NCBI GenBank assembly: GCA_018432315.1
Contig: JAHDLB010000015.1
Span: 1-33,113 of the forward strand
Direction: 5' to 3'
Source: Anaerolineae bacterium
GTDB lineage: Bacteria > Chloroflexota > Anaerolineae > Aggregatilineales > Aggregatilineaceae
DNA length: 33,113 bases
A model generated the notes under the pieces. It was not told the origin of the DNA, searched no databases, and saw only the letters and a list, made by a program, of their open reading frames with translations. Position 1 is the first letter of the stretch; every line of letters starts with the position of its first letter. Positions 1-33,113 of this stretch are shown in pieces. Made by a program: the position numbers and the translations under genes.

Positions 1-370
1 CCAGCATGTCGCGGTCCGCCCGCGCCATGCCCGCCAGCGGGTCGTAGGTCGCCAGCGCCACCGCCTCTTCCTCTTCGGTCAGGTCGGTGACCAGCACCAG
101 CACCGGCGTGGCCGGGTCCGCGCCGAACAGCTCCTTGCGCAGGTGCCCGTCCCACAGGCGGTTCGTCGGCGCGTTGTAGCGCACCACGTCGATGACGCCC
201 ACCTGGCGCATGACGGCGTCCAGCCCGGCTTTCTGCGCCGGGGGATGCTGCCGCCAGTTGCGCGGGTTGTCCAGCAGCTCGCCGGCGGGCATCACCCGCA
301 AGCCCACCACCCGGTTGCGGTACGGGCCAATGGCGGCGGGGATGTCGGTCGTCACGGTGTCGCCGGTCAT
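1..370 (-). CDS. ParB-like nuclease/methylase-associated phage protein (partial, runs off left edge)
   Basis: An open frame of 123 codons starts at ATG 370 and leaves the window still open. It was read by eye on the minus strand. The translation has the features of the short ParB/sulfiredoxin-like domain found in phage DNA-modification proteins: a 'NPRNWRQHPPAQK' box near residues 37-49, a hydrophobic 'VIDVVRYN' strand, a 'LWDGHLRKEL' box that corresponds to the DGHxR motif, and 'EEEAVALATYDPLAGMA' after it. In phages such proteins are often near a DNA methylase or terminase genes, so the element probably continues into phage-like genes to the left (inference). The ribosome site GGAG lies at 380-377. 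An intrinsic terminator ends only about 11 nt upstream of the start codon. Family call is good; exact role unknown. Confidence 0.75.
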   Translation of the reverse strand, partial: MTGDTVTTDIPAAIGPYRNRVVGLRVMPAGELLDNPRNWRQHPPAQKAGLDAVMRQVGVIDVVRYNAPTNRLWDGHLRKELFGADPATPVLVLVTDLTEEEEAVALATYDPLAGMARADRDML

Positions 371-381
371 GCACGTCTCCC

Positions 382-421
382 AAACAAAAAGCGACACAAC
401 GCCAATTCAGCGCCGTGTCGC
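382..421 (-). terminator. Strong intrinsic terminator just upstream of the ParB-like start codon
   Basis: On the minus strand GCGACAC (421-415) pairs with GTGTCGC (397-391). The inner bases continue pairing through C-G, G-C and G-T pairs to give about 13 bp with a five-base loop. TTTTTGTTT follows at 390-382. On the plus strand no T-run follows, so direction is leftward. The T-run ends about 11 nt before the ATG at 370, leaving no room for a promoter in between. It either ends an upstream RNA or acts as an attenuator of the ParB-like gene. Confidence 0.8.
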
Positions 422-627
422 TGTGTGGGCGACCTACACGGAGGCCGCGTTAATGCGAGTGCCACCGGGTAGCCAGTCCGGTGGGAGAGAAGTGGGGCCG
501 CGGTGTTGCGTCACGAGTCAGGAGGGTGGGGGGTCTTGCCAGGTGCGGCCCCAGCTCAGGCTCCTGTCTCTGGGCAGTGCTGGCCTCGCCGGAGCCTCGT
601 GGCCGGCCAGCGCCCACATTCGGTCAC
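391..627 (-). ncRNA. Candidate structured non-coding RNA or leader
   Basis: The roughly 300 bp between the genes at 673 and 370 contain no convincing ORF but many perfect complementary arms: 462-468 with 478-484 (7 bp), 493-501 with 545-553 (9 bp), 558-564 with 591-597 (7 bp) and 579-585 with 605-611 (7 bp). The last two cross, so they are either alternatives or a pseudoknot. The series ends in the leftward terminator at 421-382. A short AT-rich patch at about 634-665 could supply the promoter. The layout suits a free-standing RNA of about 230-250 nt or a regulated leader of the ParB-like gene. The 5' end is a guess; GC-rich DNA produces chance stems, so confidence is moderate to low. Confidence 0.35.
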
Positions 628-633
628 ATCTCT

Positions 634-663
634 ACTGTAACACAGTTTTCACTAAGAATTTCT
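634..663 (-). promoter_or_regulatory. Possible promoter with operator-like dyad
   Basis: The AT-rich patch holds a perfect dyad ACTGT-aac-ACAGT (634-646). On the minus strand its left arm contains TACAGT, a fair -10 hexamer at 639-634. The matching -35 position is poor (GAAATT), so this is weak. A dyad overlapping a -10 box would suit a repressor site. Confidence 0.25.
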
Positions 664-672
664 CATTATTTC

Positions 673-1017
673 TCACGTTCCTGCACAGACTGATTCACGC
701 GTCGAGTCAGGCCGCCAGTGGTACACGTGTTTCCGCCCGCCCCGCGCCACCCGCTCCACGCCCTGCCGCGTCTGCGCCAGCTCCAGCAACCCGCGCTGCG
801 CCTGCGCCACCGAGTAACCGGTCAGGCGCGCCACTTCCTTCAACGGCAGCGGGTCGCCCTTCAGGTACCGCTTGGGCACCTTCGCCAGGATGGCGCGTGC
901 CACCGGCGACAGCGACCGCCGCCGTGCCCGCGGCTGGAAGCTGTACCCGCAGCGCGGGCAGGTGACCTCCTCGAACAGCGCCAGTTGGTGGTATCCGCTC
1001 TCGTGCGCTCCCGCCAT
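673..1017 (-). CDS. Small zinc-ribbon plus winged-helix DNA-binding protein
   Basis: A 114-residue protein. Residues about 18-21 hold a CPRC knuckle (TCPRCGY), half of a zinc ribbon; no second CxxC pair is visible. Residues about 33-105 look like a winged helix: 'LSPVARAILAKVP', then 'LPLKEVARLTGYSVAQAQRGLLEL' as the helix-turn-helix and 'GRKHVYHW' as a wing strand. I chose ATG 1017 because AGGAG at 1027-1023 sits 5 nt before it; a GTG at 1023 is in frame but overlaps that ribosome site. It is the last gene before the structured gap and may be a regulator or a phage packaging-type DNA-binding protein; the sequence does not decide. Confidence 0.6.
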   Translation of the reverse strand: MAGAHESGYHQLALFEEVTCPRCGYSFQPRARRRSLSPVARAILAKVPKRYLKGDPLPLKEVARLTGYSVAQAQRGLLELAQTRQGVERVARGGRKHVYHWRPDSTRESVCAGT

Positions 1018-1123
1018 GCTCACTCCTCGTCAGGGATGATGATCGATGAACCTCGTGCGATATCCGGCAGGTGGCGCGCCATCGCCATCCAGCGCGCCAC
1101 CTGATAGCGGTCCAGCCGCCCGG

Positions 1124-1729
1124 TCAGCCCGCGCGCGCCGGCGCGGTGTGATCGACCGGGACGTAGATCACGACGCTGCACGTCCACGCCAGCGCCGCGT
1201 ACTCGCCGCTCTCGTCGAGCGCAATCTGCCAGGCGGTCGTGCCTGCCGGCACCGCGTACTCGGTCTGCGCCGCTGCATCCGGCGCCCACAGCAGCCGCGT
1301 GTCCTCGACGAGCTCGATGAGCACGGCATCGTCCGGGATGACGGTCACGCGGCAGGCCGGGTCACGTGGCGTGGCCGCGGCGGCGGGCGCCGGCGGATCT
1401 CCGGATGGCACCTGCGGGACGGCGGTACACTTCGGTTTCGGCGTTGCCTCCTGCTCCGGTTGTGGCTCCTCGGTCGGCTCGAATGCCGCGCAGCCCAGCT
1501 CGTCGTAGAGCGCCAGGTACGAGTCCAGCTCCTCGGCGGTCAGCGGGCGGATGTAGACGAACGTGTCCGGCGTGACGATGGCCAGGCAGTTGCAGGCGAG
1601 CGCGACGCGCAGGCGCTCGCAGCGCGCCTCGGTGTCGTCGCCGTCCTGGCCGGCGGCCGGTGCGACCGGCGCGGCCAGCAGGGCGAACAACAGAACGAAC
1701 AGCGTGAAAATGGAAAATACGGTCTTCAT
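1124..1729 (-). CDS. Secreted Cys-rich protein of unknown function
   Basis: A 201-residue protein starting 3 nt after the stop of the nucleotidyltransferase gene, so it is very likely co-transcribed with it. Residues 1-27 form a typical Sec signal peptide: MK, a hydrophobic stretch (VFSIFTLFVLLFALLAA), and a likely cut after APAAG. The mature part has seven cysteines, including an ACNC pair, and two half-domains joined by a Pro/Glu/Thr-rich linker (about residues 85-125). The C-terminal half (about 130-190) looks like a beta-strand-rich SH3-type domain ('YAVPAGTTAWQIALDESGEYAAL'), similar in style to exported Chloroflexota proteins. I do not recognise a family. An exported protein inside a partition operon is unexpected; it could act in surface exclusion, adhesion or lysogenic conversion, all speculative. 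Confidence 0.65.
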   Translation of the reverse strand: MKTVFSIFTLFVLLFALLAAPVAPAAGQDGDDTEARCERLRVALACNCLAIVTPDTFVYIRPLTAEELDSYLALYDELGCAAFEPTEEPQPEQEATPKPKCTAVPQVPSGDPPAPAAAATPRDPACRVTVIPDDAVLIELVEDTRLLWAPDAAAQTEYAVPAGTTAWQIALDESGEYAALAWTCSVVIYVPVDHTAPARAG

Positions 1730-1732
1730 CGT

Positions 1733-2716
1733 TCAATCCTCCTGATTGGTTTCGTTTGCGATTTGTCGTCGAAGGTGCTGTTCCGGGTCGCTGCACGCCA
1801 GCAGCTCGGCCAGCACGTCACCGTGGCACGGCGCCGGCGCGCACCAGCACACCAGCGTCTTGCCCCGCAGCTCGTCCAGGTCCGCCAGCAGGTCGGCCCG
1901 CTCCGCCAGGTGCTCGCGGTACAGGCGGATGACCGTCGCCCGGCCGCCGTCCTGCCCGACCACGAACGGGTTGAGCCACTTCGAGTCCGCCACGCCGTAC
2001 CGGCTGTTGCGGCGCCCGATGTACACGTAGCGTTCGTCCCGCTGCCAGCCGGGCGGCAGATCCCGGACGTTGACCACGCCGGGCGTGGGAACAGGACGCG
2101 CCTGGCTCAGCAGCCGGTGCAGCCGTCCCGCCGTGCGCTCCGCCGGCGGGATGACCGGCACGCCCGCCAGCCGGAAGTAGTCCGCCTCCTCCGGCACCGG
2201 CACGAGCTCGCCCGTCGCCTCCACCACCAGCGCACCGTCCTGCTGGCGGTACGGTGTGCGGAGCTTGAGGTGCGTCACCAGCGCCTGGCTGAAGGCTGCC
2301 GGTCCGGTCCGGATGCAGAAGAGGGCGCCCCAGTTCTCCGGTGTGGCGAGGAACAGGTCGACCTGGACCACCTGCCCGCCGGCGGCCAGCCAGAACTTCT
2401 TGTAGTGCTCGCCCCAGGCGGCTCGGGCGCCGTCCGGGGGGATATTTGTTAGCATCCTGGCGGCGATCATCTCGCTTAGTTTCTGGTCCAGCAGGTTGCG
2501 AGACTGAACGGCTCGGACCTCGCCGAACAGGTCCAGTTGGGTGGTTTCGAGCACGCTGGGGATGGCGACCAGCTCGATGTCGCCCACCTCCGGCTTGCCG
2601 CGGCGGATGCTGCCGGCGACCTCGATCCGGGAGCAGGCCGGCGCCAGCGTGTTGGCCAGGCGAGTAGCAGCGCGCTCGGCCACATCGAGGGGAATCGTCG
2701 TCTTCGTCGCGCTCAT
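1733..2716 (-). CDS. Pol-beta-type nucleotidyltransferase fused to DUF4326
   Basis: A 327-residue two-domain protein. Residues about 10-160 follow the family X polymerase/nucleotidyltransferase palm: 'RIEVAGSIRRG' (30-40, the GS motif), 'VGDIELVAIPS' (D46 and E48, metal ligands) and 'QVDLFLA' (D120, third acidic residue), followed by 'WGALFCIRTGPAAFSQALVTH', as at the end of the Pol X palm. Residues about 213-308 match DUF4326: 'VVNVRD', 'YVYIGRRN', 'KWLNPFVVG', 'LRGKTLVCWCAPAPCHGDVLA', with the conserved Cys/His set. No thumb or helix-hairpin-helix domain precedes the palm, so this is a minimal enzyme rather than a full polymerase. The gene starts 3 nt after the parB stop. The substrate is unknown; nucleotidylation or nucleotide metabolism is likely from the two domains. 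Confidence 0.75.
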   Translation of the reverse strand: MSATKTTIPLDVAERAATRLANTLAPACSRIEVAGSIRRGKPEVGDIELVAIPSVLETTQLDLFGEVRAVQSRNLLDQKLSEMIAARMLTNIPPDGARAAWGEHYKKFWLAAGGQVVQVDLFLATPENWGALFCIRTGPAAFSQALVTHLKLRTPYRQQDGALVVEATGELVPVPEEADYFRLAGVPVIPPAERTAGRLHRLLSQARPVPTPGVVNVRDLPPGWQRDERYVYIGRRNSRYGVADSKWLNPFVVGQDGGRATVIRLYREHLAERADLLADLDELRGKTLVCWCAPAPCHGDVLAELLACSDPEQHLRRQIANETNQED

Positions 2717-2719
2717 GGC

Positions 2720-3817
2720 TCACCCCTGCGCGGCGAAGCGCCGCAGCCCATCCACCAGGTCGAGCAGCCCGGTCACCCACTGCCCCTGTCGCGAGCGGTA
2801 CCCCCGCAGGTACTGCAGCACCTCGGTGGCCGAGGTCTCGATGTCGCGCAGCTCGTCGGCGGTGAAGTGATCTTGATCGGCGTCCATCGTCTCGATGGCG
2901 GCTGCCGTCTCCAGGACGGCATTCAGCAGCGCCACCAGCGCGACGTTCACCCGCCGCGCCGCGCTCTCGCCATCCGAAGACGCCAGATCCGGCTGGTGAT
3001 GCCGCACATCGCGCCAGGTTTCCGGCTCGCCATAGTCCAGCGCACCCTCTTCATAGCCGCTGTCCTGGTTGAAGTCGTAGCCGTCGTGCTGCGTTACGCG
3101 GCGTGGGGATGGCGTTTTGCCGGACGGTACAGAACGATCGGCAGTCTTTCCGCCAATGTTCGAGGTCTTCATCAGGCGTCCGTCTGCCGTCCGGCGCTCA
3201 CGAGGCACTTTGACATTTGTCAAAGTGGCGATCCTTTCACGCCAACGTGCAATCGTCTTGTTACTGACGCCAAGCTCCCTTGCCAACGCGTTGTCGCTGA
3301 GGCTCGTCCAGTCGTGCCCTCGAAGCGTCCGGCGCTTCAAGATATTGAACTTGTCTTCATTCGACAGCTTCAAGCCATGCCGGAGATTTGCCTCTTCGGC
3401 ATACTCGACTGCCGCCTCATGTCCCCCTGGGAGCAATTTGCCTTTCAACGGCGCGATTGTCACGTCTCCGACTGACAGTTGGAGTGCGCGCCGGGTTGCC
3501 TCGCACCGATGAAAGCCATCGGCGAGAATGAACTTCCCTGCGTCATCATTTCGGTACAACACGACTGGGTCTTTGAACTCGCCTCCATTCAGCAGAATCT
3601 GCGTGTATTGCTCCACCGTTTCTTCATCGAGTCCATTGACTCGAATCTGGATCTCCGGATCGACATCGATCTCGTCCAGCGATACCGGGCGAATGACGGG
3701 ACGGCGACGATCCGCGTCCTGGATTGCCCCGAACAACGCGCCGTCGACCTCCTCAAGGGTGTAGTCGGAGCGTTCGTCGAATGCGTCTGCACCCCGGCCT
3801 TTTCGCCTGCTAGCCAT
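2720..3817 (-). CDS. parB: ParB-family partition protein
   Basis: A 365-residue ParB/RepB-like protein. Residues about 42-150 form the ParB N-terminal (CTPase-like) domain: 'IRPVSLDEIDVDPEIQIRV', then 'FILADGFHRCEATRRA' (the GxHR box at about 101-104) and 'AVEYAEEANLRHGLKLSNEDK'. A helix-turn-helix follows at about 173-196 ('SDNALARELGVSNKTIARWRERI'). The C-terminal third is acidic and helical and probably dimerises. The start ATG 3817 overlaps the parA stop by 8 nt; the upstream in-frame start at 3964 lies deep inside parA and is not credible. It should bind a centromere site of this element; no canonical chromosomal parS (TGTTTCACGTGAAACA-like) is visible in the window. Confidence 0.88.
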   Translation of the reverse strand: MASRRKGRGADAFDERSDYTLEEVDGALFGAIQDADRRRPVIRPVSLDEIDVDPEIQIRVNGLDEETVEQYTQILLNGGEFKDPVVLYRNDDAGKFILADGFHRCEATRRALQLSVGDVTIAPLKGKLLPGGHEAAVEYAEEANLRHGLKLSNEDKFNILKRRTLRGHDWTSLSDNALARELGVSNKTIARWRERIATLTNVKVPRERRTADGRLMKTSNIGGKTADRSVPSGKTPSPRRVTQHDGYDFNQDSGYEEGALDYGEPETWRDVRHHQPDLASSDGESAARRVNVALVALLNAVLETAAAIETMDADQDHFTADELRDIETSATEVLQYLRGYRSRQGQWVTGLLDLVDGLRRFAAQG

Positions 3818-4568
3818 TCGCCAAGACCTCCACGCGATCCACCAGCTCCCAGGCGTGACCTGACGCGTCGCTGTTCGGCGCCTGGACGAAGACGGGAACT
3901 TGATACGTACTGGCCTCGGCCCACACAATGCGCTCGGGAATGATCGGCCACACCAGGTTCCCAAATCGCTCCTTCAGGCTGCGCAGGTTCTCGGTATGCT
4001 CCAGTGTGTTGGAGCGCACTCGCATGGGGATGATGCCGGCCACTTTCACCTGCTTGACACTCTCGACTGCCCGGCGATGCACCAGGCTTTCGGCCAGCCC
4101 ATCAAAGCTCCAAAACTCGCACAGAGTCGGGTAGAGGACGAAGTCCGTGGCCAGATAGATCGCGCCGTGCAGCAGACTTGGCGTTGGCGCGGTATCGATC
4201 AGGCAGAAGTCGAACAACGCCTCCAGGGGCTCGAGTTTTTCGTCGACTAGCCAGGCATCACTGATGCTGTTCGCGATGTGCCTGGTTTCGACATTCGAGC
4301 CAATGAGATAGAGCGTGCTCTCGCCGATACCGCCGTATTTCCCCGAGGGAATAGCCTGGATCACGTCTGAGTAATCCGCGTTGCGAACCAACAGGTCGTA
4401 TAGGCCTGGGTATTTGGCTAGCCCCAGCGCGCGGCTGGCGTGTCCCTGCGCATCAGCGTCGATCAACAACACGCGTTTGCCACGCGACGCCAGCCCAGCG
4501 GCAACGGTGATCGCGATGGTTGTCTTCCCAACCCCGCCTTTTTCGTTGAGCACAGTCACGGTGATCAT
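3810..4568 (-). CDS. parA: ParA-family partition ATPase
   Basis: A 252-residue ParA/MinD-type ATPase. The deviant Walker A is at residues 10-17 (KGGVGKTT), Walker A' at about 35-40 (LIDADA with D37 and D39) and Walker B near 'FDFCLIDTAPTPS' at about 130. There is no N-terminal helix-turn-helix extension, so it is the short (type Ib/Soj-like) form that does not autorepress through its own DNA-binding domain. The start ATG shares ATGA with the stop of the GIY-YIG gene, and the end overlaps parB, so GIY-YIG, parA and parB are translationally coupled. With the adjacent parB it should segregate the element when it is extrachromosomal. Confidence 0.93.
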   Translation of the reverse strand: MITVTVLNEKGGVGKTTIAITVAAGLASRGKRVLLIDADAQGHASRALGLAKYPGLYDLLVRNADYSDVIQAIPSGKYGGIGESTLYLIGSNVETRHIANSISDAWLVDEKLEPLEALFDFCLIDTAPTPSLLHGAIYLATDFVLYPTLCEFWSFDGLAESLVHRRAVESVKQVKVAGIIPMRVRSNTLEHTENLRSLKERFGNLVWPIIPERIVWAEASTYQVPVFVQAPNSDASGHAWELVDRVEVLANG

Positions 4569-5032
4569 GGTTTCAGCTCCTCCTGTTGTTGACTTGAGGC
4601 CGCCACATAGACAGCCATGGGATCACAGCCACGAGATCGGCTGAAAAAGGGCCTGCGTCCAGGTCGCTGAGGTCGATAGTCGCACCAGGTGAATGCGAGC
4701 TTCTCCATGATGATCAGAAGCTGTTCAAACACGTGAAGCCACATGGTGCTGGCGTAGCCAAGCGAAGCCGAGTTGGACATATCGAACCATTCACCGCCGA
4801 TGAGCATGGGCTCAAACAAGTCGTGGAATGCCTTCTCAACTGCGCGAGCGAGTTCCTCATCGCGGCATGGAAATACACCTAGCATGTGCAACTCGTGCGG
4901 GTTACCCGTCTGAAGTTGCGCCATTCGTCGATACGGATCCTTCGAGATTCCGATCTTGACGTGGGCTTTCTGGTCCACCGCATACACGTACATCGGATAG
5001 CGCACTTCCTCTTGCTTCGGGTTTTTGGGCAT
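4565..5032 (-). CDS. T5orf172-type GIY-YIG domain protein
   Basis: A 155-residue protein. The N-terminal 90 residues match the T5orf172/Mug113 branch of the GIY-YIG superfamily: 'MYVYAVD' (14-20), 'VKIGIS' (25-30), 'DPYRRMAQLQTGNP' (32-45), then 'LARAVEKAFHDLFEP' carrying the helical Glu (E66), and 'GEWFDM' (80-85). The C-terminus is not recognisable. ATG 5032 was chosen because it is preceded by AGGAAAGGA (5053-5040 region) and the domain begins right after it; the longer reading frame upstream runs into the duplicated DNA at 5082-5205. Such proteins occur in phages and plasmids as nucleases or DNA-binding proteins. Coupled by ATGA overlap to parA. Confidence 0.8.
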   Translation of the reverse strand: MPKNPKQEEVRYPMYVYAVDQKAHVKIGISKDPYRRMAQLQTGNPHELHMLGVFPCRDEELARAVEKAFHDLFEPMLIGGEWFDMSNSASLGYASTMWLHVFEQLLIIMEKLAFTWCDYRPQRPGRRPFFSRSRGCDPMAVYVAASSQQQEELKP

Positions 5033-5081
5033 TTGTGGTATCCTTTCCTCACTCCTGGCCCTGGCCGCTTCGGCGGTCGGG

Positions 5082-5207
5082 GCCGTCTGATTCACGTCAT
5101 GCAGTAGTCGCCGCACAGCTCGAACAGCGGTCCGGCGCCCGGCGCCGTCTGATTCACGTCATGCAGTAGTCGCCGCACAGCTCGAACAGCGGTCCGGCGC
5201 CCGGCGC
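5082..5207. repeat. Perfect 62-bp tandem duplication at the 3' end of the PP-loop gene
   Basis: Positions 5082-5143 are repeated base for base at 5144-5205, with two more matching bases afterwards. The copy nearer the gene (5144-5205) holds the last 17 codons and the stop of the PP-loop gene. The other copy holds the same codons and stop again, now untranslated. Because the gene meets the first stop, its protein is unchanged. Identity is complete, so the event looks recent. A separate 5-bp/4-bp nested hairpin (GGCCC/GGGCC around CCGC/GCGG) lies at 5057-5084 between the duplication and the next gene. Confidence 0.95.
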
Positions 5208-6104
5208 TTCGAAATCCACCTCGCGCAGCGGAATCCCCGATCGGTGCAGAAACACGTCCTGGCGCAGCTTGCGCGTGAACCGCCGCCGCCCTTCCGGCGA
5301 CCGCAACCAGTCGTCGAACTGGCACGCTCGCTCGAAGTAGGCCGGATAGTCCGTCTTCAGCCGCCGCCAGTACGCGTCGTCGTGGAACGGGCAGTGCACG
5401 CACGAGGACTTGTACGGCACTCTCAGCCCGCGCTCCCGCAGCCAGCGCTCGCAGTCGCTCCGCCGCATCCGCCGGTCGATGAGGGGATACACCGTGCGCT
5501 GCCACCCCGGTCCGCGCTTGCCCGACCGGTAGAACTCGTCCAGGCTGATGCCGTACAGGTGCTCGGTGCACACCTGGCGGCTCACCTGGCGCCGCGTCCA
5601 GCCGCGCTTGTCGTGGATCAGGCGGGCATGGCCGTGCGCCACCAGCCAGTCCCGCACCCAGTCGTCCGACGGCTCGATCTTGTACTCGCTGGTGCACTGC
5701 CGGCGCAGGATGCCGGTCTGTCCGGTGCGCGGATCCTGCGTGTAGAGCGGCATCGAGGCGAAGCGTCCCGCCCCGTGGATCGCGTCGTGCACCAGCCCCT
5801 GAGCGCTCCTGGCGACCCGCTCCAGCGGAATACCTCGCGTGGCTAACCGCCCCTCCAGGTAGTCCAGCTGCTCGTATACCCACGGCGGCTCGTCTTTGGT
5901 GTCGGCGAAGACCACTGCGTCGACCGGCGCCAGATCCCCCTCGACGATCATCTCGGCCAGCGTGCTCGACTGAACCCCGGCACCCAGGTGCAGAAACCGT
6001 CCCACGCACACGCGCGCCGGCTGCGACCGGACGCGCCGCGCTTCCAGGCGGTGGATCACCACCGGCACCGTGTCGAACAGGCTCAGTTGGCAGACCGCTG
6101 CCAT
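5154..6104 (-). CDS. PP-loop ATPase, PAPS-reductase-like (phage/mobile-element type)
   Basis: A 316-residue member of the phosphoadenosine phosphosulfate reductase-like PP-loop family. The nucleotide loop is 'HLGAGVQSSTLAEM' (39-52), followed by 'VVFADTKDEPPWVYEQLDYL' (64-83), as in the family. 'RRQCTSEYKIEP' (135-145) carries a conserved Cys, 'RRQVSRQVCTEHLYGISLDE' follows, and 'SSCVHCPF' (233-240) is the CxxC of the phage-type branch. Two more cysteines lie at the C-terminal tail (C310, C314). ATG 6104 has GAGGGGAG upstream; the longer in-frame start would lie inside the initiator gene. The relatives include the DndC-type sulfur-transfer enzymes of DNA modification, but no other dnd gene is in the window. 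Real substrate unknown. Confidence 0.8.
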   Translation of the reverse strand: MAAVCQLSLFDTVPVVIHRLEARRVRSQPARVCVGRFLHLGAGVQSSTLAEMIVEGDLAPVDAVVFADTKDEPPWVYEQLDYLEGRLATRGIPLERVARSAQGLVHDAIHGAGRFASMPLYTQDPRTGQTGILRRQCTSEYKIEPSDDWVRDWLVAHGHARLIHDKRGWTRRQVSRQVCTEHLYGISLDEFYRSGKRGPGWQRTVYPLIDRRMRRSDCERWLRERGLRVPYKSSCVHCPFHDDAYWRRLKTDYPAYFERACQFDDWLRSPEGRRRFTRKLRQDVFLHRSGIPLREVDFEAPGAGPLFELCGDYCMT

Positions 6105-6142
6105 GCTCTCGCTCCCCTCGTCAAACGCTGCGCCACCGATCG

Positions 6143-7555
6143 CTACCCTTTGCTCACCGCAGCCGGCGCCAGGCTGAGGTGGTGGTTGAACAACTTCACG
6201 TCGCACTCGTAGGCGACCTTCACCGGAATCCCCGCCGCCCGCGTCACCATCGCCTCGATGTCGGGAAAGTGCTGCGGGATGTAGTCGGGCGCATAGGCGT
6301 GGCGCACCTTCACCGTCAGCACACCATCGGCGAATCGCGCCGGCTCCGCGCGCCGCAGCCACGTGTCGAACGTCGAGCGGTTGAGCTGCAGCTCCAACTG
6401 CCCCATGACCGCCAGCCAGGCGCTGCGCATGCTGGTCTTCTGGCCGGGTCCGACCTCGTCGAGGGCGAGCACCTCAGGCGACGGCTCGGATGGCTCGGAT
6501 AGCGCCGGCTCGCTCGCCGCGCGCTGCTCCTCCGCCTGCCGCATCGAGTCGGCGACCATTGGCCCGAACCGCGCCGCGATCTCGGCATACATCGCGTCGA
6601 CCGGCACCTGGGCGTCATCCGTCGCCGGCTCGCTGGCCAGCGCCCACGCTGCCCGATCGGCGTACTTCGCCATCGGCTCGTCGCCGTTCTTCAGCATCGT
6701 GCGCAGCAGCCCGGCGGCGTTCGTCTTGGCTTCGCCGCGAGCGTGGTAGACCAGCCCGAGCGCCGCCTCCGGATCCCGCTCCAGGAGCATCTCGCGCAGC
6801 GCCTTGGACAGCCCCATGCCTTTCCACGCCGCCGCGACCAGCGCGCGTGTCCCCTCGTCCCAGGCGCGCTTGTTTGTTTGATGATCCTGATCCGGGGATT
6901 CAGGATCCCCATCATCATTCAATACCTGGGTTTGATTCCTTCTGTCCCACAGACCCCCGGTGTTATGTGCCACAGAAGACCTGGTGGTCTGTCCCACAGA
7001 AGGCTCGGTGTTCTGTCCCACAGAAGACCCGGTGTGTTGTGGCACAGAAGACCCGGTATTCTGTCGGACAGAAGTCCCGGCGTGTTGCCCCTCAGCAGAC
7101 TCGGTGTTCTGTCCCACAGAAGACCTCACTTCATCCTGGCGCTTGGCGGCTCGTGCCCGACGCGCCGCCGCCGTGCGCTTCTTCTCCATGGCCGTCTTCC
7201 GGGCTTTGCGCTGCTTCAAGCCCTCCCAGTCGATGTCCGGCTGGTTGAACGCCAGTTCCCACAACTGCCCGTCCTGCGTCGGTGGGCCGATCCGCCGCAG
7301 AATCCGGAAGCGATCCAGCGCGTCGAGCGCCGTACGCAGCGTGTTCACCGGCAACCCGCACTGCTGGAACATACTCAGGCTGATGCGTGCCCGCCGGCGC
7401 GCGATCTTGTCCTCCCATCCCAGGATGTGACGCACGGCGAATGACAGCGCCACGTATTCCTCAGGCTTGAGGAGCGGCATGACGCGGTCGACCAGGATGT
7501 TGGGCGTCTGAAAACTGTTCGGGATAAATCCATTGGTGTCCTCAGTTTGTGTCAT
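6143..7555 (-). CDS. Replication initiator-like protein with C-terminal DnaA domain I
   Basis: A 470-residue protein. Residues about 10-108 look like the winged-helix initiator domain of phage and plasmid Rep/O proteins ('NGFIPNSFQTPNILVDRVMP', 'ISLSMFQQCGLPVNTLRTAL'). Residues 112-140 are very basic. Residues 144-208 are an eight-residue repeat of the form SSVGQNTG, encoded by the DNA repeat at 6943-7126. A middle helical region follows (about 228-345). Residues about 377-452 resemble DnaA domain I ('AWLAVMGQLELQLNRSTFDTWL', 'DGVLTVKVRHAYAPDYI'), the part that contacts the helicase. No AAA+ module is present, so it probably recruits a host helicase rather than melting DNA with ATP. ATG 7555 has GGTGGAAAG upstream. 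First gene of the leftward operon. Confidence 0.75.
   Translation of the reverse strand: MTQTEDTNGFIPNSFQTPNILVDRVMPLLKPEEYVALSFAVRHILGWEDKIARRRARISLSMFQQCGLPVNTLRTALDALDRFRILRRIGPPTQDGQLWELAFNQPDIDWEGLKQRKARKTAMEKKRTAAARRARAAKRQDEVRSSVGQNTESAEGQHAGTSVRQNTGSSVPQHTGSSVGQNTEPSVGQTTRSSVAHNTGGLWDRRNQTQVLNDDGDPESPDQDHQTNKRAWDEGTRALVAAAWKGMGLSKALREMLLERDPEAALGLVYHARGEAKTNAAGLLRTMLKNGDEPMAKYADRAAWALASEPATDDAQVPVDAMYAEIAARFGPMVADSMRQAEEQRAASEPALSEPSEPSPEVLALDEVGPGQKTSMRSAWLAVMGQLELQLNRSTFDTWLRRAEPARFADGVLTVKVRHAYAPDYIPQHFPDIEAMVTRAAGIPVKVAYECDVKLFNHHLSLAPAAVSKG
6883..6910. repeat. Competing inverted repeats next to the iteron-like array
   Basis: GATCCTGA (6883-6890) pairs with TCAGGATC (6900-6907), and GGGGAT (6894-6899) pairs with ATCCCC (6905-6910). 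The two dyads share bases, so only one can form at a time. They lie 33 bp from the first direct repeat, in a locally less GC-rich stretch of the initiator gene. Confidence 0.6.
6943..7126. repeat. Eight 24-bp direct repeats inside the initiator gene (iteron-like)
   Basis: Units begin at 6943, 6966, 6990, 7014, 7038, 7062, 7086 and 7110. The plus-strand core is TGTCCCACAGAAG, followed by a looser ACCCGGTGTTC tail. Spacing is 24 bp except between the first two units (23 bp). That one-base change shifts the reading frame of the first unit, so the protein repeat is lost there (it reads GLWDRR) while the DNA core is kept. Units at 7038 and 6966 carry changes in the central CCC; the unit at 7086 is the most diverged. 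The array resembles origin iterons within a replication gene, as in the lambda O gene. Confidence 0.85.
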
Positions 7556-7624
7556 GGCTTTCCACCTGAACTAAACGCTGTCGTGACGGTGGAAGTGATC
7601 CGGCCAAATTGACCAAAAATTCCG

Positions 7625-7633
7625 TGCTATACT
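7625..7633 (+). promoter_or_regulatory. Extended -10 promoter
   Basis: TGCTATACT is an extended -10 element (TGnTATAAT type) in an AT-rich stretch. A TTGACC at 7609-7614 lies only 13 bp upstream, too close to be the ordinary -35. Transcription would begin near 7640 and meet the terminator at 7671-7717. Confidence 0.5.
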
Positions 7634-7639
7634 GTTTTC

Positions 7640-7722
7640 AGTCATGGCACGGGCCACTCCCGTGTGTTGGAACATCCGGCGGCTGAGTCGATGCTCGGCC
7701 GCCGGATGTTTTGATTTTGTTA
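7640..7722 (+). ncRNA. Candidate small RNA between initiator and integrase genes
   Basis: From the promoter at 7625-7633 a transcript of about 75-85 nt would hold a first hairpin, CACGGG-ccact-CCCGTG (7648-7664), and then the long terminator hairpin at 7671-7710 with its T-rich tail. There is no credible ORF: the frame open from ATG 7644 has no ribosome site. It could be a free small RNA, for example a copy-number or integration regulator, or a leader that attenuates the integrase gene. No expression evidence is available. Confidence 0.4.
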
Positions 7723-7725
7723 GGT
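7671..7725 (+). terminator. Strong intrinsic terminator upstream of the integrase
   Basis: AACATCCGGCGGC (7671-7683) pairs perfectly with GCCGCCGGATGTT (7698-7710), 13 bp with a 14-base loop that can itself form GAG/CTC. TTTTGATTTTGTT follows. On the minus strand the arm is not followed by a T-run. It ends transcripts that start at 7640 or that come from the left, and isolates the integrase gene. Confidence 0.8.
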
Positions 7726-7790
7726 TTTCGTTTGTTTCCGCGAGAATCAGTGATAATTCTTGTGTTACCAGGAGTCAAGGAGGTCAAAAC

Positions 7791-8768
7791 ATGAAGCTAA
7801 GAGAAGCTCTTGAGGAATTCCTGCGCGTCGATCGGGCTGAACAAACCAGGCGGACCTACGAAACGTTTTTGACCCGGTTCGTCGATGCCATCGGACCAGA
7901 GCGCCCACTCGATCTCATCCGCCCACAAGACATCGATGTCTTCGTGCGTGAGATGAAGCAGCGCAAGGTCAAATATGCAGAGCACAGCCGGCGGCCCACC
8001 GTCAACGCCCCATTATCGTCCACGACCATCTACAAGAACGTGAAGATGATCAAGACCTTCTTCAAATGGTGTGTGGACAATCATCTGCTTGAGGAGTCAC
8101 CAGCCGGGTATCTGGTCAACCGCCGGCCAGTTCGTCCACTGGGCCAGGGCAAGGCAGCGACGGAAAAGGAAGTGATCGCTTTGCTCGAGGCAGCGCGCTT
8201 CAAACCGCGCGACTTCGCGATCCTACAGCTTCTCGTGACATCCGGATGCCGGGCAGGCGAAGCCGCCGGTCTGAAGATCCGCGATCTGGATCTGGTGGGG
8301 TGTCATGCATTGGTGGATGGAAAAGGGGATGTGCGTCGTCGAATCTACTTCACGGAGGATGCCGCCATCGCTCTAGCGGCCTGGCTGGAGATACGCCCTG
8401 ATACAGACCATGACTACGTCTTCACGTCCATCCGCAAGGAGCATCCTGCTTTGACAGCCTGGGCCATTTCAAGCATTCTGCGGCGATTGGCGCGGGTCGC
8501 TGGGCTCAAGCGCGAGTTGGGCGCCCACAGCCTGCGACATCGCGTCGGCCTGATATTCGCACGTAAGCGTATTTCGCCACGTCTCACCCAGCACTATCTG
8601 GGTCACACGAACATCAAGACGACACTCGAATACTACCAGGACATCGACGATGATGACATCAAGCTGGCGGGGAAACTGCTGGAGCCTCGACCGGAGGAAG
8701 ATTGGCGAGAGGAGACAAAACAAAACCCTGCCGCCAAGCTGCTTAAGCCGCGTACAGGGTCTGGTTAA
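7791..8768 (+). CDS. int: Tyrosine recombinase/integrase
   Basis: A 325-residue XerC/D-like integrase. Residues about 3-100 form the SAM-like core-binding domain ('LREALEEFLRVDRAEQTRRTYETFLTRF'); residues about 120-300 form the catalytic domain. The catalytic set is present: R154 (SGCRAGE), K178 (DGKGD), H246 and R249 (HSLRH), H272 (YLGHTN) and Y281 or Y282 (LEYYQD). The start ATG 7791 is fixed by a near-perfect ribosome site AAGGAGGT at 7777-7784; the open frame that continues up to 7644 crosses a terminator and is not used. The gene points to the 3' end of tRNA-Pro, 38 bp from its stop, the usual layout of a tRNA-integrating element. It should catalyse integration and excision at that tRNA. 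Confidence 0.93.
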   Translation: MKLREALEEFLRVDRAEQTRRTYETFLTRFVDAIGPERPLDLIRPQDIDVFVREMKQRKVKYAEHSRRPTVNAPLSSTTIYKNVKMIKTFFKWCVDNHLLEESPAGYLVNRRPVRPLGQGKAATEKEVIALLEAARFKPRDFAILQLLVTSGCRAGEAAGLKIRDLDLVGCHALVDGKGDVRRRIYFTEDAAIALAAWLEIRPDTDHDYVFTSIRKEHPALTAWAISSILRRLARVAGLKRELGAHSLRHRVGLIFARKRISPRLTQHYLGHTNIKTTLEYYQDIDDDDIKLAGKLLEPRPEEDWREETKQNPAAKLLKPRTGSG

Positions 8769-8782
8769 TTGGGTGCCCAATT
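8767..8782. repeat. 16-bp palindrome at the integrase/tRNA junction
   Basis: AATTGGGTGCCCAATT is a perfect 7-bp inverted repeat around TG. It overlaps the integrase stop and lies 25 bp from the tRNA 3' end. It may be a recombinase or excision-factor arm site, or part of a weak terminator. Confidence 0.55.
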
Positions 8783-8850
8783 TGGTGCAAAGTGCGTTAA
8801 ACTCTGTCGGGGCGCCCGGATTTGAACCGGGGACCTCACCGACCCGAACG
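8783..8850. other. Probable attachment junction of the integrated element
   Basis: The integrase is directly next to the 3' end of tRNA-Pro, and the gene content changes here from mobile to core genes. The crossover in this family usually lies in the 3' half or anticodon arm of the tRNA, so the core should be within 8807-8850. The second copy would be beyond the left edge, so the exact core cannot be set from this window. Confidence 0.4.
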
Positions 8851-8881
8851 GTGCGCGCTAGCCAAACTGCGCTACGCCCCG
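8807..8881 (-). tRNA. tRNA-Pro(CGG)
   Basis: Read on the minus strand the 75 bases fold into a complete cloverleaf. The acceptor is CGGGGCG/CGCCCCG with discriminator A at 8807. The D arm contains GCGC-AGTTTGGCTA-GCGC. The anticodon arm is CACCG/CGGTG around the loop TTCGGGT, giving anticodon CGG (proline, codon CCG). The T arm is CCCGG/CCGGG with loop TTCAAAT. The 3' CCA is not encoded. The integrase gene lies just beyond its 3' end, marking it as the integration target. Confidence 0.95.
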
Positions 8882-8891
8882 AGTGGCTGGT

Positions 8892-8920
8892 AGTGTACCT
8901 TACACCCCGCGACTTGACAA
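8892..8920 (-). promoter_or_regulatory. Promoter of tRNA-Pro
   Basis: On the minus strand TTGTCA (8920-8915) and TACACT (8897-8892) are separated by 17 bp, so transcription would start a few bases before the tRNA 5' end at 8881. The plus-strand TTGACA in the same place has no good -10 partner. Confidence 0.65.
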
Positions 8921-8973
8921 GGGCCAAGTTGGCGGGGATCAGAACTCGCAATTTGCCATAACAGGACACTCTT

Positions 8974-9603
8974 ATGACTCAGGGAAAATCAGCTCCGCAT
9001 TTCAATACGCTGACCGACCGCGTGCGATATTACACCAGCGGCCTGACCACGCGCCTCGGACGATGGCTCTACAGCAAAGGCGTTCATCCGGATCTTATTA
9101 CCGTCCTGGGGCTGGTCATCGTGGCGGTGGCCTCGGTCGTTATTGCCCAGGGACATTTCATCGCCGGTGGGTTGATATTACTGATGGGCACCCCCCTCGA
9201 CGCCATCGACGGCGCCGTGGCGCGCGCGATGCAGCGCACAGACCGATTCGGCGCCATGTTCGATTCCACGCTGGACCGGTATGCCGACGGGTTTATTTTC
9301 ATGGGACTGGCCTATTATTACAGCGAACAGGGCAACCAGAACGTCATGCTGTTGAGCATCTTCGCCCTGCTCGGCTCGATTATGGTGAGTTACGTCCGCG
9401 CGCGCGCCGAAGGGCTGGGCCTGGACTGCAAGGTCGGCCTGCTCACGCGTATGGAGCGTGTCTTCATCATTCTGGCGATGCTGATCACCCGTCTGGTGGT
9501 CCCCGGCCTGTGGATCCTCGTCATCGGCACGCATGTGACCGTGATCCAGCGTGTATGGTACGTCTATCGCGCATTGAAACAACAAGGAGACAACTCGCGA
9601 TGA
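8974..9603 (+). CDS. CDP-alcohol phosphatidyltransferase (PgsA/phosphatidylinositol-phosphate synthase-like)
   Basis: A 209-residue membrane enzyme. The family motif is complete: D76, D79-G80, A83-R84, G93, D97 and D101 (D-x2-DG-x2-AR-x8-G-x3-D-x3-D). Hydrophobic helices flank it at about 42-58, 62-75, 105-120, 126-145 and 165-195. The family transfers a phosphatidyl group from CDP-diacylglycerol to an alcohol such as glycerol-3-phosphate or inositol phosphate; the acceptor cannot be told from the sequence alone. The stop TGA overlaps the lgt start (ATGA), so the two are translationally coupled. If it makes phosphatidylglycerol phosphate, it would feed the lipid donor of Lgt (inference). Confidence 0.88.
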   Translation: MTQGKSAPHFNTLTDRVRYYTSGLTTRLGRWLYSKGVHPDLITVLGLVIVAVASVVIAQGHFIAGGLILLMGTPLDAIDGAVARAMQRTDRFGAMFDSTLDRYADGFIFMGLAYYYSEQGNQNVMLLSIFALLGSIMVSYVRARAEGLGLDCKVGLLTRMERVFIILAMLITRLVVPGLWILVIGTHVTVIQRVWYVYRALKQQGDNSR

Positions 9604-10493
9604 CCATCGACCGCACGGGCCTCGAAATCGGCCCCATTGAGATCTTCGGCCTGTCGATCAACCCGACCTTTCACTGGTACGGGCTGATCATCGTCATCGG
9701 CATTTCGGCGGCGGCCATGCTGATCGCCTGGATGGCAAAACGCGACGACAAAGACCCGGAACACGTCTGGAACGGCGTCGTGTGGGTGGTCATCGCCGGG
9801 GTGATCGTGGCCCGCATCTGGCACATTCTGTTCCCCTCGATCTCCTCGGTGGAAGCCGGGCGCACCACAGAATGGTACCTCACCCACCCCTTCGACCTGC
9901 ACGACGGGCCGTTCATCATGTGGAACGGCGGCCTGTCGATCTTTGGGGCAGTGATTGGCGGCGGGATCGGGATCGCGCTCTACGCCCGCAAGCACAAGCT
10001 CGATCTCCTGTCGTGGCTGGACATCGCCGCGATTGCCGTGCCGCTGGGCCAGGCCGTTGGCCGTTGGGGCAACTACGTCAACGAGGAACTGTACGGCACG
10101 CCAACCGATCTGCCATGGGGACTGCGCATCGAAAACCCGCCCCTTGAGTACGCCAACCACACCCACTTTCATCCCCTGTTCCTGTACGAGTCGCTTTGGA
10201 ACCTGCTCACTTGTGGCGTGCTGCTGTTCGTCTGGCTGCGCTACCGCGACCGGTTCAAGAGGGGCGACTTCCTGCTGATGTACCTGATCGCCTATCCGTT
10301 CGCGCGCTTCCTGCTCGAATATCTCCGCATCGAGGTCGCCATGGCGGGCGGCGTCAACGTGTCGCAGGTCTTCAGCCTCGCGGTGGCGATTGCCAGCGCT
10401 CTGGTTCTGCTCTACCGGCACCGCGACATCTTCACCCGCGACAACTCGGGGGCGGCTGCGTCAAAACGCCGCAAGCGCACGCGCTCGACCTGA
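9600..10493 (+). CDS. lgt: Prolipoprotein diacylglyceryl transferase
   Basis: A 297-residue integral membrane enzyme that moves diacylglyceryl from phosphatidylglycerol to the lipobox Cys of prolipoproteins. The signature loop is 'GQAVGRWGNYVNEELYG' (150-166), with the conserved Arg, Asn and Glu, and 'HPLFLYES' (191-198) matches the HPTQLYE-like motif. 'WYGLIIVIGI' at about 26-35 corresponds to the conserved first HWYG-type segment, and 'YPFARFLLEYLR' the late Arg/Glu segment. Seven or so membrane helices are visible. The tail is short and basic. The start ATG 9600 overlaps the previous stop; the longer open frame upstream belongs to a different reading frame of the phosphatidyltransferase. 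The lipoprotein at 22774 is a possible client. Confidence 0.95.
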   Translation: MTIDRTGLEIGPIEIFGLSINPTFHWYGLIIVIGISAAAMLIAWMAKRDDKDPEHVWNGVVWVVIAGVIVARIWHILFPSISSVEAGRTTEWYLTHPFDLHDGPFIMWNGGLSIFGAVIGGGIGIALYARKHKLDLLSWLDIAAIAVPLGQAVGRWGNYVNEELYGTPTDLPWGLRIENPPLEYANHTHFHPLFLYESLWNLLTCGVLLFVWLRYRDRFKRGDFLLMYLIAYPFARFLLEYLRIEVAMAGGVNVSQVFSLAVAIASALVLLYRHRDIFTRDNSGAAASKRRKRTRST

Positions 10494-10555
10494 CGCACAC
10501 GCTCGCCGCGTGACAGAATTCAGGAAAAATTCACGCGGATTTTCGCCGCTGCCGC

Positions 10556-10585
10556 TTGGATCGGAGGCGCGGCCAGGGCTACAAT
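10556..10585 (+). promoter_or_regulatory. Promoter of the ABC exporter pair
   Basis: TTGGAT (10556-10561) and TACAAT (10580-10585) with an 18-bp spacer, in the gap after lgt. Transcription would start near 10592, shortly before the ATPase gene. Confidence 0.55.
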
Positions 10586-10627
10586 CAGAATAGCCAGCCG
10601 ACCATGCGGCAGAAAGCAGCCCAGCCT

Positions 10628-11572
10628 ATGATCCAGACACACGACCTCACCAAGACATTCGGCGATTTCCTGGCCGTGGATCGCGTCACCTTTTCCGTCG
10701 AGCCGGGAACGATCTTCGCGATCCTGGGGCCGAACGGCGCGGGCAAGACGACCACCGTGCGCATGCTCACCTCGATCCTCCGGCCCACATCGGGCTGGGC
10801 GCGCGTCGCCGGGCTGGACGTCACGCAGCACCCGACTCAGGTCCGGTCGCTGGTGGGCGTGCTGACCGAGCAGCACGGCCTGTACGAGCGCATGAAAGGG
10901 ATCGAATACCTCGATTTCTTCGCGCAGGTCTACCACCTGCCGCCGGGCGAACGCCAGCGCCGCCCGCGCCAGCTCATGGATCACTTCGGCCTGGGCGACG
11001 CGCTCGACAAGCGCCTGGGCGAATACTCCAAGGGGATGAAGCAGAAGCTGGCCCTGGTGCGCGCCATGCTGCACGACCCGCCGGTCCTGCTGCTCGACGA
11101 GCCGACCTCCGCGATGGACCCGCAAAGCGCCCGCCTGGTCCGCGAGGCGATCAAAGAACTGCGGCGCGAGGAGCGCACCATCGCCATCACCACGCACAAC
11201 CTGACCGAAGCGCAAAACCTGGCCGACCGAATCGCGGTCATTCGCAAGGGGCGGATCATCGCCAACGGCACCTTCCGCGAGCTGTCGCAGCGGTTTGTCG
11301 GCGCGCCGCTCATGGAGCTGCACCTGGCGCAGGCGGCCAACGGCGCGCTGGGCGACCTGCAGGACATGGTCGAGGTTGTGGAATGCGACACGCGGCGCGT
11401 GCGCTACCGGACGCCCCGCCCCGCCGAGGACAACCCACAGATCATCCGCCGCCTGACCGGGCTGGGGCTGGACATCGTCACACTCAGCGAAGTCTCGCAG
11501 ACGTTGGAAGACGTCTATCTCCAGATCGTGCAAGAAGACGAAGGGGCAGACCACCATGACCGGCGCTCTTGA
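10628..11572 (+). CDS. ABC transporter ATP-binding protein (NatA/CcmA-like)
   Basis: A 314-residue ATPase. Walker A is 'LGPNGAGKTT' (33-42), the Q-loop region 'LTEQHGLYERM' (79-89), the signature 'EYSKGMKQK' (132-140) with the SKGM form usual for ABC-2 exporters, Walker B 'VLLLDEPTSAMDP' (153-165) and the switch His at 190. The C-terminal 90 residues form the accessory domain common in NatA-type proteins. ATG 10628 matches the normal N-terminus of the family; ATG 10604 is in frame and would add eight residues. The stop lies 17 nt inside the permease gene. The pair would export a substrate that the sequence does not reveal. Confidence 0.9.
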   Translation: MIQTHDLTKTFGDFLAVDRVTFSVEPGTIFAILGPNGAGKTTTVRMLTSILRPTSGWARVAGLDVTQHPTQVRSLVGVLTEQHGLYERMKGIEYLDFFAQVYHLPPGERQRRPRQLMDHFGLGDALDKRLGEYSKGMKQKLALVRAMLHDPPVLLLDEPTSAMDPQSARLVREAIKELRREERTIAITTHNLTEAQNLADRIAVIRKGRIIANGTFRELSQRFVGAPLMELHLAQAANGALGDLQDMVEVVECDTRRVRYRTPRPAEDNPQIIRRLTGLGLDIVTLSEVSQTLEDVYLQIVQEDEGADHHDRRS

Positions 11573-13061
11573 TCGCACGGCCCCCGCCCTGCCGCGCGCG
11601 GAGATCGTCCCCGCCCGGCGAGCTATCCGGCAGACGCTCTCCAACGCGCTGATCGTGACGCGGCGCGAGGTGCGCGACAGCCTGCGCGACTGGCGCATCA
11701 TGGCGCCGATCTTCATGCTGACGCTGATCTTCCCGCTGCTGGCGAACGGCATGACCGAGATGTTCACCGAGTTCTTCGAGACGAATGGCGCCGACGACCT
11801 GCTGCCGGCGCTGCTGCCGCTGATGCCGATGATCGTGGGCTTCTTCCCCGTGTCAATCTCGCTGGTGATCGCGCTCGAGACGTTCGTGGGCGAGAAGGAG
11901 CGCCTCAGCCTGGAGCCGCTGCTCTCCACGCCGCTGACCAACACCGAGCTGTACCTCGGCAAGTCGTTTGCCGCCATGCTGCCCCCGCTGATGGCGAGCT
12001 ACACGGGCATGACGATCTACATCCTGGGGCTGGTGTGGGGCGAGCAGCAGTGGCGCCCCGAACCGCTGCTCGTCGCGCAGATCGTGCTGCTGACGACGGT
12101 GCAGGCGCTGGTGATGGTCACCGGGGCGGTCGTCGTCTCCAGCCAGACAACGTCCACCCGCGCGGCCAACCTGCTCGCCAGCTTCATCATCATCCCCGTC
12201 TCGATGCTGGTCATGCTCGAAAGCGTGATCATGGTCCAGCCCCACCGCCGCTATTTGCTGTGGTACATCATGCTAGGGCTGCTCGTCACCGTCGTGCTGC
12301 TGATCCGGATGGGCGCGCGGATATTCAACCGCGAGGAGTTGTTGGGCCGCTCGCTGGACCAGATCAACCTGCGGTACGCCTTCCGGACCACCTGGGAGCA
12401 GTTCCGCGGGCCGGTCGGCGACCGGTTCACGTTGTGGCGGTGGTACCGGCTCAGCGTCTTTCCCGCCGTGGCGGCGCTGCGCACGGGCGCGGTGGCCGTG
12501 CTGATCTGCATCGTCGCGGCGTTCGCGGGCGGCTGGATCGCCGCGGGTCACTGGGCGATCCCGCTCGACCAGTTCGAGGCCAACGACGAAACGCTGATCG
12601 CCAACCTGCAGTCGTGGTTCGAGCTGGGCCAGGACAACCCCCAGCTCATCGCGCTGGCGATCGCACAGAATGCGCGCGTGCTGCTGGTGGCGACGCTGCT
12701 GGCGATCTTCACCTTCGGTGTGCTCGCGCTGATCCTGGTGATGCTGCCGTTCGGCGTGCTCGGCTTCACGCTGGCGCAGGTCACCGCGTCCGGGCTCAGC
12801 CCGCTGCCGTTCTTCATGGCCGTCGTTCCCCACGGCCTGATCGAGATCCCCGCCGTGCTCATCGCCGGGGCCGCCGCGCTGCGCCTGGGCAGCATCGTCA
12901 CCCGCCCGCCGGATGGCGTGCCGGTCGGCACGGCGTGGCTGCGCGCGCTGGGCGACACGCTCAAGATCGGCCTGGGGGTGGTGCTGCCGCTGATCGTGCT
13001 GGCCGGCGTGCTCGAAGTCAGCCTGACGCCGCGCGTGGTGGAATTTGTGCTCACACACTAA
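11556..13061 (+). CDS. ABC-2 permease fused to a SpoIIM-type membrane domain
   Basis: A 501-residue membrane protein. Residues about 28-265 are an ABC-2/NatB-like permease: a first helix near 50-66, 'FVGEKERLSLEPLLSTPLTNTELYLGK' (110-136, the typical coupling stretch), then helices at about 140-160, 170-195, 205-225 and 237-252. Residues about 300-500 match the stage II sporulation protein M (DUF95) family: 'AQNARVLLVATLLAIFTFGV' (370-389), 'LPFGVLGFTLAQ' and the signature 'PHGLIEIPAVLIAGAAALRLG' (425-445). SpoIIM-like domains often stand next to ABC-2 genes as separate proteins; here they are one chain. The start ATG overlaps the ATPase gene by 17 nt. Confidence 0.85.
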   Translation: MTGALDRTAPALPRAEIVPARRAIRQTLSNALIVTRREVRDSLRDWRIMAPIFMLTLIFPLLANGMTEMFTEFFETNGADDLLPALLPLMPMIVGFFPVSISLVIALETFVGEKERLSLEPLLSTPLTNTELYLGKSFAAMLPPLMASYTGMTIYILGLVWGEQQWRPEPLLVAQIVLLTTVQALVMVTGAVVVSSQTTSTRAANLLASFIIIPVSMLVMLESVIMVQPHRRYLLWYIMLGLLVTVVLLIRMGARIFNREELLGRSLDQINLRYAFRTTWEQFRGPVGDRFTLWRWYRLSVFPAVAALRTGAVAVLICIVAAFAGGWIAAGHWAIPLDQFEANDETLIANLQSWFELGQDNPQLIALAIAQNARVLLVATLLAIFTFGVLALILVMLPFGVLGFTLAQVTASGLSPLPFFMAVVPHGLIEIPAVLIAGAAALRLGSIVTRPPDGVPVGTAWLRALGDTLKIGLGVVLPLIVLAGVLEVSLTPRVVEFVLTH

Positions 13062-13073
13062 ACCTGCTATATA
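13045..13073 (+). promoter_or_regulatory. Promoter of the MBL-fold gene
   Basis: TTGTGC (13045-13050), 17-bp spacer, TATATA (13068-13073), preceded by an extended TGC at 13065-13067. It spans the last codons and stop of the permease gene and gives a leader of about 45 nt. Confidence 0.65.
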
Positions 13074-13124
13074 CGACATCCTGGCTTTCACAGGCAGCAT
13101 GACTATTCCGGGGACGGGACGCAC

Positions 13125-13886
13125 ATGACACGCCTCATCATCCTGGGCTCGGCATCGGCAGTGTCCAACGCGGAGCACGACAACACCCATTTCCTCCTGC
13201 AGGGCGACCGGGGCAGCATGGTGCTCGTCGATTGCGGCTCCAACCCCCTCCCCAAGCTGAGGCGCTACGGCATCCACCACGAGCAGATCCAGGCGATGAT
13301 CCTGACCCATTTTCACCCCGACCACGTCAGCGGCGTGCCGATCATGTTGATGCAGTTGTGGGTGATGGGACGGCAGAACCCGCTGCACGTCTACGGGCTG
13401 CACCACTGCCTGCAGCGCGTCGAGACGCTGATGCGCGACGGTTTCCAGTGGCATACGTGGCCCAACTTCTTCCCGGTGATCCTTCACACGCTGCCCGAAC
13501 AGCCGGATACGCCCCTGCTGGACGATGACGACTTCGCGATCCGGTCGTGGCCGACCCGGCATTTCATCCCCACCATCGGCCTGCGCATCGAGGTCAAAAC
13601 GACGGGGACGGTCGTCGGCTACTCGTGCGACACCGAGCCGATTTCCCACATCGTCGAGCTGGCCCGCGACGCCGACCTGCTGCTGCACGAGGCGGCGGGC
13701 GAGGGGTTCGGCCATTCGAGCGCGGCCCAGGCCGGCTGGGTTGCCACCCAGGCGGGCGCCAGGCGGCTGGCGCTGATCCATTACAACGTGCGCCAGAAAG
13801 ACCCGGAGCCGCTGGTGAATGAGGCGCGGACCACCTTCGCCGGCCCGGTGGAGCGCGCCGAAGACTTCCAGGAATTCACCCTGTGA
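13125..13886 (+). CDS. MBL-fold metallo-hydrolase (RNase Z-like)
   Basis: A 253-residue metallo-beta-lactamase-fold protein. The metal motif is 'THFHPDH' (61-67; H62, H64, D66, H67). Other expected ligands are visible as 'TRHFIPTIGLRIE', 'GYSCDTEP' (a conserved Asp after a strand) and the late 'ALIHYN' His. The length and layout are close to the RNase Z/arylsulfatase-like branch, but the exosite arm of true tRNase Z is not evident, so the substrate is open. GGGGACGGGA stands before ATG 13125. It is a monocistronic gene facing the leftward pair at 13955-14660, whose terminator closes the gap. Confidence 0.85.
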   Translation: MTRLIILGSASAVSNAEHDNTHFLLQGDRGSMVLVDCGSNPLPKLRRYGIHHEQIQAMILTHFHPDHVSGVPIMLMQLWVMGRQNPLHVYGLHHCLQRVETLMRDGFQWHTWPNFFPVILHTLPEQPDTPLLDDDDFAIRSWPTRHFIPTIGLRIEVKTTGTVVGYSCDTEPISHIVELARDADLLLHEAAGEGFGHSSAAQAGWVATQAGARRLALIHYNVRQKDPEPLVNEARTTFAGPVERAEDFQEFTL

Positions 13887-13894
13887 GCCGCCAA

Positions 13895-13921
13895 CAAAAA
13901 ACGCCGGGGATGCCCCCGGCG
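13895..13921 (-). terminator. Intrinsic terminator of the leftward gene at 13955
   Basis: On the minus strand CGCCGGGG/CCCCGGCG-type arms (13921-13913 and 13909-13902) close a three-base loop and are followed by TTTTTTGTT. No T-run follows on the plus strand. Confidence 0.8.
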
Positions 13922-13954
13922 CCAGGCTCGAACCGCCTCGGCGGCGGCATTCAC

Positions 13955-14176
13955 TCACACAGATTTGGACAGTTCGGCGGGTTTCACGGGCTTGACGGTG
14001 GCGTGTAGAAAGGCAAAGTCACCACGCGGGGGCATGACCTCGTAGATCTCGACGATCTCGAACACACTCTTGCCGATCTCCACCTGGCCGCCCACTTCGG
14101 GGCGCTCGAACTCGTTCACGATGGCGCCCGGATGTTCGCCACCAATAACCACGTAGCTGACTTTGTAGGTGATCAT
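13955..14176 (-). CDS. Small conserved-looking protein of unknown function
   Basis: A 73-residue protein without signal peptide or membrane helix. It is rich in Val, Glu and Gly, with alternating hydrophobic residues ('YKVSYVVIGGEHPG', 'GQVEIGKSVFEIVEIYEVMPP'), which suggests a small beta-barrel or beta-sandwich. I do not recognise a family. It starts 28 nt after the stop of the cyclic-nucleotide-binding gene and has its own terminator, so the two form a short operon. GAGGAAGAAG precedes the ATG. Confidence 0.65.
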   Translation of the reverse strand: MITYKVSYVVIGGEHPGAIVNEFERPEVGGQVEIGKSVFEIVEIYEVMPPRGDFAFLHATVKPVKPAELSKSV

Positions 14177-14204
14177 TGGTCTTCTTCCTCACGATTCAGG
14201 CGAA

Positions 14205-14660
14205 CTACTGGCTATCGGCGCCCAAATCCAGATTGCGGTGACGAAGCTTGAACGACAGATCCATCGCCAGGTTACGCATGATCACGTAGCCGATAGCCGT
14301 ATCCGAATTACAGAGCGCAGTGAACGCCTCGCGGCTGATCGAGTGGAGGACGGTGCGATCGCGGCTGCATTGGACGGTTGCCGAGCGCTTGCCCAGGTCG
14401 AGCAGGGCCATTTCGCCGAAGATCTGGCCGCGCCCCAGGAAGACCTGCGAGCGTTCGGGTGCGTCGGGGCGCTTGCGAATACGAATCTCGACCTGCCCCT
14501 CACCGATGAAGTACAGCTTATCCCCCTCGGCATTCTGGCGGAAGATAACCTGACCTTCGTCGTACACTTCTTCCTGGCTGATCGCGATCAGGCGCTGAAG
14601 CTGTTCGTCGGTGAGACCGTGAAACAGCCCCACGGCTTTCAACAGGTCCAGTAATGCCAT
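14205..14660 (-). CDS. Cyclic-nucleotide-binding domain protein
   Basis: A 151-residue protein consisting almost entirely of one cNMP-binding (CAP_ED) domain: 'LLKAVGLFHGLTDEQLQRL' (5-23), 'YDEGQVIFRQNAEGDKLYFIGEGQVEI' (33-59), 'FLGRGQIFGEMALLDLGKRSATVQCSRDR' (74-102). The phosphate-binding cassette has FGEMALLDLGKRSATV, with the Glu and Arg of cAMP-binding members. No output domain is attached; after about residue 120 only a helical tail is left, so it must act through a partner. ATG 14660 begins the domain; the longer frame to 14804 crosses the promoter at 14738-14766. Ribosome site GAGGAG or GAGAAG. Confidence 0.88.
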   Translation of the reverse strand: MALLDLLKAVGLFHGLTDEQLQRLIAISQEEVYDEGQVIFRQNAEGDKLYFIGEGQVEIRIRKRPDAPERSQVFLGRGQIFGEMALLDLGKRSATVQCSRDRTVLHSISREAFTALCNSDTAIGYVIMRNLAMDLSFKLRHRNLDLGADSQ

Positions 14661-14737
14661 CTTCTCTGGCTCCTCAGGCGCCACGCCGTTCCACAACCGC
14701 AGACCGCCGGTGTTGGACACCGCCAACAACCGACTGA

Positions 14738-14766
14738 AGCATACACTAAGAACCTCGCACCGACAA
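14738..14766 (-). promoter_or_regulatory. Promoter of the cyclic-nucleotide-binding gene
   Basis: On the minus strand TTGTCG (14766-14761), 17-bp spacer, TATGCT (14743-14738). A small dyad GGTGT/ACACC (14709-14721) would lie in the leader. Confidence 0.5.
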
Positions 14767-14812
14767 ACTGGCGCGTTCGTTTGTCTCTGATACCATTCTA
14801 GCATATCTCTTA

Positions 14813-14841
14813 TTGAGCCTGATGCAGCCGTGTGGTATCAT
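14813..14841 (+). promoter_or_regulatory. Promoter of hsp20-lon
   Basis: TTGAGC (14813-14818), 17-bp spacer, TATCAT (14836-14841) with TGG in the extended -10 position. No CIRCE-type repeat is visible, so HrcA control is not suggested. Confidence 0.6.
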
Positions 14842-14886
14842 CTGCATAATCTACCAACTCCAGCAACCGCGGGTTTCGGAGTATCG

Positions 14887-15348
14887 ATGTCAGATGAAAG
14901 TGTTTCTCGGAATCGGGCCGGTAAAGCGGGCGCGCAACATCCAATGGAGACGGACTTGATGCAGCGGTGGGTGATCGTTCGCCATACCACCGCCTGGCAT
15001 CCTCCCACCGACGTCTATGAGATCAACGACCGGTTGGTGGTGGCGGTCGAAATCGCCGGGATGCGCGACGGTGACTTCAATGTAACGCTGCAGGGCCAGC
15101 GCCTGACCATCAGCGGCACGCGCCGCCGATTGACCGACCCTGACTGTGCCTATTACCAGCTCGAAATTTCGTTCGGCGACTTCCGCACCGAAGTCGAGCT
15201 GCCGTGGCCCGTTTCGCGTGACGAGGTATCAGCCACCTACCGCGATGGTTTCCTGCGCGTCGAACTGCCCCACGCCACGGCCCAGAAGGTCCAGATTGTG
15301 AACGTCGATGTCGAAGAACCCGATCACGACCAGCATGATACCGATTGA
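14887..15348 (+). CDS. Small heat-shock protein, Hsp20/alpha-crystallin family
   Basis: A 153-residue holdase chaperone. The alpha-crystallin domain spans about residues 38-135: 'WHPPTDVYEINDRLVVAVEIAGM' (37-59), 'DGDFNVTLQGQRLTISGTRR' (61-80), 'YYQLEISFGDFRTEVELP' (89-106) and 'ATYRDGFLRVELP' (116-128), the A-x-Y-x-[DN]-G-x-L motif. The N-terminal arm is short and the acidic, His-rich tail lacks the usual IxI motif. ATG 14887 has GGAG upstream; later ATGs at 14944 and 14959 are possible. The gene ends 12 nt before lon, so the chaperone and protease are probably co-transcribed. Confidence 0.92.
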   Translation: MSDESVSRNRAGKAGAQHPMETDLMQRWVIVRHTTAWHPPTDVYEINDRLVVAVEIAGMRDGDFNVTLQGQRLTISGTRRRLTDPDCAYYQLEISFGDFRTEVELPWPVSRDEVSATYRDGFLRVELPHATAQKVQIVNVDVEEPDHDQHDTD

Positions 15349-15360
15349 AGATAGCGTGCT

Positions 15361-17982
<2,622 letters not shown>

Positions 17983-18018
17983 CCAGCGCGTTATCGCATT
18001 CATCAAAGGAAGGCTGCT

Positions 18019-18372
18019 TTGCCTAAAATCATGATTGTGGACGACGACCGGACGACCGTGAGGCTGCTGCAAACATTGCTTGAGATGGATGGCTTCGAGG
18101 TATCGATGGCCTCTCGCGGGCAGCAGGCGATAGAGTTGGCTCGCGAGATCATCCCCGACGCGTTCCTGGTGGACTACCATTTGACGGACATGCCGGGTGT
18201 GGAACTAATCGCGCAACTCCGCTCCGATTCGTTGTTTGCAGCCACGCCGATTGTGATGGCTTCGGGCCTGGACGTCGAAACCGACGCCCTGAAGGCCGGC
18301 GCCAATACATTCCTGGTGAAGCCATTTGAACCGGGAAAACTGGCCGGCGTGTTCAATGATCTAATCGGGTAA
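18019..18372 (+). CDS. Single-domain response regulator
   Basis: A 117-residue receiver domain with no output domain. The acid pocket is D8-D9, the phosphorylated Asp is D52 (LVDYHL), and the switch Ser and Lys are in 'MASG' (80-83) and 'LVKPF' (K101). Start is TTG 18019: AAAGGAAGG stands 5 nt before it and the protein begins at once with the receiver strand 'PKIMIVDDD'. No histidine kinase is in the window. It lies 36 nt after lon and 65 nt before the PHP-AlbA gene, so it may be read from the same transcript. Confidence 0.92.
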   Translation: MPKIMIVDDDRTTVRLLQTLLEMDGFEVSMASRGQQAIELAREIIPDAFLVDYHLTDMPGVELIAQLRSDSLFAATPIVMASGLDVETDALKAGANTFLVKPFEPGKLAGVFNDLIG

Positions 18373-18437
18373 ACGCGGCTTTCTCAACGTCCGAACTCAT
18401 TACACATGCCGATATGTGACCGAGAGAGAGTTGCTTT

Positions 18438-20192
18438 GTGACATCAAAATCAAAACGCGCCAGGATGCAGTGGTACCGTATGGATCTGCATCTGCACACG
18501 CCTCGCTCCAGCGACTACCACGAGCCGGGCGTCAGCTACCTTGACATCTTGCGCCACGCCGAGATGCGTGGCGTGGACATCGTCGCCTTCACCGACCACA
18601 ACACGGTGGCCGGGTACCGGTCGATGATGGACGAGATCGAACAACTGGAATACCTCGAAGACCTGGGCCGCATCCAGGCCGATGAAAAGCGGACGCTGGC
18701 CGAATACCGGCGCCTGCTCGACAAGATCCTGGTTCTGCCCGGGTTCGAGTTCACCGCCACGTTCGGGTTTCACATCCTGGGCATCTTCTCGCCCACGACG
18801 TCCGTGCGCCAGTTGGAACACATTCTGCTCAGCCTGAATATCCCACCTGCCGCGCTCGATGAAGGCTCGTCGATCGTCGGCGCCTCGGCGGACGTGCTGA
18901 CCGCCTACCGCATGATCAACAACGCCGGGGGGATCGTCATCGCCGCCCACGCCAACTCCAGCCACGGGGTCGCCATGCGCGGCTTCGACTTCGGCGGGCA
19001 GACCAAGATCGCCTACACGCAGGACCCGTACCTGCACGCGCTGGAAGTCACCGACCTCGATCGCCGCGGGCGCAAGACGACGGCGCGCTTCTTCGACGGC
19101 ACCAAGCCCGAATACCCCCGCCCGATGCGCTGCATCCAGGGGTCGGACGCGCACCGCCTGCTGGCCGACCCACGCAACCAGAAAAACCTGGGCGTGGGCG
19201 ACCGCGTGACCGAGGTGCTGCTGCCGGAACGGACGTTTGAGGCGCTGCTGGAGGTCTTCCAGAGCAACGACTATGCGCGCACGCGCCCGTACCGGCCCAG
19301 CCACGATCCGTATGATCACGTGCAGTCGGCACGCGAGGAGGGCCCCAGCATCGTGCAGGCGTTCCACGAGGGTATGACGCGGCGCGGCGGGCGGCTCTAC
19401 GCCGTCATCGCGGACGTGTGCGCCCTGGCGAACACCAACGGCGGGATCATCTACGTGGGCGCGAGCGCCAAGCCCAAGGAAAAACCGCCCGGAGTCCAGA
19501 ACGTGACCGAGGCGATCGACACGCTGCGCACCGAGATCGAGCACAAGATCACGCCGCCGCTGGAAGTGGACATCGACGTGCTGGAAACGCACGGCAAACC
19601 CGTGATCCGCATCCAGGTGCCGCGCGGCGACGACCCGCCCTACGCCATCGACGACAACAAGATCTACGTGCGCGACGAGGCCGAGACGACCCTGGCCGTC
19701 CGCGACGAGATCGTGCAGCTCGTCGCGCAGAGCTTGCAGCGACAGGGCTTGCTGTCCGGCGAGGCGAGCGAGATCGAGACGGCGAGCGCCTCCGCCGAAG
19801 CCGAGCCTGCCCCGGTGGAAGTGCCCGCCGACACCAAGATCGAAGCGCCGCGGACCGGCGTCGAGATCCTGGGCACCGAGCAGCGCAAGGGCGTGAAGTA
19901 TCACGTCATGCGCGACCTGCGGAACGGCAACGTCGTCAAGAACGTCACGCGCTCGTCGGCGCGGCGGCTGTGGCACTATGCCATCTCGGAGAAAGAGTCC
20001 GACCCGGTCAACCCCAACAAGGTCGAATGGCACGGCGACATCGGGCTTTGGAAGCGCTACAAGCGGGCGGGAACCGTCCGTTATGACCTGGTGCAGCGCG
20101 AAAATGGCGAGCTGCGCGTGTATTATGGCGTGACGTATGACGGGATGCACGGTCCCTGGCAGTCGTTCGTCGCCGAGGACGAGACAGACTGA
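18438..20192 (+). CDS. PHP phosphoesterase fused to an AlbA/Schlafen-type domain
   Basis: A 584-residue protein. The N-terminal PHP domain (about 12-270) keeps its metal ligands: H18 and H20 (DLHLH), D53-H54 (FTDHN), E103 (PGFEF), H112, H171 (AAHAN) and D237/H239 (GSDAH). Residues about 305-430 look like the AlbA_2 (Schlafen AAA-4-like) domain: '[21 protein letters not shown]', '[29 protein letters not shown]'. An Ala/Glu/Pro linker (440-470) leads to a C-terminal domain (475-580) rich in Trp, Tyr and Lys that I do not recognise. Start is GTG 18438 with GAGAGAGAG upstream. The PHP fold hydrolyses phosphoesters of nucleotides or nucleic acids; AlbA-type domains bind nucleic acid, so an RNA or DNA processing role is plausible. 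Confidence 0.82.
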
Positions 20193-20222
20193 GTCCGCAC
20201 GCCACGCGGATTGACTCGAGGA

Positions 20223-20258
20223 CGCCGGACAGAGAGACCACTCTGCCCGGCGCTTTTT
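20223..20258 (+). terminator. Intrinsic terminator after the PHP-AlbA gene
   Basis: CGCCGG-a-CAGAG (20223-20234) pairs with CTCTG-c-CCGGCG (20241-20252), 11 bp with one mismatch and a six-base loop, followed by CTTTTT. Its T-run ends 16 nt before the start codon of the next gene. Confidence 0.85.
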
Positions 20259-20274
20259 GGTGATGGGATTGACC

Positions 20275-22209
20275 ATGACGGCTGTCCAGACTCCGATCCG
20301 GCGGAGGGAGTGGGTCGCGCTGGCGCTCGTGTTCGTGCTGGCGGCGGCGCTGCGGCTCGGCACGCCGGGCATCACCGAGTTCAAGCGCGACGAGGGCAAC
20401 CTGTCGCACCTGGCCCTGGAGCTGGCGCGCGGGCGCGACCTGCCGCTGCTCGGCATCAGCTCGTCGGTCGGCCTGCCCAACCCGCCGATCAGCGTCTACC
20501 TGCTCGCCCTGCCCTATGCGCTGGCGGATTCCCCGGTCGGGGCGACGCTGTTCGTCGGCGCGCTGAACGTGATCGCGGTCGCGCTGACGTGGGCCTTCAC
20601 GCGGCGCTATTACGGGCCGGGGGCCGCGCTCGTGGCGGCGCTGCTGTTCGCGGTCAGCCCGTGGGGCGCCATCTACTCGCGGAAAATCTGGGCGCAAAAC
20701 ATGCTCAGCCCCTTCGTCGTGGCGACGGTCTTCAGCGGGGTGCTCGGCTTTGGCGAGGGCCGGCGCTGGGCCGCGATGCTCTACTGGCCGCTGCTGGCGC
20801 TCACGCTGCAGATTCACTACGGGGCCATCTCGCTGCTGCCGCTGACGTTCCTCATGCTGGCGCTGTGGCGCGACCGCCTTCCCTGGCGCGCCATCGCGAC
20901 CGGCCTGCTGCTCGCCGCGCTGACGGCGCTGCCCGCGCTGGCCGGGGCCTACCGCGACGGCTGGCTGACGCTCGATGCCCTGCGCGACGCCCTGAACGCG
21001 AACCCGGATCACCACCCCACGCTCGATGCGACCGCGTTCGATTACGCCTGGATGACCGCCGCCGGGACGGACATTCACTCACTGGCCGGGCCGGAACAGT
21101 ATCGCGCCTACCTCGACCGCGTGCCGGATGCCTACCCGCTGTTCGAGCTGATCCCGCTGGCGGCGCTCGCCAGCGCCGGGTGGCTGCTGTGGCGATGGGC
21201 GCGCCGGGACGCCACGCGGCGCCTGCCCGACCCGGTGGCGGCCGCGTGGCTGGCGGCGCCGGTGCTGATCTTCACGTGGCAGTGGACTGAGGTCGTGCCG
21301 CATTACATGATCCCGCTGCTGCCGCCGGCCTTCGTGCTGTGCGGCGCGGGACTTGCCGCCGCGCTGGAGCGCATCCCCCGCCCCGATCGGCACCGCGCGC
21401 TGGCCGCCGCCGGGATCGCCCTGCCGGTGATCGTCGCCGGGCTGCAGGTCCTGCTATTCGCCCGGCTGCTCAATTTCGTGGACGGGCGCGCCACGCCGGG
21501 CGGATTCGGCACACCGCTGCATTACCTGCTCGACGCGCGCGAAGCGATCCTGGATCGCGCGCCGCAGGACGTGATCGTGATCAGCGAGGAAGAGCTCGCG
21601 CCCTACGACGAGATCCCCGCCGTGTGGGGCGTCCTGCTCGACCGCGTGCCGGGCGTGAGATTCGTGAACGGGACCCGCACCGCCGTGATCCCCGCCCGGG
21701 ATGGCCTCGTCCTGCTGGCGGGAGGGCCGGACCTGCGCCGCGCGCCCGATCCCGCCCCGGACGCGCAGACGTTCCCGCGGCGGCCCGGCGAAGCGCCGCT
21801 GGTGCTCCAGGCAGTGCAGCCCGGCGACGTGCCCGTCGACTATACGGCAATCGAGCCGGCCCATTTCGCCAACGGCGCGCACCTGGCCGGATACTGGCTG
21901 GGCGAAGAAGAGGTCGCGCTGGTCTGGCGGCTGGATGGGCCGGCGGAAGCGGACTACCAGGCATTCGTTCACGCGCTGGACGCGGCGGGGACCCGCGCCG
22001 CGCAGGCCGACCGGTTCGCGTGGCCGGGGCGGTACTGGCGGGCGGGTGATACGTTGATCCTGTGGTTCGAGCTGGACCTGCCTGCGGAGACAGCCGCCCT
22101 GTTCGCCGGGATGTACACCATCGACGGGGCGGCCTTCACAAACGTCGCGGTCGTGGACGAGCACGGCGCGTACCTGGACCAGGGCGCGACGATCCCGCTG
22201 CCGGGCTAA
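20275..22209 (+). CDS. GT-C type membrane glycosyltransferase (ArnT/PMT-like)
   Basis: A 644-residue polytopic membrane protein. After a first helix (about 14-30) comes 'ITEFKRDEGNLSHLALELARG' with the acidic pair D39-E40 in the first external loop, the catalytic position of GT-C enzymes that use lipid-phosphate sugars. At least nine further hydrophobic helices follow up to about residue 410. The C-terminal 230 residues are soluble and beta-rich ('VALVWRLDGPAEADYQAFVHAL'), as in Chloroflexota relatives. Several in-frame starts exist (20257, 20260, 20263, 20275); ATG 20275 is the one clear of the terminator. Sugar and acceptor are unknown. The stop overlaps the stop of the converging peptidase gene by 4 nt. 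Confidence 0.8.
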   Translation: MTAVQTPIRRREWVALALVFVLAAALRLGTPGITEFKRDEGNLSHLALELARGRDLPLLGISSSVGLPNPPISVYLLALPYALADSPVGATLFVGALNVIAVALTWAFTRRYYGPGAALVAALLFAVSPWGAIYSRKIWAQNMLSPFVVATVFSGVLGFGEGRRWAAMLYWPLLALTLQIHYGAISLLPLTFLMLALWRDRLPWRAIATGLLLAALTALPALAGAYRDGWLTLDALRDALNANPDHHPTLDATAFDYAWMTAAGTDIHSLAGPEQYRAYLDRVPDAYPLFELIPLAALASAGWLLWRWARRDATRRLPDPVAAAWLAAPVLIFTWQWTEVVPHYMIPLLPPAFVLCGAGLAAALERIPRPDRHRALAAAGIALPVIVAGLQVLLFARLLNFVDGRATPGGFGTPLHYLLDAREAILDRAPQDVIVISEEELAPYDEIPAVWGVLLDRVPGVRFVNGTRTAVIPARDGLVLLAGGPDLRRAPDPAPDAQTFPRRPGEAPLVLQAVQPGDVPVDYTAIEPAHFANGAHLAGYWLGEEEVALVWRLDGPAEADYQAFVHALDAAGTRAAQADRFAWPGRYWRAGDTLILWFELDLPAETAALFAGMYTIDGAAFTNVAVVDEHGAYLDQGATIPLPG

Positions 22210-22763
22210 AGCGTCTCGACCAGCAGCCCGCGCATGTTGCGCCACAGGCCGAGGAATTCGTCGCCGGGGCGGCCAAACGGCACGGCGCTGTGCGACGAAT
22301 CGACGAACCAGTAGCGGTCGTCGTCCGGGGTCCAGCCGCAGGCGATCGCGATATGCGCCCACCCGGTCCACCGCCAGCCCTCGCGGCGCAGCGGCTCGCC
22401 GAAGATCGGCAGCGCGAGCCGGTCTTCACGCAGCGCCCGGTGCAGATCGCCCTCATCCGCGCCGAAGCGCCAGCGGACGGGCAGCCCATGCCGCCGCAGC
22501 ATGTCGGCCATCCCCCAGGGGAACGTCGCCCAGTTGGGAATCCGGCGCACCACCAGCGGCGGGAATCCCGCCCCCAGGCGCGGGCGATTCATCTCGCGGG
22601 CGACCTCGTCCGCCGCCAGGATCGCGCTGCCGTGCCAGAAGTTGACGACCATCGCCACCACGTGCGGCCCGCAGTCGTCGGTATCGCCCTGGTCGATGTG
22701 ATACCGTTCGAGCGGCTGTCCGTGTCGCTCGGCGAGCGCCAGGCTGCCATCCGGTCGCTGCAT
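22206..22763 (-). CDS. C39-like (papain-fold) peptidase
   Basis: A 185-residue protein with the Cys/His/Asp layout of C39-type peptidases: 'GDTDDCGPHVVAMVVNFW' (26-43) with C31, 'WAHIAIACGW' (135-144) with H137 and 'YWFVDSS' (151-157) with D155. No signal peptide or ABC module is attached. ATG 22763 has AAGGGG upstream, and the gene begins 10 nt after the lipoprotein stop, so it is the last gene of the leftward cluster. It could process or degrade a peptide at the membrane; the true substrate is unknown. Converges on the glycosyltransferase gene with a 4-nt stop-to-stop overlap. Confidence 0.7.
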   Translation of the reverse strand: MQRPDGSLALAERHGQPLERYHIDQGDTDDCGPHVVAMVVNFWHGSAILAADEVAREMNRPRLGAGFPPLVVRRIPNWATFPWGMADMLRRHGLPVRWRFGADEGDLHRALREDRLALPIFGEPLRREGWRWTGWAHIAIACGWTPDDDRYWFVDSSHSAVPFGRPGDEFLGLWRNMRGLLVETL

Positions 22764-22773
22764 GGCGCGCCCC

Positions 22774-23622
22774 TTACGTCCCGCCGGAGCGCGCGGTCCA
22801 GGTGCCCGGCGCACCAGTGATGAGCACGTAGGTCTGCCCGGCCTGGGTGACGAACACCATCTCGCCGCGCTCGAAAAGCTGGACCTGCGCCGCGCCGCCG
22901 CTCTCGCCGGATGTTGCCCAGCCCAGGCCATCGCGCACGCCCAGGTTGGTGCGCCACACCTTGCCAAAACCGCGCACCGGCTCGCGCAGACCGTCGGGCG
23001 GGGATTCGCCGCCGCTCTCGGGATCGACGCCATCGGTGAACGTGTCGTTGAAGCGCTGGTAGGTGCCGTTGTTGTACAGCGCGTAAATCGCGGGCTGGGA
23101 TGCGCCATCCAGCGACGACAGCCAGATCATCACGCCGTTCTGGTAGGTCTGGTAGGCGCTGCTAGCCGTGTGCACCGCGCCCGACAGCGGGCAGCCAATC
23201 GCCGCCGCGATGTCTGGCGCGCCCTGGTAGATCGCGCCAAAACCGCCGCCCGGCTGGGTGGGACAGGTTTCGCTGCCGGCCCCCACACCGGCCCCCACCG
23301 GCGCAAACGCGGCCACGCCCGGCGTCACCGGCGTGTCGGTCATCGTCGGCGTGAAGGTCGGCGTCATCGTGATCGGCGCGGGCAGCGTCGGGGTGGCGGT
23401 GGTCGTCGCCGCGCGCGTCGGCAGAAAGCTCACGTCGGTCGCCATCAGCACCGATGTCACGGCGGGCGTCTCCGTGGCGACGATGGGGATCACCTGCGGC
23501 TCCGGCGTGGCAGTGACGATGATCGGCGTCACGGTGGGCGGCGCATCCTGCCACAGGCCACAGCCCCCCGTCACGAGCGCCACCAGTCCGAACACCATCC
23601 CCAGCCCGATCTGCCGTTTCAT
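22774..23622 (-). CDS. Predicted lipoprotein with Thr/Pro linker
   Basis: A 282-residue exported protein. Residues 1-20 form a signal peptide (MKRQIGLGMVFGLVALVTGG) and C21 is the likely lipidated Cys, though the lipobox (VTGGC) is a loose match. Residues about 28-112 are a low-complexity linker of TATPT/TPT-type repeats, a common spacer in Chloroflexota surface proteins. The folded part (about 120-282) contains 'FGAIYQGAPDIAAAIGCPL' and 'GFGKVWRTNLGVRDGLGWA', two repeats of a pattern seen in secreted proteins of this phylum, of unknown function. Start ATG 23622 has GGGCAGGCG upstream. It sits 10 nt after the isoaspartyl peptidase gene. Confidence 0.75.
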   Translation of the reverse strand: MKRQIGLGMVFGLVALVTGGCGLWQDAPPTVTPIIVTATPEPQVIPIVATETPAVTSVLMATDVSFLPTRAATTTATPTLPAPITMTPTFTPTMTDTPVTPGVAAFAPVGAGVGAGSETCPTQPGGGFGAIYQGAPDIAAAIGCPLSGAVHTASSAYQTYQNGVMIWLSSLDGASQPAIYALYNNGTYQRFNDTFTDGVDPESGGESPPDGLREPVRGFGKVWRTNLGVRDGLGWATSGESGGAAQVQLFERGEMVFVTQAGQTYVLITGAPGTWTARSGGT

Positions 23623-23632
23623 TCGCCTGCCC

Positions 23633-24538
23633 TCAGCCCTTGATCTGCGCGTGAATCTCGCCCCTGGCATCGACCCAGGCGACGGCCATGTGCGGCGTGT
23701 TGTACGCAAACCCGGTGTTGCCGCGATGATCGACCAGGATCAGGCCGCCGTAGCCATTCACGCGCTCGTGCATGTGCCGGATCGCCCACTCAGCCGCCGC
23801 CTGGGCGCCCATTCCCCGGCCCAGGGCATCGGTGGCCGTCTTCGACAGCAGGACGCGCATGATGCTCTCGCCGTGGCCGGTCGCGGACGCGCCGCCGGTC
23901 AGGTTGTCGGCGTAAGCGCCCGAACCCACCAGCGGCGAATCCCCCACCCGCCCCGGCAGCTTGAAATGCACGCCGCCGGTGGACGTGGCCGCCGCGATGT
24001 TCCCGGCCTGGTCGATCGCCACCGCGCCGACGGTGTCCATCGGGTCCGGCGTGAATTCGTCGGAGAGGTGATAGTCCGGCACCTCCTGCAGCTTGCGGAA
24101 GCGCTCGATCTCGCGCGGGACAGTCAGCTCGGCGGCAGCACACAAGCGGATGCCCTTCTCCTCGGCGAACCGGCGCGCGCCCTCGGCCACCAACACACAG
24201 TGATCGGTATCTTGCATGATCACGCGCGCCAGCCGGACCGGATTCTTGATCCCGCGGACGGCGGCCACCGCGCCCAGTGCCAGCGTCCTGCCGTCCATGA
24301 TCATCGCGTCGACCTCGATGTCGCCGGCGCGGTTCAACACGCTGCCCACGCCCGCGTCGAACACCGGGTCGTCCTCCATGGCGCTGACGGCGATCTCGAC
24401 CGCGTCCAGGGCCGATCCGCCATGGCACAGCACGTGCCAGCCCGCCTGGGCGGCGGCGCGCGTTCCGGCGATGTGATCGGCGTGGGTCTCCTCGGCGATG
24501 CGCCACGCGCCCCCATGCACTATCAATGTCGGCTTCAA
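23633..24538 (-). CDS. iaaA: Isoaspartyl peptidase/L-asparaginase (Ntn hydrolase)
   Basis: A 301-residue member of the plant-type asparaginase family, made as a proenzyme that cuts itself to expose an N-terminal Thr. The nucleophile is T169 in 'MDTVGAVAID' (167-176), and the glycine-rich oxyanion regions 'IVHGGAW' (6-12) and 'STGGVHFKLPGRVGDSPLVGSGAYA' follow the family. It removes isoaspartyl residues from dipeptides and hydrolyses asparagine. The start is TTG 24538: the upstream stop is only 4 nt away and GGAG lies 7 nt before the TTG. This fits translational coupling to the hydrolase gene. The gene symbol is by family. Confidence 0.9.
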   Translation of the reverse strand: MKPTLIVHGGAWRIAEETHADHIAGTRAAAQAGWHVLCHGGSALDAVEIAVSAMEDDPVFDAGVGSVLNRAGDIEVDAMIMDGRTLALGAVAAVRGIKNPVRLARVIMQDTDHCVLVAEGARRFAEEKGIRLCAAAELTVPREIERFRKLQEVPDYHLSDEFTPDPMDTVGAVAIDQAGNIAAATSTGGVHFKLPGRVGDSPLVGSGAYADNLTGGASATGHGESIMRVLLSKTATDALGRGMGAQAAAEWAIRHMHERVNGYGGLILVDHRGNTGFAYNTPHMAVAWVDARGEIHAQIKG

Positions 24539-24542
24539 GCTC

Positions 24543-25523
24543 TCACTCCGTCTGTTCGAGACCAGCCAGCAGCGCCCGGTCGAAGAAGGCGATCACCCGC
24601 CGCTCGTATTCGCCGGGCGCCGCGTCACGGTAGGTGCCGTGCCCCGCCCCCTCGACAACCCATAACTCCGCGCCCAGCCCGGCAGCGGCGGCCTGCCGGC
24701 GCCCGCCCGCCAGGCTCTGTTCGCGCGTCCCGTAGATCAGCAGGATCGGGCGCGGCGCGATCGAGCCGATCACGTCCAGCGGGCTCAGCCTATTTATATC
24801 AAGCCCTGTGATGACGCGATAGCTGGCGCCCAACGACCATTTATAGATCGCTTCGAAGATCGTGTCACTTTTGCGCCCGATGGCGTTTTCGACGAAATCG
24901 CCATAGCCCCCCTCGGCCACCACGGCCCGGATGCCGGGAAATCGCGCAGCGGCCATGATCGCGGTCGCACCCGCCGACGAGAACCCGTAGATGCCGACTC
25001 GCTCCGGATCGATCCCGGCGCGCTGTGTAACATAAGTCAGGGCATCCCCCACCTCGTCCGCCTCGCGGTATCCCAGGCTCAGCGGTCCCATCCCGGCGCA
25101 GCGCCGCGACTCGAAGGTGAGCACCGCGTAGCCGTGTTGGGCGAACAGCGCGGCCATGTCCAGCCGGCTGCCGCGCCCGTCATTGGTCGTCGGCGGCATG
25201 AGGATCGCCGCGCCGTTGGTGCCGGGGATGAAATAGCCGCGAAACTGGCCGCCCGCGCTCGTCGGGAGCGCCACGTCTTCCCAGGCCAGCCCGAAGTCGG
25301 CGGGCGACGCGTCGCGCTCGCCACAGGGCGCGTACAGCAGGGTGACCGTCGTGGCGACGCCGGGCACCACCGGCACGCCGAGGCCCGCGACGAGAATCGC
25401 GAGGCATGCCAGGCCGGCCAGCCTCCGCCAATACTGCCGGGATCGTCGTGGAAGGTGGAAAAGCCGAAGGGGCGAGGTCACCGCATTCCCCAGGGCGTGA
25501 GTCCAAAAAACGAGGAAGCGCAT
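24543..25523 (-). CDS. Membrane-anchored alpha/beta hydrolase
   Basis: A protein of up to 326 residues. A basic stretch (about 25-35) and one hydrophobic helix (36-56) at the N-terminus give a type II anchor, and the hydrolase domain lies outside the cell. The nucleophile elbow is 'GIYGFSSAGAT' (177-187) with S182, the acid follows 'RPILLIYGTREQS', and the His is in 'VEGAGHGTY'. The family acts as esterases, lipases or peptidases. The ATG at 25523 lies inside the terminator of the gene upstream, and its first codons encode the T-run; GTG 25481, preceded by GGGGA, may be the real start (312 residues). First gene of the leftward cluster to 22206. Confidence 0.8.
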   Translation of the reverse strand: MRFLVFWTHALGNAVTSPLRLFHLPRRSRQYWRRLAGLACLAILVAGLGVPVVPGVATTVTLLYAPCGERDASPADFGLAWEDVALPTSAGGQFRGYFIPGTNGAAILMPPTTNDGRGSRLDMAALFAQHGYAVLTFESRRCAGMGPLSLGYREADEVGDALTYVTQRAGIDPERVGIYGFSSAGATAIMAAARFPGIRAVVAEGGYGDFVENAIGRKSDTIFEAIYKWSLGASYRVITGLDINRLSPLDVIGSIAPRPILLIYGTREQSLAGGRRQAAAAGLGAELWVVEGAGHGTYRDAAPGEYERRVIAFFDRALLAGLEQTE

Positions 25524-25541
25524 CGCGTGGTGCGCTTCCTC
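25505..25541 (-). terminator. Intrinsic terminator of the cpgS-like operon
   Basis: On the minus strand GAGGAAGCGCA (25541-25531) pairs perfectly with TGCGCTTCCTC (25522-25512) around an eight-base loop, followed by GTTTTTT (25511-25505). It begins 10 nt after the cpgS-like stop and runs into the first codons of the next gene. Confidence 0.85.
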
Positions 25542-25550
25542 CGCCCGAAC

Positions 25551-26873
25551 CTATTTCTTGCCGAACTTTGCTTCGAGCAGATCGGCTACCGTGGGGTTGC
25601 CCAGCTCCTGAAGCTCGTAGCGCACGCGCTGGTAGGGCTTGCTGATCGTGATCACGCGCGTGAGGTCGATCGGCGTCGCGACCACGACGACGTCGCACGG
25701 CGTCTTGTCGATCGTCTCTTGCAGGTCCGCCTGCTGCTGCTCGCCGTAGCCCATCGCCGGGAGCAGCGTGCCGGTGGTCGGGTACTTGGCGAACGTCTCC
25801 GCGATGCTGCGCACCGCGTACGGGCGCGGATCGACCAGCTCCGCCGCGCCGAACCGCTGCGCCGCGACCACGCCCGCGCCATAGCCCATCTCGCCGTGCG
25901 TCAGCGTGGGGCCATCCTCGATCACGAGCACCTTCTTACCGTGAATCGCGGACGGATCGTCGACGAAAATGGGCGATGCCGCATCGATCACGGTTGCGCC
26001 GGGGTTCAGCGCCCGGATGTTCTCGCGCACCTGGAGCACGCCTTCCGGGCTGGCCGTGTCGATCTTGTTGATCACGATCACGTCGGCCATGCGCAGATTC
26101 GCCTCGCCGGGGTGGTACGCCTGCTCGTGACCGGGCCGGTGCGGATCGGCGATGACGAAGTACAGGTCCGGCGCGAAGAACGGCAGGTCGTTGTTGCCGC
26201 CGTCCCACAGCACGATGTCGGCCTCTTTTTCCGCCTCGCGCAGAATCCGCTCGTAGTCGACCCCGGCGAACACCACCACGCCCCGGTCGATGTGCGGCTC
26301 GTATTCCTCGCGCTCTTCGATCGTCACGTCGTGCCGCTCCAGATCGTCGTAGGTGGCGAAGCGCTGGACGGCCTGTTTCGCCAGATCGCCGTAGGGCATC
26401 GGGTGGCGCACGACGGCCACAGTGTAGCCCAGGGCGCGCAGCGCGTCGCTGACGGCGCGGGTGGTCTGGCTCTTGCCGCAGCCCGTCCGGACCGCACCCA
26501 CACCCACCACCGGTTTGGTGCTCTTGAGCATGGTCTTCCCCGGACCGATCAGGCGATAGTCCGCGCCTGCGGCCAGCACCTGGCTGGCCTTGTGCATGAC
26601 GACCTCGTGCGGGACGTCCGAATAGGCGAAGACGACTTCGTCGACCTGCAGCTCGCCGATCAGCCTGACGAGATCGGCCTCGTCATAGATCGGGATGCCG
26701 TCGGGATACAGCTTCCCGGCCAGCTCGGGGGGATAGGTCCGCCCCTCGATATCCGGGATCTGGGTGGCGGTAAACGCGACGACGTCGTACTGCTCGTTGT
26801 CCCGGTAAACCATGTTGAAGTTATGGAAATCGCGCCCGGCGGCTCCCATAATCAGAACACGAGTTTTAGCCAT
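25551..26873 (-). CDS. Cyclic 2,3-diphosphoglycerate synthetase-like GTPase/ATPase
   Basis: A 440-residue P-loop protein. The N-terminal Rossmann part starts 'TRVLIMGAAGRDFHNFNMVYRD' (4-25), the signature of the cpgS-like family. The nucleotide loop is 'GVGAVRTGCGKSQTT' (124-138, K134) and 'VIVINKID' near 270 is the NKxD guanine motif. In archaea the family makes cyclic 2,3-diphosphoglycerate; in bacteria the role is unproven and the members are often simply called GTPases. ATG 26873 has AATAGGAGAG upstream. It is the last gene of the fabG-to-cpgS leftward run and has a terminator right after its stop. The gap to tatC is 47 nt. Confidence 0.8.
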   Translation of the reverse strand: MAKTRVLIMGAAGRDFHNFNMVYRDNEQYDVVAFTATQIPDIEGRTYPPELAGKLYPDGIPIYDEADLVRLIGELQVDEVVFAYSDVPHEVVMHKASQVLAAGADYRLIGPGKTMLKSTKPVVGVGAVRTGCGKSQTTRAVSDALRALGYTVAVVRHPMPYGDLAKQAVQRFATYDDLERHDVTIEEREEYEPHIDRGVVVFAGVDYERILREAEKEADIVLWDGGNNDLPFFAPDLYFVIADPHRPGHEQAYHPGEANLRMADVIVINKIDTASPEGVLQVRENIRALNPGATVIDAASPIFVDDPSAIHGKKVLVIEDGPTLTHGEMGYGAGVVAAQRFGAAELVDPRPYAVRSIAETFAKYPTTGTLLPAMGYGEQQQADLQETIDKTPCDVVVVATPIDLTRVITISKPYQRVRYELQELGNPTVADLLEAKFGKK

Positions 26874-26920
26874 TCACGAACTCTCCTATTGAAAGATTTT
26901 TATAGATCCCGCCGTGCGCC

Positions 26921-27718
26921 CTACTTGCGGCGCAGCGCGCGGGGATATGCAACCGCGGCCAGCAAAATACTGATCAGGTACAGGCCGATCAGCGGGGCCG
27001 TGACGAGCAACATATTGAACGGATCGACGGTGGGCGTGATCAGCGCGGCGGCAATCATGATCAAGACCACGGCCAGCCGCCAGTTTCTGATCAACGGCCC
27101 AGGGCCGAGCACACCCAGCCGCGCCAGCACGAACACAACCACCGGCATCTCGAACGCCACGCCGATCCAGAACAGGATCGACGTCAGGAACGCGATATAG
27201 CGTTCGGCGGTCCATTCGGCGCGAAAGATCTCGGCCTCGAAATCCTGCAAGAACCCCAGCGCCGCCGGCACCATGATGAACCAGGCGAACGCCACGCCGA
27301 TCAAGAACAGCGCGGTCGTGGCCGGCAGCGACAGATAGACCCAGCGTTTTTCCTTGCGGTTGAGGCCGGGCGCTATGAACATGAACAACTGGAAGGTGAT
27401 GTACGGGATCACCATGATGCCCCCGGCCAGCAGCGCCACGCGGAAGTAGATGATGACGCTCTCGGTGGGCCCCAGCACCTGAAGCTCGGTGCCATACGGC
27501 TTGATCAGGTATTTGAGAATCTCGTCGGTGAACACCGCCGAGAACAGCACCCCCATCACCAGCGCGATGATCGACCGGAACAGGCGAATGCGCAGCTCGT
27601 TCAGATGATCCAACAGACTCAGGGGCGTTTCGTCGGCTTCCCCGCTGAGAGCAGTCCAGGTTTTGTAGCGTTTGGGTTCTTCGGGCGGAGATTGTTTGGT
27701 TACCGGATGTCGGGACAT
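26921..27718 (-). CDS. tatC: Twin-arginine translocase subunit TatC
   Basis: A 265-residue membrane protein with the TatC pattern: 'LLDHLNELRIRLFRSIIAL' (35-53), where the LxHLxELRxRL motif binds the twin-arginine signal, then six helices and the conserved 'FRVALLAGGIMVIPYITFQLFMFIAPGL' second loop. A Glu (about 167 region) follows 'FLQDFEAEIF'. The N-terminal tail of about 30 residues is longer than in Escherichia coli. ATG 27718 lies 20 nt after the nusB stop. No TatA or TatB gene is visible nearby, so they must be elsewhere. Confidence 0.95.
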   Translation of the reverse strand: MSRHPVTKQSPPEEPKRYKTWTALSGEADETPLSLLDHLNELRIRLFRSIIALVMGVLFSAVFTDEILKYLIKPYGTELQVLGPTESVIIYFRVALLAGGIMVIPYITFQLFMFIAPGLNRKEKRWVYLSLPATTALFLIGVAFAWFIMVPAALGFLQDFEAEIFRAEWTAERYIAFLTSILFWIGVAFEMPVVVFVLARLGVLGPGPLIRNWRLAVVLIMIAAALITPTVDPFNMLLVTAPLIGLYLISILLAAVAYPRALRRK

Positions 27719-27738
27719 TGCTTGGAGATCGCTCGAAT

Positions 27739-28200
27739 CTAATCGTGATGATCGGTCATGGACACACTGTCCAGGATAGAAGACAAATCGGTCTCGCGCG
27801 ATACCAGCGTGCCCAACACCCCGTTGATGAAACGTGGCGTGCTCTCGGTGCCAAATGTCTTGGCGAGGATGATTGCTTCGCTGATCGCCACTTTGACCGG
27901 CACATTGTTGCCGGAAGCAAGCTCAAAAATCGCAATCCGCAGGATGTTCCGGTCGATGATCGCGATCTGGTCGAGCGGCCACTCGGGCGCGTAGTGATGG
28001 ATGAGCGCGTCGAGCTTGTCGCGGTGTTCGAGGATGCCCCGCACCAGTTGGTCCGCCAGGACGCGCGTCTGGTCCTGCAACGACTCCGCCGTCAGGCGCT
28101 CGTTCAAGACATCGCCCAGGCCGTGGCGGGTGCAATCCAGTTCGTAAAGAGCCTGCAAAGCCAGGCCGCGAGCCTGGCGTCGATAATCGTCTGTAAACAC
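27739..28200 (-). CDS. nusB: Transcription antitermination factor NusB
   Basis: A 153-residue all-helical protein. 'RRQARGLALQALYELD' (7-22) is the RNA-binding N-terminal motif and 'RNILRIAIFELASGNNVPVKVAISEAIILAKTFGTESTPRFINGVLGTL' (84-132) the long C-terminal signature. NusB binds NusE and boxA RNA in rRNA antitermination. The start is GTG 28200, with AGGGGGC upstream and 7 nt after the asp23-like stop. The pair asp23-nusB side by side is common in Gram-positive bacteria and Chloroflexota. Confidence 0.95.
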   Translation of the reverse strand: MFTDDYRRQARGLALQALYELDCTRHGLGDVLNERLTAESLQDQTRVLADQLVRGILEHRDKLDALIHHYAPEWPLDQIAIIDRNILRIAIFELASGNNVPVKVAISEAIILAKTFGTESTPRFINGVLGTLVSRETDLSSILDSVSMTDHHD

Positions 28201-28207
28201 GTGCCCC

Positions 28208-28576
28208 CTATGCCTGAGTCGATTGCGCCGGCTGGGTAAAAAACACGTCCTCGATGTGCACGTTGACCGATTCCACTTTCATGCCCAGCAGCTCGCGGAT
28301 CGAGCGTTCGACCGATTTCTGGATCTGGACGCTCATCTCGCGCAGATTGGTGGATGCGTCGGCAACGACGTAAATGTGCGCGGTCACGCTGCTGTCTTCC
28401 ACCAGGATCTGGACGCCGTTCGCCGCCGGCACCCGGCGAAACAGCCAGCGGTCCACCCCGCCGGGCGTGCTGCCCATGCGCACCACGCCGGCCACGTCGA
28501 GCACGGCCCGGCGCACGATGGTCAGCAAAACGCCGGGCGCGATGGTTACCGTATCATTGGGATGTCGTGGAATCAT
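28208..28576 (-). CDS. Asp23/Gls24 family envelope stress protein
   Basis: A 122-residue member of the Asp23 family. 'TIAPGVLLTIVRRAVLDVAGVVRM' (11-34), 'GVQILVEDSSVTAHIYVVADASTNLREMSVQIQKSVERSIRELLGMKVESVNVHIEDV' (54-111) is the family pattern; the C-terminal half carries the amphipathic ERSIRELLGM helix. The family is associated with the membrane and cell-wall stress in Gram-positive bacteria. ATG 28576 has AAAAGG upstream. Lies between fabG and nusB, probably in one transcript. Confidence 0.88.
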   Translation of the reverse strand: MIPRHPNDTVTIAPGVLLTIVRRAVLDVAGVVRMGSTPGGVDRWLFRRVPAANGVQILVEDSSVTAHIYVVADASTNLREMSVQIQKSVERSIRELLGMKVESVNVHIEDVFFTQPAQSTQA

Positions 28577-28627
28577 GGGCTTGTCAGCACCTTTTGCGGC
28601 CTCGAATAGCCTGTGAATACCTATACT

Positions 28628-29374
28628 CTACCCCATCACCAGGCCGCCGTCTACTGACAGCACCTGTCCGGTGATGTAGCTCGCCTGGTCGGACGCGAGG
28701 AACGCCACCGCATAGGCCACGTCCTCGACCTGGCCGGTGCGCCCCACCGGGATCAGCCTGGTCAGCTCTTCGAGGATGTCCTGGGGCATCTTCTCGACCA
28801 GCGCGGTCTGGACGAACCCCGGCGCAACCGCGTTCACCGTGATGCCGCGCGACGCGACTTCGCGAGCCAGCGCGCGCGTCATGCCGAGCATGCCGGCCTT
28901 GCTGGCGCTGTAGTTGGTCTGGCCAGCCTGACCCATGATCCCGCTGGCGCTGGAGATGTTCACGATGCGCCCGTACTTCTTGCGCATCATCGGGCGGATC
29001 ACCGCCTTGGAGCACAGCCACGCGCTCTTGAGGTTCACGCGCAGAATCAGGTCCCAATCGTCTTCGTCCATGCGCACGATCAGGTTATCGCGGGTGGTGC
29101 CCGCGTTGTTCACCAGGATATCGATCTGGCCGTAGGTGTCGAGCACCGTCTTGACCAGGTTCTCGACCTGCGCCGCGTCGCTGACGTCCGCCGTGATCGC
29201 CAGTCCGTCGCCGCCCATCTGGCGGATTTCTTCCAGCGTGTCATCGGCGCAGCAGCCGGTGACGTCATTCGTCACGACGGTTGCACCGCGAGCAGCCAGC
29301 TCGAGCGCGATCCGGTGCCCGATGCCCTTACCGCTGCCGGTCACAATGGCAATACGGCCACTGAACTCTGACAT
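28628..29374 (-). CDS. fabG: 3-oxoacyl-ACP reductase / SDR family (FabG-type)
   Basis: A 248-residue short-chain dehydrogenase. The NADPH loop is 'TGSGKGIG' (12-19), 'NNAG' stands at 89-92, and the catalytic set is N114, S142, Y155 and K159 ('TNYSASKAG'). The C-terminus 'ITGQVLSVDGGLVM' is typical of FabG. It reduces 3-oxoacyl-ACP (or acetoacetyl-CoA). The next gene upstream is a MaoC-type hydratase, so acyl chain chemistry is likely shared, either fatty-acid synthesis or polyhydroxyalkanoate supply; the sequence does not decide. ATG 29374 has AAGGAG upstream. First gene behind the near-consensus promoter. Confidence 0.88.
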   Translation of the reverse strand: MSEFSGRIAIVTGSGKGIGHRIALELAARGATVVTNDVTGCCADDTLEEIRQMGGDGLAITADVSDAAQVENLVKTVLDTYGQIDILVNNAGTTRDNLIVRMDEDDWDLILRVNLKSAWLCSKAVIRPMMRKKYGRIVNISSASGIMGQAGQTNYSASKAGMLGMTRALAREVASRGITVNAVAPGFVQTALVEKMPQDILEELTRLIPVGRTGQVEDVAYAVAFLASDQASYITGQVLSVDGGLVMG

Positions 29375-29423
29375 AGCTGTGTCTCCTTAATGTATAGAGA
29401 GGTCCTGTATCCCAGGCAGTTCT

Positions 29424-29451
29424 ATGATAGCGAGGCGCGGAAGCATGTCAA
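29424..29451 (-). promoter_or_regulatory. Near-consensus promoter of fabG-asp23-nusB-tatC-cpgS
   Basis: On the minus strand TTGACA (29451-29446), 16-bp spacer, TATCAT (29429-29424). It lies between maoC and fabG and gives a leader of about 40 nt ending in AAGGAG. Confidence 0.8.
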
Positions 29452-29469
29452 GTTGTGCCCACTGGCCTT

Positions 29470-29865
29470 TCAGGGGGCCAGCACGACCGCCTCGCCCTCG
29501 ATGACGACCGTCCCGCCCTGGTTCACACAGCGCGTCGCCAGGGTCGCGATCCGCCGCTCCGGGCGGTATTTGATCACCTCGACCGTCGCGGTCACCGTGT
29601 CGCCGATGAACACCGGCGCCTTGAACTGGAGCGACTGGCTCATGTAGATCGTCCCCTCGCCGGGAAGATCGTTGGCGATGGTCGCCGAGATCAGGCTGGC
29701 GGTCAGCATACCGTGCACCAGGCGGCGCTCGAAGCGGGTCCCGGCGGCGTAGGCGTCGTCGAGGTGGATCGGGTTGTGATCGCCGCTGATCCGCGCGAAT
29801 TCGCGGACGTCGTCATCGGTGAACGTCTTCGACCGGCTGGCGGTCGCACCTATTTCGAGCGTCAT
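29470..29865 (-). CDS. MaoC-type (R)-specific enoyl-CoA hydratase
   Basis: A 131-residue single hot-dog-fold hydratase. The catalytic motif is 'SGDHNPIHLDDAYA' (27-40) with D29 and H34, and 'FERRLVHGMLTASLIS' (49-64) is the second family signature. It hydrates trans-2-enoyl-CoA to the (R)-3-hydroxyacyl form, as in PhaJ. Located directly upstream of the fabG promoter and read the same way, so it is probably not under that promoter but may share a product pool. ATG 29865 has AAAAGGAG upstream; the gap to tex is 25 nt, so tex and maoC are likely co-transcribed. Confidence 0.88.
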   Translation of the reverse strand: MTLEIGATASRSKTFTDDDVREFARISGDHNPIHLDDAYAAGTRFERRLVHGMLTASLISATIANDLPGEGTIYMSQSLQFKAPVFIGDTVTATVEVIKYRPERRIATLATRCVNQGGTVVIEGEAVVLAP

Positions 29866-29890
29866 GCTTGTCTCCTTTTCGCGTTCCGGC

Positions 29891-32041
29891 TCACGAACGA
29901 AGGCTGAGAGCTATCCGCCCCCGCTGCACATCCACGTTCAGAATCGTCACCTGGACGATGTCGCCCACGCCCACAATCTCGTAGGGGTTGCGGACGTGAA
30001 AATCGGCCATCTCCGAGATGTGGACCAGCCCGTCCTGCTTGACGCCGATATCCACGAAGGCGCCAAAATCGACCACGTTGCGCACCGTGCCGGTGAGCGA
30101 CATGCCGGGCGCGAGATCCTCCATTTTGAGCACGTCGGAGCGCAGCACCGGCGCGGCCAGTTCCGCGCGCGGATCGCGGCCCGGTCGCGTCAGGTCGTCG
30201 AGGATGTCTTCGAGCGTGGGCAGCCCGATCCCCAGTGCGGCGGCCATGCCGGGCAGGTCCCAGCCCCCGCGCTCGCGCCGGACGCGCTGCGCCAGCTCCG
30301 GATCGGACAGGCTCACGCCGAGGCGGTCCAGCAGGCGGAACACGGCATCGTAGCTTTCGGGGTGAACGCCCGTGTTGTCGAGCAGGTTCTCGCCGTCCGG
30401 CACGCGCAGGAACCCGGCGGCCTGCTCGAAGGTCTTGTCGCCCATCCCTTTCACCGCCCTGACGGCCATGCGCGAGCGGAACGGTCCCTGGGCGTCGCGG
30501 TGCTCGACGATTCGCTCGGCCAGCTTAGGGCCCAGCCCGGCGACGTGCTGGAGCAGCGCGGGCGAGGCCGTGTTGACGTTGACGCCGACGCTGTTCACTA
30601 CCGACTCGATCACTTCGTCGAGCTTGGCGGCGAGCGCCTTCTGATCGACATCGTGCTGGTAGAGCCCCACACCGATGCTGCGCGGGTCGATCTTGACCAG
30701 CTCGGCCAACGGATCGAGCACGCGCCGGACGATGGACACCGCGCCGCGCATCGACACGTCCAGGTCGGGCAGCTCCGCCCGCGCCAGCGGCGACGCCGAA
30801 TAGACCGACGCGCCCGCTTCATTCACGATCAGGTACTGCACGCCCGCGCCGTCCCGGATCAGGGCCGCGACCAACTCCTCGGTTTCGCGCGAGGCCGTGC
30901 CGTTGCCGATCGCGATCAGGCCGGCGCCGAGCTGCTGCACGAGTCCCGCCAGCAAGCGCAGCGCCGTGTCGCGCTGGTTCTGCGGCGGATGCGGGTAGAT
31001 CGTCGCCGTGTCGAGCACCTTGCCGGTTGGATCGACGACTGCCACCTTGCAGCCGGTGCGAAAGCCCGGATCGATGCCCAGCACGACGCGATCCTTGAGC
31101 GGCGGCTGCAGCAGCAGGTTGCGCAGGTTGGTCGCAAACACGCCGATCGCGTGCCGGTCGGCCTGCTCGGTCAGGTCACGGCGCATTTCGCGCTCGATGG
31201 CCGGGGCGATCAGGCGCTTGTAGGCATCCGCTGCTGCCAGCGACAACTGCTCGGCCAGGATCGAGCGGCGATCCGGCGGATAGAGGCGCAGCAGCCCGTC
31301 GATGATGTCGTCGTCCGGCGCGGACACCCGCACGCGCAAGACGTCCTCGCGCTCGCCCCGGTTGAGCGCCAGCACCTGGTGCGGGCGGACAGCGCGCAGG
31401 CTGGCCTCGAACTGGTAATAGGTTTCGAACACGCCTTTTGGGTCTTTGCTTTCATCGCTCGCCTGCGAAACGAGCGACCCCTGTCGCTGGGTGAGCCGCC
31501 GGGCCAGATCGCGGCTGCGCGCGTCGTCGGCGATCCGCTCGGCCACGATGTCGCGCGCGCCCTGGAAGGCGTCGTCGGGGGTGGGCACATCTTCACTCAG
31601 GAACGGCTGAGCCAGGCTCGCCAGCGAGTCGCGCGTCCGCTCCTGGGCCAGAATCCGAGCAGCGAGCGGCTCCAACCCGCGGTCCTGGGCGATCATCGCG
31701 CGCGTGCGGCGTTTGGGCTTGTAGGGCAAATACAGGTCTTCTACAGCTTGCAGCGTGCCGGCCTGCAATACGGCCTGCTCCAACTCAGGAGTCAGCTTGC
31801 CCTGCCCGGCGATCGACTCCAGGACCGCGTCCTGCCGTTCGGCCAGTTTGCGCAAATAGGTCAGCCGGTCCAACAGGCGGCGCAGTTGTTCTTCGTCCAG
31901 GCTGCCGGTGGCTTCCTTGCGATACCGCGCGACGAAGGGAACGGTGTTCCCGTCATCGAGCAGGGTTACCGTGCGGTGCACCTGATCGCGCCGGAGGGCG
32001 AGTTCCGTAGCAAGACTGCCAATGATGTCTCGTTGGGTCAC
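29891..32041 (-). CDS. tex: Tex family RNA-binding transcription accessory protein
   Basis: A 716-residue Tex protein. Order: helical N-terminal domain with 'VPFVARYRKEATGSLDEEQLR' (about 35-55), the YqgF/RNase H-like domain ('VLGIDPGFRTGCKVAVVDPTG', about 320-340), helix-hairpin-helix domain ('VNTASPALLQHVAGLGPKLAERIVEH', about 490-520) and C-terminal S1 domain ('GMSLTGTVRNVVDFGAFVDIGVKQDGLVHISEM', about 645-678). I chose GTG 32041 because AGAAGG (32056-32051) is 9 nt before it and directly abuts ATG 32050, and because the longer start at 32107 lies upstream of the promoter. Divergent from pyrF. Confidence 0.95.
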   Translation of the reverse strand: MTQRDIIGSLATELALRRDQVHRTVTLLDDGNTVPFVARYRKEATGSLDEEQLRRLLDRLTYLRKLAERQDAVLESIAGQGKLTPELEQAVLQAGTLQAVEDLYLPYKPKRRTRAMIAQDRGLEPLAARILAQERTRDSLASLAQPFLSEDVPTPDDAFQGARDIVAERIADDARSRDLARRLTQRQGSLVSQASDESKDPKGVFETYYQFEASLRAVRPHQVLALNRGEREDVLRVRVSAPDDDIIDGLLRLYPPDRRSILAEQLSLAAADAYKRLIAPAIEREMRRDLTEQADRHAIGVFATNLRNLLLQPPLKDRVVLGIDPGFRTGCKVAVVDPTGKVLDTATIYPHPPQNQRDTALRLLAGLVQQLGAGLIAIGNGTASRETEELVAALIRDGAGVQYLIVNEAGASVYSASPLARAELPDLDVSMRGAVSIVRRVLDPLAELVKIDPRSIGVGLYQHDVDQKALAAKLDEVIESVVNSVGVNVNTASPALLQHVAGLGPKLAERIVEHRDAQGPFRSRMAVRAVKGMGDKTFEQAAGFLRVPDGENLLDNTGVHPESYDAVFRLLDRLGVSLSDPELAQRVRRERGGWDLPGMAAALGIGLPTLEDILDDLTRPGRDPRAELAAPVLRSDVLKMEDLAPGMSLTGTVRNVVDFGAFVDIGVKQDGLVHISEMADFHVRNPYEIVGVGDIVQVTILNVDVQRGRIALSLRS

Positions 32042-32075
32042 GACTATCATCCTTCTGAAAAGCAAACAGGCACGA

Positions 32076-32084
32076 ATTGTACCA
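32076..32084 (-). promoter_or_regulatory. Extended -10 promoter of tex
   Basis: On the minus strand TGGTACAAT reads TG (32084-32083), one base, then TACAAT (32081-32076). No good -35 hexamer is at 17 bp; the extended element may suffice. The -10 hexamer overlaps the pyrF -35. Confidence 0.55.
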
Positions 32085-32104
32085 CAGGCATTCGGCGTTA
32101 TACT
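32077..32104 (+). promoter_or_regulatory. Promoter of pyrF, overlapping that of tex
   Basis: TTGTAC (32077-32082), 16-bp spacer, TATACT (32099-32104). The -35 and the -10 of the divergent tex promoter share five bases, so polymerase can sit at only one of them at a time. Confidence 0.65.
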
Positions 32105-32145
32105 CAAGCAACAAGCAGTAGGTAGTTGGGGATAACAGAGAACTC

Positions 32146-33000
32146 ATGGCGCAAACGTTTGTCGAAAAATTACAGGCTTCCCAGGAACGTCGCCAATCGT
32201 GGCTGTGCGTGGGGCTGGATCCCAGCGCGGATCAGATGCCGGACGGTGTCGATCTCACCACGTTCGGAAAAGCGATCGTCGATGCTACGGCGGAGTTTGC
32301 ATGCGCGTTCAAGCCAAACCTGATGTTTTACCTGGCTTACGGCCCCGAAGGATTCCAGGCGCTTCAAGCCACCATCGCGCACGTCCCGGACGATATCCCG
32401 GTCATACTCGATGCCAAGTTCGGCGACATCAGCCTGACGGCGGGCTATTATGCGCGCGCTGCGTTCGACGTCCTCGGAGCGGATGCCGTCACGGTGACGC
32501 CGTACGTTGGCATGGACGCAGTTACGCCGCTGTTGGGGTATGAGAACAGGATGGTGTTCGTGCTGGTGCGGTCATCCAACACAACCGGCAACGACTTCCA
32601 GCTCTGGCCGAGCGACAAGGCGCCGTTGTTCCGGTTTGTGACGGCCCAGCTCAATACGCTGGCGCACCAGCATCCCGACCAGATCGGCATTGTCGTGAGC
32701 GCGACTCAGCCGCGCGACCTGGCGCGGATCCGGAGTTGGGCGCCTGCCCTTCCCTTCCTGATCCCTGGATTGGGCGTTCAACAAGGCGATCTCGCCACGG
32801 CGGTGGAACATGGGGTGACGCGGCATGGCCTGGGACCGGTGATCGGTGTGGCGCGGGCGATCATCTATGCCAGCCAGGGCGCCGATTTCGCCGAGGCGGC
32901 GCATCAGGCGGGGGAGGAATGGGTAACGCGCATTCGGGAGGTTCGCGCACAGGTGTTGGCTGGGGAATTCGGCCAGGGCAAACGCATCAAACTTGAGTGA
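32146..33000 (+). CDS. pyrF: Orotidine 5'-phosphate decarboxylase (type 2)
   Basis: A 284-residue enzyme of the longer, type 2 PyrF form; it makes UMP from OMP. 'LCVGLDPSAD' (20-29), the catalytic 'LDAKFGDIS' (88-96, with D89, K91 and D94 in place) and 'VTVTPYVGMDA' are visible, then 'FVLVRSSNTTGND' and 'IPGLGVQQGD' for phosphate binding. The Arg after the catalytic Lys in most relatives (DAKRGD) is Phe here. ATG 32146 is 40 nt after the promoter's -10. The last codons overlap, on the other strand, the end of a transposase gene, so the native C-terminus may have been altered. Confidence 0.93.
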   Translation: MAQTFVEKLQASQERRQSWLCVGLDPSADQMPDGVDLTTFGKAIVDATAEFACAFKPNLMFYLAYGPEGFQALQATIAHVPDDIPVILDAKFGDISLTAGYYARAAFDVLGADAVTVTPYVGMDAVTPLLGYENRMVFVLVRSSNTTGNDFQLWPSDKAPLFRFVTAQLNTLAHQHPDQIGIVVSATQPRDLARIRSWAPALPFLIPGLGVQQGDLATAVEHGVTRHGLGPVIGVARAIIYASQGADFAEAAHQAGEEWVTRIREVRAQVLAGEFGQGKRIKLE

Positions 33001-33113
33001 GCAGCTCGAATAGGAAGTCGGTATCGAGCGCTGCCTTGAAGCGTTTGCGTTTCAGGCTTAGCTTGGCTGGATGGCGTCGGAGTAGGTTGAGCACCATGCG
33101 GCGCAAGATAGCG
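32987..33113 (-). CDS. Transposase C-terminus, ISAs1-like (partial, runs off right edge)
   Basis: On the minus strand 41 codons and a TGA (32989-32987) are open to the window edge. The translation has the ISAs1-type DDE transposase ending: 'ILRRMVLNLLRRHP' followed by 'KLSLKRKRFKAALDTDFLFELL'. The frame enters from beyond 33113, so most of the gene is outside. Its stop lies 14 nt inside pyrF on the opposite strand, so an insertion sequence ends at or within the last codons of pyrF. The transposition gene could be complete or broken; this cannot be seen here. Confidence 0.8.
   Translation of the reverse strand, partial: AILRRMVLNLLRRHPAKLSLKRKRFKAALDTDFLFELLTQV

Follow-up and report, generated by a model that had tools for sequence, protein, structure and literature searches.

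We conclude from sequence comparison, with a probability of roughly 0.8, that eight palindromic iterons in a row make up the iteron portion of a replication origin located inside the gene of its own initiator, and that the element carrying this gene (rep) is an integrated element of the temperate-phage type. The array within rep is most likely the site at which the element begins DNA copying. The DNA analysed, called here the window, is one whole contig of 33,113 nucleotides from an Anaerolineae bacterium, in which the element is cut at the left end (Table 1). Our reading is based on palindromes in excess of what codon shuffling would give, on the rep of contig C58 in the same genome, which differs in both DNA-binding domain and array, and on the reading frames of the arrays in the relative from genome G007 and in the A1 family of Reps. 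The AT-rich segment after the array, the matches to O-like families in PHROG, and the layout of the lambda iterons point in the same direction. Against it speak a possible duplication of the in-frame units, the decay of unit 7, the existence of Reps with DnaA domain I in which the tests used show no array, the failure of the AT-rich test in some genes, and the lack of support from GC skew.

Table 1. Location of the features of the window discussed in the text
Feature	Position	Strand	Basis and remarks
rep, initiator gene	6143..7555	(-)	ORF of 470 aa; PHROG O-like N-terminus; Pfam DnaA_N C-terminus
N-terminal O-like domain, aa 5-113, predicted winged helix and DNA binding	7217..7543	(-)	PHROG matches
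DnaA domain I, C-terminal, aa 378-432, putative recruiter of host replication proteins	6260..6424	(-)	Pfam DnaA_N
Array, eight palindromic iterons	6940..7126		units 6940, 6963, 6987, 7011, 7035, 7059, 7083 (degenerate), 7107
AT-rich segment, candidate unwinding element	6868..6939		adjoins array
rep half common to window and contig C58	6162..6918	(-)	91.9% DNA identity; match ends about 22 bp from array
ParB-like gene	2720..3796	(-)	PHROG 1033, E 1.8e-15
ParA-like gene	3810..4568	(-)	PHROG 164, E 1.2e-38
Tyrosine integrase	7791..8768	(+)	Pfam Phage_integrase, E 1.3e-27
tRNA-Pro (CGG), likely integration site	8806..8881	(-)	ARAGORN

The N-terminal domain of the Rep protein resembles O-like replication initiation proteins, the matches being weak (PHROG 678, aa 5–113, E 3.7e-5; PHROG 18020, aa 7–81, E 1.8e-4), and has no Pfam match up to E 0.1. 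The Pfam family Phage_rep_O is matched by L105 and is unmatched by the window Rep. A profile of the domain (9 rows) matched solved structures weakly, with E 0.047 at best and many HTH regulators among them, and the nearest named relative among the matches listed is from an uncultured Anaerolineae MAG. The sole Pfam match of the protein is DnaA_N at aa 378–432 (E 3.2e-6); the preliminary description had correctly placed a DnaA domain I at the C-terminus. The best solved relative of this tail is likewise DnaA domain I (4tps, E 0.0018), and the window tail shares 49% identity with the domain I of the DnaA protein of the same genome.

The array is found between the parts of the gene coding for these two domains. 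The iteron unit is a 15-bp palindrome, TTCTGT-SSS-ACAGAA, and this placement of the arms has the fewest mismatches among 24 rotations. Over the eight units the arms carry 10/96 mismatches, the centre 5/24 and the spacer 18/72; the three central bases are variable, yet C or G in every unit. TRF describes the array with a period of 24, 7.8 copies, 73% matches and a score of 204. The core starts are at 6943, 6966, 6990, 7014, 7038, 7062, 7086, and 7110, with one spacing of 23 bp followed by six of 24 bp. The odd spacing separates the final two units in the coding direction, and unit 1 (6943, the last in this direction) is read in another frame, encoding GLWDRR as compared with, for example, SSVGQN elsewhere. 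The initial observation that the first spacing is 23 bp and that unit 1 keeps its core TGTCCCACAG unchanged in a different frame proved exact. There are also eight units in rep as had been described, but to call them near-identical is too strong, as the exact core is found in four of the eight (units 1, 3, 4, and 8) and unit 7 is degenerate.

With up to two mismatches the palindrome occurs seven times in the window, compared with 0.14 expected, and none of 100 shuffles reached seven; at the same threshold the window has no unit copies outside the array. With up to one mismatch, seven places are found in the 5.69-Mb genome, six of them within the array. In a codon-shuffle test, in which synonymous codons were permuted within the gene with protein and codon usage kept and clustered repeated palindromes were scored, the window rep reached 93.4, whereas 1500 shuffles gave a mean of 20.9 and a maximum of 48.2 (seven of the eight units were counted, unit 7 being left out).

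The same genome contains two further such loci, on contig C58 with tRNA-Pro(GGG) and an integrase and on contig C62 with tRNA-Pro(TGG) and an integrase. From aa 209 onward, the Rep protein of C58 is 88% identical to the window Rep, and its N-terminal domain is a different one (HTH_36 and other O-like PHROGs). The array is different as well: it consists of four units ACTGGTGAA-N6-TTCACCAGT (up to 2 mismatches, 0.00 expected), which encode LVNPSS/LVNSSS in one frame and GEPQFT/GESGFT in another. At the level of sequence, then, N-terminal domain and array both differ between the two genes while the remainder is common. C62 has a window-type N-terminal domain (84% identity, aa 1–82) in an open frame of 163 aa that does not contain the rest of Rep, and TRF did not find an array of the window kind on the C62 stretch searched; this locus is a remnant. 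A full-length relative with 34% identity is encoded in genome G007 of the same family, and its gene harbors the unit GGTACG-N5-CGTACC seven times, spread over three frames.

The A1 family comprises seven genes of 725–817 codons (stop to stop) from six genomes of the same host family, and its Reps resemble the window Rep in the C-terminal part only. The A1 iteron is GTCYGCCACA. Six of the seven genes have six sites (≤2 mismatches) exactly 34, 34, 34, 34, and 23 bp apart, which fall in frames 2, 0, 1, 2, 0, and 2 and are translated, for example, as SAT, VCH/VRH, and GPPQ. In the seventh gene, L042, the second site lies beyond the mismatch limit and leaves a gap of 68 bp, that is 2 x 34. A comparison of synonymous change, which had been proposed at the outset, was carried out in these relatives, which stand outside the window's own family, and the codons proved frozen in the cores: same residues have identical codons in 303/346 pairs within the cores (0.876) versus 3687/7123 outside (0.518), and 0/554 placements slid along the gene reach the core value (the pair L042/L043 was omitted and the second L042 site was set by position). 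The final spacing is 23 bp in all seven A1 genes, like the spacing at the C-terminal end of the window array.

The preliminary description favored selection on the DNA, or very recent duplication, over selection on the peptide. Selection on the DNA is well supported by the arrays of C58, G007, and A1, mainly because in the relatives the N-terminal domain and array have changed (C58), the frames differ, and the codons are frozen (A1), but a recent duplication of the window's in-frame units is possible.

We also surveyed 36 rep-like genes and 19 controls (DnaA genes and other genes of the window). The rep-like genes were picked by hand among the matches listed for having a frame or match position unlike DnaA or an O-like N-terminal domain, and are not independent, as they include close kin (the seven A1 genes; L091, L092, and L094; L038 and L039). 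A repeated-palindrome score of z>3 was obtained for 19/36 reps versus 0/19 controls, and in 16 of these 19 the sites lie in at least two frames. The statistic is a revised one. A plain count, unclustered and unweighted by base composition, had given p<0.05 in 12/36 reps and 1/19 controls (window p 0.010, C58 p 0.347); because GC-rich words dominated this count, clustering and base-composition weighting were introduced after its result had been seen. An 11-mer test for any motif yielded z>3 in 29/36 reps and in one of the 19 controls (L018, a DnaA gene, z 4.0); its p-values are weak, as the 25 shuffles per gene set a floor of p 0.038, at which 32/36 reps and also 6/19 controls are found. Altogether 32/36 reps have z>3 in one or both tests. 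Among the 21 aligned Reps with C-terminal DnaA domain I, 17 pass at least one test. For L047, L050, L099, and L100, which are Reps with DnaA domain I, neither test detects an array, and L123, with DnaA_N near the C-terminus, fails the palindrome test, the sole array test there. Arrays at a comparable place also occur on phage contigs, within their O-like rep genes.

Searches of phage records with the whole window Rep gave no match, and viral scans with the Reps of the window, A1, G007, and C58 gave no locus. Among plasmids, a search with the whole Rep matched domain I once, in Leptolinea sp. HRD-7; that protein has the domain at its N-terminus, and a palindrome array was not found in its gene. 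Rep-like proteins with DnaA domain I at the N-terminus instead are encoded by L091–L094, and L122:4959-5846, one of them on the Leptolinea plasmid.

The DNA next to the array has a GC content of 0.46 in the 50 bp from 6900, compared with about 0.72–0.74 in the 150 bp from 6700. The minimum GC in 50 bp after the array is 0.44 in the window, versus a mean of 0.56 in codon-shuffled copies (p 0.003). All genes with palindrome z>3 except L096 were compared (18 of 19), and the stretch right after the array is AT-richer than in codon-shuffled copies in eight of them (p≤0.013); L048, L102, and several O-like phage genes fail this test. The AT-richest 50 bp of the gene begins at most 30 nt from the array end in 13/18 genes, 0.99 being expected for uniform placement; the window rep is not one of these 13. 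GC skew shows no clear switch at the array in the window and no switch at the array in G007:C5, a contig without end overlap.

In the window, rep adjoins the integrase and the tRNA-Pro(CGG) gene, and the ParA- and ParB-like genes follow. Since C58 has a gene for the large terminase subunit (E 1.3e-29), the elements of the window, C58, and C62 look like temperate phages; no virion genes were recognised among ten window proteins scanned with Pfam and PHROG. Three related integrases are present in the genome (G000 C5, C58, and C62), each beside a different tRNA-Pro gene (CGG, GGG, and TGG). A 33-base piece matching 8805–8837 at 97% stands alone on contig C15. This and a second lone tRNA-Pro 3′ piece (C15:4698–4730 and C28:15737–15814) may mark the far ends of such elements or be scars left by them. 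On C28 the piece is accompanied by a short stretch resembling the 3′ end of the integrase gene, and we set C28 aside as evidence of an element, no integrase gene being recognised and a tail-fibre match lying about 2.7 kb off in an ORF of 1582 aa. Two direct repeats of 62 bp, 92% identical, surround the end of the gene at 5154 (window 5066–5189), and an 81-bp match (94%) occurs on C58 ahead of its parA. An inverted repeat with 17-bp arms, 94% complementary, is located between rep and the integrase (7671–7710).

Three other explanations of the array have to be weighed. The palindromes might be in-gene operators of Rep or another regulator that serve autoregulation, copy-number control or incompatibility, with the origin elsewhere. 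What the codon-shuffle test by itself shows is a binding-site character, which would suit operators too, but a multi-site array in the middle of the gene beside an AT-rich segment is the layout of ori-lambda, and since there are no unit copies beyond the array in the window (≤2 mismatches), there are none at the rep promoter. We regard operators as unlikely. It is considerably less probable that the array is the partition site of the element's ParA and ParB. Such genes are part of the element, and C58 has no DNA match to window 3114–5019 and 5098–6162, which covers parA, so that a change of the array could accompany a change of parA; yet the array lies inside rep by the DNA-binding domain and about 2.4 kb from parA, and the O-like reps of phage contigs, where rep genes alone were compared, have arrays in a like place. 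Finally, a mere peptide repeat, in which a flexible linker grew by in-frame tandem duplication and the similarity of the DNA is incidental, would agree with the common frame of units 2–8 at 24 bp and the few conserved residues of the linker, but is hardly credible and was rejected, as the units are palindromes, codon shuffles that keep the peptide never attain the observed score, other frames are used in the window and its relatives, and the A1 codons are frozen.

For the preferred reading, an origin inside rep, we suggest the following course of initiation. The N-terminal domain of Rep would bind the palindromic iterons in its own gene, probably as a dimer, and the complex would open the AT-rich segment that adjoins the last iteron. 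Host replication proteins, either the helicase or its loader, might then be brought in by the DnaA domain I at the C-terminus, which would do the task performed by the C-terminus of lambda O together with P. A tryptophan that we take to be the equivalent of Trp6 of E. coli DnaA is present in all 21 aligned Reps with C-terminal domain I. According to one source (PMC5448010), domain I of E. coli DnaA dimerizes through Trp6 and binds DnaB, and a helicase contact is not reported there for domain I of B. subtilis DnaA. As domain I of B. subtilis is without a known helicase contact, the recruitment step may differ.

A tree of domain I (72 columns, 21 of the 40 inner branches open), in which the starred branches force two changes between Rep and DnaA, suggests that Reps have captured this domain from DnaA repeatedly. 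Tentatively, we propose that these genes could be modular one-gene replicons, in which each DNA-binding domain would move as one cassette with the palindromic array that it fits and be joined to a conserved half; this half would hold the AT-rich segment and a domain I acquired from host DnaA, probably on more than one occasion, and the tail might replace the phage helicase loader by addressing the host initiation machinery. Initiator specificity would be tied to a readable DNA code within the gene itself, and the related elements offer pairs of domain and array from which to learn how initiators choose iterons. With the tail, one could ask directly if domain I, on its own and away from DnaA, is able to recruit a replicative helicase. 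In the A1 family a single DNA word is clearly kept in all three reading frames, an example that can serve in teaching and in the search for origins hidden in other genes.

We recognised no description of initiators with an in-gene array and C-terminal DnaA domain I among the literature matches listed, a scope mostly outside subscription journals. With DnaA itself, the window Rep shares domain I, but in reversed order, at the C-terminus, and AAA+ and DnaA-box-binding domains were not found in it by Pfam. In PHROG 26369 (replication initiation protein), which is 347 positions long, roughly the final 70 align with the domain I tails of L103, L049, and L037, so that a tail of this kind seems to be catalogued already in a phage family; the window Rep has no match to it up to E 0.1. 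In repABC plasmids, as described in PMC3155836, the origin also lies inside the initiator gene, repC, at an A+T-rich region and with ParA/ParB-type genes nearby, but has no iterons there, and the window Rep has no match to the RepC family in Pfam, PHROG or NCBIfam. In RepA_N plasmids (pSK41), according to PMC5703833, Rep boxes are central in rep, an N-terminal winged-helix domain binds them, the origin encodes the linker, and the C-terminal domain is host specific. The C-terminal domain of pSK41 contacts the DnaG primase, whereas the window tail is a DnaA domain I, and Pfam found no RepA_N domain in the window Rep.

A close parallel is lambda, and the lambda O gene had been aptly named as precedent: ori-lambda, and also that of Stx phages, lies in the middle of O, where each iteron is an imperfect inverted repeat and an AT-rich tract is adjacent (PMC7466680), in a gene with an O-like N-terminal domain, just as palindromic iterons followed by an AT-rich segment and O-like PHROG matches are seen here. 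The differences are the DnaA domain I at the C-terminus, the unit and its spacing, and the gene after rep (5154–6102, minus strand), for which neither Pfam nor PHROG gave a match up to E 0.1, hence nothing P-like. The proposal of a new replicon type is supported in part: origins inside initiator genes are known from lambda O, RepA_N, and repC, but a tail made of DnaA domain I, and a DNA-binding domain exchanged together with its array, seem to be new.
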